NCBI GenBank assembly: GCA_021815405.1
Contig: JAKAGV010000001.1
Span: 310,001 to 374,000 of the forward strand
Length of the DNA: 64,000 nt
Direction of reading: 5' to 3'
Source: Bacteroidota bacterium
Lineage (GTDB): Bacteria; Bacteroidota; Ignavibacteria; Ignavibacteriales; Ignavibacteriaceae
Each line of letters starts with the position of its first letter. The stretch's first letter is position 1. Under the pieces are notes generated by a model. That model was given only the letters and a program-made list of their open reading frames with translations, made no database searches and had not been told where the DNA came from. This document shows, one piece after another, positions 1-64,000 of this stretch. The position numbers and the translations under genes are program-made.

Positions 1-957
1 GCATCTAATTATTACAATGGTACTCAAACTTTAACAACAATACAGCAACTAGCTGCTGATGTGAATGTCAGCGGTTCTGTTAACAATACAGATGCTTTAT
101 TAATAGTAAGAAGATTTGCAGGATTAGATAATTCATTTGCTGCAGGCAACTGGGTATTCACTACTGCGAACTTAACTGTTAATGGTGCTAATGCAACTGC
201 TAACTTATCAGGATTAGTTGCCGGTGATGTTAATGCATCAGATGATCTGAGCACGCTGAAACGTTCAAGCACAGTTAGCGTAGTTTCAGAGGGTCAATTA
301 AAAGTAAATGGAAAAGATGCGATTGAAATTCCTGTGGAAGCAGGAAGTAATATGAGCCTTGGAGCGATAAGCTTAAGGTTAACATATCCTACAAACCTTG
401 TTACATTCGAAGGTGCAACTTCGGGTGCAAGCGTAATTGCAAATGATCAAAACGGGCACATTACAATTGCATGGGCTGATCTATCAGGCGGCAAGAATCC
501 GTTTAACGTAAAAGCAGGCGAAAGCTTAGTTACGTTGAAATTTAAGCCTACAGCCGAATTCAAGACTGGTACTCAGTTCAGTTTAAGTGTGGACAATGAT
601 GCTAGTGAATTTGCAAAAGAGGATGGCAGTGTTTTAAGCAGCGCTTCTATAAAAGTTCCTTCTGTTGAAGCCACTGTTCCTACACAGTTTGCTCTTAAAC
701 AAAACTATCCAAACCCATTTAATCCATCTACAACAATAGAATACGATCTGCCTGCTAATGGTATGGTCAGACTCGTTATCTATAATGTACTAGGTCAAGA
801 AGTAGCTACACTAGTTAACCAAATGGAAAATGCAGGCTCATACAAGATAGTATGGAACGCAGATAATTTGGCTAGCGGAATGTATATCTACAGAATGACA
901 GTAGAATCTGGAAGCCAGAAATTCACTCAAGTCCACAGAATGATGCTTCTAAAGTAA
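1..957 (+). CDS. T9SS-exported protein with dockerin-like and cohesin-like modules, 5' partial
   Basis: The reading frame is open from the first base, so the true start lies left of the window; the GTG at 61 is internal. Near the visible N-terminus is a dockerin-like segment (DVNVSGSVNNTDALLIVRRF) with Asp/Asn ligands and a VNxxDAL core, followed by a second degenerate GDVNASDDL segment. The middle, about codons 100-225, is a cohesin/carbohydrate-module-type beta sandwich with the SLGAISLRLTYP strand seen also in the next gene. The last 85 residues are a T9SS type A sorting domain: QNYPNPFNPSTT, a YNVLGQEVATLV strand, and a C-terminus ending MMLLK. It is therefore expected to be exported by the Sec and T9SS routes and anchored at or released from the cell surface. 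Substrate and partners are unknown. A perfect hairpin terminator follows. Confidence 0.85.
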   Translation, partial: ASNYYNGTQTLTTIQQLAADVNVSGSVNNTDALLIVRRFAGLDNSFAAGNWVFTTANLTVNGANATANLSGLVAGDVNASDDLSTLKRSSTVSVVSEGQLKVNGKDAIEIPVEAGSNMSLGAISLRLTYPTNLVTFEGATSGASVIANDQNGHITIAWADLSGGKNPFNVKAGESLVTLKFKPTAEFKTGTQFSLSVDNDASEFAKEDGSVLSSASIKVPSVEATVPTQFALKQNYPNPFNPSTTIEYDLPANGMVRLVIYNVLGQEVATLVNQMENAGSYKIVWNADNLASGMYIYRMTVESGSQKFTQVHRMMLLK

Positions 958-994
958 AGAGCCTTATAGGAGGGGTCTTTATTTAAAACTTCAT

Positions 995-1026
995 AGGATC
1001 CCGGCAAAAGCCGGGATCCTTATTTA
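995..1026 (+). terminator. Intrinsic terminator after the first T9SS gene
   Basis: A perfect 11-bp stem (aggatcccggc / gccgggatcct, 995-1005 and 1010-1020) closes an AAAA loop and is followed by tatttaaatt. A weaker imperfect stem lies just upstream at about 958-981. The U tract is poor, so termination strength is uncertain, but position and symmetry are good. Confidence 0.7.
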
Positions 1027-1053
1027 AATTCTAAATATGAGTGAAGGATACTT

Positions 1054-4000
1054 ATGAAAAAAATATTTTATTTGTTTGTTGGTATTTTACTGTTGAGCAC
1101 GTTTAATGCATTTGCTCAAGGTACAACAATGTCCCTTGGAACAGTAACTGCAGCAGCGGGAGATACAGTACTCGTGCCAATAAATGTTTCGAATTTTAAT
1201 AATGTTGGTGCTATATCGTTAAAGATCTCATATAATAGTGCGTCGCTTACATATGTTGGAGTAGTAAATGCGCCTACAGGAGTTAATTTTACAGATAACG
1301 CAAGTGGAGGTGTGGTTACACTCGGGTGGTTTGATGCTACAGCTTCTTCTCCAGTAAATATTTCAAACGGGAAATTAGTTGATTTAAAATTTGTTTTCAG
1401 CGGAACGACAAGCAATCTAACTTTTAATACTTCTCAATGTGATATTGCAAATGAAACTGCCACATCACTTTCAGTTACTTATACAAATGGTGCGGTAAAT
1501 TCAAGTTCATCAACAAGTCTTTCTATACCAAATGTTACCGCTACACCTGGAAGTAATATTTCCGTTGCGGTTCAATCTCAGCATTTTAATAATGTCGGGG
1601 CTGTATCATTAAAAATCTCTTATGATACTACAAGTTTAGTTTTCTTAGGCATTGCAAATACAATTAATAGTGCTAACTTTACATCGAGTGCCAGCAATGG
1701 AATAATTTCATTAGGTTGGTTTGATGCAACAGGTACTCATCCGATATCGGTTGATACTCTTGCTAAGCTATTAGATTTACAATTTAAATTCAAAGGCGGT
1801 ACAAGCTCATTGTCATTTAATACCGCTCAATGTGATATTTCAAATTCTACAGGGGTTTCTCTAACAAACGTAAATTATGGAAATGGACAAGTATCTGCTA
1901 CGGCAGGAACAACTCCTTCGCTAAAGCTGGGAACTGTTACCGGTCAAGCAAATGTAAGTGTTCCATTAACTGTTCAATCTTTTAATAATGTCGGAGCGAT
2001 CTCTTTAAAAATTCAATATAATTCTACTGCATTAACATTTACAAATGTAACAGGTGCGCCAACCGGTTTAACCGCCAGTGCTTCTGCGGGAGTCTTGACA
2101 TTAAGCTGGTTTGATGCAACGGGTAAAAATCCTCTTAGCTTAGGAAATGGTACCTTATTGAACATAAATTTCAGCTATAATGGCGGATCAAGCAATTTAA
2201 CATTTCTTTCCAGCCAATGCGATGTAGCTGATAGTTCGGGAACTTCTTTTGTTGGAGTTGGGTACACAAACGGTGCTGTTACCGGAGCTACACCTCCTAC
2301 ACTAACAATCTCTAATGTTACAGGAGGAAGTGTAGGTTCAACTGTTGGAGTACCTATCAAAGTTCAATCATTCTCAAATATTGGTGCAGTTTCTTTAAAA
2401 ATTAATTATGATGCTAGTGTTTTAACTTTTACAGGAGTATCTAACGCACCAACCGGCGTTAATTTTACTTCTAACGCATCAGGCGGAGTAGTTTCACTTG
2501 GCTGGTTTGATGCAACAGGTACTTCGCCTATTAACTTAGATAGTAACAAAGCTCTGATCCAGCTAAATTTTACTTATAATGGTGGATCGAGCTCACTAAC
2601 ATTTAATACTTCGCAGTGCGATATAGCTAATGAATCAGGTACTTCTCTAAATAATGTAGTCTATAATAATGGAGGAGTTGGTGCAACAGCTCCAGAGTTA
2701 AAGATAGCTTCATTATTAGCTAAATCAGGTAATAATGTTAATGTCCCTATAACTGTACAGTCCTTTAGTAATGTTGGTGCGGTTTCTTTAAAAATTGCAT
2801 ATAATGCAACAGCATTAACCTTTACAGGTATATCGGGAGCTCCAACCGGTGTCAACTTTACATCTAATGCTTCCGGCGGAGTAATTTCTATTGGCTGGTT
2901 TGATGCTACAGGTACTTCACCCATTAATTTAGATAGTAATAAAGTTTTATTACAACTTAATTTTACATATAATGGTGGTTCAAGTGCACTCACATTTAAT
3001 ACATCGCAATGCGATATTGCAAATGAATCAGGTACTTCTCTAAATAATGTCACTTATGTTAACGGAGGAGTTAATCCTCAACCTGGAACTTCACCGACTC
3101 TTAGTTTAACAAATATGCTTGCAATTCCCGATTCAACAGTTAGCATGCCTCTAACAGCAAAGTTGCTTCAGGGGATAGGTGCGGTCTCTCTAAAAATACA
3201 ATATAATGCGGCAGCATTAACCTTTAATGGTATAACGAATTTATTATCCGGTACTACTTTTACGGCAACTGCAAGCGGAGGAGTTATTACAGTTGGCTGG
3301 TTCGATCAAACCGGGAAAAATCCTATAAGTGTTGACAGCGCTGATATATTAAAGTTAAACTTTACATTTATCGGCGGGACCAGCAGTTTAACATTTGTTA
3401 CTGCACAGTCAAGCCTTTCTGATTCAGCTGGAAATACTTTAACTAATATTGTTTTTGTTAATGGAAGCATAAAGCAAGAACATGCTCCAGTATTTACAAA
3501 CATATTACCTGATACTACAATAAGTGAAAATCAGGAAATTAAATTTACATATGCTGCTACAGACCAAGATTCTGGTACTGTACTAACATACAGTATGGTA
3601 GATACTGTTAAAGGAGCTACTTTCAACAACCAAACTGGTTTGTTTGATTGGAAGCCGGCTTTTGGACAGGCAGGTACTTACTCTATTGTTATTGCAGTCA
3701 GTGATGGTATCTTAACAGACACTGCAAGGTCAACCTTGATTGTAAAACATGTAGATCGTCCGCCGTATTTCACTACAGGATTTGCAACATCCTATAGTAT
3801 GAATGGCGGTGATACGCTTAAAGTATTGTTTAATGGTGCAGATCCAGATGGAGATTCATTGAGATTTTCTCTTGCTTATTCATTACGGGGCGCTAGTATA
3901 ACGGCAGTTTCAAAAACTTCAGCTCAGTTTGTATTTATTGCCCCAAATGCTGATGCTACTTATAAGGCTGTTGTTAAGCTTTCCGATGGATTATTATCTG

Positions 4001-4326
4001 TAAATGATACGACTACTATAACCGTTATCCTAACAGGTATTGAAAATCTTCCGGGAATGCCGACTGAATATACTCTCAGTCAGAACTATCCGAATCCATT
4101 TAATCCTAGCACGCAGATAAATTTTGATTTACCGAAAGAATCAAATGTAGTGCTTAAGGTTTACAATGCTATCGGACAGGAAGTAGCCACACTGGTTAAT
4201 AAAGAATTACCTACAGGCAGTTACAAATATCAGTTTAATGCTGATAATCTTCCTTCAGGAGTTTATATTTATAGACTTCAGGCAGGTAGTTTTGTTTCGA
4301 TAAAGAAGATGATTTTATTAAAGTAA
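1054..4326 (+). CDS. Secreted six-repeat cohesin-like protein with T9SS C-terminal domain
   Basis: The 1090-residue product starts with a signal peptide (MKKIFYLFVGILLLS, cleavage near FAQ at about 22). Six tandem beta-sandwich repeats of about 125-134 residues follow (about 25-810). Each carries an N(V/I)GA(I/V)SLKI strand, a GWFDxT turn and, in repeats 1-5, a QCDI(A/S) motif; these resemble cohesin domains. Two Ig/cadherin-like modules follow at about 812-1000 (a putative Ig with FDWKP, then a DPDGDSLRF module). The last 85 residues are a T9SS type A sorting domain (QNYPNPFNPST, GQEVATLVN, KKMILLK). Expected location is the cell surface. The cohesin-like array beside a dockerin-like neighbour suggests a surface assembly or adhesion role; this is inference, and no catalytic domain is visible. 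Confidence 0.88.
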   Translation: MKKIFYLFVGILLLSTFNAFAQGTTMSLGTVTAAAGDTVLVPINVSNFNNVGAISLKISYNSASLTYVGVVNAPTGVNFTDNASGGVVTLGWFDATASSPVNISNGKLVDLKFVFSGTTSNLTFNTSQCDIANETATSLSVTYTNGAVNSSSSTSLSIPNVTATPGSNISVAVQSQHFNNVGAVSLKISYDTTSLVFLGIANTINSANFTSSASNGIISLGWFDATGTHPISVDTLAKLLDLQFKFKGGTSSLSFNTAQCDISNSTGVSLTNVNYGNGQVSATAGTTPSLKLGTVTGQANVSVPLTVQSFNNVGAISLKIQYNSTALTFTNVTGAPTGLTASASAGVLTLSWFDATGKNPLSLGNGTLLNINFSYNGGSSNLTFLSSQCDVADSSGTSFVGVGYTNGAVTGATPPTLTISNVTGGSVGSTVGVPIKVQSFSNIGAVSLKINYDASVLTFTGVSNAPTGVNFTSNASGGVVSLGWFDATGTSPINLDSNKALIQLNFTYNGGSSSLTFNTSQCDIANESGTSLNNVVYNNGGVGATAPELKIASLLAKSGNNVNVPITVQSFSNVGAVSLKIAYNATALTFTGISGAPTGVNFTSNASGGVISIGWFDATGTSPINLDSNKVLLQLNFTYNGGSSALTFNTSQCDIANESGTSLNNVTYVNGGVNPQPGTSPTLSLTNMLAIPDSTVSMPLTAKLLQGIGAVSLKIQYNAAALTFNGITNLLSGTTFTATASGGVITVGWFDQTGKNPISVDSADILKLNFTFIGGTSSLTFVTAQSSLSDSAGNTLTNIVFVNGSIKQEHAPVFTNILPDTTISENQEIKFTYAATDQDSGTVLTYSMVDTVKGATFNNQTGLFDWKPAFGQAGTYSIVIAVSDGILTDTARSTLIVKHVDRPPYFTTGFATSYSMNGGDTLKVLFNGADPDGDSLRFSLAYSLRGASITAVSKTSAQFVFIAPNADATYKAVVKLSDGLLSVNDTTTITVILTGIENLPGMPTEYTLSQNYPNPFNPSTQINFDLPKESNVVLKVYNAIGQEVATLVNKELPTGSYKYQFNADNLPSGVYIYRLQAGSFVSIKKMILLK
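1120..3470 (+). repeat. Six in-frame cohesin-like repeat units inside the T9SS gene
   Basis: The codons for N(V/I)GA(I/V)SLKI recur near 1200, 1590, 1986, 2376, 2769 and 3171, a period of about 390-400 bp. Units 4 and 5 are the closest in protein sequence; unit 6 is the most diverged and lacks the QCD cysteine. The DNA differs mostly at third codon positions, so these are old or selected repeats and not a fresh duplication. Confidence 0.85.
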
Positions 4327-4342
4327 AGTTCATATTTTCTTC

Positions 4343-4380
4343 AAAAGCCCCTTTCGTAATGTTAGGGGCTTTTTTGTTTT
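4343..4380 (+). terminator. Intrinsic terminator after the cohesin-repeat gene
   Basis: A perfect 10-bp stem (aaaagcccct / aggggctttt, 4343-4352 and 4364-4373) with an 11-nt loop runs directly into ttttgtttt. This is a classic rho-independent terminator 17 bases after the stop codon. Confidence 0.9.
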
Positions 4381-4539
4381 AAAGCTACGGTTTATAAGTC
4401 CTTTTGGAGAAGAATTAATATAGAAATTTCCTAACGGCATTTTCTAATTTCATTGGAGAAAGCTTGAATTTTCAACAGAGCTTCAAACAAGCTTAAACTG
4501 CAATCTGTTAAAAAGATACCATCTTTGTCTTAACGATCC

Positions 4540-4570
4540 TTGACTATACCAAGTGATTATGCTAAATTTC
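4540..4570 (+). promoter_or_regulatory. Candidate Bacteroidota-type promoter for the TPR gene
   Basis: TTG at 4540-4542 (within cttgac) is followed after 20 bp by TAAATTTC at 4563-4570, one base from the TAnnTTTG -7 consensus of the phylum. The next gene starts 33 bases downstream. The call rests on motif and spacing only. Confidence 0.45.
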
Positions 4571-4603
4571 TTGTTCAAAATAAGATTTTAAATTGGAGAA
4601 ATA

Positions 4604-5788
4604 ATGTATCGATCAAAAATATTAGCAATACTTATCTTGATAGCCGGTATGGCTTTAACAGGGTTTGAATGCTCTTCCACAGAAATTACAAGCGCAAAAC
4701 TTTATATTCAGCAGAAAAATTATCCAAGAGCATTAGAAGCTCTTCAAAAGGAAGTTTCAAAGAACCCCAAAAGCGACGAAGGTTATTATTTGATGGGTTA
4801 CGTTAATGGTGAATTAGGTAATTATTCGGATATGGTTTCAGAATTCGATTCATCATTAGCAATAAGTCCGCAATACCAAAAATCGATTAACGATTCAAAA
4901 AAGTACTACTGGGTTCAATTGTTTAATCAAGGTGTCGGATATTTCCAGAAAGGTTCCAACTCTAAGGATAAAGACAGCACAAAGATAGATTATGATAAAT
5001 CTATTGAAGCATTCCAGAATGCTATAAAGTGCCAGCCGGATTCTGTGGACACATATAAAAATTTAGCTTTTGTTTATATGACTGAGCAGAAGTATGATGA
5101 AGCTATTGCGCCGTTGCAGACATTGTTGACAAAAGAAAAGACTATTGACGGGTTCAAGTATCTGGGAGAAATATATTACGATAAAGCTGTAAAGCTGAAA
5201 TCCAAATATGAAACTTCACATGATGTACAGGATTCAGTTCAATCAGTAGAATATTATAATAAGACTATTAATCTATTACAGGAAGGAAGAAAATATTTCC
5301 CGAATGATTCAGATTTACTGTTAATGCTTTCGAATTCATATATCGGTGCTAATAAAATTGAAGTTGCTATGGATGCCTTTAAAACAGGCGTTGAGCATGA
5401 ACCGACAAACAAGTATTACAGATATAACTATGGAGTTCTTTTGCTTGGCGCAAAGGATTATGCTAAGGCAACTGAAGAGTTTGAGAAAGCAGTACAAATT
5501 GACCCTGAATATCAAAATGCAGTTTATAATCTTGCAGTTACCTATGTAAAGTGGGGCGCCGAGCTTGCAAAGGCAAGTCAGGAAAAGAGCGATTCAAACG
5601 CAAACACTGTTCAAGATACAAGCTATTTGGAAAAATATAGAAAGGCAATTCCGTTTCTTGAAAAATCAGTTCAGATGAAACCTGATGATGCTAATACGTG
5701 GGAACTTTTAGGCAGAGTTTATACAGCATTAGGAAATCAAGATAAAGCAAAGAATGCATTTGACAAGGCAGATGCGTTAAGGAAGTAA
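4604..5788 (+). CDS. Exported tetratricopeptide-repeat protein
   Basis: The 394-residue protein has an N-terminal hydrophobic signal (about residues 5-20) followed by Cys23 in GFECSS. The residues before the cysteine do not fit a strict lipobox, so lipoprotein status is uncertain. At least five TPR units follow, for example AKLYIQQKNYPRALEALQKE, FNQGVGYFQ...IEAFQNAIK, YNYGVLLLGAKDYAKATEEF and WELLGRVYTALGNQDKAKNAF. TPR proteins scaffold protein-protein contacts, here presumably in the periplasm or on the inner face of the outer membrane. It is a single-gene unit with its own candidate promoter and a ggaga ribosome-binding site 6 bases before the ATG. No specific function can be assigned. Confidence 0.8.
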   Translation: MYRSKILAILILIAGMALTGFECSSTEITSAKLYIQQKNYPRALEALQKEVSKNPKSDEGYYLMGYVNGELGNYSDMVSEFDSSLAISPQYQKSINDSKKYYWVQLFNQGVGYFQKGSNSKDKDSTKIDYDKSIEAFQNAIKCQPDSVDTYKNLAFVYMTEQKYDEAIAPLQTLLTKEKTIDGFKYLGEIYYDKAVKLKSKYETSHDVQDSVQSVEYYNKTINLLQEGRKYFPNDSDLLLMLSNSYIGANKIEVAMDAFKTGVEHEPTNKYYRYNYGVLLLGAKDYAKATEEFEKAVQIDPEYQNAVYNLAVTYVKWGAELAKASQEKSDSNANTVQDTSYLEKYRKAIPFLEKSVQMKPDDANTWELLGRVYTALGNQDKAKNAFDKADALRK

Positions 5789-5805
5789 GAGTTCTGGATA
5801 CTAGA

Positions 5806-5872
5806 TTCTAGTCACTGGATGCTAGATATTGGATTGATACTGGATACTCCATGAAGGGAGACAGTATCAGTA
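5806..5872. repeat. Degenerate short direct repeats (GGATACTAGA-like)
   Basis: Several imperfect copies of a ggatactagat / ggatgctagat / ggatactcc word follow each other just after the TPR gene. A related word (gatactcgattc) occurs after pta at 49341-49395. They look like small dispersed intergenic repeats; no function is evident. Confidence 0.4.
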
Positions 5873-5890
5873 TTAGAAAGATTAATTACA

Positions 5891-6016
5891 AACTTACGTT
5901 ACGCACAATTAAGGATCTAATTTACTTTGTCATTCCGAACTTGATTCGGAATCTCATTTTTCAGCATTTTTGGGATGCTGAAACAAGTTCAGCATGACAT
6001 GTGCGTAACGTGAGTT
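5891..6016. mobile_element. MITE/REP-like palindromic element, copy A
   Basis: A 126-bp element has 16-bp terminal inverted repeats with one mismatch (aacttacgttacgcac at 5891-5906; gtgcgtaacgtgagtt at 6001-6016). Inside are two small hairpins, ttccgaacttgattcggaa and tgctgaaacaagttcagca, which are diverged inverted copies of each other. The trinucleotide aca abuts both ends and may be a target duplication. It is the most diverged of three copies in the window (see 8050-8183 and 62281-62415). No coding capacity; if mobile, it would depend on a transposase elsewhere. Confidence 0.7.
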
Positions 6017-6028
6017 ACAAAGTTTATT

Positions 6029-6080
6029 TGCCGAAATTATCCATCCAAAAAACTGGAGGGATGATTTCGGCATCTTTCAT
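6029..6080 (+). terminator. Strong hairpin, possible terminator
   Basis: Arms tgccgaaattatcc (6029-6042) and ggatgatttcggca (6059-6072) pair over 14 bp with one G-U and are followed by tctttcatttta. It lies 240 bases after the TPR gene and before the DUF3467 gene. It could end read-through transcription or be a remnant repeat. Confidence 0.5.
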
Positions 6081-6133
6081 TTTATATAGAGTTAATTTAA
6101 ATTTATTATAACAATAACATTTTAAGATCATAC

Positions 6134-6141
6134 TAATTTTG
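6134..6141 (+). promoter_or_regulatory. Candidate -7 element upstream of the DUF3467 gene
   Basis: TAATTTTG matches TAnnTTTG exactly, 24 bases before the ATG at 6165. No TTG -33 box is seen at the usual distance, so this is a weak call. Confidence 0.3.
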
Positions 6142-6164
6142 AAATATAACAAATAGGCTAAAAT

Positions 6165-6491
6165 ATGAATCAAAATAATCCCCCCCAGGGTCAACAAATT
6201 AATATTGAGCTTGGAGAAAAAGAAGCTGAGGGCATCTATTCAAACCTGGCTATCATTACCCATTCGCCTGCAGAATTCATAATAGATTTTACACGTATTG
6301 TACCGGGAGTACCGAAGGCAAAAGTTCATGCAAGAATTATTACAACGCCGCAGCACGCAAAAATGCTAATGAAGGCGTTGAAAGAAAATATAGAGAAGTT
6401 TGAAGCAAGATTCGGTGAGATTCCGCTGGACATGCCGCAGAACCAGCATTTCGGTTTTGTGCCAGTGAATAAAGATGAAAAAGTGAACTGA
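6165..6491 (+). CDS. DUF3467 family protein
   Basis: The 108-residue protein matches the DUF3467 pattern: an INIELGEKEAEGIYSNLAII strand, (A)EFIIDF, a R(I)VPGVPKAKVHARII core, then TPQHAKMLMKALKENIEKFE and a C-terminal G(E)IPL. The family is small, cytoplasmic, widespread in Bacteroidota and other phyla, and has no established biochemical role. It is encoded alone, about 180 bases before miaB. A run of seven C lies inside codons 5-8. Confidence 0.8.
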   Translation: MNQNNPPQGQQINIELGEKEAEGIYSNLAIITHSPAEFIIDFTRIVPGVPKAKVHARIITTPQHAKMLMKALKENIEKFEARFGEIPLDMPQNQHFGFVPVNKDEKVN

Positions 6492-6499
6492 GACCGCCG

Positions 6500-6600
6500 A
6501 TATTTCGGAATAATGGAATATGGGAGTGATTGGATGGCGGAGTGCAGGAGTAACGGAATACAAATGTTTGGAGTGATGGAGTAGTGGAAAAGCAGGATTA
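6500..6600. repeat. Degenerate GGAGTGATGGA-type simple repeats
   Basis: Between the DUF3467 gene and miaB the plus strand has imperfect iterations such as gggagtgattggatgg, ggagtgcaggag and ggagtgatggag. No ORF of value overlaps. It is probably a decayed intergenic repeat. Confidence 0.35.
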
Positions 6601-6671
6601 ATCTTCTTCTCAATTATTCCATTCCTCTTTAAAATAGATACTAATAAGATTTTTGAATTGATATAGAAATT

Positions 6672-8018
6672 ATGAGTAATAAGGTATATATAGAAACTTA
6701 CGGCTGTCAAATGAATGTTGCTGATACCGAATTGGTAATGGGCATTCTTAAGAAAAACGGATACGAACTAACTAAGCTTGCAGATGAGGCGAATGTCGTT
6801 TTACTGAACACGTGCAGCGTAAGAGAAAATGCTGAGCAAAGAATTTATGGGCGGCTCGGCAATTTTAAAAATATGAAAGAATCAAAACCAGATCTGGTTG
6901 TCGGAATTCTTGGGTGCATGGCTGAAAGACTAAGAAGAGATCTTGTTGAGGATAAAAAAATTGTAGATGTGGTTGTAGGTCCCGATGAATACAGACATTT
7001 ACCAGAGCTGATAGATGTTGCCTTCGGCGGAGGAAAAGGAATTGGTGTCAGACTTTCGAGAACAGAGACGTATGACGACATAATCCCATACCGTGAGGAT
7101 GGGCTTCAAGCTTGGATTTCTGTAATGCGCGGCTGCGATAAATTTTGCACATTCTGTGTCGTTCCTTTTACACGAGGCAGGGAACGAAGCAGAACGCTAA
7201 GTTCAGTGGTTGAAGAGATAAAACAACTTTCCATGCGTGGATTTCGGGAAGTAACTTTGCTCGGACAGAATGTTAATTCATACCTTGACAATGAAAATGA
7301 TTTTGCAGATTTACTTGCGGCTTCGGCAAAAGTTGATAGCAGGATAAGGATTCGCTTTACAACTTCTCATCCTCAAGATTTATCCGAGAAGCTATTATAT
7401 ACGATTGCAGAGCATTCAAATATTTGCAATTACATCCATCTCCCTGTACAATCCGGTTCGGATAGAATACTTAAAATGATGAATAGGACTTATAATATAA
7501 AGCATTATTTGGGCTTGATAGAAAAAGCAAAACGAATAATTCCAGGCGTCAGTTTCTCGACGGATATAATTTCAGGTTTTCCAACTGAAACTTATGAAGA
7601 TCACGTTATGACACTCGATGTAATGCGCCAAGTTAGATACGACGGCGCGTACATGTTTAAATATTCGCCGAGAGAAGGAACAAAGGCATATAAAATGGAA
7701 GATGATGTTTCTGAAGAAATAAAGACGAAACGACTCCAGGAAATTATAGAACTTCAGCAGCAAATTTCTTTTGAGAAGAACCAAGAGTTAGTAGATAAGG
7801 AAGAAATTATTTTGGTGGAAGGTAAGAGCAGGAAGTCTGATCAATTCTTATCCGGCAGAACAGATACTAACAAAGTAGTAATAGTTCCGGGTACCGATAA
7901 CATTAAAGAAGGAGACTTTATCAAGGTGAAAATAAACCGGGCTACATCTGCTACTCTTTTTGGAGATTTTGTTGAATTTGTTTTTCCCGAAGACAATGAG
8001 ATAGCATTGACAGCTTAA
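6672..8018 (+). CDS. miaB: tRNA-2-methylthio-N6-dimethylallyladenosine synthase MiaB
   Basis: The 448-residue radical SAM enzyme adds the 2-methylthio group to i6A37 of tRNAs reading UNN codons. The N-terminal UPF0004 domain carries Cys12, Cys48 and Cys82, expected to bind the auxiliary 4Fe-4S cluster. The radical SAM core has Cys155, Cys159 and Cys162 in GCDKFCTFC, followed by VPFTRGRERSR and GFREVTLLGQNVNSY, which favour MiaB over other methylthiotransferases. A TRAM RNA-binding domain fills the C-terminus (about 375-440). The ATG start gives the family N-terminus KVYIETYGCQMN. Its paralogue RimO is 10 kb downstream. A palindromic element begins 32 bases after the stop. Confidence 0.95.
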   Translation: MSNKVYIETYGCQMNVADTELVMGILKKNGYELTKLADEANVVLLNTCSVRENAEQRIYGRLGNFKNMKESKPDLVVGILGCMAERLRRDLVEDKKIVDVVVGPDEYRHLPELIDVAFGGGKGIGVRLSRTETYDDIIPYREDGLQAWISVMRGCDKFCTFCVVPFTRGRERSRTLSSVVEEIKQLSMRGFREVTLLGQNVNSYLDNENDFADLLAASAKVDSRIRIRFTTSHPQDLSEKLLYTIAEHSNICNYIHLPVQSGSDRILKMMNRTYNIKHYLGLIEKAKRIIPGVSFSTDIISGFPTETYEDHVMTLDVMRQVRYDGAYMFKYSPREGTKAYKMEDDVSEEIKTKRLQEIIELQQQISFEKNQELVDKEEIILVEGKSRKSDQFLSGRTDTNKVVIVPGTDNIKEGDFIKVKINRATSATLFGDFVEFVFPEDNEIALTA

Positions 8019-8049
8019 ATCTATACTGCGAGTCTATTCTAATTAAATT

Positions 8050-8183
8050 AATTAAATGAAGTTACGCAATGGTCATGCTGAACTTGTTTCAGCATCTAAA
8101 AATAGCTTAAAAATAAAGATTTCGAAACTAGTTCGGAATGACAAATTAACCATTTCTTCCATTTTGCGTAACTTCAGTTAATT
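8050..8183. mobile_element. MITE/REP-like palindromic element, copy B
   Basis: A 134-bp element bounded by 20-bp terminal inverted repeats with one mismatch (ends at 8050-8069 and 8164-8183; core gaagttacgcaa / ttgcgtaacttc). The interior has hairpins tgctgaacttgtttcagca and ttcgaaactagttcggaa. Its reverse complement matches copy C at 62281-62415 at about 95 percent (six substitutions and one single-base indel by hand alignment). It lies in the miaB 3' region. Confidence 0.75.
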
Positions 8184-8243
8184 AAAAAAGATTTTTAAAT
8201 CATTTTTCCAGAAAGAGTCGAGAATTGAATATTGAAAATATAT

Positions 8244-8984
8244 ATGGCTAAATTTTTTTCATATCTTTCCACAATATTGTTCATCGTTTATTTTTCTTGC
8301 GGATTTATTTATCCGCAAGAAATTGATATTGTTCATTATCTAAAACAAATAGAAGCGGGCAAAAAACTTGAAGTTAAAAAGGAACTTCCGGCACTTCAGA
8401 AGAAATATCCAAACGATCCATCAGTTCTATTTCTTCAGGGAGTACTGACTGATGATGGACAAAAGGCTGCGGATATTTATTCAAACATTCTTACTAATTA
8501 TCCCGGCAGCCGCTATGCAGATGCTGCAGTCTACCGGTTATATACTTACTACTTTGCCCTGGGTAATTATTCAAAAGCGAAAAATTATTTGGACATACTA
8601 AAAGTAGAATATCCTCAATCGCCTTATATTTCAATTGCAGAAAGAAAAATTCCGGATAAAAATTCTCTTCTTACAGAAAACAATATTAGCAAAAATGAAT
8701 TAAGAAAATCAGCTCCAGTAAGTAGTGAGGAAAATTATGAATATACAATTCAGGCAGGAGCATTTACTGTTTTGGATAACGCAGATGCCTTAATGAAAGA
8801 ATTCAAAGATGCCGGATATTTTTCAAGGGTTGAAGACAAATTAGTAGCAGGTACTAACTTTCACGTTGTTTACGTCGGAAAATTTGTAAACCAGGATGAT
8901 GCAGAAAATTTTGTAAAACAGATAAATTCTAAGTTCAATCTTAACGGAGTTATAGTTAAGTTCGATTTTGCGAATGAAAAATAA
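8244..8984 (+). CDS. Exported SPOR-domain protein
   Basis: The start is taken at ATG 8244; a TTG at 8232 would add four residues. An N-terminal hydrophobic signal (about 5-25) ends near YPQ. The middle is TPR-like (about 30-125: FLQGVLTDDGQKAADIYSNIL, AAVYRLYTYYFALGNYSKAKNYL). The last 75 residues form a SPOR domain (YTIQAGAF..., FHVVYVGKFVNQDDAENFV). SPOR domains bind denuded peptidoglycan glycans, usually at division sites, so a periplasmic envelope role is likely. It sits 14 bases before the next gene, suggesting co-transcription. Confidence 0.8.
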   Translation: MAKFFSYLSTILFIVYFSCGFIYPQEIDIVHYLKQIEAGKKLEVKKELPALQKKYPNDPSVLFLQGVLTDDGQKAADIYSNILTNYPGSRYADAAVYRLYTYYFALGNYSKAKNYLDILKVEYPQSPYISIAERKIPDKNSLLTENNISKNELRKSAPVSSEENYEYTIQAGAFTVLDNADALMKEFKDAGYFSRVEDKLVAGTNFHVVYVGKFVNQDDAENFVKQINSKFNLNGVIVKFDFANEK

Positions 8985-8998
8985 GGTCCGGGGAAATC

Positions 8999-9769
8999 TT
9001 GAAGATAAAATTTATAGGAACAGGATCAGGGATAACATCATTAAAAAGATTTCATTCATCTTTATTATTTTCGGAACCAAAATATAAATTGCTTATCGAT
9101 GCTGGTGACGGAATTTCAAAAGCGCTACTTACACAAAAAATCTCATTCAACTCTATAAATGGAATTGTAATATCACATCTTCACCCGGATCACTTCAGTG
9201 GTTTATCTTCCCTAATTGTGCAGATGAAGATTTCGGGAAGAAGAAATGATTTGAATATTTTTATCCACAACAACCTAGTTAAATTGATAAAAATATATCT
9301 ATACCAATCATATATTTTTAATGAAAGATTAGGTTTCAAATTAAATTATGTTGGCTTTGAGCACGAAGAAAGAATAAAACTGACGACGGAATTATCATTT
9401 ATCTCTAAACAAAACTCTCACCTGGATCATTATAAAGCTTTTGATAAAGGCAATACACTAAGTTTTTCCTGCAGCAGTTTTTTATTTCAATATAGGGATA
9501 AAGATATTTTTTATTCCGGAGACATGGGAGGCAAAAATGATTTATATCTATTCGGCGATACAAAACCAAAAGTACTGATTACAGAAATATCTCATATAGA
9601 CATTTCGGACATTCTCACTATTTTGCGATCATTTGAAAAGGGAAAAATTATTCTGACCCACATAAGCGACGAAGATGAAATTAAGCTAGAACGACTTTTT
9701 AATTCACTTAATAAGAAGGAACTGAAAAGAATAACTACCGCGTATGACGGATTGACAATAAGCATATAA
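8999..9769 (+). CDS. Metallo-beta-lactamase-fold hydrolase, RNase Z-like
   Basis: The 256-residue protein opens with the MKIKFIGTGSG strand typical of RNase Z-type metallo-hydrolases, which supports the TTG start at 8999. The metal motif is HLHPDH (His60, His62, Asp64, His65), with further ligands expected at the YSGDMGG region (about 175) and the late LTHISDED histidine (about 223). The substrate is unclear. tRNA 3' processing RNase Z is one option, but the protein is shorter than typical ElaC/RNase Z and lacks an obvious exosite arm. It could instead be a phosphodiesterase-like member. Confidence 0.72.
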   Translation: MKIKFIGTGSGITSLKRFHSSLLFSEPKYKLLIDAGDGISKALLTQKISFNSINGIVISHLHPDHFSGLSSLIVQMKISGRRNDLNIFIHNNLVKLIKIYLYQSYIFNERLGFKLNYVGFEHEERIKLTTELSFISKQNSHLDHYKAFDKGNTLSFSCSSFLFQYRDKDIFYSGDMGGKNDLYLFGDTKPKVLITEISHIDISDILTILRSFEKGKIILTHISDEDEIKLERLFNSLNKKELKRITTAYDGLTISI

Positions 9770-9815
9770 ATTTCGGCATACTTTATTTTATCTTTAATAA
9801 AGGCTCAAATTCTGA

Positions 9816-9823
9816 TATATTTG
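9816..9823 (+). promoter_or_regulatory. Candidate -7 element before the sigma-54 activator gene
   Basis: TATATTTG matches TAnnTTTG, 68 bases before the ATG at 9891. No clear -33 TTG was found about 20 bp upstream, so support is weak. Confidence 0.3.
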
Positions 9824-9890
9824 TGTTGAAAAAAGTTTTCTATTTGGTTAATATTTTAAAATTTAGCAGGCATTTAATTTTATTAAGGCA

Positions 9891-10994
9891 ATGACAATCG
9901 AAGAATTTAAAAATCAATTCGGAATCATCGGAAAGACAAAGGAAATCCGGGACTTAATAGATATAACGATGCAAGTTGCAAAGTCAGATATTTCTGTTCT
10001 GATATACGGTGAAAGCGGCACAGGTAAAGAAATTTTCGCACGTGCCATTCATGAATACAGTAATAGGGCTGATAAACAATTCTTAAGTATTAATTGCGGC
10101 GCAATACCAGAAGGGATACTTGAGAGTGAACTCTTTGGTCATAAAAAAGGTTCTTTTACCGGCGCGTTAGAAAACAGAAAAGGCTATTTTGAAATAACTG
10201 ACGGCGGAACACTTTTCTTAGATGAGATTGGGGAAATGCCTTTAATGACTCAGGTGAAGCTGCTTCGTGCAATTGAATCAAAAGAATTTATTAAGCTTGG
10301 CTCTGAAACCGTAACTAAAGTTGATGTCAGAATAATTGCAGCAACCAATAAGGATCTTCAGACTGAAGTTGAGGCTAAACGATTTCGGGAAGATTTATAT
10401 TTCAGATTGAAGGCAGTAACATTGAGCATTCCTCCATTAAGAAAAAGGAAAGCTGATATTGAAGAATTGACGCAACATTTCATAAAAAATTATTGTGAAG
10501 AACATAAAATTAATCCTCCATCAATAACACCAGGGGCACTTGAATTATTAAAAAATTATGATTGGCCCGGAAACGTAAGGGAGCTTAAAAATACGGTTGA
10601 ATCAGCAATTGCCTTGAACCGCAACGGATCATTAAATGAACAGTCATTTATACCTTTGATTAAATTAGATGGAGAATCGCAGCCGGTAAGGAATCTTCCG
10701 GTATATTTGAATAGGACAAAAGAAGAATTAGACAGAGAATTAATGTACCGTGCATTGTTCGAAATAAAAAAAGATATAATGGAATTGAAAGACCTGATTT
10801 ATCAACAAAAGAATGAAAATCAGCCTGAAGAAAAGAGTAATGATGTTGAAATTATTAAGCCGCTTGATGTAATAGAAAAGGAAGCAATAAAGAATGCTTT
10901 AGAACAAACGAAGGGGAATAAAAGAAATGCGGCTAGAATGCTTAAAATAAGCGAAAGAACATTATACAGAAAAATTAAAGAATATGATTTATAG
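9891..10994 (+). CDS. Sigma-54-dependent transcriptional activator without receiver domain
   Basis: The 367-residue protein is an AAA+ sigma-54 interaction domain plus a DNA-binding tail. Walker A is GESGTGKE (40-47), the sigma-54 contact loop is GSFTGA (87-92), Walker B ends at Asp111-Glu112 (GGTLFLDEIGEM), and an arginine-rich sensor region LRKRKADIEEL follows. A Fis-type helix-turn-helix ends the protein (NKRNAARMLKISERTLYRK). No N-terminal receiver, GAF or PAS domain precedes it, as in PspF-like activators, so its input must come from a partner protein or from level control. In Bacteroidota a similar activator commonly sits between miaB and lptE (recalled from memory), and the same order holds here. 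Confidence 0.92.
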   Translation: MTIEEFKNQFGIIGKTKEIRDLIDITMQVAKSDISVLIYGESGTGKEIFARAIHEYSNRADKQFLSINCGAIPEGILESELFGHKKGSFTGALENRKGYFEITDGGTLFLDEIGEMPLMTQVKLLRAIESKEFIKLGSETVTKVDVRIIAATNKDLQTEVEAKRFREDLYFRLKAVTLSIPPLRKRKADIEELTQHFIKNYCEEHKINPPSITPGALELLKNYDWPGNVRELKNTVESAIALNRNGSLNEQSFIPLIKLDGESQPVRNLPVYLNRTKEELDRELMYRALFEIKKDIMELKDLIYQQKNENQPEEKSNDVEIIKPLDVIEKEAIKNALEQTKGNKRNAARMLKISERTLYRKIKEYDL

Positions 10995-11073
10995 CTACGT
11001 CATTTCGCTAAAAAAACAGCTAAAATTAAAGATAATGCAAATCATCGGAAGAAAATCAGAGCACGGAATATTT

Positions 11074-11589
11074 ATGCATCTCTTTCGAAGTCTAATTCTT
11101 CCCTTGTTTATAATTTTTATCATGATTAATTTTACATCCTGTTGTGTTTATTCTTTTACCGGAGCTTCTGTTCCGAAGCATATAAAGAGTATTTCTATTT
11201 CTCCTGCAATAGATAGAAGTGGCTCGGGCGTATCAAACTTAAGTGAACTGTTTACGAATAAACTTACACAAAAATTTATAGACGACAATACGCTGAGGGT
11301 CGCTAATAAGGCGAATGCAGATGCTTCACTTGATTGTACGATTACTTCATTAACTGACGCGCCATCGGTTGTTGCGGCAGGCGAAAACGTTACCACCAGA
11401 AGAATCACAATCACCGTACAAGCTACCTACAGAGATTTAGTAAAGAGAAAGACGATCTTTGATAAGAGCTTTTCTAATTACGGCGATTACCCGGCTACCG
11501 GCGGAATAAATGAAAGACAAACTGCGATTGAGACCGCTATCGATCGCATTACAGATGATATACTTCTCGATACGGTTTCGGGATGGTAA
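11074..11589 (+). CDS. LptE-like LPS-assembly lipoprotein
   Basis: From ATG 11074 the product is 171 residues with a lipoprotein signal: hydrophobic residues 4-20, then FTSC with Cys23. ATGs at 10984 (overlapping the previous gene by 11 bases) and 11035 are in frame but would put a charged stretch before the signal. The mature part has YSFTGASVPKHIKSISISPAIDRSG, SELFTNKLTQKFIDDNTLRV and a repeated NADASLDCTITS strand, the alpha/beta layout of LptE, which plugs LptD in the outer membrane. Position right after the sigma-54 activator matches the usual Bacteroidota context. Family assignment is by pattern, so moderate confidence. Confidence 0.75.
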   Translation: MHLFRSLILPLFIIFIMINFTSCCVYSFTGASVPKHIKSISISPAIDRSGSGVSNLSELFTNKLTQKFIDDNTLRVANKANADASLDCTITSLTDAPSVVAAGENVTTRRITITVQATYRDLVKRKTIFDKSFSNYGDYPATGGINERQTAIETAIDRITDDILLDTVSGW

Positions 11590-11621
11590 GACAATTAATT
11601 TTTTAAGGTAATAAAATAAAA

Positions 11622-13073
11622 ATGGATAATGTAGTACTAATTTCGTATTTCATTTCACTCACGATTCTTTTTATTTTCGGTCTGCACGGCTTCATAATGA
11701 TTTACTACTATAACAAGTATAAGAATGTGAAGTACACGCCGAAAAAAGATTTTTCTCCTACAGCAACAGTTACAATTCAACTTCCCCTTTACAACGAGCT
11801 ATATGTTGTAGAGCGATTAATAAACGCTGTCTGCGAGATTGATTATCCCAAAGACAAAATGGAAATCCAGGTTCTTGATGATTCAACGGACGAGACAGTG
11901 CAAATTACTGCCAAGGTTGTTGAAGAAAAACGTAAGGCTGGTTTTGATATTATTCATGTTAGGCGAGACAGCCGCGAAGGCTTTAAAGCAGGTGCGCTTA
12001 AAGAAGGAATGAAGACTGCTAAGGGAGAGTACATTGCTATTTTTGATGCAGACTTTATTCCTCAAAAGGAATTCCTCAAGAAAACATTAGCATTTTTCAA
12101 CGACGATAAAGTCGGTATGGTTCAAACCAGGTGGGAACATATTAACGGCGACTATTCAATTTTGACAAGAGCTCAAGCTCTAGCTTTAGACGGTCATTTT
12201 GTAATTGAGCAGACTGTTAGAAATAAAGCAGGGTTCTTTATTAATTTCAATGGTACGGGCGGAGTTTGGAGAAGAAGCTGTATTGAAGATGCCGGCAACT
12301 GGGACGGCGATACTTTAACTGAAGATCTTGACCTTAGCTATCGTGCTCAATTAAACGGATGGAAATTTATTTATCTCAAAGATTTTACTTCGCCTGCAGA
12401 ATTGCCTTCGGAAATAAACGCACTAAAATCCCAGCAGTTCAGGTGGACGAAAGGTGCAATTGAGACTGCAAAGAAAATTCTTCCGTTAGTCTGGAAATCA
12501 AAAATCCCGCTGCGTGTAAAAATTCAATCTACTTTTCATTTAACCAACAACATTGTTTTCCCATTTATTTTACTAGCTGCAATTTTGAATGTGCCGCTAA
12601 TCTTCATTAAAAACAGCGGACCGCATCATGCTTATTTTGCAATGATGTCTATCTTCGTATTAGCTTTTATCGGTTCATTTTTATTTTATCTTTATTCACA
12701 AAAAGATATCCGGACTGATTGGAGAAAAAAGATTGTACTTTTCCCGTTATTTATGGCTGGAAGTATGGGCTTTGCAGTAAACAACTCCCGTGCAGTTTTT
12801 GAAGGGCTGATGAATCGAAAAAGTGAATTTGTGAGGACACCAAAGTTTAAAGTTGTTGACGGGAAAGATTCATGGATCGGGAAAAAATATACCAATAGAA
12901 AATTAGGCTTTTCGGTATATGTTGAATTAATCATGGCTATTTACTGTCTGATAGGTGTTGCATCTTCAATATATTTTGCTGAGATAGCAGCATTACCATT
13001 TCAAATTTTATTCTTCCTTGGATTTTCTTTTGTCTCGTTGACATCGATTAAGCATGCTTACACAAAAGCATAG
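11622..13073 (+). CDS. Membrane GT2 glycosyltransferase, cellulose-synthase-like
   Basis: The 483-residue protein has an N-terminal membrane segment (about 5-28), a GT2 catalytic domain and three or four C-terminal membrane segments (about 305-480). Catalytic signatures are LPLYNE, VLDDSTDET, FDADF (metal-binding DxD type), TEDLDLSYR (base) and QQFRWTKG (QxxRW). This arrangement fits processive or lipid-linked GT2 enzymes related to CSLA/CSLC glucosyl/mannosyl transferases. Donor and acceptor sugars cannot be read from the sequence. It is 33 bases after the lptE-like gene and 11 before a TPR gene, so probably one operon. Confidence 0.85.
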   Translation: MDNVVLISYFISLTILFIFGLHGFIMIYYYNKYKNVKYTPKKDFSPTATVTIQLPLYNELYVVERLINAVCEIDYPKDKMEIQVLDDSTDETVQITAKVVEEKRKAGFDIIHVRRDSREGFKAGALKEGMKTAKGEYIAIFDADFIPQKEFLKKTLAFFNDDKVGMVQTRWEHINGDYSILTRAQALALDGHFVIEQTVRNKAGFFINFNGTGGVWRRSCIEDAGNWDGDTLTEDLDLSYRAQLNGWKFIYLKDFTSPAELPSEINALKSQQFRWTKGAIETAKKILPLVWKSKIPLRVKIQSTFHLTNNIVFPFILLAAILNVPLIFIKNSGPHHAYFAMMSIFVLAFIGSFLFYLYSQKDIRTDWRKKIVLFPLFMAGSMGFAVNNSRAVFEGLMNRKSEFVRTPKFKVVDGKDSWIGKKYTNRKLGFSVYVELIMAIYCLIGVASSIYFAEIAALPFQILFFLGFSFVSLTSIKHAYTKA

Positions 13074-13083
13074 GAAGTAAATA

Positions 13084-13791
13084 TTGGCAAAGTCGACATC
13101 AGAAATATTCAACGACAAAGTCAGATTAATTTATGAGTATAACAATCAATCTCCGTTGTTTGTTAAAGTAGCAAACACGGAGATTGAAAATAATAATATT
13201 GATTCTGCCATAGAAATCCTGAATAAAGGAATTCAAGTTTACCCTCAATATGCAACAGCCTTTTTCCTATTAGGAAAGGCTTTTATGTTAGCCGGTAATT
13301 ATTCTTCGGCTCTTAAGCAAATCAAAAAAGGCAGCGATTTAATCCGTTCTAAAAAAACTTATGATTTTTATTTTAAAGAGCTTGAAAATAATAAGAAACA
13401 GAGATCGGTATTTCAGTCTAGCTCAAGAAACTTCTTCGTTCCTGAAAAAGAAAATTCTGCTGATAAACAAGAAGGTGAAAGTTATAGCTTCAAAAATCAT
13501 TCTGATGAAAACGAAAAACAATCTGTTGATGATAGATTAGGTCAGATAGCCAAAGAAATCTCTAATGCAAAAATACCAGAAGCAGCCGGGATAGCAGAAT
13601 TTCAAGAAGATCTTTTAGCCGGCGCTAACGGAAATATGATAGTTTCAGAAACACTTGCAAAGATTTACGCAGCACAGGGCGAGTTAAAAGAAGCGATTGA
13701 AGTCTATAAAAAATTGATAAAGAAGGATTCATCCAAAGAAAAATATTATCTTGGAAAAATAAGTGAGCTTAATTCACAACTTGAATCTTAA
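13084..13791 (+). CDS. Cytoplasmic TPR protein downstream of the GT2 gene
   Basis: The 235-residue protein begins at TTG 13084 with no signal peptide. Two TPR-like helices pairs (EIENNNIDSAIEILNKGIQV, ATAFFLLGKAFMLAGNYSSAL) are followed by a polar low-complexity linker (about 105-160) and another TPR pair at the C-terminus (ETLAKIYAAQGELKEAIEVY). Such proteins are adaptors. The 11-base gap after the glycosyltransferase suggests it may work with that enzyme; this is context only. Confidence 0.72.
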   Translation: MAKSTSEIFNDKVRLIYEYNNQSPLFVKVANTEIENNNIDSAIEILNKGIQVYPQYATAFFLLGKAFMLAGNYSSALKQIKKGSDLIRSKKTYDFYFKELENNKKQRSVFQSSSRNFFVPEKENSADKQEGESYSFKNHSDENEKQSVDDRLGQIAKEISNAKIPEAAGIAEFQEDLLAGANGNMIVSETLAKIYAAQGELKEAIEVYKKLIKKDSSKEKYYLGKISELNSQLES

Positions 13792-13830
13792 TCCGGTCAA
13801 ATTTCCCTCAATAAACATTTCTAAAATAAA

Positions 13831-14445
13831 ATGAATCCGAAGTTCAAAGCAAAAAAATTAGGAAGAGATTTTTATACCCGTGAGCTACTCACGGTTGCAA
13901 AAGAACTTTTGGGAAAAATATTAGTCAAAAAAGAAAAAGGGAAGATATTATCCGGCAGAATTGTGGAAGTTGAAGCTTACGATGGTTCAATAGATGAAGC
14001 AGCGCATACTTATATCGGCAAGACCAAGCGTAATGAAATAATGTTTAGAGCGGGCGGTTTCCTTTACGTTTATTTTACTTATGGTGCACACTTTTGCAGT
14101 AATGTTGTTACCGGAGATGAAGGCAAAGGTACTGCAGTTTTAATACGCGCTATTGAGCCAGTGGAAGGAATTGAAGTAATGGTTAAAAACCGTTACGGAA
14201 AAAATTTGGTAAGTGAAAAAGAAAGATATAATTTAACAAGCGGTCCAGGAAAAGTTTGCCAGGCACTATCAATAACAAAAAAGCATTACGGTTACGATTT
14301 AACCGGCGATAAAATATTCTTGCTGGATCAACCGATGATTAAGCCGGACGACATTGTGGTTGCAAAGAGAATCGGTATAAAAAAATCCGTTGATTTGCCA
14401 TGGCGTTTTTATATTAAAGATAATCGTTATGTTTCGAGGAAATGA
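13831..14445 (+). CDS. DNA-3-methyladenine glycosylase, AAG/MPG family
   Basis: The 204-residue enzyme matches the mammalian-type AAG/MPG family, which removes alkylated purines from DNA in base excision repair. Signatures are RDFYTRELLTVAKELLGK, the IVEVEAYDG strand with the catalytic Glu, DEAAHTYIGKTKRNEIMF, and the YVYFTYGAHFCSNVV core, then RAIEP and LTSGPGKVCQAL. It overlaps the next gene by 4 bases (ATGA), so the two are translationally coupled although their functions look unrelated. Confidence 0.93.
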   Translation: MNPKFKAKKLGRDFYTRELLTVAKELLGKILVKKEKGKILSGRIVEVEAYDGSIDEAAHTYIGKTKRNEIMFRAGGFLYVYFTYGAHFCSNVVTGDEGKGTAVLIRAIEPVEGIEVMVKNRYGKNLVSEKERYNLTSGPGKVCQALSITKKHYGYDLTGDKIFLLDQPMIKPDDIVVAKRIGIKKSVDLPWRFYIKDNRYVSRK

Positions 14446-15485
14446 TTAAGCCAAAAAATCTTTTGATTGTCCGGACAGACAGAATTGGTGATGTTATACT
14501 ATCGCTGCCGCTTGCCGGAATAGTTAAGAAGCATTTCCCCGAATGTAAGGTGACCTTTTTGCTTAGGGAATATACCAGATGTTTGGCGGTTGGTAATCCG
14601 AACATAGATGAAATAATTATCTTAACTGAAAAAGCCGGCAAGATTAGTCTAAGAAAAAATATATCCAAAATTTCTCACCGTAAGTTTGATTCCGTAATTT
14701 TGGTTTATCCAACTTTTATTACAGCATTAATAATTTTCCTATCCGGAATAAAAAACAGGATAGGAACAGGATACAGGTGGTATTCATTCCTTTTCAACCG
14801 AAAAATTTATAAGCACAGAAAGTTTGCAGAGAAGCACGAGTTGGAATTTAATGTTGAGATGCTAAACGAATTTGGAATTCAAGAAGAGGTCAACGAAGAT
14901 AAAGTAATTTTCAATTTGAAACCGGAAGAGAAGAGTAATACTTTAATCGAAGAATTATTCTCGGCAAATAATATTCAAAATGATAAACCGGTAATTATTA
15001 TACATCCAGGGAGCGGCGGCAGCGCTGTTGATTTGCCTCTTGAAAAGTTTAAGGAATTAGTTCAGATTATAGCCTTGAAAACTGATTCTACAATAATTAT
15101 TACCGGTACCGACTCGGAAAAATCAATCTGCAGCGACCTTGTAATTTCAGATAAGATTTATAATTTTGCCGGTAAGGTTGATCTTGCCGGGCTGATTGCT
15201 TTAATTGATAAGTCGGATATTTTTATTTCGAATTCAACCGGACCGATTCATATCGCGGCAGCGTTAGGAAAATTTACGATTGGATTTTATCCAAAGATTC
15301 TTTCATGCTCACCGCGAAGATGGGGTCCTTACACAATTAAAAAAAATATCTTTACACCGGAAATAGAATGCTCTAATTGCACAAGAGGTCAATGTGAAAG
15401 ATTAGACTGCATGAGCACTATCGATCCGGGAAAAGTTTTTAAAAGTATAGAAGAAGTATTTCATTCGCAACTACGGAGAATTTAA
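14442..15485 (+). CDS. GT9 ADP-heptose:LPS heptosyltransferase-like
   Basis: The 347-residue protein has the GT9 N-terminal strand (LLIVRTDRIGDVILSLPL), a central linker and a second Rossmann half with IIHPGSGG and SNSTGPIHIAAALGKFTIGFY, where SNSTGP(I/M)H is the donor-site signature. These enzymes transfer heptose from ADP-heptose to the LPS core at the cytoplasmic face. Length fits WaaC/WaaF. Which heptose is transferred, or whether another sugar is used, cannot be told. It overlaps the neighbours at both ends (4 bases and 1 base). Confidence 0.85.
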   Translation: MIKPKNLLIVRTDRIGDVILSLPLAGIVKKHFPECKVTFLLREYTRCLAVGNPNIDEIIILTEKAGKISLRKNISKISHRKFDSVILVYPTFITALIIFLSGIKNRIGTGYRWYSFLFNRKIYKHRKFAEKHELEFNVEMLNEFGIQEEVNEDKVIFNLKPEEKSNTLIEELFSANNIQNDKPVIIIHPGSGGSAVDLPLEKFKELVQIIALKTDSTIIITGTDSEKSICSDLVISDKIYNFAGKVDLAGLIALIDKSDIFISNSTGPIHIAAALGKFTIGFYPKILSCSPRRWGPYTIKKNIFTPEIECSNCTRGQCERLDCMSTIDPGKVFKSIEEVFHSQLRRI

Positions 15486-16270
15486 TGTATAAATATTTTG
15501 GTGCGTTATTTCTAGTTTTAATATTGTTCAGGTTGGCAAATGCTCAAGACGATGTAAAATTTAGGAAGATAGAAAATAAAGCATTTACTGTAGGAGAGAA
15601 GCTAACATTCGACGTTAAATATGGTTTTGTAACAGCCGGAGTAGCGACAATGGCTGTTCCAAGAATAAAGAGAATATCGGGGAGAGAAGTTTATAATATT
15701 ACATTTGATGTTAATTCGGTCCCGAGTTTTGATTGGATTTATAAAGTAAGAGATCATTACGAAACTTATGTTGATGTTCAAGGTCTGTTTCCATGGCGGT
15801 TTGAGCAGCACATCAGGGAAGGACACTTCAGCAGAGACTTCTCAGCTTTTTTCGATCAACGAAACGGAATAGCAAAAACTTCCAACGGCGAATATAAAAT
15901 TCCCCGTTATGTTAACGACATTGTTTCAGCTTTCTATTACGCCAGGACTTTAGACTTTTCCAAACTGAAGTACGGAGAAACAATTCAGTTAAAGAATTTT
16001 TATAAAGATACGGTATATACACTCGATGTAAAATATCTTGGCACTGATAAAGCTGAAGTTCCGGCTGGAACTTTTAATTGCATTGTGGTTGAGCCAATTA
16101 TAGTAAAAGGCGGGCTGTTTAAAAGCGAGGGAAGCATTTTTATCTGGCTTACCGACGATGAGCTTCACATACCGGTTAAGGTAAAGTCAAAGATAATTAT
16201 CGGTTCCATAGATGCTGTATTGACACATTATCAGGGTCTTGCCGGTAAACTTACATCAAAAATTAATTAA
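15485..16270 (+). CDS. DUF3108 exported protein
   Basis: The 261-residue protein has a signal peptide (about 1-20, ending NAQ) and a DUF3108-type beta-rich body: F(T)VGEKLTFDVKYGFVTAGVA, then RDHYETYVD, FEQHIREG and VPAGTFNCIVVEP. DUF3108 proteins are periplasmic, lipid-binding-like beta sandwiches of unknown role. Start overlaps the glycosyltransferase stop in TAATG, so it belongs to the same transcript. Confidence 0.82.
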   Translation: MYKYFGALFLVLILFRLANAQDDVKFRKIENKAFTVGEKLTFDVKYGFVTAGVATMAVPRIKRISGREVYNITFDVNSVPSFDWIYKVRDHYETYVDVQGLFPWRFEQHIREGHFSRDFSAFFDQRNGIAKTSNGEYKIPRYVNDIVSAFYYARTLDFSKLKYGETIQLKNFYKDTVYTLDVKYLGTDKAEVPAGTFNCIVVEPIIVKGGLFKSEGSIFIWLTDDELHIPVKVKSKIIIGSIDAVLTHYQGLAGKLTSKIN

Positions 16271-16307
16271 GGTAGAAAGTCAGTCTCCTTTTATTTATTT
16301 TCACATT

Positions 16308-17282
16308 ATGGATGAATTAAACAACAAACCCGAGCTTGACGAACAGTCTTCTGAAACAAACGAATCAGAGCAAAACAATTTGATGGATAATAATGGTATT
16401 AAGCCGAGAATTCACCCAATAACCGCGGCTCTTATCGGTTTATTCGGAGGCTTCTTTCTTTATCAATTTGTCGGCGGTGTGCTCATGCTGCTTGTGTTTG
16501 GATTTGACTTGAAGGATGCTCCTGTAAATAGCATGCGACTGATGACCGTAGCCGGTGAAATTCTTTTTATACTTCTGCCTGCGTTAATCTTTTCCAAAAT
16601 ATTTTATGAAGACGTTGGGCATATCATTCGCTTCAAGTTTCCTAAGGCGGAAGAAGTATTTTTATTCGTAATCGGCATCGCAGTTCTTATTCCAATGATC
16701 AATTATTATATCTCTATTCAGACTTACTTCATAAATGTTTGGTCTGTTAGCTCTCCATTTGTTCATGCCGTTAAATCTTTTCTTGATAAGTTAAACAGCA
16801 TGGTTGATCAAACATACAGCAATTTGTTAAGTACAAAATCTATTCTTGACGGACTTTTTGTAATAATAGTTGTCTCAGTTGTTCCGGCACTTTGTGAAGA
16901 GGTTATGTTTAGGGGCTTTATTCAAAAGAGTTTTGAGTTTAAACTAAAGCCAATATGGGCTGCAGTTATTACCGCAATTTTCTTCGGACTTTACCATTTC
17001 AATCCATATGGCTTAATTCCTTTAATTGGGCTTGGATTATATTTTGGATACGCTGCCTACATGAGCAACTCCATCTTTGTCCCCATGTCCCTGCATTTTG
17101 CCAATAATTTTATGGCGGTAATTTTTTATTTTATTTTCGGTGATGATGATGTAATAAATTCCACTATTGATAAAAACTTTAACCTTCAATCTTCACTATT
17201 GATTTTTACAGGTCTTTTGGTTTTATTCTTAGTAGTAATTTTCTTTATTAAAAGATATTATGAACAAACCAAGAAAGTATAG
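16308..17282 (+). CDS. CPBP-family intramembrane glutamic protease
   Basis: The ATG at 16308 is preferred; a TTG at 16239 would overlap the previous gene by 32 bases. The 324-residue protein has an acidic N-terminal tail and about seven or eight membrane segments. The Abi/CPBP active site is visible as CEEVMFRG (Glu197, Glu198) followed by FGLYHF and, later, MSLHFANNF with the conserved histidine and asparagine. Members cleave or process membrane substrates; in bacteria roles are mostly unknown. It is followed 8 bases later by a strongly SD-led gene. Confidence 0.88.
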   Translation: MDELNNKPELDEQSSETNESEQNNLMDNNGIKPRIHPITAALIGLFGGFFLYQFVGGVLMLLVFGFDLKDAPVNSMRLMTVAGEILFILLPALIFSKIFYEDVGHIIRFKFPKAEEVFLFVIGIAVLIPMINYYISIQTYFINVWSVSSPFVHAVKSFLDKLNSMVDQTYSNLLSTKSILDGLFVIIVVSVVPALCEEVMFRGFIQKSFEFKLKPIWAAVITAIFFGLYHFNPYGLIPLIGLGLYFGYAAYMSNSIFVPMSLHFANNFMAVIFYFIFGDDDVINSTIDKNFNLQSSLLIFTGLLVLFLVVIFFIKRYYEQTKKV

Positions 17283-17290
17283 GAGGAAAT

Positions 17291-17644
17291 ATGCCTGTTT
17301 GTCCTAATTGCGGTTATGAATATGTTTCCGGAATAACTTATTGTCGAGATTGCGGTGTTCCATTAGTTTCGGAAAACTATTATGTTAAGCCTGAAAATTG
17401 GAGCGAAGAAAACTGGGAAGTAGTTTATACTTCGAGCCAGGAATTTGAAGTTGAAATGCTGAAGGATAATCTTGAAGGAGCAGGGATCCCTGCGGCAATA
17501 CTTTCACAAAAAGATAGAAACTTTCCGGCTCCGGGTGATTTTTCCATCGTAAAGCTGCTGGTACATAAGGAAGATGTTCAAAGTGCTTTAAATTTTATTG
17601 AGCAAATAAAAAATCAATTACCAGGCGAGGAAGAAGAGAAGTAA
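17291..17644 (+). CDS. Zinc-ribbon plus DUF2007 protein
   Basis: The 117-residue protein begins with a CPNCG...CRDCG zinc ribbon (Cys4, Cys7, Cys18, Cys21) followed by a DUF2007-type signal-transducing domain (WEVVYTSSQEFEVEMLKDNLEGAGIPAAIL, then VKLLVHKEDVQSAL). DUF2007 domains are small ferredoxin-fold modules without known ligand. A full AGGAGG Shine-Dalgarno lies at 17281-17286, one of the clearest in the window. It shares one base with cdsA (TAATG). Confidence 0.82.
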   Translation: MPVCPNCGYEYVSGITYCRDCGVPLVSENYYVKPENWSEENWEVVYTSSQEFEVEMLKDNLEGAGIPAAILSQKDRNFPAPGDFSIVKLLVHKEDVQSALNFIEQIKNQLPGEEEEK

Positions 17645-18468
17645 TGCCCATTTCAAATACGGCAAAGAGAGTACTTGTTTCTTTAATAACCATACCGCTT
17701 ATCTTAGCCGTAAGTTATATAGGTAGTTTTGTTTTTTTCTCTTTTGTTGTAGCAGTAGCGCTCATTTCTTTTTATGAATTTTCTTCGTTTGTAAAAAATA
17801 AAGATATAAATGTAAATGTTTGGATCGGTTATTTTAGCTTAATCTTTCTCACAGTTAATCAATTTAATAATGCATTTGATACTTATACATTTATCATTGT
17901 GCTGATGATAATAGTATCTACGGTAGAACTATTCAGAAATAAAAACTCCGCAATCTATAATATTGGCGCAACACTCCTGGGGATATTCTACATCGGCATA
18001 TTCGCAAGTTCGCTAATAGGAATAAGAGAATTTTATCCTGCGGTTGGAGATATTTATTTACGCGGCGGTTACGTAATAATTTCCATTTTCATTACAATTT
18101 GGGTGTGCGATTCTGCTGCCTTTTTTGGCGGAACTGCATTTGGAAAGCATAAGTTGTTTGTACGTGTCAGTCCAAACAAAAGTTGGGAAGGTGCAGTTTT
18201 TGGCTTTATTTTCGCACTGCTAACTATGATATTATTAAAAGAAATTTTACTGAATTTCCTTTCGTGGGAAACAGTGATTGCTTTTGGAATTATTATCGGA
18301 ACAGTCGGGCAAATCGGTGATCTGATTGAATCGCTGTTTAAGCGTGATGCCGGAGTAAAAGATTCTTCCAACCTGATTCCCGGGCACGGCGGAATTTTTG
18401 ACCGCTTTGACTCGCTTCTTTTTACAGCTCCGGTAATTTTGCTTTATATGAAATATTTTCAACGATAA
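17644..18468 (+). CDS. cdsA: Phosphatidate cytidylyltransferase CdsA
   Basis: The 274-residue polytopic protein makes CDP-diacylglycerol from phosphatidate and CTP, the branch point of phospholipid synthesis in the inner membrane. About seven or eight hydrophobic segments precede the family signature near the C-terminus: GDLIESLFKRDAGVKDSSNLIPGHGGIFDR(F)DSL, with conserved Asp, Lys, Arg and His residues. SPNKSWEGAVFG upstream is also typical. Translational coupling to the zinc-ribbon gene is likely. Confidence 0.94.
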   Translation: MPISNTAKRVLVSLITIPLILAVSYIGSFVFFSFVVAVALISFYEFSSFVKNKDINVNVWIGYFSLIFLTVNQFNNAFDTYTFIIVLMIIVSTVELFRNKNSAIYNIGATLLGIFYIGIFASSLIGIREFYPAVGDIYLRGGYVIISIFITIWVCDSAAFFGGTAFGKHKLFVRVSPNKSWEGAVFGFIFALLTMILLKEILLNFLSWETVIAFGIIIGTVGQIGDLIESLFKRDAGVKDSSNLIPGHGGIFDRFDSLLFTAPVILLYMKYFQR

Positions 18469-18504
18469 TTTTAAACGAAATTATTACCAGCTTCTATTCC
18501 AAAG

Positions 18505-19815
18505 ATGAAGACCAACGATAAGATAAATATTATTACTTTAGGCTGCTCAAAGAACACTGTTGATTCCGAAAGATTGATGCATCAGATCCGAATGAATAAC
18601 TTGAAATTGACAGACGAATCTGAAGGTGCGGGAACAATCATCATCAATACATGCGGCTTTATTGAAGCAGCTAAGGAAGAGTCTATAAATACCATCCTTA
18701 ACGCAGTGGCACTGAAACAGGAAGGAAAGATTAACAAGCTTATCGTTGCCGGCTGTCTTTCGGAGCGATATAAATCCGAGCTTCAAAAAGAAATCCCCGA
18801 AGTTGATGCATACTTTGGCACGGAAAATTATGAAGGAATTTTAAAAGAGCTTGGCGGTGAGCTTAAATATAATTTGCTCGGCGAAAGATACTTAACGACT
18901 CCTTCGCACACTGCATATCTAAAAATTTCAGAAGGCTGCGATCATCCGTGCTCATTCTGTGCAATTCCATTAATGAGAGGTAAGCATAAATCAAAGCGGA
19001 TGGAAGATTTAATCCGTGAAGCTGAATTTCTTGCACGCAACAATACTAAAGAATTAATTCTGATTGCACAGGATACGACAGATTACGGCAAAGATATTTA
19101 TGATAAAAGAGTTCTTTCAGAATTATTAAACAAGTTGAGTGAGATTGACGGCATCGAATGGATTCGATTGATGTATGCGTATCCTTCTCATTTTCCTGGT
19201 GATGTAATTGATGTAATTGCCGAAAATCCAAAAGTACTTAATTATGTCGATATACCACTTCAGCATATATCGGATAAAGTTCTTAAATCGATGAGACGAG
19301 GCGTTACCGGGAAAAGAACCAGGGAATTAATAAGCAAACTCCGAGATAGAATTCCGGATATTGTAATTAGGACTACGTTTATTACCGGTTATCCAAACGA
19401 AACAGAAGATGATTTTCAAGAGTTAAAAGATTTTATAAGCGAGACAAAGTTTGAAAGGATCGGCGCTTTCACATTTTCAATGGAAGAAAATACTTCGAGC
19501 TTTATATTAGGAGATCCTGTACCGGAAAAGGTTAAGATTGAACGAAAAGAAATTCTAATGGAGCTTCAAAAAGAAATTTCATTTGAGAAGAACAAAGAAT
19601 TAATCGGTAAAAAGCTAAAAGTATTAATTGAACGGACGGAGGGTGATTTTTATATTGGGCGTTCTTACAGAGATGCACCCGAAGTTGACGGTGAGATTTT
19701 AATTCCGTTAAATGGTATTGATGTAAAGGAAGGAAATTTTTATTATGTTAAGGTTACAGATTGCAATGAGTATGATTTGTTTGCAAAGTTTACAGGGAAA
19801 GAGAGCGAAAAATGA
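18505..19815 (+). CDS. rimO: Ribosomal protein S12 methylthiotransferase RimO
   Basis: The 436-residue radical SAM enzyme methylthiolates Asp of ribosomal protein S12. The UPF0004 domain carries Cys14 (LGCSKNTVDSE, the RimO-specific motif), Cys50 and Cys84; the SAM cluster cysteines are Cys145, Cys149 and Cys152 (GCDHPCSFC). A TRAM domain ends the protein. LGCSKN and IAQDTTDYGKD distinguish it from MiaB at 6672. It overlaps the GWxTD gene by 4 bases (ATGA). Confidence 0.95.
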   Translation: MKTNDKINIITLGCSKNTVDSERLMHQIRMNNLKLTDESEGAGTIIINTCGFIEAAKEESINTILNAVALKQEGKINKLIVAGCLSERYKSELQKEIPEVDAYFGTENYEGILKELGGELKYNLLGERYLTTPSHTAYLKISEGCDHPCSFCAIPLMRGKHKSKRMEDLIREAEFLARNNTKELILIAQDTTDYGKDIYDKRVLSELLNKLSEIDGIEWIRLMYAYPSHFPGDVIDVIAENPKVLNYVDIPLQHISDKVLKSMRRGVTGKRTRELISKLRDRIPDIVIRTTFITGYPNETEDDFQELKDFISETKFERIGAFTFSMEENTSSFILGDPVPEKVKIERKEILMELQKEISFEKNKELIGKKLKVLIERTEGDFYIGRSYRDAPEVDGEILIPLNGIDVKEGNFYYVKVTDCNEYDLFAKFTGKESEK

Positions 19816-21095
19816 AAACTTTGTTTTTAATCGCGTTGCAGGTTATTTTAACCGCACTGTTCATTCAAGCCCAGGTTGAAGATGCTACTGAATCTAATGC
19901 ATACAACCAACGTCCAAAATTCTTTCAAGATTTTTTGGAATTTTCTGCAGGGAAGAAAGACCTAACCAGGCTTGATGCATTTGTCCTGGTACCTTTTACT
20001 ACTGTCCAATTTGTAAAATCGAATAAAGGATTTAACGGCAGCTATTCTGTAACAATTTCAGTTTTTGACAAGGATAAGGAGAAGCTTATCGAAGAAAAAA
20101 GCTGGAATGAAAATATTTCAGCCAAAGATTTTAATGAAACTACTAACAAGGAAAACTATAATCTAAATCTCAAATCGTTTTATCTTCAGCCAGGGGACTA
20201 TGTCATACGAACTGCAGTTGAAGATAAAGAATCAAGTGCCGAATATCCGAAAGAAGTAAAACTGAAAATAAGAGACTTCTCAGGTGAACTGGCAATAAGT
20301 GATATAATGCTTCTCGATAAGAGAGTAAAGGAAGAAGGGAAAAATAAAATATCTCCCAACGTTACCGGCAACGTAGCATTGCAAAAAGATGGACTCCCGA
20401 TATTTTTCGAAATTTATTCCAAAGAGCCGCAAAAATTAAATATTGATTATAAAGTTCTGGATAGAAGAAAAGATCCAATTTATAAAAATATTGAATTAAA
20501 AAATATTGATACCGGTCGTACACAAATATTTTATACAATTCGAGACAGCAGCTTCAGCCTTGGGTTATATAATCTAAAAATCGAATTGAAAGACAGCGCA
20601 AATAAAACTCTTGCTTCGATTACAAGACCGTTTTATTCACGCTGGGCAGGCATACCTTCAACTATTAGTGATCTAAGCAAAGCAGTAGAAGAAATGGTAT
20701 ATATTGCTTCTCCAAGTGATATTGCTGAAATAAAATCCGCTAAGACAAAAGACGAGGAGCTTAAAAGATTTTTAGCATATTGGAAGAAGATGGATCCAAC
20801 TCCGGGTACCGGCGAGAATGAAATCTTTGACGAATATTATAGAAGGGTCGCTTATGCAAATGAACATTTCTCTCATTATATTCCTGGGTGGAGATCAGAT
20901 CAGGGGATGGTATTTATTCTTCTAGGACCTCCCGACAACGTCGACCGCCACCCGTTTGATATTGATTCAAAACCTTATGAAATATGGCAGTACTACACAC
21001 TCAATAGAAGTTTCATTTTTGTAGATGAAACAGGTTTTGGAGATTATAGGTTAATTACTCCGTTGACCGGTGATCTTTACAAATTCAGAAGGTAA
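19812..21095 (+). CDS. GWxTD-domain exported protein
   Basis: The 427-residue protein has a signal peptide (about 1-20, ending IQAQ). The body is beta-rich. The C-terminal 120 residues carry the GWxTD domain: FLAYWKKMDPTPGTGENE, YYRRVAYANEHFS and a variant IPGWRSDQGMVFILLGPPD, where Ser replaces Thr. GWxTD proteins occur in Bacteroidota, Acidobacteriota and relatives and have no known activity. It is coupled to rimO and is 2 bases from the kinase gene. Confidence 0.85.
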   Translation: MKTLFLIALQVILTALFIQAQVEDATESNAYNQRPKFFQDFLEFSAGKKDLTRLDAFVLVPFTTVQFVKSNKGFNGSYSVTISVFDKDKEKLIEEKSWNENISAKDFNETTNKENYNLNLKSFYLQPGDYVIRTAVEDKESSAEYPKEVKLKIRDFSGELAISDIMLLDKRVKEEGKNKISPNVTGNVALQKDGLPIFFEIYSKEPQKLNIDYKVLDRRKDPIYKNIELKNIDTGRTQIFYTIRDSSFSLGLYNLKIELKDSANKTLASITRPFYSRWAGIPSTISDLSKAVEEMVYIASPSDIAEIKSAKTKDEELKRFLAYWKKMDPTPGTGENEIFDEYYRRVAYANEHFSHYIPGWRSDQGMVFILLGPPDNVDRHPFDIDSKPYEIWQYYTLNRSFIFVDETGFGDYRLITPLTGDLYKFRR

Positions 21096-21097
21096 AT

Positions 21098-22063
21098 ATG
21101 ATTGTCACCGTAACACTTAACCCGCTTCTTGAAAGAAGAATATCATATAAGCAAGCTTCGTTCAATACGGAGAATCGTAATGGAAAGCAGGAATTAAAAG
21201 CCGGTGGGAAGGGGATAAATGTAAGTCGACAATTAAATCATCTAAATACGGATAATATAGCATTGACGTATTTAGGAGGAACTAACGGAAAGCTGCTTAA
21301 TCAAGTTCTAATTGCCGAAAATATTAAACACGTTTCAATTCATACTACAAGCGAAACGCGTGATGCCTCAGTTATTATTGATGAATCATTGCGAAAGGTT
21401 TCTACTTTCTTCGGATCAAATTCTATAATAACGCCGAATGAAGTGGAAGAATTTTTATTGAAACTTGAAAAAATGGTTGAGAACTGTGAGGTTGTAGTCT
21501 TTTCAGGAAGTTCACCTTGCGAAGCTACGGACTCGATATTTCCAACTGGAATTGAAATGGCGAATAAGCTTGATAAAGTTTCCATTTGTGATACATACGG
21601 TAAGCATCTGGAGAAATGTATTGAAAAATCACCCACCATAATTCATAATAATATTACTGAGCTGGAAAACTCATTGGGAATTTCTCTTAAATCCGAATCA
21701 GAGAAAATTGAATTTCTAGATAACCTTTACAAACATGGAATAAAGCAAGCTTATCTTACAAACGGCGGAGATTATCTTTATGCCGCAAACTTTGATTATC
21801 ATTATAAAATAGAATCTCCCGAAATTAATATTGCAGATCCCACAGGAAGCGGAGATGCATTTGTAGCTGGGATTGTCTATGCATGGCACAATGCACTTAC
21901 ATTTGAAAACGGATTAACACTTGCAGTTTCCTTAGGTGCAATAAACGCAACTAAGCTTGATGTTTGTACTGTTGGTTTAGAAGAAGCATTAGCTCTTCAA
22001 GAACAAGTAAAGATATCGCCAATCGGTAAAAAAATGAAAATCTTAGATGTCACTCCGCGGTAG
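21098..22063 (+). CDS. PfkB-family hexose kinase, 1-phosphofructokinase-like
   Basis: The 321-residue protein starts with the MIVTVTLNPLLER strand of the FruK/LacC branch, then GGKGINVSR (first PfkB signature) and the catalytic DPTGSGDAF (second signature, anion hole plus Asp base). The family phosphorylates fructose-1-phosphate, tagatose-6-phosphate or fructose-6-phosphate with ATP. No PTS or fructose genes lie nearby, so the substrate is open. It overlaps the Omp85 gene by 17 bases. Confidence 0.85.
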   Translation: MIVTVTLNPLLERRISYKQASFNTENRNGKQELKAGGKGINVSRQLNHLNTDNIALTYLGGTNGKLLNQVLIAENIKHVSIHTTSETRDASVIIDESLRKVSTFFGSNSIITPNEVEEFLLKLEKMVENCEVVVFSGSSPCEATDSIFPTGIEMANKLDKVSICDTYGKHLEKCIEKSPTIIHNNITELENSLGISLKSESEKIEFLDNLYKHGIKQAYLTNGGDYLYAANFDYHYKIESPEINIADPTGSGDAFVAGIVYAWHNALTFENGLTLAVSLGAINATKLDVCTVGLEEALALQEQVKISPIGKKMKILDVTPR

Positions 22064-23810
22064 ACTTTTCATCATCTTCCTCCTCGTTTTTTCATCAATT
22101 ATTTATGCTCAAACAATAAGCTCAATTAAAGTTGATGGAGAAAAAAAATTTAGTGAAGATGATATCATTAAATGGTGCGGAGTAAGAACAGGCGATAAAA
22201 TATTCCCGGCACTAATTGATTCGGTTAAATCAAACCTGGCACTGCAGTTTGGAAACAGAGGTTATCTTCACAGCTCTTTCAAAAATTCCAATCTTGAAGA
22301 AATAGATTCAGCGCATTATCAACTAAATATTGTATTGGAAGAAGGTGAGCCTACTAATGTTAAAAATATTTTTATTTCCGGTATTGACTCAGTCTCTAAT
22401 AATAAAATTATTTTGCCCTTCATGTTTTTGAAAGGACGGACTTTTGACAAATTCTCGCTGGAACAAGATATAAATTCTGCGCTCACTTATTTTGAAAATA
22501 ACGGTTATCCTTTTGCAAAGATTATCATCTCTTCAATATATTTTTATACTGATTCAACATCCGGAGAATATTTTGCTGATATAAACTTAAAAGCCGAAAG
22601 AGGAATTTATTGTAAGATTGACCGAATTGAAATTGATGGCAATTTATCAACTAAGGATTATGTTATTCTCAGGGAATTACGACTCAATACCGGACAAGAA
22701 TATTCACAAAGGATAATTGATAAAATACCCGAAAAGCTTAACAGGCTTGGTTTTTTTGAGCCGGTAGGGCAGCCTGAATTTTTTCTTAACTCAAAAAACG
22801 AAGGAGTGCTCAGAATAAAGGTTAAAGAAAAACAAACAAATAATTTTGATGGAATAATAGGATATATTCCACCAACCACTCCAGGAACAAGCGGTTACCT
22901 TACCGGGCTTGTGAATATAAGTCTACGGAATATTTTTGGTACCGGCAGAGCGGCAGCTATTCGATGGCAGCAATATGATATTTATTCACAGGACCTTGAA
23001 ATAAAATATCTGGAGCCCTGGCTGTTCAGTTATCCGTTTAATTTTACTGCAAGTCTTTTCCAAAGAAAGCAAGACAGCACATACGTTCAGAGGAAAATTG
23101 AAGGATCGCTTGAGTATCTCGCAACCGAAAATATTTCGGCTTCGGTTTTCTTGTCTACAGAGGCTGTTATACCAACAGAAAACGGTTCTACTTTGTTTAC
23201 AGTTTTCAATTCAACTTCCGTTACAACGGGAGTTAACATCACAATAGATACAAGAGACGATCCCTACTCTCCTACTCAAGGAATATTATTTGAAAATTCT
23301 TATTCTTTCAGCAGGAAGAAGATTAACGGACCACAGCAGTTTATTACGTCAGGTGTTTCTACAAATGTAAACCTGCAGCGCCTCACTCTTGATCTAAGCG
23401 GTTATTATGAATTGTTTCCCAAGCAAGTTATCGCTCTCGGTCTTCATGGAAGAGAGTTGCGCGGTTCATTCTTTGAAGTGAGCGACTTGTTCAGGCTTGG
23501 CGGCGCGAACACATTACGCGGATATCGGGAAGATCAATTCCTAGGGAATAGAGTTACCTGGACTAATCTTGAATACCGTTTGCTTTTAACCAGAAGAACT
23601 TTCGGATTCGCTTTTTTTGACACCGGTTATTATCTTAGAAATGCCGACCCTCAGAATAATATTCCGAAGAGCGAAGGGTTTAAAATTGGTTATGGTGTCG
23701 GCTTCAATGTTGAAACCAGTTTAGGAGTATTAAGAGTAAGCTTCGCTCTTGCAAAAGGTGATTCATTTTCTCAGGGAAAAATTCATTTCGGTATTGTGAA
23801 TGAGTTCTGA
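22047..23810 (+). CDS. Omp85/BamA-TamA family outer-membrane protein
   Basis: The 587-residue protein has a signal peptide (about 1-22, ending YAQ), two or three POTRA-like units (about 23-235; for example ISSIKVDGEKKFSEDDIIKW and CKIDRIEIDGNLSTKDYVILRELRLNTGQ) and a C-terminal 16-strand-type barrel. The barrel has the Omp85 LFRLGGANTLRGYRE signature (lid-loop RGY) and ends in an aromatic strand, HFGIVNEF. Length and few POTRAs fit a TamA-like or short BamA paralogue and not the main five-POTRA BamA. Role is outer-membrane protein insertion or a translocation-related function. The ATG at 22047 lies inside the kinase gene and gives the only sensible signal peptide. Confidence 0.88.
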   Translation: MSLRGRLFIIFLLVFSSIIYAQTISSIKVDGEKKFSEDDIIKWCGVRTGDKIFPALIDSVKSNLALQFGNRGYLHSSFKNSNLEEIDSAHYQLNIVLEEGEPTNVKNIFISGIDSVSNNKIILPFMFLKGRTFDKFSLEQDINSALTYFENNGYPFAKIIISSIYFYTDSTSGEYFADINLKAERGIYCKIDRIEIDGNLSTKDYVILRELRLNTGQEYSQRIIDKIPEKLNRLGFFEPVGQPEFFLNSKNEGVLRIKVKEKQTNNFDGIIGYIPPTTPGTSGYLTGLVNISLRNIFGTGRAAAIRWQQYDIYSQDLEIKYLEPWLFSYPFNFTASLFQRKQDSTYVQRKIEGSLEYLATENISASVFLSTEAVIPTENGSTLFTVFNSTSVTTGVNITIDTRDDPYSPTQGILFENSYSFSRKKINGPQQFITSGVSTNVNLQRLTLDLSGYYELFPKQVIALGLHGRELRGSFFEVSDLFRLGGANTLRGYREDQFLGNRVTWTNLEYRLLLTRRTFGFAFFDTGYYLRNADPQNNIPKSEGFKIGYGVGFNVETSLGVLRVSFALAKGDSFSQGKIHFGIVNEF

Positions 23811-23960
23811 CGAAAAGGTATAAGTTATATGGACATAAAAGTATATTGTGCACAAATTAGTGCTGCAACATAATAGCATTTATCTTTTTACCCTTATACT
23901 TACTTTTTATTATATTTAGTTCAAATTATTTAAATGATTAGATAAGATGTCTATCAGCAG

Positions 23961-24797
23961 ATGACTAATATTGCTACAATAAATAAGATAATCCGTCCGG
24001 TAAATTTTCTTATCACTTTTTTTTCCATAACTGTTGCGGCGTTAATCTGTGCAACCGGATTATTTCCTTTATCAAAGATATTCCTTGCCGCTTTATCAGG
24101 TGCATTGGCTGCTGCTTCAGGTAATGTTATTAATGATATTTTTGATATTGAAATAGATAAGATAAATCGACCGGATCGACCACTGCCAAGCGGCAGAATG
24201 TCGCTTAAAGAAGCATTCATTTTATACTTTTTATTGATTATTATATCGTTAGTATCGGCATACTTTATAAACCCTGCTGCTTTTATAATAGATCTTACAG
24301 CTCTGGCAATTCTCTTTTTTTATTCTTTTAGATTTAAGAAAATAATTTTAATCGGTAATCTAATTGTAGCTTTCCTAACAGCTCTGGCATTTATATACGG
24401 CGGCATAGCCGTCGGTAATTTTAGAGATGCACTTATTCCTGCTTTGTTTGCATTCTTGATTAATTTTATTAGAGAGATTGTGAAGGACATGGAAGACATC
24501 GACGGCGACTTAAAGAACGGCATATCATCCTTCCCGCATCGTTACGGTTTTAATCGAGCTAAAATTATAATTGTTACTTTATCTTTATTGTTAATTGCTG
24601 CTACTTTTTATCCTTTCATTTTAAAAATTTACGGTATAGAATATCTTTTAATCGTAGCGGTTTTCGTAGACGCTGTTATAATTTATATTTTAACTATTCT
24701 TTTTAAAGATGATTCTCCAGCCGGATTAAGTAAAATAAGTTTTATCTTGAAATTAAATATGGTTTTTGGATTGGCAGCAATTTATTTAGGAAAATGA
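23961..24797 (+). CDS. UbiA-family prenyltransferase
   Basis: The 278-residue protein has about eight membrane segments and both Asp-rich prenyl-diphosphate motifs: NDIFDIEIDKINRPDRPLPSG (N-D-x-x-D) and REIVKDMEDIDGD. The short IRPVNFLITFFSITVAALI N-terminus and the RPLPSG box resemble the branch that includes geranylgeranylglycerol-phosphate geranylgeranyltransferase (DGGGP synthase), a frequent label in Bacteroidota. The acceptor could also be a quinone or heme precursor. No partner prenyl or glycerol-phosphate gene is adjacent. Confidence 0.82.
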   Translation: MTNIATINKIIRPVNFLITFFSITVAALICATGLFPLSKIFLAALSGALAAASGNVINDIFDIEIDKINRPDRPLPSGRMSLKEAFILYFLLIIISLVSAYFINPAAFIIDLTALAILFFYSFRFKKIILIGNLIVAFLTALAFIYGGIAVGNFRDALIPALFAFLINFIREIVKDMEDIDGDLKNGISSFPHRYGFNRAKIIIVTLSLLLIAATFYPFILKIYGIEYLLIVAVFVDAVIIYILTILFKDDSPAGLSKISFILKLNMVFGLAAIYLGK

Positions 24798-24848
24798 CCT
24801 CACCCCTTAATCACCTTTCCTTTGTTAGGAGAAGGGAAGAGGCGAAGT
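24788..24848. repeat. Short intergenic repeat with imperfect hairpin
   Basis: The stretch cctcaccccttaatcacc followed by tttccttt / ttaggagaaggg folds imperfectly across the loop. It resembles purine/pyrimidine-asymmetric intergenic repeats seen in many genomes. The longest form of the rnhB reading frame starts from a TTG inside this element, which argues against that start. Confidence 0.4.
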
Positions 24849-24860
24849 CAAAATAATTTT

Positions 24861-25499
24861 ATGAAAAATTTCGACAATTCATTTCTAACAGAAAAAATAT
24901 CTCTTATTGCAGGAGTAGATGAAGCCGGGCGCGGACCGCTGGCAGGTCCCGTTGTTAGTGCTGCGGTTATATTTGACAGCGATACTTTTATTGAGGGTGT
25001 AAATGATTCAAAAAAATTATCGGAAGAAAAAAGAGAAGAATTATTTCCGGTGATAATAAATGAGGCTCTGGCAGTTGGGGTTGCTGCAGTTACTCATTCT
25101 CAGATTGACAGAATAAATATTTTGCAAGCATCTTTGAAATCCATGTTAATGGCTGTTAGAAGATTAAAGGTTAATCCGGATTTAATCCTTGTTGACGGTA
25201 ACAAGACATTCCATCATACCATTAAGACAATCCCAATCGTTAAAGGAGATTCCAAATCATTTGCTATTGCATCTGCATCTATCATTGCAAAAGTTACTAG
25301 AGATAAGATTATGAAACGGCTAAGCGGTTATTATCCTGAATATTTATGGGAGAAAAATAAAGGCTATCCGACTAAAGAGCACATTCAGGCAGTCAGAACA
25401 TTCGGACCTTGTCCGCTGCATAGAAAAACTTTTTTGAAAAAGATAATTACTGAAGAATATCAGACGGAGCTTTATCTTAACATAAAAGAAGAAGAATAA
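24861..25499 (+). CDS. rnhB: Ribonuclease HII
   Basis: The 212-residue enzyme cleaves the RNA strand of RNA-DNA hybrids and excises single ribonucleotides. The catalytic GVDEAGRGPLAGPV motif gives Asp20 and Glu21, with further carboxylates at LILVDGNKT and in the SIIAKVTRDKIM region. The ATG at 24861 is chosen; a TTG 39 bases upstream lies in an intergenic repeat and would add an unconserved basic tail. YraN follows 35 bases later, a common pairing. Confidence 0.94.
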   Translation: MKNFDNSFLTEKISLIAGVDEAGRGPLAGPVVSAAVIFDSDTFIEGVNDSKKLSEEKREELFPVIINEALAVGVAAVTHSQIDRINILQASLKSMLMAVRRLKVNPDLILVDGNKTFHHTIKTIPIVKGDSKSFAIASASIIAKVTRDKIMKRLSGYYPEYLWEKNKGYPTKEHIQAVRTFGPCPLHRKTFLKKIITEEYQTELYLNIKEEE

Positions 25500-25534
25500 T
25501 CGAACTAATTTTTAAAATCTGAATAGGGAGTTGT

Positions 25535-25906
25535 ATGAGCAAAGAATCCAAAGAGCTTGGGAAAAAAGGAGAAGATCTGGCTGTCGATCTTCTCATTCAA
25601 AAAAATTATAAGATCATCGAGCGCAACTATACTTTTGAGAAAAAAGGGGAGATAGATATTGTTGCAAAAGATCCCGAAACAGGGGTTCTGGTATTTGTTG
25701 AGGTAAAAACGAGAGCCAACTTGAACTACGGCGAGCCGGAATACGGCATTACTAAAAACAAAATGATGCAGGTAAAAAAGATTGCTGAAATTTATTTATA
25801 TGAAAAAGAGATTGATGAAGTTGAATGCCGCTTTGATGTTATCTCAGTTTTGTTTCAAGGGCTGCAGAAACCTGTTATCAATCACTATGTAGATGCTTTT
25901 AGATAA
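25535..25906 (+). CDS. YraN / UPF0102 nuclease-like protein
   Basis: The 123-residue protein has the UPF0102 pattern: GKKGEDLAVDLLIQKNYKIIERNYTFEKKGEIDIVAKD...LVFVEVKTR, a PD-(D/E)XK-like core with Asp (GEIDIV) and Glu-x-Lys (FVEVKTR). Predicted Holliday-junction resolvase-like fold; the cellular role is not settled. The neighbour rnhB is typical for the family. A weak hairpin follows the stop. Confidence 0.9.
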   Translation: MSKESKELGKKGEDLAVDLLIQKNYKIIERNYTFEKKGEIDIVAKDPETGVLVFVEVKTRANLNYGEPEYGITKNKMMQVKKIAEIYLYEKEIDEVECRFDVISVLFQGLQKPVINHYVDAFR

Positions 25907-25920
25907 GAAATTTTAATTGC

Positions 25921-25957
25921 TATCTCGACTTTTATTTTTAGTTGAGATAAAATTTTC
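25921..25957 (+). terminator. Weak hairpin after yraN
   Basis: Arms tatctcgact (25921-25930) and agttgagata (25940-25949) pair over 10 bp with one G-U and are followed by aaaatttt. The stem is AT-rich, so termination is only possible. The rest of the 259-base gap up to the mla genes holds no gene. Confidence 0.4.
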
Positions 25958-26165
25958 AATTCAGTTGTTCTTGGTTTTTCTTTTTCAAAGATTTTGCAGC
26001 AATAAAATTTAACCTTGTTTCGTAATTATTTTTATTGAGACCTAATTTTTATTATTTTTCGTCAATAAGGAAGAATGAATAGATTTTATTGAAGCAGAAG
26101 CATATCCCTTAACAAAATATGATTTTTGCTTTTATTGATATTAATATTTACATAAGAAGATTTAT

Positions 26166-26966
26166 TTGGAAAACACAACAACCACACAGAAAAATATTTC
26201 TATCTTTGGTAAAAGGCTGAGTGAATTTTTCGGCATAGTAGCGGGTCTTAGTCTTTTCTCACTTGAGTTTTTTAAGAATGTTTTCCTGCCTCCATACGAA
26301 TTTGGTGAAGTTAAAAAGCATATGGATGAACTCGGTGTTAAGACTTTGCCAATTGTCAGCGTAACCGGATTTATTATCGGATTAGTATTGACAATGCAGA
26401 GCCAGCCTGTAATGCAAAAGTTCGGTGCCGAAGCTTTTTTGCCCGGTATGGTAGCTTTATCTGTTGTAAGAGAACTCGGTCCGGTTATTACCGCATTAAT
26501 ATTTGCAGGAAGGGTAAGTTCCGGCATTGGTGCAGAACTTGGCTCGATGCGCGTTACAGAGCAGATTGATGCTATGGAAGTTTCAGCCATCAATCCATTT
26601 AAGTTCTTAGTTGTAACAAGAGTTTTAGCTTGCACCCTAATCCTTCCTATGCTGACAGTGTATGTTATTTTTCTTGCTATTATCGGCGGATATATTTCTA
26701 TTTACCTTTCTCAGAATATAAATTTTATTTTGTATATTCATGCAGTGGTTCATTCTGTTGACTTTTATGATTTTGTACCGGGTGTTGCAAAAACATTTTT
26801 CTTCGGATATATCGTCGGTATTGTCGGTGCATACAAAGGCTATAATACCGAGAATGGTACCGTTGGTGTAGGACAGGCATCTACAAGCTCGGTAGTAATT
26901 TCTTCACTGCTGATACTGCTTGTTGATATGGTGCTCGTGAAAATTACTGTAAGCATCTGGGGATAA
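26166..26966 (+). CDS. MlaE-type ABC permease
   Basis: The 266-residue membrane protein matches the MlaE family: FFKNVFLPPYEF, the VTGFIIGLVLTMQSQPVMQKFGAEAFLPGMVALSVVRELGPVITALIFAGRVSSGIGAELGSM core, and TEQIDAMEVSAINP (coupling helix). It begins at TTG 26166. With the next two genes it forms the inner-membrane MlaFED complex, which moves phospholipids or other lipids between the inner and outer membranes. No MlaB or MlaC gene is adjacent. Confidence 0.92.
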   Translation: MENTTTTQKNISIFGKRLSEFFGIVAGLSLFSLEFFKNVFLPPYEFGEVKKHMDELGVKTLPIVSVTGFIIGLVLTMQSQPVMQKFGAEAFLPGMVALSVVRELGPVITALIFAGRVSSGIGAELGSMRVTEQIDAMEVSAINPFKFLVVTRVLACTLILPMLTVYVIFLAIIGGYISIYLSQNINFILYIHAVVHSVDFYDFVPGVAKTFFFGYIVGIVGAYKGYNTENGTVGVGQASTSSVVISSLLILLVDMVLVKITVSIWG

Positions 26967-26970
26967 GTTG

Positions 26971-27726
26971 ATGGTTGAAGTTGAAATAAAACATCTTACA
27001 AAAGCTTTTGACGACAATATTGTACTGGATGATATTTCGCTTAATATAAATGAAGGCGAGAACTTTGTAGTATTCGGCAGAAGCGGTACCGGCAAAAGCG
27101 TGCTTCTGAAATGCATAGTAAGGCTTATGGAAGCAGATGCAGGCGAAATTTATATTGAGAACCAGAACGTTCTTACGTTAGATATAAGAAAGTTGAATGA
27201 GGTTAGGAAGCAGATAGGATTTTTATTTCAAGGCGCTGCACTGTATGACTCAATGAGTGTAAGAGAAAACTTAGCTTTTCCCTTGATTAGGAATTTTAGC
27301 TTTTCTCCTAAAGAAATTGATTTTAAAATTAGGAATGTTTTAGAGAAAGTTTCTTTGCTAGAGGCAATAGATAAGATGCCTGCAGAGCTTTCCGGAGGTA
27401 TGAAGAAGAGAATCGGTCTTGCACGAACTATAATTACCGAACCAAAATTAATATTGTATGACGAACCCACAACAGGGCTCGATCCAATAACTTCAAAGGA
27501 GATTAGTCAATTGATTGTTGAGCTTCAAAAAGATTTGAACACAACTTCCATAATTGTAACTCACGATTTAATCTGTGCGAAAATAATAGCTTCGCATGCA
27601 GTTGTGCTTAAAGATGGAAAGATAAGATACGAAGGGAATCTTGACAGCCTAACCTCGCAGGATGATCCCTTCTTAAGAGATTTCTTTAGCAGCGATATTA
27701 TTGATATTAAAGAAGGGAGAAATTAA
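26971..27726 (+). CDS. MlaF-type ABC ATPase
   Basis: The 251-residue ATPase starts best at ATG 26971, 4 bases after the permease stop; a TTG directly upstream adds one residue. Walker A is GRSGTGKSV, the signature is LSGGMKKRIGLARTI, Walker B is LILYDEPTTGLDP, and the switch His is in IVTHD. GGMKKR in place of GGQ(Q/R) is typical of MlaF/Ttg2A. It energises the MlaE/MlaD assembly encoded around it. Confidence 0.93.
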   Translation: MVEVEIKHLTKAFDDNIVLDDISLNINEGENFVVFGRSGTGKSVLLKCIVRLMEADAGEIYIENQNVLTLDIRKLNEVRKQIGFLFQGAALYDSMSVRENLAFPLIRNFSFSPKEIDFKIRNVLEKVSLLEAIDKMPAELSGGMKKRIGLARTIITEPKLILYDEPTTGLDPITSKEISQLIVELQKDLNTTSIIVTHDLICAKIIASHAVVLKDGKIRYEGNLDSLTSQDDPFLRDFFSSDIIDIKEGRN

Positions 27727-28754
27727 TGAATAAAAATATGCCCGCAATAAGGCTTGGAATTTTCATTTTTATCGGAGCAATCCTTTTAGTAATAGCTATA
27801 TTTTTAATAGGACAGAAAAATGCTCTCTTCAGCTCTACATTTACAGTAAAAGCTTACTTTAAAGATGTACAAGGTTTAAGAACCGGTGCAACAGTAAGGC
27901 TGAGCGGAATCGATGTTGGCAGTGTTAGTAATATAGAAATTGTTAATGATACCACCGGAAGAGTTGTTGTGTCGATGAATCTGCAAACGGATATACAAAG
28001 ATTTATCCGTACCGATACCAAAGCTACAATTGAAAATGAAGGACTCGTTGGCAATAAAGTGGTAGTGCTTAAAATAGGAAGCAGTACCGCAGAACCGGTG
28101 AAGAATGGAGGTTATATTCAGTCTCAAGAACCGATTGGATTTTCAGCAATCATAGACCAGACTGAAGGCATAATGCATTACACCAAGAACATGACTAAGG
28201 ATCTCGCGGAGATAATCAATAAGGTAAATAATGGAAAAGGTTCAATCGGGAAGCTGATAAACGATAATGAGCTTTATTCAAGCGCAACAAGCCTTACAAG
28301 ACAAGCTGATCAAAGCTTAAAAAATATAACTGACGAGCTAAGTAGAATAGTCGGAGTATTTGATACTTTAGGCATTGGAGTTAAGACAGTTGTTTTAAAT
28401 GTAAATGATGTTGTTACGAATGTAGATACAATTATGACAAACCTTAACCGAGGAAGAGGAGTTTTGGGTGAGCTTCTTGTAAGCGGCAAGTATGATACAA
28501 CAATAGCCTCAACCTTGAATAATATACGACTTACAAGCCAGGATGCGCGTGTAAGCGCAGCTCGGCTTGCAGAGAATATGGAAGCGTTAAAGCATAATTG
28601 GCTTTTCAAAAATTATTTTGAAAACCGCGGCTACTGGGATAAGGCTCCTTATGAGAATGAAATATCAGACAGGCTTAAAGATTTAGATAAAAAAATAAAG
28701 CTACTTGACGATAAGATAGAAACGCTGAAGAAGCTGGAAGCCAATAAAAAATAG
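27726..28754 (+). CDS. MlaD-type MCE-domain lipid-binding protein
   Basis: The 342-residue protein has one N-terminal membrane anchor (about 9-28, LGIFIFIGAILLVIAIFLIG), one MCE domain (about 37-115: AYFKDVQGLRTGATVRLSGIDVGSVSNI) and a long helical/coiled C-terminal region. MCE rings bind lipid in the periplasm. It overlaps the ATPase gene by one base (TAATG). The C-terminal extension is longer than in E. coli MlaD (183 residues), as in other Bacteroidota MCE proteins. Confidence 0.92.
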   Translation: MNKNMPAIRLGIFIFIGAILLVIAIFLIGQKNALFSSTFTVKAYFKDVQGLRTGATVRLSGIDVGSVSNIEIVNDTTGRVVVSMNLQTDIQRFIRTDTKATIENEGLVGNKVVVLKIGSSTAEPVKNGGYIQSQEPIGFSAIIDQTEGIMHYTKNMTKDLAEIINKVNNGKGSIGKLINDNELYSSATSLTRQADQSLKNITDELSRIVGVFDTLGIGVKTVVLNVNDVVTNVDTIMTNLNRGRGVLGELLVSGKYDTTIASTLNNIRLTSQDARVSAARLAENMEALKHNWLFKNYFENRGYWDKAPYENEISDRLKDLDKKIKLLDDKIETLKKLEANKK

Positions 28755-28794
28755 AGGTATAATTCATTCGCTGCTGGATCTGCCTTGGAGATTG

Positions 28795-28835
28795 AAGTAA
28801 TAGAAAAGTTATTGAGCCTATTACTTTATAATCTT
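28795..28835 (+). terminator. Hairpin downstream of the mla genes
   Basis: A perfect 9-bp stem (aagtaatag 28795-28803, ctattactt 28818-28826) with a 14-nt loop is followed by tataatctt. It is AT-rich but well placed 40 bases after the stop. Confidence 0.5.
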
Positions 28836-28913
28836 ATTTGATCGTTTTAATGATTAACTTATCACCACATTTATCCGTATTTATATTTTATATTTAAAGT
28901 CTAAATTATATAA

Positions 28914-31703
28914 ATGAATTTGATGAATCCGGTAAAGACAAATAATAAAGACAGAAAAATTATAATAAAAGGGGCACGAGAGCATAACTTAAAGAATCTA
29001 AGCTTTGAGCTGCCGAGGAATAAGTTAGTCGTTTTTACAGGAGTAAGCGGAAGCGGAAAATCTTCATTGGTGTTCGATACAATTTATGCAGAAGGACAGC
29101 GACGATATGTTGAAAGCCTTTCCGCTTATGCAAGACAATTCCTTGAAAGAATGAACAAGCCGGACGTTGATCTTATACAAGGAATAAGTCCCGCCGTTGC
29201 TATCGAGCAGAAAACTGGCGCTAAGAACACGCGTTCAACTGTAGGAACTACAACAGAAGTTTATGATTATTTGCGTCTGCTTTTTGCAAGGATAGGAAAG
29301 ACAATATGTTTTGAATGCGGCAAGGAAGTAAAGAAGGCAACTACGGGAACTGTTTCCGATTGGCTTGAAGAACAGCCTGAAGGATCGAAATTTTATCTTG
29401 CATTCCCTCTGCACTTACATGAAGGTCATAATTTAAAAGAAGAAATTGATTTGCTTAAGAAGCGGGGCTTCTTCAGAATATTTTTTAAGAATTCACTTGT
29501 TGATTTAAATGAAGAAGATAAACTGCCCGGCAAAAAGGATAAAGTGTCAGTTGTCATCGACCGTTTCAAAGTTCAGAAAGGACAGGTAAGGGAGCGTCTC
29601 TCCGATGCCATTGAAGTTACATTTAAAGAAGGTGAAGACAGGCTTATTTTGATCAATGCCGATACGGGTGAAGAAAAAGAATTTAATAAATTTTATGAAT
29701 GCTGCGGTATTCGTTATGAAGAGCCGGAGCCTCGGTTCTTTTCATTTAATAATCCGTTCGGGGCATGCCCGGTTTGCCAAGGTTTCAGTAAAATTATCGG
29801 AATTGATATGAATCTTGTTGTACCGGTAAATTCCTTAAGTATAATGGATGGGGCAATAGCACCTTTCAGGTCAGCAAAGTTTAGTACACATTTGCGGGAT
29901 CTTATCAGGAATGCAAAGCAATATGGAATTCCGCTTAATGTTCCATTTAAAGATTTAACCGATGAACAAGTAGCACTAATAAGGAGCGGATTCGGAGATT
30001 ATATCGGCATAGACAAGTTCTTTGAAAAACTTGAAACAAAAACTTATAAGATGCACATTAGAGTATTATTAAGCAGGTACCGCGGTTATACGACGTGTAC
30101 AGCTTGCAAAGGCTCAAGGTTAAGAAGGGAAGCATTGCAGGTTAAGATAAACGGCAAGTCGATTTATGATGTCATTAAAATTCCGATTGATCAGTCTCTA
30201 AAATTCTTTAAAGAACTACAGTTGTCTGAATACGATCTTCTCGTCGGTGAAAGAGTTCTTAAAGAAATTATCAAACGATTAACTTTTTTAAATGATGTTG
30301 GAATAGGATACCTCACTTTGGACCGCTTAAGCAGCACTCTTTCCGGCGGTGAAACACAAAGAATAAATTTAGCAACTTCGCTTGGTTCTTCGTTAGTTGG
30401 AACGTTGTATGTACTTGATGAGCCTAGCATCGGATTGCATCCAAGAGATAATTCTAAATTGATAAATCTTTTAAAGAATTTAAGGGACATCGGCAACTCC
30501 GTGCTTGTTGTCGAGCATGATCCCGATATGATAAGATCAGCCGATATAGTTGTGGATATGGGACCGAAAGCAGGAGTTCACGGCGGCGAGATAATTGCGA
30601 TGGGTACCATTGAAGATATTTTGAATAATAAAAATTCTTTGACCGGGAAATATCTTTCCGGTAAAATGGAAATTCCGATTCCTTCAAAACGAAATACTAA
30701 GGTTACACGCTCGATAAAAATAACCGGAGCGCAGGAAAATAATCTCAAAAATATCGATGTTGAAATTCCTTTAAATAAATTTGTTGTTATAACCGGTGTA
30801 AGCGGTTCCGGTAAGAGCACGCTTATTCATGATATATTATACGGCGGTTTGGCAAAGAGTTTAGGGAAAATTCCTCCGAAGATTGGAAAATTTATTAGTA
30901 TAGAAGGCGATGATTATTTAGATGATGTTGAAATTGTAGATCAGTCTCCGATTGGAAAAACCCCTCGATCAAATCCTATTAGTTATATCAAAGCATACGA
31001 ACTTATTAGAGAATTATTTGCATCAACACATCAAGCCAGAGCTCGCGGTTATAAACCGGGATATTTTTCTTTCAATGTCCCAGGCGGGAGATGCGAAACT
31101 TGCCAGGGCGACGGTTTTATAAAAGTTGAGATGCAATTCCTTGCCGACCTCTACCTAGAGTGCGATGACTGCAACGGTACACGTTTCAAAAAAGAAATCC
31201 GTGAAATTACTTATCGTGGGAAAAATCTTATAGATGTCCTTGAGATGACGGTTGATGAGGCAGTGGATTTCTTTAAAGATAACGAAAAAATTTCTAAAGG
31301 TATTGAGCTTCTTTCGCAGGTTGGACTCGGATACCTTAAGCTCGGTCAACCTTCAAACACACTTTCAGGTGGTGAAGCTCAGAGAATAAAACTGGCTGCA
31401 CATCTGACCGCTCAAAGAGAAAGACTGCATACCCTTTTTATTTTTGATGAACCCACTACCGGACTGCATTTCGATGATATTTCGAAATTGATTAACTGTT
31501 TTAATCTTTTACTGGAGAGAAATAATTCTGTGGTAATAATTGAACATAATCTTGAGATAATAAAATGTGCAGATTATATAATTGATCTCGGACCTGAAGC
31601 TGGCGAGAACGGAGGTGAAATCGTTGCTGCAGGGACTCCGGAAGAGATTATTAAAAATCCTAATTCGTGGACAGGGAAATATCTAAAAGAATATTTAGAT
31701 TAG
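28914..31703 (+). CDS. uvrA: UvrABC excision nuclease subunit A
   Basis: The 929-residue protein is a tandem ABC ATPase that recognises DNA damage in nucleotide excision repair. It has two Walker A motifs (GVSGSGKSSLVFDT and GVSGSGKSTLIHD), two signature motifs (LSGGETQRI and LSGGEAQRI), two DEP Walker B sites, and zinc modules CPVCQG and CETCQGDG...CDDCNGTRF. Length is normal. The RRYVESLSAYARQFL block near the N-terminus is invariant in UvrA. Nothing suggests a second-copy or resistance-type UvrA. Confidence 0.97.
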   Translation: MNLMNPVKTNNKDRKIIIKGAREHNLKNLSFELPRNKLVVFTGVSGSGKSSLVFDTIYAEGQRRYVESLSAYARQFLERMNKPDVDLIQGISPAVAIEQKTGAKNTRSTVGTTTEVYDYLRLLFARIGKTICFECGKEVKKATTGTVSDWLEEQPEGSKFYLAFPLHLHEGHNLKEEIDLLKKRGFFRIFFKNSLVDLNEEDKLPGKKDKVSVVIDRFKVQKGQVRERLSDAIEVTFKEGEDRLILINADTGEEKEFNKFYECCGIRYEEPEPRFFSFNNPFGACPVCQGFSKIIGIDMNLVVPVNSLSIMDGAIAPFRSAKFSTHLRDLIRNAKQYGIPLNVPFKDLTDEQVALIRSGFGDYIGIDKFFEKLETKTYKMHIRVLLSRYRGYTTCTACKGSRLRREALQVKINGKSIYDVIKIPIDQSLKFFKELQLSEYDLLVGERVLKEIIKRLTFLNDVGIGYLTLDRLSSTLSGGETQRINLATSLGSSLVGTLYVLDEPSIGLHPRDNSKLINLLKNLRDIGNSVLVVEHDPDMIRSADIVVDMGPKAGVHGGEIIAMGTIEDILNNKNSLTGKYLSGKMEIPIPSKRNTKVTRSIKITGAQENNLKNIDVEIPLNKFVVITGVSGSGKSTLIHDILYGGLAKSLGKIPPKIGKFISIEGDDYLDDVEIVDQSPIGKTPRSNPISYIKAYELIRELFASTHQARARGYKPGYFSFNVPGGRCETCQGDGFIKVEMQFLADLYLECDDCNGTRFKKEIREITYRGKNLIDVLEMTVDEAVDFFKDNEKISKGIELLSQVGLGYLKLGQPSNTLSGGEAQRIKLAAHLTAQRERLHTLFIFDEPTTGLHFDDISKLINCFNLLLERNNSVVIIEHNLEIIKCADYIIDLGPEAGENGGEIVAAGTPEEIIKNPNSWTGKYLKEYLD

Positions 31704-31779
31704 CATCGCAATTGTGATTTACCTCCTGTACGATTTTCCTTCTAATTGTTAAACTTTCTGATCAAATTTAGGTATAGTT

Positions 31780-34494
31780 ATGAATAATAAATCAAATGAT
31801 AGTTTTTTCAATCATCAAGCAATAAAATTATTTCCTGCCTTTATAATTTTATTAATATCAATCATCTTTTTATTTAATAATACTCACGCAAAATTAAAAT
31901 CCGATGAGAGTAATGTTTTACGCGCGACTCTGAAGAATGGACTTAGAGTAGTAATCGTTCGTAATGATTTAGCACCGGTAGTTACTACGGAGATAAATTA
32001 TCTGGTCGGTTCTAATGAAGCGCCGAAAGGATTTCCCGGAACAGCCCACGCACTTGAACATATGATGTTCCGCGGAAGTAAAGGTCTTTCTGCTGATCAG
32101 CTAGCTGATATTACTGCGGCTTTAGGCGGAGATTTCAATGCCGATACAAGGCAGTCAGTTACTCAATTTTTCTTTACTGTGCCTTCGGAAGATTTGGATC
32201 TTGCACTTCATATCGAGTCAATTAGAATGAGAAATTTGCTTTGCACGGATTCTTTATGGAAGAATGAACGCGGCGCAATTGAGCAGGAAGTTGCGCAGGA
32301 TCTTTCCAATCCAGAATATGTTTTTTATAAAGATCTGCTTGCGGCAATGTTTAAAGGAACGCCATACGCACATGATGCATTGGGAACGCGCCCATCTTTT
32401 AACAAAACTACAGCGGCATTACTTAAAAAGTTTCACAATACATGGTATGCACCTAATAACGCTGTTTTAGTTATTGTCGGTGATGTTCAGCCTGCTTCAG
32501 CTCTTGATGAGGTTAAAAAATTATTTGAAGATATTCCTTCAAAGATTTTACCTAAACGTCCTGAAATTAATTTGGAACCGGTCGTTACCGATACACTAAA
32601 TCTTGGAACGGATTTGCCATACGGGCTGGCGATTATAAGTTTCCGCATGCCCGGTTCAAACAGTCCGGATTACGCTGCGGCTCAAATCTTGTCTGATGTT
32701 TTAAGCAACCAGCGAGGTGAACTTTATTCAAAACTTGTTCCAACAGGTAAAGCGCTTTATGCCGGATTTGAATATGATGATTTACCTAAATCAGGATTGG
32801 GATTTGCTCTGGCTATCTTTCCAAAAGGAGCCGATTCAAAAAATCTTGTAAATGAGCTTCAATCAATTTTAAATGAAGAAATTAAAAAAGGCTTTTCTCA
32901 AGATTTAGTTGAAGCCGAAAAAAGGCATGAACTTGCTGGTGCGGAATTCCAGAAGAATTCAGTTTCAGGTCTAGCCTCTGTCTGGTCTGAGGCAGTGGCT
33001 GTGGAAGGAAGAAATTCTCCTGAAGATGATTTATCTATGCTGGAGAAAGTAAATGTAGATGAAGTGAACCGTGTTGCAAAAAAATATTTAAATCCTAACC
33101 ATGCTATTTATGCGGTTCTTACTCCGCAATCCTCGGGTAAACCGATTTCAAGAAAAGGATTCGGCGGACAGGAATCTTTCGCTCCCAAAAATCCAAAAGC
33201 TGTTGAACTGCCTTCATGGGCAAACAAAGCTTTGGGAAGATTAAAGGTACCAGGTTCCGTTGTTAATCCTGTTGTTTCAGTTCTTCCCAACGGATTAAAA
33301 TTAATTGTCCAGCATGAAGATGTAAGCAATACTGTAAGTGTTTACGGTAGCATAAAAAATAATTCGGATTTAGAAACACCCAAAGGGCAGGATGGTGTGT
33401 CGGGTGTTTTGGATCAATTGTTTTCATACGGATCTAAAACACTCGACAGAATTTCATTCCAAAAAGCTCTTGATGACATCGGAGCTGATGAATCTGCCGG
33501 TACAAGTTTTTCAGTAAGTGTTCTCGCTAATCATTTCGATGAAGGAGTGCAGTTATTAGCCGACAACGAATTGAGTCCCGGGTTGCCCGAACAAGCTTTC
33601 AAAATTATCCAGCAGCAGACTGCGGCTACAGTTGCCGGCGAGCTTAAGAGCCCCGATTATCTTGCCGGTCGTTCTTTGATTGAAGGATTATATCCAAAAG
33701 AAGATCCTGTTCAAAGACAAACTACTCCTGCAACAGTAACGTCATTAAAGCTTGATGATGTTAAAGATTATTACAAGAAAGTTTATCGCCCTGATTTAAC
33801 AACTATCGTAGTAATCGGAAACATTTCTCCCGATACAGCAAAGACAGTTATTGAAAAATATTTCGGTAGTTGGAAAGCAGAAGGACAGAAACCTGAAACT
33901 GAGCTTCCTTCAGTTCCCTTAAACAAACCTGCTGTTTCCTCAGTGCCTGATAAAAGTCGGGTGCAGGATAAAGTAACGCTTGCCGAAACAATGGAGATAA
34001 ACCGTGCAAATCCGGATTACTATGCATTGCAGCTAGGCAACCACGTATTAGGCGGAGCTTTTTATGCTACCAGATTTTATAAAGATCTCCGTGAGAACAG
34101 AGGTTTAGTCTATTATGTCGGATCATCATTTAATATAGGTAAAACCAGATCAACATACGAAGTAAATTACGGCTGCGATCCGCCGAATGTCTCAAAAGCA
34201 AGAGTAATAATTGAACGGGATTTAAAACAGATGCAGACTTCTCCGGTTACGCAGCATGAACTTGAGCAAGCAAAAGCAATGCTGATGAGAGAAATTCCTC
34301 TTTCAGAATCAAGCTTAGGCAGTATAGCTGGCGGCTTGTTGTCTCGATCTCTCAGCGATTTGCCTCTGAATGAGCCGACAATTGCTGCTAAAAAATATTT
34401 GAGCCTTAATGCAGATGATGTAATGAAAGCATTTAAGAAATGGGTGCGTCCTTCTGATTTTGTACAAGTATCTCAAGGACCAACTCCTCAATAA
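31780..34494 (+). CDS. M16 family zinc protease, exported or membrane-anchored
   Basis: The 904-residue protein has an N-terminal hydrophobic segment (about 17-34) and two M16 halves. The first carries the inverted zinc motif HALEH (His90, Glu93, His94) with the distal Glu in ERGAIEQEVAQD. The second half (about 485-900) lacks HxxEH, as in pairs or fusions of active and inactive M16 domains, but keeps the R-x-Y-like loop region (ENRGLVYYVGSSF). Probable periplasmic oligopeptide or protein degradation. A strong terminator follows. Confidence 0.9.
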   Translation: MNNKSNDSFFNHQAIKLFPAFIILLISIIFLFNNTHAKLKSDESNVLRATLKNGLRVVIVRNDLAPVVTTEINYLVGSNEAPKGFPGTAHALEHMMFRGSKGLSADQLADITAALGGDFNADTRQSVTQFFFTVPSEDLDLALHIESIRMRNLLCTDSLWKNERGAIEQEVAQDLSNPEYVFYKDLLAAMFKGTPYAHDALGTRPSFNKTTAALLKKFHNTWYAPNNAVLVIVGDVQPASALDEVKKLFEDIPSKILPKRPEINLEPVVTDTLNLGTDLPYGLAIISFRMPGSNSPDYAAAQILSDVLSNQRGELYSKLVPTGKALYAGFEYDDLPKSGLGFALAIFPKGADSKNLVNELQSILNEEIKKGFSQDLVEAEKRHELAGAEFQKNSVSGLASVWSEAVAVEGRNSPEDDLSMLEKVNVDEVNRVAKKYLNPNHAIYAVLTPQSSGKPISRKGFGGQESFAPKNPKAVELPSWANKALGRLKVPGSVVNPVVSVLPNGLKLIVQHEDVSNTVSVYGSIKNNSDLETPKGQDGVSGVLDQLFSYGSKTLDRISFQKALDDIGADESAGTSFSVSVLANHFDEGVQLLADNELSPGLPEQAFKIIQQQTAATVAGELKSPDYLAGRSLIEGLYPKEDPVQRQTTPATVTSLKLDDVKDYYKKVYRPDLTTIVVIGNISPDTAKTVIEKYFGSWKAEGQKPETELPSVPLNKPAVSSVPDKSRVQDKVTLAETMEINRANPDYYALQLGNHVLGGAFYATRFYKDLRENRGLVYYVGSSFNIGKTRSTYEVNYGCDPPNVSKARVIIERDLKQMQTSPVTQHELEQAKAMLMREIPLSESSLGSIAGGLLSRSLSDLPLNEPTIAAKKYLSLNADDVMKAFKKWVRPSDFVQVSQGPTPQ

Positions 34495-34531
34495 GTATTA
34501 AGGATATTTTTAATACTTTAATTTAATATTT

Positions 34532-34580
34532 AAGCCTTTCCAAAAATTCTTTGTTACGAATTTTTGGAAAGGCTTTTTAT
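34532..34580 (+). terminator. Strong intrinsic terminator after the M16 gene
   Basis: A perfect 18-bp stem (34532-34549 with 34558-34575, core aagcctttccaaaa / ttttggaaaggctt), an 8-nt loop and a tttta tail. It is the longest perfect terminator stem in the window. Confidence 0.92.
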
Positions 34581-34690
34581 TTGCTGGAATTATCTCCGAA
34601 ATAAATTGTTTAATTCTTTTCAAATATTAGTTTAAGTATACGTTTAAATAGATTTATATTCAAAAACATCGAAAAATATTTCTCAAAAGT

Positions 34691-34733
34691 TTTGATTCTA
34701 ATTTTTCTCGTGAATAATTTTACAATTGTAAAA
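34691..34733 (+). promoter_or_regulatory. Candidate promoter with overlapping 16-bp palindrome
   Basis: TTTG at 34691-34694 is followed after 20 bp by TAATTTTA (34715-34722), one base from TAnnTTTG. The perfect palindrome ttttacaattgtaaaa (34718-34733) overlaps the -7 box and the expected start site, the position of a repressor operator. It precedes the aminotransferase and PEP carboxykinase genes. Confidence 0.45.
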
Positions 34734-34771
34734 ATAATGAACAAAAGGACAATATTAATTAAGGGACCAAA

Positions 34772-35989
34772 ATGAGTCTAAGTCAAATCGCGCGCTCGAT
34801 AAGTGCGTCGCCGACTCTTAAGCTTAATGAAAAAGCAGCAATACTAAGAGACAAAGGTGAGCCGGTAATTCACCTGGGCGGCGGTGAGCCTAAAAGTAAA
34901 GTACCAATGGATGCAATTCTGTCTACTGCTGCGCATCTAAATACTGCCGAGATAAGGTATGCACCTGCAGATGGTATACCAGCATTGAAGAAAGCAATCA
35001 TTCGTTATACAGAAGAATTCTACAACCGCAGTGTAGCTCCAGAAAATGTAATTGCCTCCGGAGGCGCTAAACAAGCTATTATGGTTGCTCTTCAAGCAAT
35101 TCTAAATCCTCAAGAAGAAGTTGTTTATCCTGCCCCCTATTGGGTTAGCTATCCAGAGATGGCAAAGCTTTGCGGTGCAATTGGTGTCCCGGCATTACCT
35201 GAAGACGGAACGTTCTATCCGAGAATTCAGGATATTGAACAACGAGTAGGATCTTATACAAAAGCTGTTATAATCAACAGCCCAAACAATCCAACCGGAG
35301 CAATGTATTCTGAAGAATTTATTTCCGATGTTGTACAGTTCTGTGAGAAAAAAGATCTCTATCTTATAATGGACGACATTTATCATCGCTTAATATTCGA
35401 TGGAAGGAAACCGATCAACTGTTATAACTATGCAAAAGACCTTTCCGAAAATTCTAAAATCATTCTCATCAATGGAGTTTCAAAGCAATATGCAATGACG
35501 GGCTTCAGAATCGGTTGGGCAGTTGGGAATAAAAAAATCATTGAAGCAATGTCTAATATTCAAGGTCATCAAACTTCCGGACCTTCTGTGCTTCTTCAGA
35601 AAGCTGCTGTCGGTGCGCTTAACGGAATTCAATCCGGCGTTGAAAGTTTAAGATTAACACTTGAGAATAATCGCAATGTAATGATTGATCTTCTGAATTC
35701 CTTTGAAGGAGTGAAGGTTACGAAACCCGACGGAACTTTCTACTGCTTCGCGGACTTTAGTGTTTATGAAAAAAATTCAAATAAGCTTTCGGAATTCTTG
35801 ATCGACAAAGTAATGGTGCTTACTGTTCCGGGTGCGGAGTTTGGTCTTGAAGGACATTTAAGATTAAGCTACTGCGGAACAATAAAAGAAATTACTGAAG
35901 GTATTGAGAGAATGAAATGGGCTCTCGATCCAAACTCACCTAACGAGCTTTACATCGGCGACAGAAAGTTAGTGAGGGATTGGTCATGA
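34772..35989 (+). CDS. Class I/II aminotransferase, aspartate-type
   Basis: The 405-residue PLP enzyme follows the AAT Ibeta layout: LGGGEP, the PYW(V)SYPE segment, NSPNNPTGA (substrate Asn), DDIYHRL, the Schiff-base Lys238 in NGVSKQYAMTGFRIGW, and a C-terminal substrate Arg near GHLRLSYCG. It interconverts aspartate and oxaloacetate or similar pairs. The coupled PEP carboxykinase gene downstream uses oxaloacetate, which supports an aspartate/oxaloacetate role. Confidence 0.9.
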   Translation: MSLSQIARSISASPTLKLNEKAAILRDKGEPVIHLGGGEPKSKVPMDAILSTAAHLNTAEIRYAPADGIPALKKAIIRYTEEFYNRSVAPENVIASGGAKQAIMVALQAILNPQEEVVYPAPYWVSYPEMAKLCGAIGVPALPEDGTFYPRIQDIEQRVGSYTKAVIINSPNNPTGAMYSEEFISDVVQFCEKKDLYLIMDDIYHRLIFDGRKPINCYNYAKDLSENSKIILINGVSKQYAMTGFRIGWAVGNKKIIEAMSNIQGHQTSGPSVLLQKAAVGALNGIQSGVESLRLTLENNRNVMIDLLNSFEGVKVTKPDGTFYCFADFSVYEKNSNKLSEFLIDKVMVLTVPGAEFGLEGHLRLSYCGTIKEITEGIERMKWALDPNSPNELYIGDRKLVRDWS

Positions 35990-37641
35990 GTAAGTATCTC
36001 GAATTTAATACTCCTGCAAGCAAAGAAGCAAAACAGTTAGCTTCCGATTTTAATTTGTCGAATCACGGTTTCAATTATCTTGACCGCGTTTATTGGAATC
36101 TTCCCATCTCTTCGCTTTATGAAGAAGCAGTTTTCAGAAATGAAGGGCATGTTTCTGAAGGCGGACCTTTCGTTGTTAAAACTGGTAAGCATACCGCACG
36201 CGCTGCAGCGGATAAATTTATTGTAAGTGAAGAATCATCTGATAAAAGCATCTGGTGGGGAGTTCACAACCGTCCGTTCAACCTTGAAAAATTTAACTCG
36301 CTGATGCAAAGGCTTGAAGCTTATGCGCAGGGAGAAGAATTTTTTGTTCAGGATTGTTATGTCGGTGCTGATCCCGAATACAGGATGCCAATCAGAATTA
36401 TTACTGAGAAGGCATGGCATAGTTTGTTTGTCAGGAATATGTTCATAACGACAAGCAACCCAGATGAATTAAAAAAGTTTATTCCGGAGTTCACTGTTAT
36501 TGCAGCGCCTGGATTTAAGGTAGATCCTAAAATTGACGGAACAAGAACTGAGACAGGAATCGTATTAAATTTTGATGCGCGGACAGCTATCATTGCTAAC
36601 TCTCTTTACGCGGGAGAAATTAAGAAATCAATTTTTACTGTATTGAATTATCTTCTGACATACAGAGATGTGCTTCCGATGCATTGCTCTGCCAATGTTG
36701 GCAAAGACGGAGATGTTGCTTTGTTCTTCGGTTTGAGTGGAACAGGTAAGACAACATTATCCGCAGATCCGAAAAGAAGATTAATCGGCGATGACGAGCA
36801 TGGCTGGAGCCCTTACGGCATATTTAATTTCGAAGGCGGCTGTTATGCTAAAGTTATTCGACTCTCTGAAGAAAGTGAACCGGAAATTTTTGCTACAACG
36901 AAACGATATGGTACAATACTTGAAAATGTTGTGTACGATCCGGTAACGCGTAAGATTGATTTGAATGATGATTCTATTACCGAAAACACGCGGGCATCAT
37001 ATCCGTTGGATTTTATTCCAAACACTGTTCCTGAAGGTTATGTTAGAACCCATCCAAAGAATGTTATATTGCTGACTTGCGATGCAACAGGAACTCTGCC
37101 GCCGATTGCAAAGCTTAATCCAGAGCAAGCACAATATCATTTCATCAGTGGTTATACCTCTAAGATTGCAGGAACGGAAATCGGATTGGGTATTGAGCCG
37201 CAGATTACATTTAGTGCATGTTTTGGCGGACCGTTTATGGTTCGGCATCCATTTGACTATGCTGCACTGTTAAAAGAAAGATTGATGAAGCATAATGCTC
37301 AATGCTGGCTTGTAAATACCGGCTGGGTTGGCGGAAGATTTGGTGTCGGAAAACGAATCAGCATTAGGCATACAAGAAATCTATTGAATGCAGCACTCGA
37401 AGGTAAACTGGATAAGGTCGAATACAGAAAAGATAAATTATTCGGATTCGAAGTACCTTTAAGTTGTCCTGATGTTCCCAGCGACGTTCTCGATCCATCC
37501 AAATCATGGGGCAACCATGATGAATACTGGAAAAAGTACGATGCGCTTGCTGCAAGGTTTGTTGAGAACTTCAAGCTGTTTGCAAAAGGATGTTCCGAAG
37601 AAGTTCTAAAGGCAGGACCGAAGCGACTCTCACAAATTTAA
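35986..37641 (+). CDS. pckA: ATP-dependent phosphoenolpyruvate carboxykinase
   Basis: The 551-residue enzyme converts oxaloacetate and ATP to PEP, CO2 and ADP. The start is ATG 35986, overlapping the aminotransferase stop as ATGA; an upstream TTG at 35980 is less likely. The phosphate loop is GLSGTGKTT (249-257), followed by GDDEHGW(S), NFEGGCYAKV with metal ligands, and R(I)SI(R)HTR. The ATP-type P-loop and the RN(M)FI region place it in the ATP and not the GTP family. Translational coupling with the aminotransferase suggests shared control of oxaloacetate flow. Confidence 0.96.
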   Translation: MSKYLEFNTPASKEAKQLASDFNLSNHGFNYLDRVYWNLPISSLYEEAVFRNEGHVSEGGPFVVKTGKHTARAAADKFIVSEESSDKSIWWGVHNRPFNLEKFNSLMQRLEAYAQGEEFFVQDCYVGADPEYRMPIRIITEKAWHSLFVRNMFITTSNPDELKKFIPEFTVIAAPGFKVDPKIDGTRTETGIVLNFDARTAIIANSLYAGEIKKSIFTVLNYLLTYRDVLPMHCSANVGKDGDVALFFGLSGTGKTTLSADPKRRLIGDDEHGWSPYGIFNFEGGCYAKVIRLSEESEPEIFATTKRYGTILENVVYDPVTRKIDLNDDSITENTRASYPLDFIPNTVPEGYVRTHPKNVILLTCDATGTLPPIAKLNPEQAQYHFISGYTSKIAGTEIGLGIEPQITFSACFGGPFMVRHPFDYAALLKERLMKHNAQCWLVNTGWVGGRFGVGKRISIRHTRNLLNAALEGKLDKVEYRKDKLFGFEVPLSCPDVPSDVLDPSKSWGNHDEYWKKYDALAARFVENFKLFAKGCSEEVLKAGPKRLSQI

Positions 37642-37654
37642 AATTCATTCTTAA

Positions 37655-37690
37655 TTAACTTGCCGCTTGAATTAAAAGGCGGCAAGTTAA
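37655..37690. terminator. Hairpin after pckA
   Basis: A perfect 12-bp stem (ttaacttgccgc 37655-37666, gcggcaagttaa 37679-37690) with a 12-nt loop starts 13 bases after the stop codon. The following acttatcataattt is only partly U-rich. Confidence 0.65.
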
Positions 37691-37777
37691 ACTTATCATA
37701 ATTTACTTTATTCTTTCCAATTGTTTTTTTAGTTTCACGCAATTCAAAAAAATATTTGAAAGACTTAAAACTGATTT

Positions 37778-39217
37778 ATGATTGACAAATTAAAAGAGCT
37801 TGAGAAAATTTCAAGACTCCTCGAACCTTCACCTGAACAACGAAAATTACTTCTAGAAAAAGCAATTAATTATTCGGAAGAGTTTCTAAATTCTCTTACA
37901 ACAAAAAAAACTTATAACGGATCAGAAGATAATGGAAAGGGAATCTTTGATTTCCCTATAAATGATTCAACTAAAAATATCTCAGAAATCCTATCCATTC
38001 TAGATAAAAATGTTGATACACAGGGAATAAATCCGGCATCCGGCGGGCACTTAGGTTACATCCCTGGCGGCGGTATCTGGCATTCCGCGGTAGGAGATTT
38101 TTTAGCCGATATTACCAACCGCTACGCCGGAGTATTTTTTGCCTCGCCAGGCGCTGTGAGAATGGAGAATCATCTCCTAAATTGGATGGCTGAAATTATC
38201 AGCTATCCAAAATCATCCGGCGGAAACTTAACCTCAGGCGGAAGTATTTCTAATCTTATTGCGATTGTTGCTGCACGCGATGCTTTTAAAATTAAATCTA
38301 GGGAAGTTGAGAAGTGCGTTGTTTATTATACTTCTCAAGCACATCATTCGGTTGAGAAATCTCTAAGGATAGCAGGTCTTAATGAATGCATAAAACATTT
38401 TATTCCTTTAGATGAAAACTTTAAAATGAATGCTGATGAGCTTGAGAGCTCGATAGTAAAGGATAGAGAAGCGGGTCTGAAACCATGGCTTATTATTTCA
38501 TCTGCGGGCACTACCGATGTAGGCGCTGTGGATCCTCTAGACGAAATCGGAAACATTGCCGATAAGTATAATCTCTGGCATCATGTTGATGCTGCTTACG
38601 GCGGATTCTTTATTTTAAGTGAAACCGGAAAAGAAATTTTAAAGGGACTAAATAACTCCGATTCAATAGTTATGGATCCGCATAAAGGACTGTTTCTACC
38701 TTACGGTTCCGGTGCTGTACTGATTAGGGATAAAAAGCTTTTATACAAGGCATTCGGTTATCAAGCCGGATATATGCAGGATGCCCTAGCACAGAATGAA
38801 GAGCTTTCCCCTGCGGATTTATCGCCTGAACTTTCAAAGCACTTCAGAGGGCTTCGACTTTGGCTTCCTTTAATGTTTCTTGGAACTAAGCCATTCAGCG
38901 CGGCGCTTGAAGAAAAAATTCAGCTTGCAAGATATGCGCATTTAAAGCTAAGAGAGTTTAAGAACATCGAGCTTGGACCTATGCCGCAGCTTTCAGTTGT
39001 AACTTTTAGGATTGAACCTCCTGGAGGTGATGCCAATATCTTTAATAAAAAACTTCTTGAAGAAATTCATAAAGACGGAAGAGTCTTTCTTTCTTCCACT
39101 ATTCTTAACGGCAAGTTTATATTACGGATGGCAATTTTATCTTTTAGAACTCACCTCAAAGAAATTGATCTGACTCTTGAAATATTAAAAGAGAAAATTA
39201 GATTTTTATTGAAGTGA
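37778..39217 (+). CDS. PLP-dependent amino-acid decarboxylase, group II
   Basis: The 479-residue enzyme matches the aromatic-L-amino-acid/glutamate decarboxylase fold: GHLGYIPGGG near the N-terminus, TSGGSISNL, AHHSVEKS (PLP stacking His), HVDAAYGGF with the PLP Asp, and the Schiff-base Lys303 in DPHKGL. Substrate (Tyr, Trp, Phe or other) cannot be set from sequence. It stands alone between two intergenic gaps with no amine transporter beside it. Confidence 0.9.
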   Translation: MIDKLKELEKISRLLEPSPEQRKLLLEKAINYSEEFLNSLTTKKTYNGSEDNGKGIFDFPINDSTKNISEILSILDKNVDTQGINPASGGHLGYIPGGGIWHSAVGDFLADITNRYAGVFFASPGAVRMENHLLNWMAEIISYPKSSGGNLTSGGSISNLIAIVAARDAFKIKSREVEKCVVYYTSQAHHSVEKSLRIAGLNECIKHFIPLDENFKMNADELESSIVKDREAGLKPWLIISSAGTTDVGAVDPLDEIGNIADKYNLWHHVDAAYGGFFILSETGKEILKGLNNSDSIVMDPHKGLFLPYGSGAVLIRDKKLLYKAFGYQAGYMQDALAQNEELSPADLSPELSKHFRGLRLWLPLMFLGTKPFSAALEEKIQLARYAHLKLREFKNIELGPMPQLSVVTFRIEPPGGDANIFNKKLLEEIHKDGRVFLSSTILNGKFILRMAILSFRTHLKEIDLTLEILKEKIRFLLK

Positions 39218-39332
39218 ACAGCTCCGGTTATTTTAGTCAGATAATTCTTAATCTTACTCGAATTTGTTTGTGTAAAATTACAATTAAAAGAACGTCAGAA
39301 GTTTAATATGAGCTAAGTAAAAAGGAATGTGA

Positions 39333-39653
39333 ATGGATTGGATTATTTTATTTGTTGCCGGTTTGTTCGAATCAGCCTGGGCAATCGGTATGAAATATTC
39401 AGATGGATTTACAAAATTATATCCAAGCATTTTTACAATTGTAACGATGGCAATAAGCGTTTATCTGCTTTCAGTTTCTATAAAAACGTTACCGGTAGGT
39501 ACTGCATATGCAGTTTGGACCGGCATAGGCGCAGTAGGAACAGCAACTCTCGGAATAATTTTATTTGGAGAATCAAAAGAACTGGTCAGGATAGGATTTA
39601 TCTTTTTAATTATTGTGGGAATTATCGGTCTTAGGATTTTCTCTTCTAAGTAA
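39333..39653 (+). CDS. SMR-family small multidrug/guanidinium exporter subunit
   Basis: The 106-residue protein has four membrane helices, the essential Glu13 in [11 protein letters not shown], and the [16 protein letters not shown] signature followed by [16 protein letters not shown] and the Gdx-type helix 2 fit the SugE/Gdx branch (guanidinium export) better than EmrE. SMR proteins work as antiparallel dimers and this one is a single gene, as expected for a dual-topology homodimer. No guanidine riboswitch was recognised upstream. Confidence 0.88.
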
Positions 39654-39736
39654 GAATTAGAATTTGATGAAAGCAATCCCGTTTTAATGTAAAATATTTT
39701 ATTATGCATTTGTGAATTATGAAAGGAAATTAAATA

Positions 39737-40204
39737 ATGACTGAGACAAGTGCCGGATTACTGATGTATTCGTTGAGCGGAGATAAACTAAAAGTTTTTC
39801 TGGTCCATCCCGGAGGACCTTTTTTCGTCAACAAGGATGATGGACATTGGGGAATACCAAAAGGACTTGTCGATAAAGATGAAGATCTTCTTGATGCAGC
39901 AATACGTGAGTTTAATGAAGAAACCGGCATTAGCCCTTATGGAGAATATGTCCCGCTCGGAACAATTCAGCAAAAGAACGGAAAGATTGTTTATGCATGG
40001 GCTTTTCAAACAAAGAATGACGGCAGGATTGAAACGAAGAGCAATACCTTTGAAATAGAATGGCCTCCTCATTCCGGTAAGAAACAGAAATTTCCTGAAA
40101 TAGACAAAGGAGAATTTTTTGCAATCGAAGAAGCAAAAACTAAAATGATCGGTGCTCAATATGAATTTATTGAAAGGCTGAGGAAGCATTTATCGGCTAA
40201 ATAA
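39737..40204 (+). CDS. Nudix hydrolase
   Basis: The 155-residue protein carries a complete Nudix box beginning at Gly48 (GLVDKDEDLLDAAIREFNEE, then TGI; Glx5Ex7REUxEExGU). The N-terminal ETSAGLLMYS...KVFLVHPGGPFF strand and the tail LGTIQQKNGKIVYAWAF with FPEIDKGEFF resemble the bacterial diadenosine-polyphosphate/NTP-type group often annotated as NUDIX domain protein. Substrate is unknown. Confidence 0.9.
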   Translation: MTETSAGLLMYSLSGDKLKVFLVHPGGPFFVNKDDGHWGIPKGLVDKDEDLLDAAIREFNEETGISPYGEYVPLGTIQQKNGKIVYAWAFQTKNDGRIETKSNTFEIEWPPHSGKKQKFPEIDKGEFFAIEEAKTKMIGAQYEFIERLRKHLSAK

Positions 40205-40251
40205 AATATCAATTATTTTAACGGTACAATATATTCTAATGGAGAAAAGAA

Positions 40252-41238
40252 ATGAAAATTTTTACCATCCTGGTTCTTTTGACGGTAACATGCCTGTTCT
40301 TTGATATGAGCGGAAAAGCGAAAGGAAAAAATTCGAAAGTCAGATCTGATAAATATACAATCGTTATACACGGCGGTGCCGGTACTATTAGTAAAGACCT
40401 TCCCGATTCAGTCAAGAAGGCTTATCTTAATTCATTAAAGAAAGCTCTGCAAATCGGAAAAGATATTCTTGCAAAAGGCGGGACGAGCATTGATGCAGTT
40501 GAAAAAGTTATAAATTATTTTGAGAACGACCCGAAATTTAATGCCGGTATCGGTGCTGTTTACACCTCTGCCGGCACTCATGAAATGGATGCTGCTATTA
40601 TGGATGGACGCGATCTTTCTTGCGGCGCTGTTGCCGGAGTTGAGCACATTGCTCATCCGATTTCATTGGCAAGATTAGTAATGGAAAAGACTCCGCACGT
40701 TCTTCTTGCTTACCAAGGTGCAGAAAAGTTTGCTGAATCGGTTGGAGTAAAACTTGTTCCGCAAAGTTATTTTGATACTCCGGAAAGATTGAAGCAGTTG
40801 AAAGAATATCAAAAGAAATTAAAGGAAGGGAAGCACGGAACAGTCGGCTGTGTTTGTCTTGATGAATACGGAAACCTTGCCGCCGGCACATCGACCGGGG
40901 GAATGACAAATAAATTACCCGGCAGGATTGGGGATTCACCTTTAATCGGCGACGGCACATATGCAAACAATAAAAACTGTGCAGTCTCATGTACCGGCTG
41001 GGGAGAAAAATTTATTAAACATACTGTAGCGTTCAATGTTTCAGCTTTAATGGAATATAAAAGAATGACATTGAAGCAAGCAGCCGATGAAATGATATAT
41101 AAGCAGCTTCAGTATGAAGACGGCGGATTAATTGCTGTTGATAGGAAAGGGAACTACGCAATGCCATTTAGTACTTCGGGAATGTTTAGAGGTGTTGCGA
41201 CTTCTTCAGGTACTTTTAAGGTGGCTATATGGAAATGA
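40252..41238 (+). CDS. Exported isoaspartyl peptidase / L-asparaginase (Ntn hydrolase)
   Basis: The 328-residue precursor begins with a hydrophobic segment (about 1-20) that looks like a signal peptide, followed by the family start YTIVIHGGAGTI. The autocleavage site is HGTVG with nucleophile Thr197; GTSTGGMTNKLPGRIGDSPLIGDGTYA gives the substrate-binding residues. The enzyme cleaves beta-aspartyl peptides and asparagine after autoproteolysis into alpha and beta chains. A signal makes this copy probably periplasmic. Confidence 0.92.
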   Translation: MKIFTILVLLTVTCLFFDMSGKAKGKNSKVRSDKYTIVIHGGAGTISKDLPDSVKKAYLNSLKKALQIGKDILAKGGTSIDAVEKVINYFENDPKFNAGIGAVYTSAGTHEMDAAIMDGRDLSCGAVAGVEHIAHPISLARLVMEKTPHVLLAYQGAEKFAESVGVKLVPQSYFDTPERLKQLKEYQKKLKEGKHGTVGCVCLDEYGNLAAGTSTGGMTNKLPGRIGDSPLIGDGTYANNKNCAVSCTGWGEKFIKHTVAFNVSALMEYKRMTLKQAADEMIYKQLQYEDGGLIAVDRKGNYAMPFSTSGMFRGVATSSGTFKVAIWK

Positions 41239-41297
41239 GATATAGAAAAAGCGGCTATGTCTTTTTAATTGTAGAGTTTGTTTTGCTAAGGGCAAAG

Positions 41298-41337
41298 AGC
41301 ATAGCGCAAAGCGTTGCTGTGCCTTTTGCGCTATGCT
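41298..41337. repeat. Perfect 13-bp inverted repeat, hairpin element
   Basis: Arms agcatagcgcaaa (41298-41310) and tttgcgctatgct (41325-41337) are exact complements around a 14-nt loop, in the 190-base gap between the asparaginase and DinB genes. The GC content of the stem is high for this genome. It has no U tract, so it reads as a REP-like element rather than a standard terminator. Confidence 0.6.
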
Positions 41338-41428
41338 AAGTTTAATGTTATTCGGTTCCGGCTTGACCGGCTCATGATGAAGAAAATATTTTAAGAACGA
41401 AATTTTAAATAAAATTAAGGAGACGATT

Positions 41429-41944
41429 ATGCAGAGACCAAAAGAAGGTGACTATGCGCCTTACCAGATTAGTTACATCAGCCTTATAGAAGGAAACAAT
41501 CCAAATGAGGCAATGCAGAAACAATTAATTGAAACGACTAAGTTATTTAGTTCTTTGCCGGAGAGTACCGGTGATTATTCTTATGCGGCAGGTAAGTGGA
41601 CGATTAAAGAAATGCTCGGACACATAATCGATACCGAAAGAATAATGGCATATCGTGCACTGTGTATTGCGCGGGGAGAGAAGCAGATTCTTCCAGGCTT
41701 TGAGCAGGATGATTATGTTAAAACTGCAAATTCCGGTAAAAGAAAAATTGCTGATCTCCTCGATGAATATAAAAAAGTTAGAGAAGCAAGCATTACATTA
41801 TTTAAAACCTTTGATGAAGAGATGATGAGCCGTAGAGGAAAAGTGAATACTTATGAAGTTACCGTAAATGCGCTGATGTATGTTATTCCCGGGCACGAAA
41901 AACACCATCTGAATATTTTGAAAGAGAAATATCTGAATAACTAA
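41429..41944 (+). CDS. DinB-family metalloprotein
   Basis: The 171-residue four-helix-bundle protein shows DinB_2 features: YAAGKWTIKEMLGHIIDTERIMAYR with one metal His, and the C-terminal PGHEKHHLNIL with two more. DinB/YfiT proteins bind a divalent metal and some act as thiol transferases; this one's substrate is not known. The SD aaggag precedes the ATG. Confidence 0.88.
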   Translation: MQRPKEGDYAPYQISYISLIEGNNPNEAMQKQLIETTKLFSSLPESTGDYSYAAGKWTIKEMLGHIIDTERIMAYRALCIARGEKQILPGFEQDDYVKTANSGKRKIADLLDEYKKVREASITLFKTFDEEMMSRRGKVNTYEVTVNALMYVIPGHEKHHLNILKEKYLNN

Positions 41945-42055
41945 AAAATCTTAGATGGCTATGTTTTCGAAACATTGGTAGTCGTGAAATAAATTAATTT
42001 TATTATCTTTTCAAGTCTATTTATCAAATATCTCATCATTTGTAAATTTTATTGT

Positions 42056-42826
42056 ATGAAAAAAATTTATTCTATCATTTGCTTTCTATTCATTTTATAT
42101 CTGCCCGTTAATGCACAGAGTGTCGATCAAATAATTTCCAAGTATGTAAAAGCCAGAGGCGGGTATCAGAAATTATTTTCGGTGCACAGCCAGCGTTTAA
42201 CCGGAACTATTTTATTCTCACCTAACGAAGCCGGACCTTTTTCGATTACAATGGAGCGCCCATTTAAGATGAGAGAGGAAATGATAATTCAAGGCAAAAA
42301 GATTATTAGAGTTTTGAATGGGAATTCCGGCTGGATAGTAAATCCATTCTCAGGAAAAAATGAAACACAGGCTTTGCCCGTGAGTATTGTTGAGAACATG
42401 CGCGGTGCATCCGATATTGACGGACCGCTTGTAGATTATCAAACCAAAGGTAATATTGTTCGTTTAATTGGAAAGGATACAGTTAACGGTAAAATAGCTT
42501 ATAAATTAAGAGTAATTCAGGGGAAAAATATCATCAGTTATATTTATATTGACCGGGCTTCAGGTCTTGAAGTGAAATGGGAAGGGGAAATCGGTGATAA
42601 AGGGAAAAAACATATGATGCAGTCCATATTCAGCAATTATAGAAAAGTGGATGGGGTAATGTATGCATGCAAGATTGTTTCCAGCACTCCGGGGACAAAT
42701 GCACAACAAATAATCATTATAAAAAAAGTAGAAGTTAATCCTAAATTAAATGAAAAGATTTTTAGTAAGCCTGAATTAGAAGAGAAACCTACGCCAAAGA
42801 AAATCAATTCGACAAAACAAAAATAA
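42056..42826 (+). CDS. Exported LolA-like / outer-membrane lipoprotein-sorting-type protein
   Basis: The 256-residue protein has a signal peptide (about 1-19, ending NAQS). The body (VDQIISKYVKARGGYQKLFSVHSQRLTGTI..., RPFKMREEMIIQGKKIIRVLNGNSGWIVNPFSG, YIYIDRASGLEVKWEGE...YRKVDGVMYACKI) is an unclosed beta barrel of the LolA/LppX-like type found in many Bacteroidota exported proteins. A role in lipid or lipoprotein handling is possible but unproven. The C-terminus is a Lys/Pro-rich tail. Confidence 0.75.
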   Translation: MKKIYSIICFLFILYLPVNAQSVDQIISKYVKARGGYQKLFSVHSQRLTGTILFSPNEAGPFSITMERPFKMREEMIIQGKKIIRVLNGNSGWIVNPFSGKNETQALPVSIVENMRGASDIDGPLVDYQTKGNIVRLIGKDTVNGKIAYKLRVIQGKNIISYIYIDRASGLEVKWEGEIGDKGKKHMMQSIFSNYRKVDGVMYACKIVSSTPGTNAQQIIIIKKVEVNPKLNEKIFSKPELEEKPTPKKINSTKQK

Positions 42827-42876
42827 GTTTGGAGGTATTCAGGCACCCAGTGTTTTCAAAAATTTCAGGTATCCTT

Positions 42877-45800
42877 TTACCTCAGCGACTCATCAATAAT
42901 ATTTAGAAGCTGTGCTTTTGTAAACGGTTTGGAAAGATAATTAGATAACCCGGCAGCAAGGAATTTTTCTTTATCGCCTTTCATTGCATAGGCAGTTATT
43001 GCAATAATAGGAATAGTCTTATAAACGGTATTTTTCCTAATCTCCTTTGCGGCATCAGTTCCATTCATCCCGGCGCCAAGATTTATATCCATTAAAATAA
43101 TATCATACTTATTTAGCGATGATTTTTGAATAGCATCCTTAGCGTTAGAAGCCGTATCAACATCAAACTTGGCTTTTAAATACATCCCGGTTAAAAGCTG
43201 TGAAGTCTCATCGTCTTCAACGAGAAGGATATTTAATCTTTTATTTTCCATTTCCAAATTTACATTTTTTTCAGATGGATTGATATGATGAGAATTCAAG
43301 GCATTTAGTCCCATCTTCTGGCTGGTTTGAATTTCAGGATTTCCGGCAGCATCATTTACGTACAGGTCAACAGGAAGCCTTACCGTAAATATAGAGCCTT
43401 TGCCCTCTTCGCTTTCAACAAATATTTCGCCTCCAAGTCTATCGACATATTTTTTTGTTATTGTTAATCCTAGCCCGGATCCTTCAAACTTTCTGGAATA
43501 GCCTTCGCTTACCTGCCTAAACTCGTTGAAGATATAATTTATACTTTCCTTTGGAATGCCGATTCCGGTGTCAATAACCTTTATAACAATCGTGTTTTTA
43601 TCCGCATAATTTTCTTTTTCAATTTGTACAACAACTTTGCCTTTCAGAGTAAATTTAACCGCATTATTTACGATGTTCTCAATTATTTCGGTAAAAATCT
43701 TTTTGTCCAGTTTAACCTCCAATGAGGAATGTTCGGATAGTAAACTTAGTGATAAGCCTTTTTTATCGGCAACATTTTTAAGAAGCTTCAATATCTCTTT
43801 TATCGTTTCAATTGCATCGAAGGGTTCTGGAACTACTTCTATTTTATCAGATTCAATTCTTGAAAGGTCAAGGATTAAATTTAAAGTTTCCAGAAGCCTG
43901 TTGCCGCTATTTAAAATAGTTTCGGTCATTTCTTTTTGATCTTTATTAGTCAGCTCATCATTTAGTATCTGTGAAAAGCCTAAAATACCTATCAGAGGAG
44001 TGCGCAGTTCATGGCTCATGTTAGCAAGGAAGTTTGATTTAAGGCGGCTCATCTCCTCGGCTCTTTCCTTTGCCCATAATATTTCTGCTTCTGCTATTTT
44101 CCTTTCGGTAATATCCAATAAAATTCCGAAGATGGAAACCGATTTACCATCCTCATTTTGTCCGAGTTCCACATTTTGAAGTACCCAGACTTCCTCACCG
44201 TTTTTTTTCTTAAAACAAACTTCATGATTTCGCAGCTCCTTCATCTCGATTATTTTATATATATGCTTTTTTCTATCTTCGCTGTTAAAATAAAGTTGGT
44301 TAGCATTAAGCTTATAAATTTCTTCGGGGGATGAATAGCCGTATATATCTGCAAATGTCTGGTTGCATGAAGTCACTTTCCCATCTAGTGTAGAAGTAAA
44401 AACACCGGCTAAGTTCTTCTCGAAAAGCATCCTGTATTTCTTTTCGCTTTCTCTTAGTGCAAGCTCGGCGACTTTCTTGTCATTTATATTTTCTACCATT
44501 GTTATAAAGTATATAATATCTCCTTTATCATTTCTGATTGCAGTAGATGTCAAGTTAACCCATATAATGTTTCCATTTTTGTGTATGTATCTTTTTTCAA
44601 AATTTACCACATCAGCATCTGGAGAAATAGTCTGAAGGACTTTTTCTTGAGAAAGGTTTTTATCTTCTTCACAAGTTATATCATAAATATTCATTTGTAA
44701 TAGTTCATTTTCAGAATAGCCAAGTAGTTTCTTCATAGTCGAATTGGAATCCAAAAACATACCTTCAGGTGCGACCCGCGCAATTCCAATCGGAGCCGAT
44801 TCAAATAAGTTCCGGTAAAGCTCTTCACTTTCTTTTAGCAGTTCCAGTGCATTTGTCTTTTCTTCGGTAAGCTTTTTATTTGCTTCAAACTTTTCTGCAA
44901 GACTCATAGCCGAAGCAAGAAAGACCAAAAGCAGCTTCATAAGACTGATATATTCTTCTTTAATAGCATTTGGAGTTTTATATGCGATGTTTAGGACACC
45001 GACTATTTTATTATTATAAATGAGCGGGAAAACTAAAAGTGAATGTATTCCCATTATCTTAGCGCTTTCTTTATCTACGCGTTCATCTTTTTCTATATCC
45101 TGGCAAATAATAAATTCACCAGTTTTATAAGTGTAACCCGCAAGGCTTTTAAGCAGGCTTAGTTTTAAAGATTTAAAATCATTATAAATCCCGGAGGACA
45201 TTCTAAAGCTGATTGCACCATTATCAATTACACTGATGGACGCACCGTCTGCTTGAGTAATTTTTTGAGCATTATTCAGAATTAAGTTCATTATATTCTC
45301 AATGTCGAAGTGTGCTGAAAGAATATTTTGCTCTACTGAAATAACTGTCTCTAGCTGGGAGCTATATTTCTTTACTCTTTCTTCAGCGGACTTTAGTTCA
45401 GTAATATCTGCATGAGAGACTATAATTCTTACTGGACCATTACCCTCAAACTTGTTTGCTATTCCGATAAACCATTTTACACCGGTGCTTAGAGAGCAAC
45501 TATATTCCTGCAAGTATTCTTTTGAAATTCCGTTCATTACAGACATTATACCATGAGTAAATTTTAAAGCATCGGCATTGCTGCGGCATTTTTCAAGATA
45601 ATTATCACCCACTTTCAATCCCTGTGGTAAAGGCGATTCAACAATGGAATTTTCTTCCCAACTCCGGTTCACAAAAATTATCTCGCCGCTTTCATTTATT
45701 ACGCTTAACGGATATCTTATTGAATCCAAAGTGGATCTTGAGAATCTCTCAGATTCTTTAAGTGCTAATTCTGCCTGCCTTCTTTTCTCTATTTCGTCCA

Positions 45801-46170
45801 TTTCACGAAGAGCTCTATTAATAGCTGGGATAAGTTTGGCAGGCTTATCTTTAAGAACATAGTCAGTGGCTCCCATTTTTAACGCTTCAATTGCGCGCTC
45901 TTCGCCTATATGCCCGGAGACGTAAATGTATGGAACATCCGGTACCATTTCTTTTGCAATTGACAACGCGTCAAGGCCGTTAAAGGATGGAAGTGCAAAG
46001 TCAGAAAGAATTAAATCAAAGGTTTCTTTTTTAAGTGACTCAACAAAATCTGCCTTATTATCTACTCTTTTAATCTTGCAGAAAGTTAATTCAGAGTTGA
46101 TTGTCTCCTGAATTAATATTGCATCTTTTTCGTCATCTTCCAGATGAAGAATATTAATCATCTTTTTCAT
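42877..46170 (-). CDS. Hybrid histidine kinase: REC-PAS-GAF-PAS-PAS-HisKA-HATPase-REC
   Basis: The ATG at 46170 is chosen because a gagggtaat ribosome-binding site precedes it; a longer form to 46224 adds 18 unconserved residues. The 1097-residue cytoplasmic protein begins with a receiver (HLEDDEKD, phosphoacceptor Asp57, VLKDKP), then PAS (about 135-265), GAF (about 280-440), two PAS domains (about 460-590 and 590-705), HisKA with His720 in NMSHELRTPLIG, HATPase_c (NNAVKFT N box, DTGIGIP, GSGLGLTI) and a C-terminal receiver (LLVEDDE, MDINLGAGMNG). There are no membrane segments. A kinase with receivers at both ends is likely to receive phosphoryl groups and also pass them on; its signals and output are unknown. 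Confidence 0.92.
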   Translation of the reverse strand: MKKMINILHLEDDEKDAILIQETINSELTFCKIKRVDNKADFVESLKKETFDLILSDFALPSFNGLDALSIAKEMVPDVPYIYVSGHIGEERAIEALKMGATDYVLKDKPAKLIPAINRALREMDEIEKRRQAELALKESERFSRSTLDSIRYPLSVINESGEIIFVNRSWEENSIVESPLPQGLKVGDNYLEKCRSNADALKFTHGIMSVMNGISKEYLQEYSCSLSTGVKWFIGIANKFEGNGPVRIIVSHADITELKSAEERVKKYSSQLETVISVEQNILSAHFDIENIMNLILNNAQKITQADGASISVIDNGAISFRMSSGIYNDFKSLKLSLLKSLAGYTYKTGEFIICQDIEKDERVDKESAKIMGIHSLLVFPLIYNNKIVGVLNIAYKTPNAIKEEYISLMKLLLVFLASAMSLAEKFEANKKLTEEKTNALELLKESEELYRNLFESAPIGIARVAPEGMFLDSNSTMKKLLGYSENELLQMNIYDITCEEDKNLSQEKVLQTISPDADVVNFEKRYIHKNGNIIWVNLTSTAIRNDKGDIIYFITMVENINDKKVAELALRESEKKYRMLFEKNLAGVFTSTLDGKVTSCNQTFADIYGYSSPEEIYKLNANQLYFNSEDRKKHIYKIIEMKELRNHEVCFKKKNGEEVWVLQNVELGQNEDGKSVSIFGILLDITERKIAEAEILWAKERAEEMSRLKSNFLANMSHELRTPLIGILGFSQILNDELTNKDQKEMTETILNSGNRLLETLNLILDLSRIESDKIEVVPEPFDAIETIKEILKLLKNVADKKGLSLSLLSEHSSLEVKLDKKIFTEIIENIVNNAVKFTLKGKVVVQIEKENYADKNTIVIKVIDTGIGIPKESINYIFNEFRQVSEGYSRKFEGSGLGLTITKKYVDRLGGEIFVESEEGKGSIFTVRLPVDLYVNDAAGNPEIQTSQKMGLNALNSHHINPSEKNVNLEMENKRLNILLVEDDETSQLLTGMYLKAKFDVDTASNAKDAIQKSSLNKYDIILMDINLGAGMNGTDAAKEIRKNTVYKTIPIIAITAYAMKGDKEKFLAAGLSNYLSKPFTKAQLLNIIDESLR

Positions 46171-46290
46171 ATTACCCTCGCCGGGTGTCTTAGTAAAAAT
46201 TATTTTCTTAATATTGCTAATCAAATCTATATCTAAAAATTATTTAATCTTTACAGATAACTAAATACATCAAAAAGCCAGTTATCTGAA

Positions 46291-46743
46291 TTAATTTCTT
46301 TTGGCAGTAAAAGGAGGCGGCTCGTTAATTATTGCCCAGAATAAGCCAAGCTCTTTGACGGCGCGAATAAATTCTTCAAAGTCTACAGGCTTAACAACAT
46401 AAGAATTAACACCTAGTTCATATCCTTCAATCAAATCCTTTTCTTCTCTGGATGACGTTAAAATTACTGTGGGAATTATTTTAAGATTCTCATCAGATTT
46501 TATTTGTCTTAATACCTCAAGCCCGGTAACCTTAGGCATTTTAATATCGAGAAGAATTACGGCAGGATTTCCGTTAGGTCTATTCATAAACTTACCGCGG
46601 CAATATAAAAAGTCAAGCGCCTGTTCACCGTCGTTAACAACAATAACTTCATTTGCAAGCTTGCATTCTTCCAATGCAGAAAGAGTTAATTCTACATCTC
46701 TTTCATCATCTTCGGCAAGTAGTATTCTTTTAAATGTTTCCAT
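46291..46743 (-). CDS. Single-domain response regulator, Rcp1-like
   Basis: The 150-residue protein is only a receiver: LLAEDDERDVELT (acidic pocket), phosphoacceptor Asp66 in ILLDIKMP, the T in VILTSSREEKD and the lysine in VVKPVDFEEF. The long AxxDG...LDFLYCRG insertion and VLTSSREE are typical of the Rcp1 group of stand-alone regulators paired with PAS/phytochrome kinases. Its start lies 14 bases inside the next upstream kinase gene, so the two are co-transcribed and almost certainly cognate. With no output domain it probably relays phosphate or acts by protein contact. Confidence 0.92.
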   Translation of the reverse strand: METFKRILLAEDDERDVELTLSALEECKLANEVIVVNDGEQALDFLYCRGKFMNRPNGNPAVILLDIKMPKVTGLEVLRQIKSDENLKIIPTVILTSSREEKDLIEGYELGVNSYVVKPVDFEEFIRAVKELGLFWAIINEPPPFTAKRN

Positions 46744-49051
46744 AGCCTTCCTTTTTTCTTTTTAGCGAAAAATAAAATGTTGCACCATAGTCAATTTCTC
46801 CTTGAGCCCAAACTTTACCACCGTGTCTCTCAATAATTTTCTTAACGCTGGCTAAACCAATGCCTGTACCTTCAAACTGGCTTTCGCTGTGAAGCCTCTG
46901 GAATACACCAAATAGCTTATCCTTGTATTTCATATCGAATCCGGCGCCGTTGTCTTTTACATAAAATATAAATTCATTTTTTTTAGCTTCTGCTCCTATT
47001 TCAATTATAGCTTGCTCTTTTTGTTTTGTGTATTTAAGCGCATTAGAAATTAAGTTTAGCATAGCTTGTTTAAGTAATGGTTTATCTCCGCGCACCACAG
47101 GTAATTTTCCCACAATCCATTTTATATTTCTATCTGATGAATCATCAGTTAAATCATCTATGCATTCTTTAACTAATTCATTAATATTGACATCGTCTTT
47201 GTTCAGTTCGGCTCTGCTCATTCTTGAGAAGGAGAGAAGATCGTCAATCAGCAGTCCCATCCTTTTTACCGAGCTAGTTATATAATTGAAATACTTTTTA
47301 TCTTTTTCATTTAGATTTGGGCTTATATCCTTTTCCAGAAGTTGCACAAATCCTGCTATGTGTCGTAACGGCGCCCGCAGGTCGTGGGATACGCTGTAAC
47401 TAAACGATTCAAGTTCTTTATTCAATTCTTCAAGCTTAGATGAATGTTCTCTAAGTTTCTCTGCAGCTTTCATTTTTTCGGTCATATCCTTTATTATTTT
47501 AATGAAGCCGCTTATGTTACCATGTTTGTCTCTTAAGACATTAACAATACTTAGTGTCCAGAATCTATTTCCGTTTTTTTTTATTCTCCAACCTTCTGCT
47601 TCAACTTTTCCCTGAGATAAAGCTAATTCAAGTTCCTTGCCCGGCAGTTCATTCATTAAATCCTCTGCCGTAAACAAGATGGAATAATGCCTTCCTATTA
47701 TTTCATCCTGCTTAAACCCAATTAGTTTTTCAGCGCCGGTATTCCAATTCTTAATAAAACCTTTTATATCTAAAAGGATAATTCCGTAGTCATTTATACA
47801 TTCAAATATAAGTTTAAGATTTTCTTCATTCTCTCTTTGAAGTTCCAAAGCGGCATTAAGTGCAATGGATTTTTGTTCCAATTGTTCAGTTCGTTTGATA
47901 ACTAATTCTTCCAGATTATTGCGATACTTCCGTAACTCTTCATCGGTTTTCTTTTCCTGGGTAATATCTTTTGATAATATAAGAATGCCTTCCGGCACCG
48001 GTTCCATGCTTAATAAAAACCAGCTTTTCTCTCCGCCCGGATAAGTAAATTCATTTTCCATCCTAACCGGGATTCCAAGCTTCATACAATCTGTAAGCTT
48101 TGAAAACATTTCAGTGTTTTCTATGCCGGGATAAACTTCAGTCATAGTATGACCAAGCAGTTCCTCTTTACTTTTTCTGCCATGTTCTGCCGCAGCTTTG
48201 TTTATGTACAAGTAACGCAGATCCTTGTCAAGGATTTGAAATCCTTCCATCATGTGTTCTATAGTAGTGCGATAACGATTCTCTGCTTTAATTAATTTTT
48301 CCTGTGTTTTTTTCCTTTCAGTGATGTCATTGATGCTTGCAATAACCGATAAGCCGTCATTAAACACTAATGGATTAAGACCGATCTCAAGGGGGATTTC
48401 GCTTCCATCCTTATGCAAACCATAAAGTTCTTTTCTATGGCTTATATCCCTAGGAATAGGATTCTTAAAATAATTTACTTCATCTTTTTTGTGCTGGTTC
48501 TTGAACCGTGGGGGAATAAGAATATCCAGAGGTTTGCCTATTAATTCATTCCTTTCATAACCAAATAAAATTTCTGTCTGTTTATTGATTAAAGTAATAA
48601 TACCACGTTTGTTTGTTAATACCATGGCATTCGGCGAAGCTTCTATTACGTGCTTAAAGTTTTCATTAACTCTTTTCAACTGAGTTATATCGTTTGCAAT
48701 AACAAATCTTGCATTAGTGCCGTTATATTTAATTTCGTGAGAAATAATTTCAACATCGATAATAGTGCCGTCCTTTTTTATATGCTGCCATCCGGATGAC
48801 CACTGATAAGATGAAGTTTCCTGATTTATATTATCCAAAAGTCTTTCTATATCTTCTTTAGGTCTAATATCTTTAAGCGTTAAACCTAAGAATTCCTTTT
48901 TTGTGTAACCATACTTTTTAACTGCGGCATCGTTGACTTCTAGAAATTTTAATGAATCTAGGTCATATATCCACATCGGGATTGGATTTGATTCGAAAAG
49001 AATTTTGTACCGCTCCTCATTTTTGGTGGGGGATGCATTTTCAATATACAT
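46730..49051 (-). CDS. Soluble histidine kinase with four PAS domains
   Basis: The 773-residue protein has four PAS/PAC units (about 10-125, 130-250, 260-370 and 405-525), a coiled linker with EELVIKRTEQLEQKS, HisKA with His556 in YSVSHDLRAPLRHI and HATPase_c (LISNALKYT, KDNGAGFD, GTGIGLASVKKI). No membrane segment or heme/flavin signature stands out, so the stimulus is probably cytoplasmic and unknown. The HDLRAPLRHI box is the Bacteriophytochrome/Rcp1-partner type, in agreement with the Rcp1-like regulator that overlaps its 3' end by 14 bases. Confidence 0.93.
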   Translation of the reverse strand: MYIENASPTKNEERYKILFESNPIPMWIYDLDSLKFLEVNDAAVKKYGYTKKEFLGLTLKDIRPKEDIERLLDNINQETSSYQWSSGWQHIKKDGTIIDVEIISHEIKYNGTNARFVIANDITQLKRVNENFKHVIEASPNAMVLTNKRGIITLINKQTEILFGYERNELIGKPLDILIPPRFKNQHKKDEVNYFKNPIPRDISHRKELYGLHKDGSEIPLEIGLNPLVFNDGLSVIASINDITERKKTQEKLIKAENRYRTTIEHMMEGFQILDKDLRYLYINKAAAEHGRKSKEELLGHTMTEVYPGIENTEMFSKLTDCMKLGIPVRMENEFTYPGGEKSWFLLSMEPVPEGILILSKDITQEKKTDEELRKYRNNLEELVIKRTEQLEQKSIALNAALELQRENEENLKLIFECINDYGIILLDIKGFIKNWNTGAEKLIGFKQDEIIGRHYSILFTAEDLMNELPGKELELALSQGKVEAEGWRIKKNGNRFWTLSIVNVLRDKHGNISGFIKIIKDMTEKMKAAEKLREHSSKLEELNKELESFSYSVSHDLRAPLRHIAGFVQLLEKDISPNLNEKDKKYFNYITSSVKRMGLLIDDLLSFSRMSRAELNKDDVNINELVKECIDDLTDDSSDRNIKWIVGKLPVVRGDKPLLKQAMLNLISNALKYTKQKEQAIIEIGAEAKKNEFIFYVKDNGAGFDMKYKDKLFGVFQRLHSESQFEGTGIGLASVKKIIERHGGKVWAQGEIDYGATFYFSLKRKKEGYGNI

Positions 49052-49414
49052 TTTTTTGAATCTTTATTTTAATAAGAATTTATTCAATTATGTTTATCGG
49101 TTAAATTATTGATGTCCGAATAAATTTATTCTTATTCCCAGTCAGTCTCTCAATCAGAGAAAGCAGGATTGGTGATTCAGAAGATTTGCAGAAGTGTTGA
49201 ATCAATTACCTGTAATTATAAAAAATTTTACAAAAAATCTGTAATAATAAAGGTGACGGGGAACAATAGATAGATCACTGATGATTTGATGAAAAGTTCA
49301 AGATAAAAGATTAAAATTAAGTTCTAAAGATATTCGATCCTTGATACTCGATTCCTGTTTTTACCATTAGCTATTAGAATCGAGTATCGAGAATCCAGGT
49401 TCGATTATCGGGTA
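49052..49414. other. Gene-free gap with an inverted repeat downstream of pta
   Basis: 363 bases between the PAS kinase start and the pta stop hold no credible gene. An inverted repeat, gatccttgatactcgattc (49336-49354) and gaatcgagtatcgagaatc (49377-49395), begins 19 bases after the pta stop on the minus strand and could act as its terminator, though no U tract follows. The same gatactcgatt word family is seen near 5811-5870. The remainder is AT-rich and presumably carries the kinase promoter. Confidence 0.5.
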
Positions 49415-50392
49415 TTAACTCATCAAAGCAGCAATTGAAGCAGTATTAACAATATCATCAGCACTGCAGCCGCGGCTTAAATCGAAATACGGCTTCTTCA
49501 ATCCTTGAATAATAGGACCAATTGCCTCGCATTTGCCGAGGCGCTGTGCAATCTTGTAACCGATGTTACCTGCATCCAAATCCGGAAAGATAAGTACATT
49601 GGCTCTGCCTGCGACTTCGCTGCCTGGAGCTTTTTTTCTTCCCACAGAATCTACAATTGCAGCATCAAATTGAAGTTCGCCGTCAATTGTTAGATCCGGT
49701 CGTTTTGATTTTGCAATCTTCAAGCCTTCCAAAACCTTATCAACCATTTCGTGCTGAGCGCTTCCTTTAGTTGAAAACGAGAGCATTGCAATATATGCTT
49801 TCTCGCCGGTAAGACGTGCATGATTTTCAGCAGCAGAGATTGCAATGTCGGCAAGCTGTTCTGCGTTTGGATTTGGGACAACAGCGCAATCGGAAAAGGT
49901 ATAAGTTTTGTCAGGAAAGACCATCAGGAAGAAGCTGGATACCGTTGAGATTCCTTCGGGCATGCCGACACATTGAATGCCTGCACGCAGGACATCCGCT
50001 GTTGATGCTGTAGAACCGGCAACGCTTCCATCAGCTATTCCTTCTCTTACCATCATTGCGCCGAAAAACAAATCCTTCTTCATTGTTTCTCTTGCATCAT
50101 CGATGGAAATTCCTTTTTTCTTTCTTAAGTTGAAATAAAGGTTGGTAAAATCACTCAGCTTTTCTGAATTTAACGGATTGATAATCCTAATACCTGATAA
50201 ATCGACGCCAAGTTTTGATGCATCCGAAGAAATTTTGTTTTCATCTCCTAAAGTAATAATAGAGGCGATTTTTTCTTTAGTAAGAATTTCAGCGGCTTTA
50301 AGAACTCTATCGTCGTGAGACTCAGGAAGTACAATTGTCTTTTTGCTTTTAGAAGCTTTATTTTTTATGTTTTTTAGTAATGAGTTTTCCAT
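49415..50392 (-). CDS. pta: Phosphate acetyltransferase
   Basis: The 325-residue enzyme is the short PTA_PTB-domain form, converting acetyl-CoA and phosphate to acetyl phosphate. Recognisable blocks are VLPESHDDRVLKAAEIL, GAMMVREGIADGSVAGS(T)ASTADVLRAGIQ, GMPEGISTVSSFFLM, DCAVVPNPNAEQLADIAI, STKGSAQHEMVDKV and DGELQFDAA, with RANVLIFPDLDAGNIGYK near the end. No acetate kinase gene is adjacent. Divergent from yggS across a 297-base AT-rich gap. Confidence 0.95.
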   Translation of the reverse strand: MENSLLKNIKNKASKSKKTIVLPESHDDRVLKAAEILTKEKIASIITLGDENKISSDASKLGVDLSGIRIINPLNSEKLSDFTNLYFNLRKKKGISIDDARETMKKDLFFGAMMVREGIADGSVAGSTASTADVLRAGIQCVGMPEGISTVSSFFLMVFPDKTYTFSDCAVVPNPNAEQLADIAISAAENHARLTGEKAYIAMLSFSTKGSAQHEMVDKVLEGLKIAKSKRPDLTIDGELQFDAAIVDSVGRKKAPGSEVAGRANVLIFPDLDAGNIGYKIAQRLGKCEAIGPIIQGLKKPYFDLSRGCSADDIVNTASIAALMS

Positions 50393-50689
50393 AAATTAAC
50401 CCCGGTTAATGAATAATTAATTAACATTGTAAAATTAAATAATTTGAAATTAATTATTGATATGCCGAACAACTTTAATTTGTATGATTTCAAAATTGAT
50501 TGATAATATTTACCTGATAATAGACAATAAAATTTTCAGTTATTCTTAAATTATTGCGGTTTTAAGTGTATTTTCAGTCATAAAATGTTTATTATAGAAG
50601 TACAAGTGAAAAAAAAGTAGTTAAGAACTTGTTTAATTTTCGTTGATTATTGATCTGAAAACCTATAAATTCACATTCTTAATTTTATT
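50393..50689. other. Divergent intergenic region between pta and yggS
   Basis: 297 bases of AT-rich sequence separate two outward-facing genes, so promoters for both must lie here. I see no perfect TAnnTTTG/TTG pair and no gene or RNA structure. Confidence 0.4.
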
Positions 50690-51397
50690 ATGATAGCTGA
50701 AAATATCCGCAAAGTAAGAGAGCGCATTGAACAAAAATGTGCAGAGACAAAGCGTGACCCTGAAGAAATAAAATTGATCGCAGTCTCTAAGAATTTTGGC
50801 ATTGATGAAATAAATAAAGTTTACGATGAAGGCATAAGAGATTTCGGCGAAAACAGGGTACAGGAGCTTGATATAAAATTTTCCCGGATACGCCATGAAA
50901 TAACATGGCATTTTATCGGGAATCTGCAAAGGAATAAAGTCAGGTTTGCAGTTGGTTGCGCAGATTATATTCATTCGGTTGATTCCTTAATGCTGGCAAC
51001 AGAGATAAATAAGCGTGCCGGCTCGATGAATAAAATTCAGAAGGTTCTTTTGCAAATTAAAACTTCGAATGAGGAAACTAAATCAGGACTAACTGATTAC
51101 AGCGAAATTAAGGATCTTGTTAGTTACTGTAATGATTTTCCGAATTTAGAACTAATAGGTCTAATGACAATTGGTCCGCTTACAAATGATATGCAATTGG
51201 TTAGGAAAAGCTTCAGCCAATTACGTAAACTGAGGAACAGGTTGAACGGTGATAATTTTACAAATATTAAAGAATTATCAATGGGCATGACATCCGATTT
51301 TGAGATAGCAATTGAAGAAGGTGCGACTATGCTGCGGATCGGTTCGGCGATTTTCGGCGAAAGAGATTATTCAAAAGATTGGAGGGAAAGCTTATGA
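50690..51397 (+). CDS. YggS-family PLP homeostasis protein
   Basis: The 235-residue protein belongs to the YggS/PLPBP (COG0325) family, which binds PLP and buffers its level without clear catalysis. PLP Lys34 lies in [10 protein letters not shown]; further blocks are [62 protein letters not shown]. Its stop overlaps the DivIVA start as ATGA. In Gram-positive genomes the homologue YlmE lies just upstream of divIVA, the same arrangement. Confidence 0.94.
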
Positions 51398-51930
51398 AAT
51401 TTTCCCCGTTAAATATCAAAAAACAAGAATTCAGCAGAACCGTAAGAGGCTACGATAAAGATGAAGTACAAGCTTTTTTAGATAAGCTTGCTGACGAATT
51501 CGAAGCGCTTCAAAAGGAAAATGATTCTTTGAAAAAAGAACTTGAAGAAGCGAAAACAAAGGTATCGGAGTTCAGGAAGATAGAAAAAAACTTGCAGGAT
51601 ACCCTTTTAAAAGCACAGGAATCTTCTTCTAAATCAATTGAATCTACGAAGAAACAGGCAAATCTTATGTTAAAAGAAGCTGAGATTAAAGCCTCTCAGA
51701 TTCTTGAAAAAGCAAGAGAAAATGCAAATGAAATCCGTAATGCTGTAGTCAATTTAAGAGAAGAAAGAGATTTGATTGTTTCTAATCTTAAGGCAATCAT
51801 AAATTCTCAATCTCGTCTGCTTGAAATGAAAGTTGAAGATGCAGGTGAAGAAATTGCTGAAGTTAAAGTGCCGGAACAAGCGGCTAAGATTGATTTGAAT
51901 ATCGATGAAATAGTTAATAAACTTTTATAA
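51394..51930 (+). CDS. DivIVA-domain coiled-coil protein
   Basis: Start is ATG 51394 with ggaggg at 51381-51386, overlapping the yggS stop; an in-frame ATG at 51379 adds five residues and lacks an SD. The 178-residue protein begins with the DivIVA signature (M)[35 protein letters not shown] and continues as a long Lys/Glu coiled coil. DivIVA proteins sense negative membrane curvature and organise poles or septa in Gram-positives. In Gram-negative relatives the role is less clear. Followed by punA-like gene after 5 bases. Confidence 0.9.
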   Translation: MKFSPLNIKKQEFSRTVRGYDKDEVQAFLDKLADEFEALQKENDSLKKELEEAKTKVSEFRKIEKNLQDTLLKAQESSSKSIESTKKQANLMLKEAEIKASQILEKARENANEIRNAVVNLREERDLIVSNLKAIINSQSRLLEMKVEDAGEEIAEVKVPEQAAKIDLNIDEIVNKLL

Positions 51931-51935
51931 AATTT

Positions 51936-52757
51936 ATGAGTGAGTTATCAGACAAAATAAATGAGTCGTTAAAAGTTATCCGCAGTAAAACTAAGGATGA
52001 TTTTCCTGTCGGTATAATCCTTGGGACAGGTCTTGGCGGTTTGGTAAAGGAAATCGAAATTGATTTTGAAATTGACTACGCCAATCTGCCTCATTTTCCA
52101 TTGTCTACCGTTGAATCGCACAAAGGTAAATTAATCTTCGGAAAAATAAATAGTAAGAAAGTAGTTGCCATGCAAGGGCGCTTCCATTATTATGAAGGCT
52201 ACACCATGCAGCAGATTACATTTCCTGTGCGCGTAATGAAGTTCCTTGGAGTCAAGACGCTTCTTGTCTCAAATGCCTGCGGTGGTATGAACCCGATTTA
52301 CAGACGCGGTGACATTATGTTAATGATCGACCACATAAATTTGCTGGGAGATAATCCTCTTATTGGAAGGAATGAAGATGAACTTGGACCGCGCTTCCCG
52401 GATATGAGTGAACCATACAATTTGGAACTGATCAGATTAGCAGAACAAGTTGCGCTTGATAATAAAATTAAAGTTCAAAAAGGCGTTTATATTGCAGTAC
52501 CTGGACCTAATCTTGAGACTAAAGCTGAATATAGGTTTCTACGTGCAACAGGTGCTGATGTAGTCGGGATGTCAACTATTCCCGAAAATATAGTAGCTAA
52601 CCATATGGGAATGAGAGTGTTGGGAATTAGCATCGTGACTGATGAATGCTTTCCTGATTCACTTAAACCGGCTAATGTGAACGAAATAATCTCGACTGCG
52701 ATGGAAGCTGAGCCGAAAATGACCTTAATAATGAAAGAAGTTATTAAGAGGTTATAA
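51936..52757 (+). CDS. Purine nucleoside phosphorylase, trimeric PNP family
   Basis: The 273-residue enzyme phosphorolyses inosine/guanosine to base and ribose-1-phosphate. Signatures: IILGTGLGGL (phosphate), LPHFPLSTVESHKGK, GRFHYYEGYTMQQITFPVRVMKFLGVKTLLVSNACGGMNP, and the active-site VYIAVPGPNLETKAEYRFLRATGADVVGMSTIPE. Length and motifs match the PNPH-type family (PunA/DeoD2). It lies tightly between divIVA and a membrane-protein gene, so probably in the same transcript. Confidence 0.94.
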   Translation: MSELSDKINESLKVIRSKTKDDFPVGIILGTGLGGLVKEIEIDFEIDYANLPHFPLSTVESHKGKLIFGKINSKKVVAMQGRFHYYEGYTMQQITFPVRVMKFLGVKTLLVSNACGGMNPIYRRGDIMLMIDHINLLGDNPLIGRNEDELGPRFPDMSEPYNLELIRLAEQVALDNKIKVQKGVYIAVPGPNLETKAEYRFLRATGADVVGMSTIPENIVANHMGMRVLGISIVTDECFPDSLKPANVNEIISTAMEAEPKMTLIMKEVIKRL

Positions 52758-53372
52758 ATGCCTGCAAAAACGTTACTAAATTATTTTACACCTGCTCTTT
52801 TAGGTGTTTTAATGTTCTCCTCGAATTTTTTGAATACAAATTTCTTCAAATTCGGCGATAATAATTTTACCGTTTGGTTCGTTCTTTCTTTGTTATGTTT
52901 TGCATGCGGTTGGTTCATAGATAAAACTTTGAACTGGAGAACAGGCGGTAAAGTTGTTTTTGCTATGATAGTTTCAGTTACAATTATAAGCGTACTGATG
53001 ATTTCTTTCTTCCGAGATTATTTTGCTGCAAACGAATTGTTGACTGAGAATTTGATATTATACAGCCTCCGCGATATAACTCTCGGTGCGATGGCGTTTT
53101 TCGGTATGGCAGTTGTCGAAATTCTTACTCTTCAAAAAGAACTTTTTGTGGCTAGAGAGAAGTTGAAAACCTATGAAGAAGTTTCAATAGATACGAAGAA
53201 AGAAGCCGAGCTTGAAATAAGAGAAGCAAAATTAAAGGCACAAAAAATTGTAGCTGATGCAGAGTTGACAGCAAAGAATACAATATTAAATAAAGAAAGA
53301 ATTGAAAAAGAGCTCAAAGAATTCATTCAAGCTGAAAAAGAGCTGATAAAGAAATATGAAAGTATCGATTAA
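52758..53372 (+). CDS. Membrane protein with cytoplasmic coiled-coil tail, unrecognised
   Basis: I do not recognise this 204-residue protein. It starts immediately after the PNP stop. The first half has four hydrophobic segments (about 10-28, 38-55, 67-86 and 105-122); the second half (about 125-200) is a charged helix rich in Glu, Lys and Ala (KTYEEVSIDTKKEAELEIREAKLKAQKIVADAEL) resembling the coiled coils of the nearby DivIVA and of ATP-synthase-b-like helices. A membrane scaffold or DivIVA partner is a guess from position only. Confidence 0.65.
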   Translation: MPAKTLLNYFTPALLGVLMFSSNFLNTNFFKFGDNNFTVWFVLSLLCFACGWFIDKTLNWRTGGKVVFAMIVSVTIISVLMISFFRDYFAANELLTENLILYSLRDITLGAMAFFGMAVVEILTLQKELFVAREKLKTYEEVSIDTKKEAELEIREAKLKAQKIVADAELTAKNTILNKERIEKELKEFIQAEKELIKKYESID

Positions 53373-53449
53373 GGATTAAGTTATTAAAGTATTGGGATTT
53401 GGATTATCCATGATTTACCTTATACAATATACTTTCACCGATTGATATT

Positions 53450-53457
53450 TAAATTTG
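53450..53457 (+). promoter_or_regulatory. Candidate -7 element before ileS
   Basis: TAAATTTG matches TAnnTTTG, 25 bases before the ileS ATG. No TTG -33 box is seen at about 20 bp upstream, so support is limited. Confidence 0.3.
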
Positions 53458-53481
53458 AAATTTAATTAACAGATTAAGTAC

Positions 53482-56400
53482 ATGTTCAAGCAAAATTTTG
53501 AAAATATAAATTATCCTGAAATAGAAGAGAAGATATTAAAGTTCTGGGAAGAGAGAAATATTTTTGAAAAGAGTATCTCTACCAGAGATGAAAATAAATC
53601 GTTTACTTTTTATGAAGGTCCGCCGACTGCAAATGGTAAACCAGGCATCCATCATGTTATGGCAAGGGCGCTTAAAGACCTAGTCTGCCGTTACAAAACT
53701 CTTCAAGGATATCGTGTCGAAAGAAAAGGCGGTTGGGATACCCATGGACTTCCAGTAGAAATTGAAGTTGAGAAAAAACTTGGAATAAAACATAAGAGTG
53801 AAGTACTTGAATACGGAGTTGAAAAGTACAATCAAGCGTGCCGCGAATCTGTCTTCACATATCTTGATCTGTGGGAAAAGATGACAACCCGGATGGGCTA
53901 TTGGGTTGATCTTAAATCAGCATACATAACTTTAAAGAACGAATACATCGAATCAGTTTGGTGGGCGCTTAAAACGCTGTTCGACAAGGGATTGATTTAT
54001 AAAGATTATAAAATTGTTCCGCAAGACCCGAAATCAGAAACTGTACTTTCATCTCACGAACTTGCACTTGGCTACCGCGAAACAAAGGACCCATCGGTTT
54101 ATGTCTTATTCAAAAATAAAAATAAAGACGAGCATTTTCTGGTTTGGACCACAACCCCTTGGACATTGATTTCAAACGTTGCTCTTGCTGTTGGAGAAAA
54201 CGTTGATTACGTCAAGATTAAGCACAACGACAAAAAAATTATTTTAGCAAAAGAGCGTTTATCTGTAATCGATGGTGAATATGAAATCATCGAAGAGATG
54301 AAAGGCAAAGATTTAGAGAAGACTGAGTACGAACAGTTCTTCAATTATCTTAAAGTAGACAAGAAAGCATTCTTTGTCTGTCTTGGTGATTTCGTCAGCA
54401 CTGAAGATGGTTCGGGCATCGTTCATATAGCACCGGCATTTGGTGCAGATGACTACGAACTTTCGAAGAAATATAATCTACCGATGCTTCAGCCTGTAAC
54501 ACGGGGAGGATTGTTTACTCCTGAAGTTACGGACTTTGCAGGTCAGTTCGTTAAAGATGCTGACAAAGGCATCATTCAAAAGATGAAAGAAGAAGGTAAG
54601 CTTTACAGGAAAGAAACAATTACTCACTCTTACCCGTTCAGTTGGCGGCATGAAAATGTTCCGGTTATTTATTATGCACGCGAATCATGGTTCATCCGCA
54701 CCACATCGGTTGCTGATAGAATGGTTGAACTAAATAAGACTATCAACTGGCAGCCGCCTGAGGTTGGTGCAGGCAGGTTTGGCAACTGGCTCGAAGAGAA
54801 TAAGGATTGGGCTTTATCGCGCGACAGGTTCTGGGCAACTCCGCTTCCAATTTGGTTAAACAGCGACGGTGATATGTTCGCAATCGGAAGCGTGGAAGAA
54901 TTAAAGCAAGGATTTATCGAAGAGAATGGGAAGAGAGTTTCTGTAAAAGATATAGGTGAAATTGATCTTCACAAACCATTTGTTGATAAAATTTTGTTTG
55001 AGAAGAATGGAAAAATTTATAAGCGTACTCCGGAACTTATCGACGTTTGGTTTGATTCCGGTTCAATGCCGTTTGCACAATATCATTACCCATTTGAGAA
55101 TAAAGAGCTTTTTGAGAAGCATGCATTCCCGGCGGATTTTATTTGTGAAGGAATCGACCAGACGAGAGGATGGTTTTATACACTTCATGCGATTGCTACG
55201 ATGCTGTTCGACAATGTTGCCTTCAAGAATATAATTGTGAATGAGTTAATTCTCGATAAGAAAGGATTGAAGATGTCCAAATCGAGAGGCAACACAGTAG
55301 ACCCATTTATGCTTTTTGATAAATACGGCGCCGATGCAACCCGATGGTACTTGGTAACAAACAGTCCGCCATGGCGCCCTACTTTGTTTGATGAAGACGG
55401 TCTTGTTGAAGTTCAGCGTAAATTTTTTGGAACGTTGGTTAATACCTATTCTTTCTTTGCGCTTTATGCGAACATCGATAAGTTTGAATTCAATGAGCAG
55501 CCGATTGCATACGAAAAAAGACCTGAGATTGACCGCTGGATTATTTCCAAGTTAAATTCTCTTATAGTTGATTATGAAAAGATGATGGACGAATACGATG
55601 TAACCAAAGCTGCAAGAGCAGTTTCGGATTTTACAATCGACCATCTTTCAAATTGGTATGTAAGAAGATGCAGAAGACGCTTCTGGAAATCGGAAATGAA
55701 TGAGAACAAGCTTTCAGCGTATCAAACATTGTATGAATGTTTGATTGTAGTTGCTAAGTTGACCTCACCATTTGCACCTTTCATATCGGAAGAAGTATAT
55801 CAGAATTTGAACTCGGTTACTAAAAAAGAAAGATTCGAATCAGTTCATCTTGCAGATTTTCCGAAACCGACATATTTTGAAAAAGAGCTGGAAGAAAAAA
55901 TGGAAATTGCTCAGAAAGTTGTATATCTTACAAGGTCAATGAGAGCAAAGAATAATTTGAAGGTTCGTCAGCCGCTTAAGAAAATAATGGTAGTTATCGA
56001 TAGAGAAAAGCGTGAAGCGTTGAGTAAGATGAAGGAAGTAATTCTTGATGAGATAAATGTTAAAGAGCTTGAGGTGCTTGCTGATGATTCAAGCATAGTA
56101 AACAAATCAGCAAAGGCAAACTTCAAATCGATTGGTCCGAAATTCGGAAAGAAGGTCAATCCGGTTGCAAGTGCAATTAAAAACTTCGGCAAAGATGAAA
56201 TCGGATTGATAGAAAAAGACGAAGGAGTTAAGATTCAAATCAACGGGGAAGAAATTAAAATTACAAAAGAAGATGTGGAAATTATCAGTTCGGAAATTAC
56301 CGGATGGCTTGTCGAGACTGAAGAAGGTGTAACGGTTGCGCTCGATACCGAATTAACAAATGAGTTGATTAATGAGGGTCTGGCGCGCGAGTTTGTTAAC

Positions 56401-56634
56401 AGGATTCAGAATATGAGGAAGGATGCCGGGTTTGAGGTAACTGATAGAATCAAAATTAAATTTGACAGCAGCAAAAATCTTATTGATGCAATAATGACTT
56501 TTAAAGATTATATCTCAAGCGAAACTCTTGCTGAGAATCTTGAAAATACAGCAAAGCTGAACGGAGGGTATAATCAGGAATGGCAGATAGGCGAGTTTAA
56601 TTGTTCAATTCAAATAGAAAAGGTTAATCCGTAA
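53482..56634 (+). CDS. ileS: Isoleucyl-tRNA synthetase
   Basis: The 1050-residue class I synthetase charges tRNA-Ile. The HIGH-type motif is GIHH (55-58), preceded by FYEGPPTANGKP; the KMSKS loop is KMSKS at about residue 597. The editing CP1 domain sits between (VWTTTPWTLISNVALAV). WYVRRCRRRFW begins the anticodon-binding region. The family block GWDTHGLPVE follows the HIGH region. No C-terminal zinc-binding Cys cluster is obvious, as in the IleS2-type/eukaryote-like group, which also tends to resist mupirocin; that classification is an inference. Confidence 0.96.
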   Translation: MFKQNFENINYPEIEEKILKFWEERNIFEKSISTRDENKSFTFYEGPPTANGKPGIHHVMARALKDLVCRYKTLQGYRVERKGGWDTHGLPVEIEVEKKLGIKHKSEVLEYGVEKYNQACRESVFTYLDLWEKMTTRMGYWVDLKSAYITLKNEYIESVWWALKTLFDKGLIYKDYKIVPQDPKSETVLSSHELALGYRETKDPSVYVLFKNKNKDEHFLVWTTTPWTLISNVALAVGENVDYVKIKHNDKKIILAKERLSVIDGEYEIIEEMKGKDLEKTEYEQFFNYLKVDKKAFFVCLGDFVSTEDGSGIVHIAPAFGADDYELSKKYNLPMLQPVTRGGLFTPEVTDFAGQFVKDADKGIIQKMKEEGKLYRKETITHSYPFSWRHENVPVIYYARESWFIRTTSVADRMVELNKTINWQPPEVGAGRFGNWLEENKDWALSRDRFWATPLPIWLNSDGDMFAIGSVEELKQGFIEENGKRVSVKDIGEIDLHKPFVDKILFEKNGKIYKRTPELIDVWFDSGSMPFAQYHYPFENKELFEKHAFPADFICEGIDQTRGWFYTLHAIATMLFDNVAFKNIIVNELILDKKGLKMSKSRGNTVDPFMLFDKYGADATRWYLVTNSPPWRPTLFDEDGLVEVQRKFFGTLVNTYSFFALYANIDKFEFNEQPIAYEKRPEIDRWIISKLNSLIVDYEKMMDEYDVTKAARAVSDFTIDHLSNWYVRRCRRRFWKSEMNENKLSAYQTLYECLIVVAKLTSPFAPFISEEVYQNLNSVTKKERFESVHLADFPKPTYFEKELEEKMEIAQKVVYLTRSMRAKNNLKVRQPLKKIMVVIDREKREALSKMKEVILDEINVKELEVLADDSSIVNKSAKANFKSIGPKFGKKVNPVASAIKNFGKDEIGLIEKDEGVKIQINGEEIKITKEDVEIISSEITGWLVETEEGVTVALDTELTNELINEGLAREFVNRIQNMRKDAGFEVTDRIKIKFDSSKNLIDAIMTFKDYISSETLAENLENTAKLNGGYNQEWQIGEFNCSIQIEKVNP

Positions 56635-56651
56635 AAAAAGGAGACCATAAC

Positions 56652-57401
56652 ATGGCAAAAAAGACTACTACTAAAAAAACTGCAGTAAAGAAGACAACAA
56701 ATAAAGCTGCAAAAAAATCTGCGCAGCCCAATAAAGTTGTTCAGAAGAAAAGTTCAACCCCTATAAAAAAGATTACCGCAAAGACTGCAGTAAAAAAAGT
56801 TGTAAAAGAAACCGCTGAGACTAAGAAAGCTGCTGGTGTGAAGAAGAAATTAAATAAACAGAAACCTATAGAAAAAAAGACAGGATTAAAGAAAGAGATG
56901 CCTAAGAAAAAGAGTACGGAAAAAGAAGTATTAGAAGTAACGGAAACCCAAACTATTGTTGAAGAACGTGTAAAGCCGGTAACGAAGATAAAAGGATACG
57001 GACCGAAAGATCTTGAGCACTTCAGAGAAATTATTTTGGCAAAACGCGATGAGATAATTGAACAGCTTCAGAATTTGAAAGAACAGATGTTGGACCCGAC
57101 AACGGGAGAGTATATAAATGAAAATTCACCATACTCTCTTCACATGGCTGAGCAGGGTACCGATGCTATGGAAAGAGAGAAAACATTTTTATACGCACAG
57201 AGAGAAAATAAATTTTTAGGGTATCTTGAGGATGCGCTTAAAAGAATTGATGCAGGAACTTACGGAATTTGTATCGAATGCATTGATGAACCGCAGCACT
57301 TGTGCGAGACTTGTCCGCTTATTCCTAAGGCAAGGCTCGAAGCCGTTCCTCACAGCCAGCTTTGCTTACCAATAAAGCAGCGGCAAGAAAAGAGTAAATA
57401 A
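56652..57401 (+). CDS. DksA/TraR-type zinc-finger protein with Lys-rich N-terminal tail
   Basis: The 249-residue protein begins with about 95 residues of Lys/Ala/Thr-rich low complexity (histone-H1-like, KKTTTKKTAVKKTTNKAAKK) and ends with a DksA/TraR module. That module has a coiled-coil region (YGPKDLEHFREIILAKRDEIIEQL), then ESPYSLH-like and GTDAMEREKTF blocks, and a four-Cys zinc finger CIEC...CETC at about 214-231. The DksA-like part may bind the RNA polymerase secondary channel. The basic tail could contact nucleic acid; this is inference. It follows ileS by 17 bases, where B. subtilis ylyA lies. Confidence 0.88.
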   Translation: MAKKTTTKKTAVKKTTNKAAKKSAQPNKVVQKKSSTPIKKITAKTAVKKVVKETAETKKAAGVKKKLNKQKPIEKKTGLKKEMPKKKSTEKEVLEVTETQTIVEERVKPVTKIKGYGPKDLEHFREIILAKRDEIIEQLQNLKEQMLDPTTGEYINENSPYSLHMAEQGTDAMEREKTFLYAQRENKFLGYLEDALKRIDAGTYGICIECIDEPQHLCETCPLIPKARLEAVPHSQLCLPIKQRQEKSK

Positions 57402-57450
57402 AAATTTAAGCAGGTCTTCGGAGAAACTTATTTTTAATTATAATCGTAAT

Positions 57451-57480
57451 CTTAATCGGATTTAAGATCCGATTAAGTTT
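57451..57480 (+). terminator. Terminator after the DksA-like gene
   Basis: A perfect 10-bp stem cttaatcgga / tccgattaag (57451-57460, 57468-57477) with a 7-nt loop is followed by ttttaa. A further inverted word taatcgtaat / attacgatta flanks it (about 57441 and 57513). It lies 50 bases after the stop. Confidence 0.7.
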
Positions 57481-57591
57481 TAAAGCTTGCTTCGGACAGA
57501 TAAATAACATTGAATTACGATTAAGATATAAATATAATTGAGTAAGTAAATTATTATTTATAGAGTATCCAGCCTGTGTAAAAGGATCGTT

Positions 57592-58182
57592 GTGAGAGTA
57601 TTATATGTTTCGTTAATTGTAGTTCTAATTGACCAGATTTCTAAACTGGCTGTAAAAGGGATTTCGATTCCATTCCTAAAAATTAATCTTTCAGGAATGT
57701 ATATCGGTCAAAAGATTCATCTAATCGGAAATAATTTCAATATCGCCTTTGTAGAAAATCCCGGCATCGCGTTCGGTATTGATCCTGGCAACTCAGTCAG
57801 AATATTTGTTTGCTTATTTTCGTTAGCGGCTAGTATAGCTTTGTTCATCTATATTCTTAAAAATAGAAATAAACCTTTAGGGTTTAGGTTGTCATTGGCG
57901 TTGATCTTAGGCGGGGCATTAGGAAATCTTGTAGACAGGATGTTTTATGGGATTATTTATGGATATGCGCCGCTTTTTTACGGAAGAGTAGTCGACTTCT
58001 TTAATATTCGCTTTTTTGATATTTTTATTTTGAACCGGATTTTAGGCAGTTATGTTTTTAACGTTGCCGATGCTGCGGTAACTTTTGGAGTAATTTATTT
58101 TCTAATAGTTCTAAATAAAGAGAGACATATCGAAGCCGAAACCTCAGATGTTGAAAATTTAATTGCAGAAAATAAGGAATAA
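57592..58182 (+). CDS. lspA: Lipoprotein signal peptidase LspA, first copy
   Basis: The 196-residue membrane aspartic protease removes signal peptides from prolipoproteins after lipidation. It starts at GTG 57592. Four membrane helices, an ENPGIAFGI motif and the catalytic pair are present: Asp115 in GNLVDRMFYG and Asp160 in FNVADAAVTFG. VVDFFNIRFFDIF follows the usual VVDF box. A second, clearly related lspA starts one base after this stop. Somewhat longer than typical 160-residue LspA because of the insert after NFNIAFVENPG and a polar tail. Confidence 0.92.
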   Translation: MRVLYVSLIVVLIDQISKLAVKGISIPFLKINLSGMYIGQKIHLIGNNFNIAFVENPGIAFGIDPGNSVRIFVCLFSLAASIALFIYILKNRNKPLGFRLSLALILGGALGNLVDRMFYGIIYGYAPLFYGRVVDFFNIRFFDIFILNRILGSYVFNVADAAVTFGVIYFLIVLNKERHIEAETSDVENLIAENKE

Positions 58183-58183
58183 T

Positions 58184-58927
58184 TTGAGAGTATTATTTGT
58201 ATCGCTTGCCATCGTTATAATTGACCAGGCATCAAAACTAATGGTGAAAGGCTTTTCAATTCCTTTTATACATTTACATTATGCCGGTATGTATGAAGGC
58301 GAAAGAATCCCCATTATCGGAAATTTTTTTAGACTTACTTTTATTGAAAATCCTGGCTTGGCTTTTGGCTTTGATCCAGGCATCAATATGAAACTCTGGA
58401 TATCAGTCTTTTCGCTTGTTGCAAGCGTGGGATTGTTAATCTATCTTTACTTAATCAGAAAGAAGAGTTTATCTCTACGACTTGCAATCGCATTTATTCT
58501 TGGTGGTGCAGTCGGCAACTTAATTGATAGAATGTTTTACGGCGTGTTTTATCATTATGCACCATTATTTTACGGAAGAGTTGTCGATTTTTTAGATTTT
58601 GATTTTTTCAACTTCAGTTTATTTGGAAGAAATTTTGATCGCTGGCCTATTTTTAATTTTGCCGACGCTTCTGTAACAATTGGAGTTTTGATTTTACTAT
58701 TCTTTTATAGACAAAATAAAAGTGAAGAAGAAATTGAATCTGGAGAAAACCCATCTGCAGCGAATGGAACAATTGCAATTCAAAATAGTTCACACACTTT
58801 AGAACGATCCTCCTCAGAAAACGATACTAAAGAATTAGATTCATCAGAAAAAGTAAGAGAGGCTAAAGAACATTTAACCAATGGCGAACCTGATAACGGA
58901 AAAGAAATACAGGATAGTAATTCCTGA
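58184..58927 (+). CDS. lspA: Lipoprotein signal peptidase LspA, second copy with acidic tail
   Basis: Start at TTG 58184 is set by alignment to copy one (RVLFVSLAIVI versus RVLYVSLIVVL); an upstream TTG at 58163 would lie within that gene. The 247-residue protein keeps FIENPGLAFGFDPG, Asp115 in GNLIDRMFYG and Asp161 in FNFADASVTIG, so the catalytic pair is intact. The last 65 residues are a hydrophilic Ser/Glu/Asn-rich tail not found in copy one, and its final 47 bases overlap rluD. The copies are alike throughout, a tandem duplication. Confidence 0.9.
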   Translation: MRVLFVSLAIVIIDQASKLMVKGFSIPFIHLHYAGMYEGERIPIIGNFFRLTFIENPGLAFGFDPGINMKLWISVFSLVASVGLLIYLYLIRKKSLSLRLAIAFILGGAVGNLIDRMFYGVFYHYAPLFYGRVVDFLDFDFFNFSLFGRNFDRWPIFNFADASVTIGVLILLFFYRQNKSEEEIESGENPSAANGTIAIQNSSHTLERSSSENDTKELDSSEKVREAKEHLTNGEPDNGKEIQDSNS

Positions 58928-59870
58928 GGGGAAGAAGAAGGAGCGCCTGGATACTTTCCTTACAAGTCAAATTGAAAATGCTACCCGCACAAAAGTTCAA
59001 AAATTAATTGAAGCTAATCTGGTAACCGTAAACAGCAGATTTATAAAGCCAAGCTACAAAGTTATGCCCGGTGATATTATTGAAGCTTCGATCCCCGTAT
59101 CGCCTCACCCCGAAGAAGCTGAACCGGAAGACATTCCCCTCGATATAATTTACGAAGACGATTTTCTTCTTATTGTAAATAAACCTCCCGGTATGGTTGC
59201 GCATCCTGCGTATGCAAACTATACCGGTACGCTCGTAAATGCCCTGCTTCATCATTCACAGAAGCTAAGTCAATTGAACCAAGCAGGAAGACCGGGTATT
59301 GTTCACCGGATTGATAAAGATACAAGCGGGCTTCTTGTCGTTGCAAAGGACGACTGGACGCATGCAAAGCTTGCAGAGCAGTTTTCAAAGCATTCTATTG
59401 AAAGAGAGTATTGGACAATAGTATGGGGATTATTTAGAGAGAAGACAGGCGAGATAAATTCTAATATTGCTAGAAGCAAATCAGACAGAAAAAAATTTTC
59501 TGTTAGCGGCAATGAGGGGAAGACAGCAATTACATACTATAAAGTGCTGGAAGAATTTGAGTTTGCATCCCTATTAAAAATTAATTTAAAGACAGGCAGG
59601 ACTCATCAAATCAGAGTTCATCTTTCAAGTATAAATCATCCGGTTTTTGGAGATGCAACTTACGGCGGAAGACAAATAGTTTTCAGCTCGAGCCTTCCGA
59701 AGATGAAGAGCAGGGTACAAAATCTTTTAGAAATTATGCCCCGCCAAGCACTTCATGCAAAGACACTCGGCTTTGTTCATCCTCATACTAAAAAAACTGT
59801 TAGATTTGATTCAGAATTACCTTTCGACATGATTGAACTTCTGAATAATTTACGCGGGAAGAAAATCTAA
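58881..59870 (+). CDS. rluD: RluD-type 23S rRNA pseudouridine synthase
   Basis: The 329-residue enzyme has an N-terminal S4-like RNA-binding domain (ERLDTFLTSQIENATRTKVQKLIEANLVTVN) and a RluA-type catalytic domain with HRIDKDTSGLLVVAK, catalytic Asp147, plus GRTHQIRVH. RluD modifies helix 69 uridines of 23S rRNA in E. coli; closest function is inferred from family. It begins inside the lspA tail and ends 2 bases before the next gene. Confidence 0.9.
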   Translation: MANLITEKKYRIVIPEGKKKERLDTFLTSQIENATRTKVQKLIEANLVTVNSRFIKPSYKVMPGDIIEASIPVSPHPEEAEPEDIPLDIIYEDDFLLIVNKPPGMVAHPAYANYTGTLVNALLHHSQKLSQLNQAGRPGIVHRIDKDTSGLLVVAKDDWTHAKLAEQFSKHSIEREYWTIVWGLFREKTGEINSNIARSKSDRKKFSVSGNEGKTAITYYKVLEEFEFASLLKINLKTGRTHQIRVHLSSINHPVFGDATYGGRQIVFSSSLPKMKSRVQNLLEIMPRQALHAKTLGFVHPHTKKTVRFDSELPFDMIELLNNLRGKKI

Positions 59871-59872
59871 CT

Positions 59873-60760
59873 ATGCTTCTCGGTGAAATATTTGCGATGG
59901 CTACTGCATTATGCTGGTCAAGCTCTTCATTTGCATTTTCAATTGCTTCTAAAAGACTCGGTTCGCTTCAATTAAATATAAATCGTTTGATGCTAGCGGT
60001 CGTTTTTCTTCTTATTACAATTTTACTTTTAAGGATGAATACTCAGATATCTTCCTTGCAAGTAATTAACCTGGCAATAAGCGGGGCAATAGGATTTGTT
60101 TTTGGAGATTCATTTCTTTTCAAATCATATCAACATGTCGGGGCAAGAATCGGTATGCTGATGATGTCTCTTAATCCAATAATAAGCGCGTTACTTGCAT
60201 TCATCTTTTTGAATGAACACATTTCGTTTTGGGGAATAGTCGGTATGTCAATTACAATAGGAGGGGTAACCTTAGTTGTAGCTGAACGAAAGGAAGTTCC
60301 ATCGGCAAAATATAAGATAAGTAAAATTGGAATTTTCTACGGTGCAATGGGTGCATTAGGTCAGGCTGTTGGGATGATATTTACAAAAGAAGCATTTAAC
60401 TTAGGAGAAATAAACGGATTTGTCGCATCTCTTATAAGGATTGTTTCTGCCGTTATAATCTTGCTTCCGATAACTATTTTAACCGGCAGGTACAAAAATC
60501 CCGTTAAGATTTTTACAAATGATTTAAAAGCATTTGCATCAACATTAACCGGAACTATTTTCGGTCCGTACTTAGGTGTTACATTCAGTTTGCTTGCTGT
60601 TGAGTATGCTAAGGTTGGAATAGCGGCAACGTTGATGGCTACTGTTCCTATAATAATGCTTCCAATAGCTCATTATGTCTTTAAGGAAAAACTTAGCTTG
60701 CGTGCAATAGGAGGAGCTGTCCTTGCCGTTATTGGAGTGGCTATTCTGTTTTTGAGATAA
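59873..60760 (+). CDS. EamA/DMT-family transporter
   Basis: The 295-residue protein has ten hydrophobic segments in two EamA halves (LLGEIFAMATALCWSSSSFAFSIASKRLG at the N-terminus; GIFYGAMGALGQAVGMIFTKEA starting the second half). DMT permeases export small metabolites, amino acids or drugs; the substrate is unknown. It follows rluD closely, so it probably shares the transcript. It converges on the minus-strand lipoprotein gene at 60763. Confidence 0.87.
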   Translation: MLLGEIFAMATALCWSSSSFAFSIASKRLGSLQLNINRLMLAVVFLLITILLLRMNTQISSLQVINLAISGAIGFVFGDSFLFKSYQHVGARIGMLMMSLNPIISALLAFIFLNEHISFWGIVGMSITIGGVTLVVAERKEVPSAKYKISKIGIFYGAMGALGQAVGMIFTKEAFNLGEINGFVASLIRIVSAVIILLPITILTGRYKNPVKIFTNDLKAFASTLTGTIFGPYLGVTFSLLAVEYAKVGIAATLMATVPIIMLPIAHYVFKEKLSLRAIGGAVLAVIGVAILFLR

Positions 60761-60762
60761 AA

Positions 60763-61140
60763 TTAATCAGAACAAGTTTGTTTGAATAAAAAAATATATT
60801 TTCTTCCACCCACTGGTACTATAATTTTTCCAATAGCCACACTGGTGGGTATTATCGGAAGAAAAACCTCCCCATCTATTTCATCTTCGGAATAAAGTGT
60901 AGTAATTCTTAAAACACTTTCTTCCCAATATGCTTTTTCACTCTCTAGAGAATTCATTTTATTATTGATTTCTATATTTTCATTATTCACTGTTTGATAG
61001 AAATCTTCTCTTGTTTCCTGTTGCTGCTGAATTTCTTCTTCAGATTTTTCCTTACCAATTGTTGCTACCGTCGAGGCTAAATCTAAAAAGCCGACGAAAA
61101 GATTTATTACCTCATAAGTCTTTTTCTGGGCAATAGTTCC
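60763..61140 (-). pseudogene. C-terminal part of the frameshifted lipoprotein
   Basis: The frame ending at 60763 is open far upstream, past 61190, and its natural continuation joins the lipoprotein frame at the A-run near 61158-61164. The product (…KKTYEVINLFVGFLDLASTVATIGKEKSEEEI…, ending FLFKQTCSD) has a coiled segment EEEIQQQQETREDF and a final beta-rich part DGEVFLPIIPTSVAIGKIIVPVGG. A GTG at 60990 could start a short independent protein, but the unbroken frame and shared direction argue that this is the second half of one gene. Confidence 0.65.
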
Positions 61141-61142
61141 AT

Positions 61143-61487
61143 TTATATCCTTGTTGATTTTTTTAATTTTTTCTCCGGATCTATTGCAAAGTATTTTCCA
61201 TCTGACTGTTTTTTGCTGTTTTTTACTATTTTAGAATAAATATTTTTGGGATCAAATTCTATTTTTCCCCAAGCATTATTCGTAACTGAAAGATAAAATT
61301 CATAGTTATCTTGGGACTGATTTTCGAATCTCAACATTATCCTAGCAGTTGAATCATTTCTCATTACAGTTTCTACGCCTTTATAAATGTTTTTATCTTT
61401 TTCCAAAGAATTTAATCTGTAAACTGGCACAGGCGCGCAGCCAATCATAATTAAAAAGGCTATAGTTGAAATAATTATTTTAAACAT
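61143..61487 (-). CDS. Lipoprotein, N-terminal part before a -1 frameshift
   Basis: The start has a lipoprotein signal (MFKIIISTIAFLIMIGC, Cys17) and a 114-residue product that is beta-rich (TARIMLRFENQSQDNYEFYLSVTN, FAIDPEKK). It ends at a stop 21 bases after a run of seven A read as TTA AAA AAA TCA. Shifting by -1 there continues without a stop into the downstream frame to 60763, giving about 241 residues in all. The A AAA AAA heptamer is a classic slippery site, but a missing A in the homopolymer would give the same picture. No family was recognised. Confidence 0.65.
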   Translation of the reverse strand: MFKIIISTIAFLIMIGCAPVPVYRLNSLEKDKNIYKGVETVMRNDSTARIMLRFENQSQDNYEFYLSVTNNAWGKIEFDPKNIYSKIVKNSKKQSDGKYFAIDPEKKLKKSTRI

Positions 61488-61647
61488 CTAGCTTTCTCCC
61501 AAAAATCTTAGTGGTAAAATCAATTTGAATGCCATTTGAGATTTATTTCAATTAAAATGAAATTTGATTTATTACCGTGAAGGATGTAAAGATTTATAGA
61601 CAGGCTGAATTATTTTTTTGAACAAGAAAGAAGGAATAGTAACAAGT

Positions 61648-62175
61648 TCAGATAAGTTCGGTAAATAGCTTCATATATGTTTCAGAATCAAAGCTACTGA
61701 AGCAGACAAAGATAACTTTTTCGATTGTATTATCTGATGATAAAAATTCTTTTACTGTCTTTATTGCGATTCCGGTTGCCTCTTCAACCGGGTAGCCGTA
61801 AACTCCGGTGCTGATTGCAGGGAAGGCGATTGTTTTTAATTTATTTTGAACGGCTAGATTTAAAGAATTTTTATAACAGTTAGCGAGAAGACCGTCTTCA
61901 TTATAATTCCCGCCGCGCCAAACAGGACCAACAGTATGAATAACAAACTTTGCCGGTAGATTAAAACCAGGAGTTATTTTTGCCTCGCCGGTAGGGCATC
62001 CGTTGAGATTCCTGCAATAATTTAACAACTCGGGTCCGGCGGCACGATGTATTGCACCATCAACACCACCGCCGCCAAGTAAAGATGAATTAGCAGCATT
62101 AACAATTACATCAATATTAAGTTTGGTAATGTCTCCCTTAATAATTTCCATTCTGTCTTTTAATGAAGTAGTCAT
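61648..62175 (-). CDS. Macrodomain protein, O-acetyl-ADP-ribose deacetylase-like
   Basis: The 175-residue macrodomain has [30 protein letters not shown] (catalytic Asn and ADP-ribose loop), a [29 protein letters not shown] block and the second-loop [16 protein letters not shown]. This is the YmdB/MacroD pattern, which hydrolyses O-acetyl-ADP-ribose and reverses mono-ADP-ribosylation. Single gene; no ADP-ribosyltransferase partner was seen nearby. Confidence 0.93.
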
Positions 62176-62280
62176 GGTTAACCTAATTTAAGAATTATCT
62201 TCAGATATAATGACGGTGCATCAAAGCGGATTTTTGTAAGGAAGGTAAGCTCAGGCATCTGAGCTTACCGAAAATTAATT

Positions 62281-62415
62281 AATTCACTGAAGTTACGCAA
62301 AATGGAAGAAAAGGTTAATTTGTCATTCCGAACTAGTTTCGGAATCTTTATTTTTAAGCTGTTTTTTAGATGCTGAAACAAGTTCAGCATGACAATTGCG
62401 TAACTTCAGTTAATT
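62281..62415. mobile_element. MITE/REP-like palindromic element, copy C
   Basis: A 135-bp element with 20-bp terminal inverted repeats and one mismatch (62281-62300, 62396-62415). It is the reverse complement of copy B at 8050-8183 with six substitutions and one single-base indel (hand alignment). Inner hairpins: ttccgaactagtttcggaa and tgctgaaacaagttcagca. It starts 12 bases after the stop of the minus-strand receiver/GcvH-like gene. Confidence 0.75.
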
Positions 62416-62426
62416 CAAATATAAAA

Positions 62427-63584
62427 TTATTTCTTGAAGAATTCAGCAACCATTTTATCCCAGTCGGCATTTTCGAACTTTTCAAATTCGCCGATATATA
62501 ATTCACTTTCGTCCTTTGCCGCTGATGAGTCAACTGTGCGGATATTTTTTCTCAAGTGAATAAAACGGTCGATTTCATCCTGGAAGAAATTGACGGCGCT
62601 TTTCCCGATAGTTAGGTTTTTAATTTCTGTATCAAGGTCATCCGTATCAATTGCACAAATCCAATTTGCATTATAGGAAGTAGCATCGAGTGCTTCAAGA
62701 TTATTTTGAAGCAGCGTGTTTATCCTAATTACCTTGCCGCTGAACGGTGAATTAAAAGTTGCTAAGCGATTATCCTGCTTTATAGTAAATAGCGGCTGAC
62801 CTGCTTTTACAACCATTCCTAAGTTTGGAAGTTCGACCGCTGTTATTTTTCCGATCAGCTTTTTTGCAAAATCATCAAGACCGATTTTTGTTGTACCGTC
62901 CTGATCCATGCTTGCCCAACAGTGTCCGGATGAAATAAACACTCCGCCAGGAATTGCAAATTCATAAGTTAAGAAACGCTTTGATTCGGCAAGCTGGGTA
63001 ATATGAACTTTCGGTTTCAACTGTTTTTGGATTCTATCTTGCCTCTTAATAAGAATTTTCTTTACGAAGTCCAGCAGTTCATCTTCAGTAAATGGTTTTT
63101 GAACATAATCCATTGCACCGAACTTCATACATTCAACCGCGGTTTCAACGGTTGCGTAACCTGTTATAATTACAACGTCTATATCAGGGCGAACATGTTT
63201 TACGGATTTAGTTACTTCAACACCATCCATAATAGGCATCTTCAAGTCGGTAAAGACAAAATCATAATGATGTGTCTGAACAAGTCCCAAAGCTTCTTTT
63301 CCGTTTTCAACAGTATCAACACAATACCCATCTAGCACTAAAATTTTTCTAAAGCTGTCAAGGATAACGGGTTCGTCATCGACACACAGGATTTTTGCTT
63401 TTGGATTATCAACTTCAACCCGCTTCAATGTCTTAGCCTCTCTAGTAAAATCGAGGTTTAAACTTACGTTCAAAGCTGCTTCGCGGTCCTTACGAAGTTT
63501 CTTCTCCTGTATTCTCTTGCCCGAGTATCTGATTAAGATATCGGCAATAATGAACAATATAACTGCAATAATTAAAAGTGGCAT
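62427..63584 (-). CDS. Membrane-anchored receiver fused to a GcvH-like domain
   Basis: The 385-residue protein has an N-terminal membrane anchor (about 2-20), a linker, a receiver domain (about 62-180: ILCVDDEP acidic pocket, phosphoacceptor Asp113 in FTDLKMP, Thr141, Lys163 in QKPF) and a C-terminal GcvH-like domain (about 195-320: GHCWASMDQDGTTKIGLDDFAKKLIGKITAVELPNLG, then SPFSGKVIRIN). The residues aligned with the lipoyl-lysine motif ESVKA are QDNRL, so no lysine is available for lipoylation. A short charged C-terminal tail follows. Function is not known; the architecture suggests a phosphorylation-regulated protein interaction module at the membrane. The next gene upstream, at 63640, is another GcvH-like protein. 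Confidence 0.82.
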   Translation of the reverse strand: MPLLIIAVILFIIADILIRYSGKRIQEKKLRKDREAALNVSLNLDFTREAKTLKRVEVDNPKAKILCVDDEPVILDSFRKILVLDGYCVDTVENGKEALGLVQTHHYDFVFTDLKMPIMDGVEVTKSVKHVRPDIDVVIITGYATVETAVECMKFGAMDYVQKPFTEDELLDFVKKILIKRQDRIQKQLKPKVHITQLAESKRFLTYEFAIPGGVFISSGHCWASMDQDGTTKIGLDDFAKKLIGKITAVELPNLGMVVKAGQPLFTIKQDNRLATFNSPFSGKVIRINTLLQNNLEALDATSYNANWICAIDTDDLDTEIKNLTIGKSAVNFFQDEIDRFIHLRKNIRTVDSSAAKDESELYIGEFEKFENADWDKMVAEFFKK

Positions 63585-63639
63585 ATTCTATTCTCCTTAA
63601 AAATTATTCTTTCTCTCTTTAATTGTAATTATTGTGCAC

Positions 63640-64000
63640 TCATAATCTATCCGAGCTGCACGGTGTTAAATTTTTTATTTCGTATTCCCAATCAGACGGA
63701 ATAACTCTGTAGAGCCACCCAGTGAAGTAAGGATCTTTTTCAATTATTTTATGATCTTCTAATAATTGATTATTGCGTTCAATAATTCTTCCGCTTACAG
63801 GGCTTAAGACGGTATGAACCATTTCGTCTTTCATCTTAATTTGTGCACATGAATTTCCCTGAACAATTTCTTCGTCGACTTTTTGCAATTCAATTTCATT
63901 TATTGCATCTATCGTTTTTAGAAATAAATCTGTAACGCCAATGATTGCCGAACCGGAGTTATCGAAATAAATCCAGCTTGAATATCCAAGCCGGAAATAA
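63640..64000 (-). CDS. GcvH-like protein, 5' partial at the window edge
   Basis: The minus-strand frame is open from the right edge, so the start lies outside; a TTG at 63888 is internal. The visible 119 residues are GcvH-like: YSSWIYFDNSGSAIIGVTDLFLKTIDAINEIELQ (the HTWV...ATVGITD...LG block), then LSPVSGRIIERNNQLLEDHKIIEKDPYFTGWLYRV. Where GcvH has ESVKA this protein has MKDEM, so the lipoyl lysine is not at the expected place, though a lysine lies two residues earlier. It is 55 bases upstream of the receiver/GcvH-like gene, probably in one operon. Confidence 0.75.
   Translation of the reverse strand, partial: YFRLGYSSWIYFDNSGSAIIGVTDLFLKTIDAINEIELQKVDEEIVQGNSCAQIKMKDEMVHTVLSPVSGRIIERNNQLLEDHKIIEKDPYFTGWLYRVIPSDWEYEIKNLTPCSSDRL

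Follow-up and report, generated by a model that had tools for sequence, protein, structure and literature searches.

Gene A, which lies close to the end of the 64,000-nucleotide stretch of DNA analysed here (the window), encodes a protein in which an N-terminal membrane helix and a response-regulator receiver (REC) are followed by a domain with the fold of GcvH, from which the lipoyl lysine has been lost. It is the last gene of a conserved operon that also encodes a histidine kinase, a second REC-GcvH fusion (gene B) and a respiratory membrane module of the NrfD type. The loss of the cofactor site, taken together with the place of the gene in a conserved respiratory operon, makes A probably a docking switch for a respiratory complex rather than a protein of glycine metabolism. 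That a disarmed GcvH fold has been reused, as a sequence-only reading of the window had proposed, is well supported. A kinase and two receivers are here linked genetically with a respiratory membrane module, and a disarmed metabolic carrier serves as the output domain. A GCV_H match does not imply glycine cleavage.

A receiver joined to a disarmed GcvH fold

The reading frame of gene A runs on the minus strand from an ATG at 63584 to a stop at 62427-62429 (Table 1); the sequence-only reading had the coordinates and residue numbers right and did not give the strand. An artefact of frame or start can be ruled out, because an AAGGAG ribosome-binding site precedes the ATG and 73 relatives share the identical architecture. 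Pfam places Response_reg (PF00072) on residues 65-174 (E 3.6e-31) and GCV_H (PF01597) on residues 220-336 (E 6.5e-18; 65.2 bits against a cut-off of 22.2). Both families match all 44 A members aligned, so that neither is a chance match. When the AlphaFold2 model of the protein (mean pLDDT 81.7) was submitted to Foldseek, the first eight rows were GcvH structures, with a TM-score of 0.91 by target length to the E. coli apo-H protein 3a7l, bearing out the earlier claim of a GcvH-like C-terminal domain. VIA-align 2 gave receiver chains only among the 50 matches listed, and our assignment of the GcvH fold rests on Foldseek and the sequence profiles rather than on that search.

Table 1. Features of gene A and its operon. 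Plain positions are those of the window; positions prefixed L009 are those of the locus of that name in the same genome.
Feature	Position	Strand	Basis or remark
Gene A, TM-REC-GcvH protein, 385 aa	62427..63584	minus	ORF, Pfam, structure model, relatives
AAGGAG ribosome-binding site of gene A	63593..63598	minus	8 nt before ATG, read from the sequence
Predicted N-terminal membrane helix of A, residues 2-22, with Asp15 and Arg19 inside	63519..63581	minus	
Receiver domain of A, residues 65-174	63063..63392	minus	PF00072
Phospho-acceptor Asp113 of A	63246-63248	minus	
GcvH-like domain of A, residues 205-340	62565..62972	minus	PF01597 and fold
Hairpin tip Asp271-Asn272-Arg273 of A	62766..62774	minus	Asn272 opposite the lipoyl lysine of GcvH
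Gene B, REC-GcvH, 268 aa, 3' part in the window	63640..64000	minus	Whole gene L009:3640-4446
Kinase, 13-haem cytochrome, NrfD and Fe-S genes	L009:4453-9706	minus	Beyond the window end

A different family of the biotinyl/lipoyl type, an alternative already raised in the sequence-only reading, was also checked. NQRA_N, Biotin_lipoyl_2 and HlyD_3 all fell below their Pfam cut-offs, and GCV_H is the sole barrel-sandwich-type family above cut-off in the protein. The NqrA N-terminal domain (PF05896) matches 34 of the 44 A members at E <= 0.01 and scores 18.8 bits in the window protein, under its gathering cut-off of 25. Since redox-complex subunits, NqrA among them, can contain barrel-sandwich domains, one could imagine the GcvH-like domain as a ligand or redox sensor that tunes the receiver or the kinase and has no protein partner in the complex. 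We consider this distinctly improbable: apart from fold residues, we noticed in the A-domain alignments no conserved set of residues like that of a metal or cofactor site, and the strict linkage to NrfD genes described below would stay unexplained.

By every sequence test that we ran, A is a response regulator. The receiver fold, the acidic pair, the phospho-acceptor Asp, the Thr and the Lys were all found, and a histidine kinase is encoded nearby, with the order kinase-B-A in 69 of 80 loci. Asp69, Asp70, Asp113, Thr141 and Lys163 are invariant in all 73 sequences (70 loci), and the last three are also kept in ten partial relatives that were set aside on account of contig ends, split frames or an alignment start after residue 20; the receiver residues named in the sequence-only reading are thereby upheld, and its membrane segment is confirmed too. 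No DNA-binding domain was present among the Pfam matches of either A or B, in a survey that, like the alignments, used 44 A and 28 B sequences of those available. Asp15 and Arg19, both within the membrane helix, are each invariant in the 73 sequences and in the seven of the ten set-aside sequences that reach that far. The invariance of these two charges suggests that the helix has a specific partner rather than serving as a mere anchor.

The lipoyl lysine of E. coli GcvH stands opposite Asn272 in the profile alignment of the A domain, in a hairpin aligned without a gap, and in the model residues 271-272 form the turn between strands 264-270 and 273-278; the replacement of the lysine by Asn272/Arg273, as first read from the sequence, is thus borne out. 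Among the 73 relatives, position 272 is Asn in 32, Lys in 14, Thr in nine and Gly in five, with other residues in the remainder, whereas position 273 is Arg in 53, Lys in 15, His in three, Gln in one and Thr in one. The 14 relatives with Lys272 always have Arg or Lys as the next residue, and two Calditrichota sequences from the set-aside group have Thr at 273. Two further positions, which we take to be functional in the H-protein cleft, are likewise altered. In the HEW motif, Cys (38 of the 73) or Thr (29) mostly takes the place of Glu, and varied residues replace the Asp next after the lipoyl lysine. Scores against the two curated NCBIfam GcvH models also stayed below cut-off (65.8 bits against 117 and 65.6 against 115.85). 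Judged by the missing lysine and these cut-offs, A is not a GcvH, despite its fold and a Pfam score above gathering. The loss of the lysine supports the view that its GcvH-like domain carries out no glycine-cleavage chemistry.

A conserved operon around A and B

Most of the operon of A sits outside the window. Its order is a Tat-type Fe-S protein, an NrfD/HybB-like protein, a 13-haem cytochrome, the histidine kinase, B and finally A, all on the same strand and with intergenic gaps of at most 80 bases. The survey of REC-GcvH fusions and their neighbours that the sequence-only reading had called for led to a conserved six-gene operon, with a second such fusion directly upstream of A and for the most part beyond the window. 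The receiver of B retains Asp55 and Lys105 in 75 of 75 sequences, its structure prediction has a pLDDT of 90.7, and GCV_H matches all 28 B members surveyed. At B position 208, aligned with the lipoyl lysine, Lys occurs in none of the 75: Gly is found in 26, Glu in 25 and Asp in 13, and position 207 is Asp in 48 and Glu in 13. The tip of the A domain is basic, with Arg or Lys at position 273 in 68 of 73, and that of B is mostly acidic or Gly, a pairing that, speculatively, would suit a contact between A and B.

The kinase (621 aa; L009:4453-6318, minus strand) carries a CxxCH motif (residues 112-116) and a Cx4CH motif (156-162), both kept at 95% or more in 65 sequences and placed, by eye, between two predicted membrane helices. 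From these motifs we infer haem binding and redox sensing by the kinase. Its ATPase domain contains a cysteine-rich insert (residues 434-528: C434, H438, CxxC 493-496, CxxC 507-510 and C528), likewise kept at 95% or more in the 65 sequences. The insert resembles a zinc ribbon, its match to DZR being weak and below cut-off. In all 57 sequences of the operon cytochrome chosen by score (at least 250 bits and 300 aa), 13 CxxCH motifs are present; the cytochrome upstream in locus L146 instead has 272 aa and nine CxxCH. A Tat-type Fe-S protein, an NrfD/HybB-like protein and a multihaem cytochrome c together make up the composition of an Hmc-type module. None of the NCBIfam equivalogs reached its cut-off in the operon (HmcB 318.2 against 420; HybA 237.6 against 263; HmcC 257.2 against 550; PRK10881 352.1 against 450; HmcA 59 against 400).

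A scan of named genomes gave 93 relatives, of which the best 80 loci were analysed; gene labels at these loci rest on score thresholds that we set. In a separate step, 14 duplicate loci were excluded. In 74 of the 80, the gene immediately upstream of A is B. In six of the 11 loci without the order kinase-B-A the contig breaks off in B or A or immediately ahead of either (L080, L091, L100, L102, L111, L123), A is split into two frames in three (L104, L145, L151), and the gene order differs in two (L114, L124). All six operon genes are present in 47 of the 50 loci, counted among the 74, that have B adjoining A and more than 7.5 kb of upstream sequence. In L085, L097 and L107, which make up the remainder, an A-like gene comes with Fe-S, NrfD, kinase, B and A, and the 13-haem cytochrome is missing. 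Outside the 50, loci L104, L114, L145 and L151 also hold all six genes, in L114 in a changed order.

Strict operon linkage of this kind would also be expected if A and B served the assembly or quality control of the Fe-S/NrfD/cytochrome complex, for example by gating Fe-S loading or membrane insertion, with the kinase timing assembly. A receiver-less relative of the A domain, encoded beside a second Fe-S/NrfD pair (see below), speaks for the same idea. It would be unusual, though, for a two-component system to be maintained permanently just for assembly, and we know of no assembly factor with a TM-REC-GcvH architecture; we regard this explanation as quite unlikely.

According to their taxon labels, the 80 loci come mostly from Ignavibacteriota or Bacteroidetes, with three from Calditrichia/Caldithrix and single loci labelled Elusimicrobiales, Kiritimatiellaeota and Gemmatimonadetes; these are bin labels taken as given, and the distribution outside the phylum is known from the labels of the named loci only. 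Stygiobacter electus (L129) and Melioribacter roseus are carriers that have been cultured. With its own genome included, A is present in 31 of 59 near relatives (E <= 1e-30) and in 33 of 245 genomes of its class (E <= 1e-60). The distribution within the class is patchy, and the two counts rule out an isolated fusion. Among plasmid records, there were 58 with a match to the A domain, and in every one coverage of the domain stayed below 80% and identity did not exceed 60%; of the 15 matches listed, the ten with annotation are all named GcvH or glycine cleavage protein H.

Further multihaem cytochromes are encoded downstream of A in 22 of the 53 loci with at least 4 kb of downstream sequence and are absent from the other 31. 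In locus L121, the downstream region (10795-20244, plus strand) encodes a 19-haem protein, a cytochrome b561, a 16-haem/b561 fusion, and 4-haem, porin-like, 14-haem and 7-haem proteins; MtrC/MtrF-like domains are found among them, and the porin match is below cut-off. This is likely an extracellular electron transfer cluster. Such observations point to a link between some members of the family of A and extracellular electron transfer, which need not hold for the genome of the window.

In the window itself, gene A is followed by an element of about 135 bases (62281-62415) with 20-nt inverted arms that are 95% complementary. A 14-mer from the arm occurs 44 times forward and 47 times in reverse in the genome, often in pairs about 108 bases apart, against none for a control, and by these sequence features the element is a MITE-like repeat. 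A macrodomain-like gene (61648-62175, minus strand), recognised by eye, follows A across this repeat and is probably unrelated; a small lipoprotein gene, also by eye, is likewise among the genes next after A. Further away, two overlapping tandem genes on the plus strand (57592-58182 and 58163-58927) both appear lspA-like (signal peptidase II) by eye.

GcvH relatives in the genome and the proposed role of A

The genome contains five GCV_H matches above cut-off and six NrfD matches. One of the five is an ordinary, lysine-bearing GcvH on contig C21; the other four are A, B, a membrane-anchored GcvH-like protein without a receiver (TM-GcvH) and a solo GcvH-like protein, all within 15.8 kb around two NrfD genes. 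TM-GcvH directly precedes the second Fe-S/NrfD pair. The alignment of its family with the A domain has a probability of 99.8%; the lipoyl position is Asn in seven of seven members (followed by Lys in five and Asn in two), and all seven keep an Asp in the membrane helix. The presence of TM-GcvH beside an Fe-S/NrfD pair shows that the fold travels with NrfD independently of a receiver, and phosphorylation cannot, by the same token, be general to the GcvH fold.

TM-GcvH opens a divergent operon (L009:10606-18999, plus strand), where it is followed by an Fe-S protein without a Tat motif, NrfD, a cysteine-motif protein (CIWM...CxxxxxxCENC), a kinase with CxxCH, an NtrC-type regulator, an archaemetzincin-like M54 peptidase, the solo GcvH-like protein and a second NtrC. 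The gene for the cysteine-motif protein (L009:13244-13972) gave no Pfam match at 0.01 and no NCBIfam match at 0.001; as a candidate for a further GcvH-like protein it was weak, with hhalign probabilities of 78% against the A domain and 5.5% against TM-GcvH, and it was not retained.

A glycine decarboxylase gene and two genes of the lipoate/biotin ligase family (PF03099) are located elsewhere in the genome, so that ordinary glycine cleavage and lipoylation are probably present, and separate from A. Together with the lysine-bearing GcvH encoded elsewhere, the lost lysine agrees with the original claim that A lacks GcvH chemistry. It could still be argued that the domain is lipoylated after all and serves the complex as a redox or acyl carrier, given the two PF03099 matches, the Lys at position 272 of 14 of the 73 A relatives, and the solo protein (L009:17934-18362), which has Lys at the aligned lipoyl position (a relative of it in L076 has none, by eye). 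The residues of the hairpin disfavour such a carrier: the window protein has Asn272-Arg273, Arg stands at 273 in 53 of 73 relatives, and B lacks Lys at position 208 throughout. We consider it extremely improbable.

The occurrence of a second REC-GcvH gene in an operon with a haem-motif kinase, NrfD and a multihaem cytochrome suggests a docking target for the A domain. In the model we propose, the redox proteins of the operon would link the quinone pool with periplasmic multihaem cytochromes by electron transfer, and the kinase would read the redox state of this chain via its haems and phosphorylate A and B. Phosphorylation would then alter the docking of the disarmed GcvH-like domains at the cytoplasmic face of the NrfD complex, A docking also via its helix with Asp15/Arg19, and docking would result in the complex being opened, closed or assembled. 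The output would be protein docking, neither transcription nor lipoyl chemistry. The basis for this model lies in the strict linkage of kinase-B-A with Fe-S/NrfD, the kept receiver residues and the constrained helix; a search for a known docking partner gave no match. Phospho-controlled docking of this kind, with a membrane-anchored A and a haem-reading kinase, appears to fit the evidence better than its rivals and is our leading mechanism, to which we would give somewhat short of an even chance.

An alternative output would be gene expression, with A and B serving as connectors in a transcriptional circuit in which the GcvH-like domains bind to an NtrC-type activator or the second kinase and control it. 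The divergent operon contains a second kinase and two NtrC-type genes, and across the 80 loci, where flanks are often short, NtrC-like genes (at least 150 bits) are found in 17 and second kinases (at least 200 bits) in ten. Furthermore, the available text of one survey reports that rrf1 and rrf2 of Desulfovibrio regulate expression of hmc (PMC10924467). However, 63 of the 80 loci have no such NtrC-like gene and still have the NrfD module, and A is membrane-anchored with invariant helix charges. We therefore think a purely transcriptional circuit unlikely; given the NtrC-type regulators in 17 loci, a transcriptional branch alongside docking is possible.

The outputs of known response regulators are mostly transcriptional or second-messenger enzymes. 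It is conceivable, if on balance doubtful, that the lysine-free GcvH domain constitutes a new class of output for response regulators: a docking domain gated by phosphorylation, anchored in the membrane and acting directly as a valve on an electron conduit from quinol to multihaem cytochromes. A haem-reading kinase would in this way adjust electron flow, respiratory or extracellular, immediately and without recourse to transcription. We found no description of REC-GcvH proteins in the literature covered, a coverage from which subscription journals were largely absent. If true, the model would mean that phosphorylation directly controls anaerobic or extracellular electron transfer in the Ignavibacteriota and their allies, and would explain why genes annotated as GcvH stand beside NrfD genes.

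Comparison with known systems

With GcvH itself (PF01597; E. coli 3a7l), A has the fold and the Pfam family in common, but it is without the lipoyl lysine, is fused to a receiver and a membrane helix, and is encoded beside a respiratory module instead of gcv genes. LbpA of the Hdr-like sulfur-oxidation pathway is likewise a GcvH-like protein in redox metabolism outside glycine cleavage, and in the part of its description available to us the lysine is kept in all 95 LbpA aligned (PMC6067878). A, by contrast, has lost this strictly conserved lysine and carries a receiver, and we noticed no hdr-like genes among its neighbours.

The closest NCBIfam matches of the operon are of the HmcB/HybA and HmcC/HybB types and partly HmcA, and no HmcD-F genes were seen in it, in contrast to Hmc. 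Rrf1, encoded with the Desulfovibrio Hmc complex, is a response-regulator protein. As far as the available text of the module survey goes, it is, like A, a regulator encoded with an Hmc-type complex, but one reported to regulate hmc expression and described with no mention of a GcvH-like domain (PMC10924467). The same available text describes the combination of a tail-anchored Fe-S protein, a HybB-like quinol protein and a multihaem cytochrome as a module that includes Hmc, and reports no conserved flanking genes for it (PMC10924467); GcvH, glycine cleavage and two-component are absent from the text of this survey. The operon of A shares these three kinds of redox protein and differs in having 13 CxxCH motifs in its cytochrome, where 16 or 8 haems are given in the available text (PMC10924467), and in the kinase and two REC-GcvH genes conserved with it.

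For Melioribacter roseus, the available part of the genome paper proposes that NrfCD (Mros1571-1572) takes electrons from quinol and hands them on to multihaem cytochromes of the periplasm and perhaps to Fe(III), naming only the Fe-S and NrfD proteins (PMC3534657). The locus named for this organism (L109) carries the operon of A, and, to judge from place and order, Mros1571-1572 probably belong to the same operon type.
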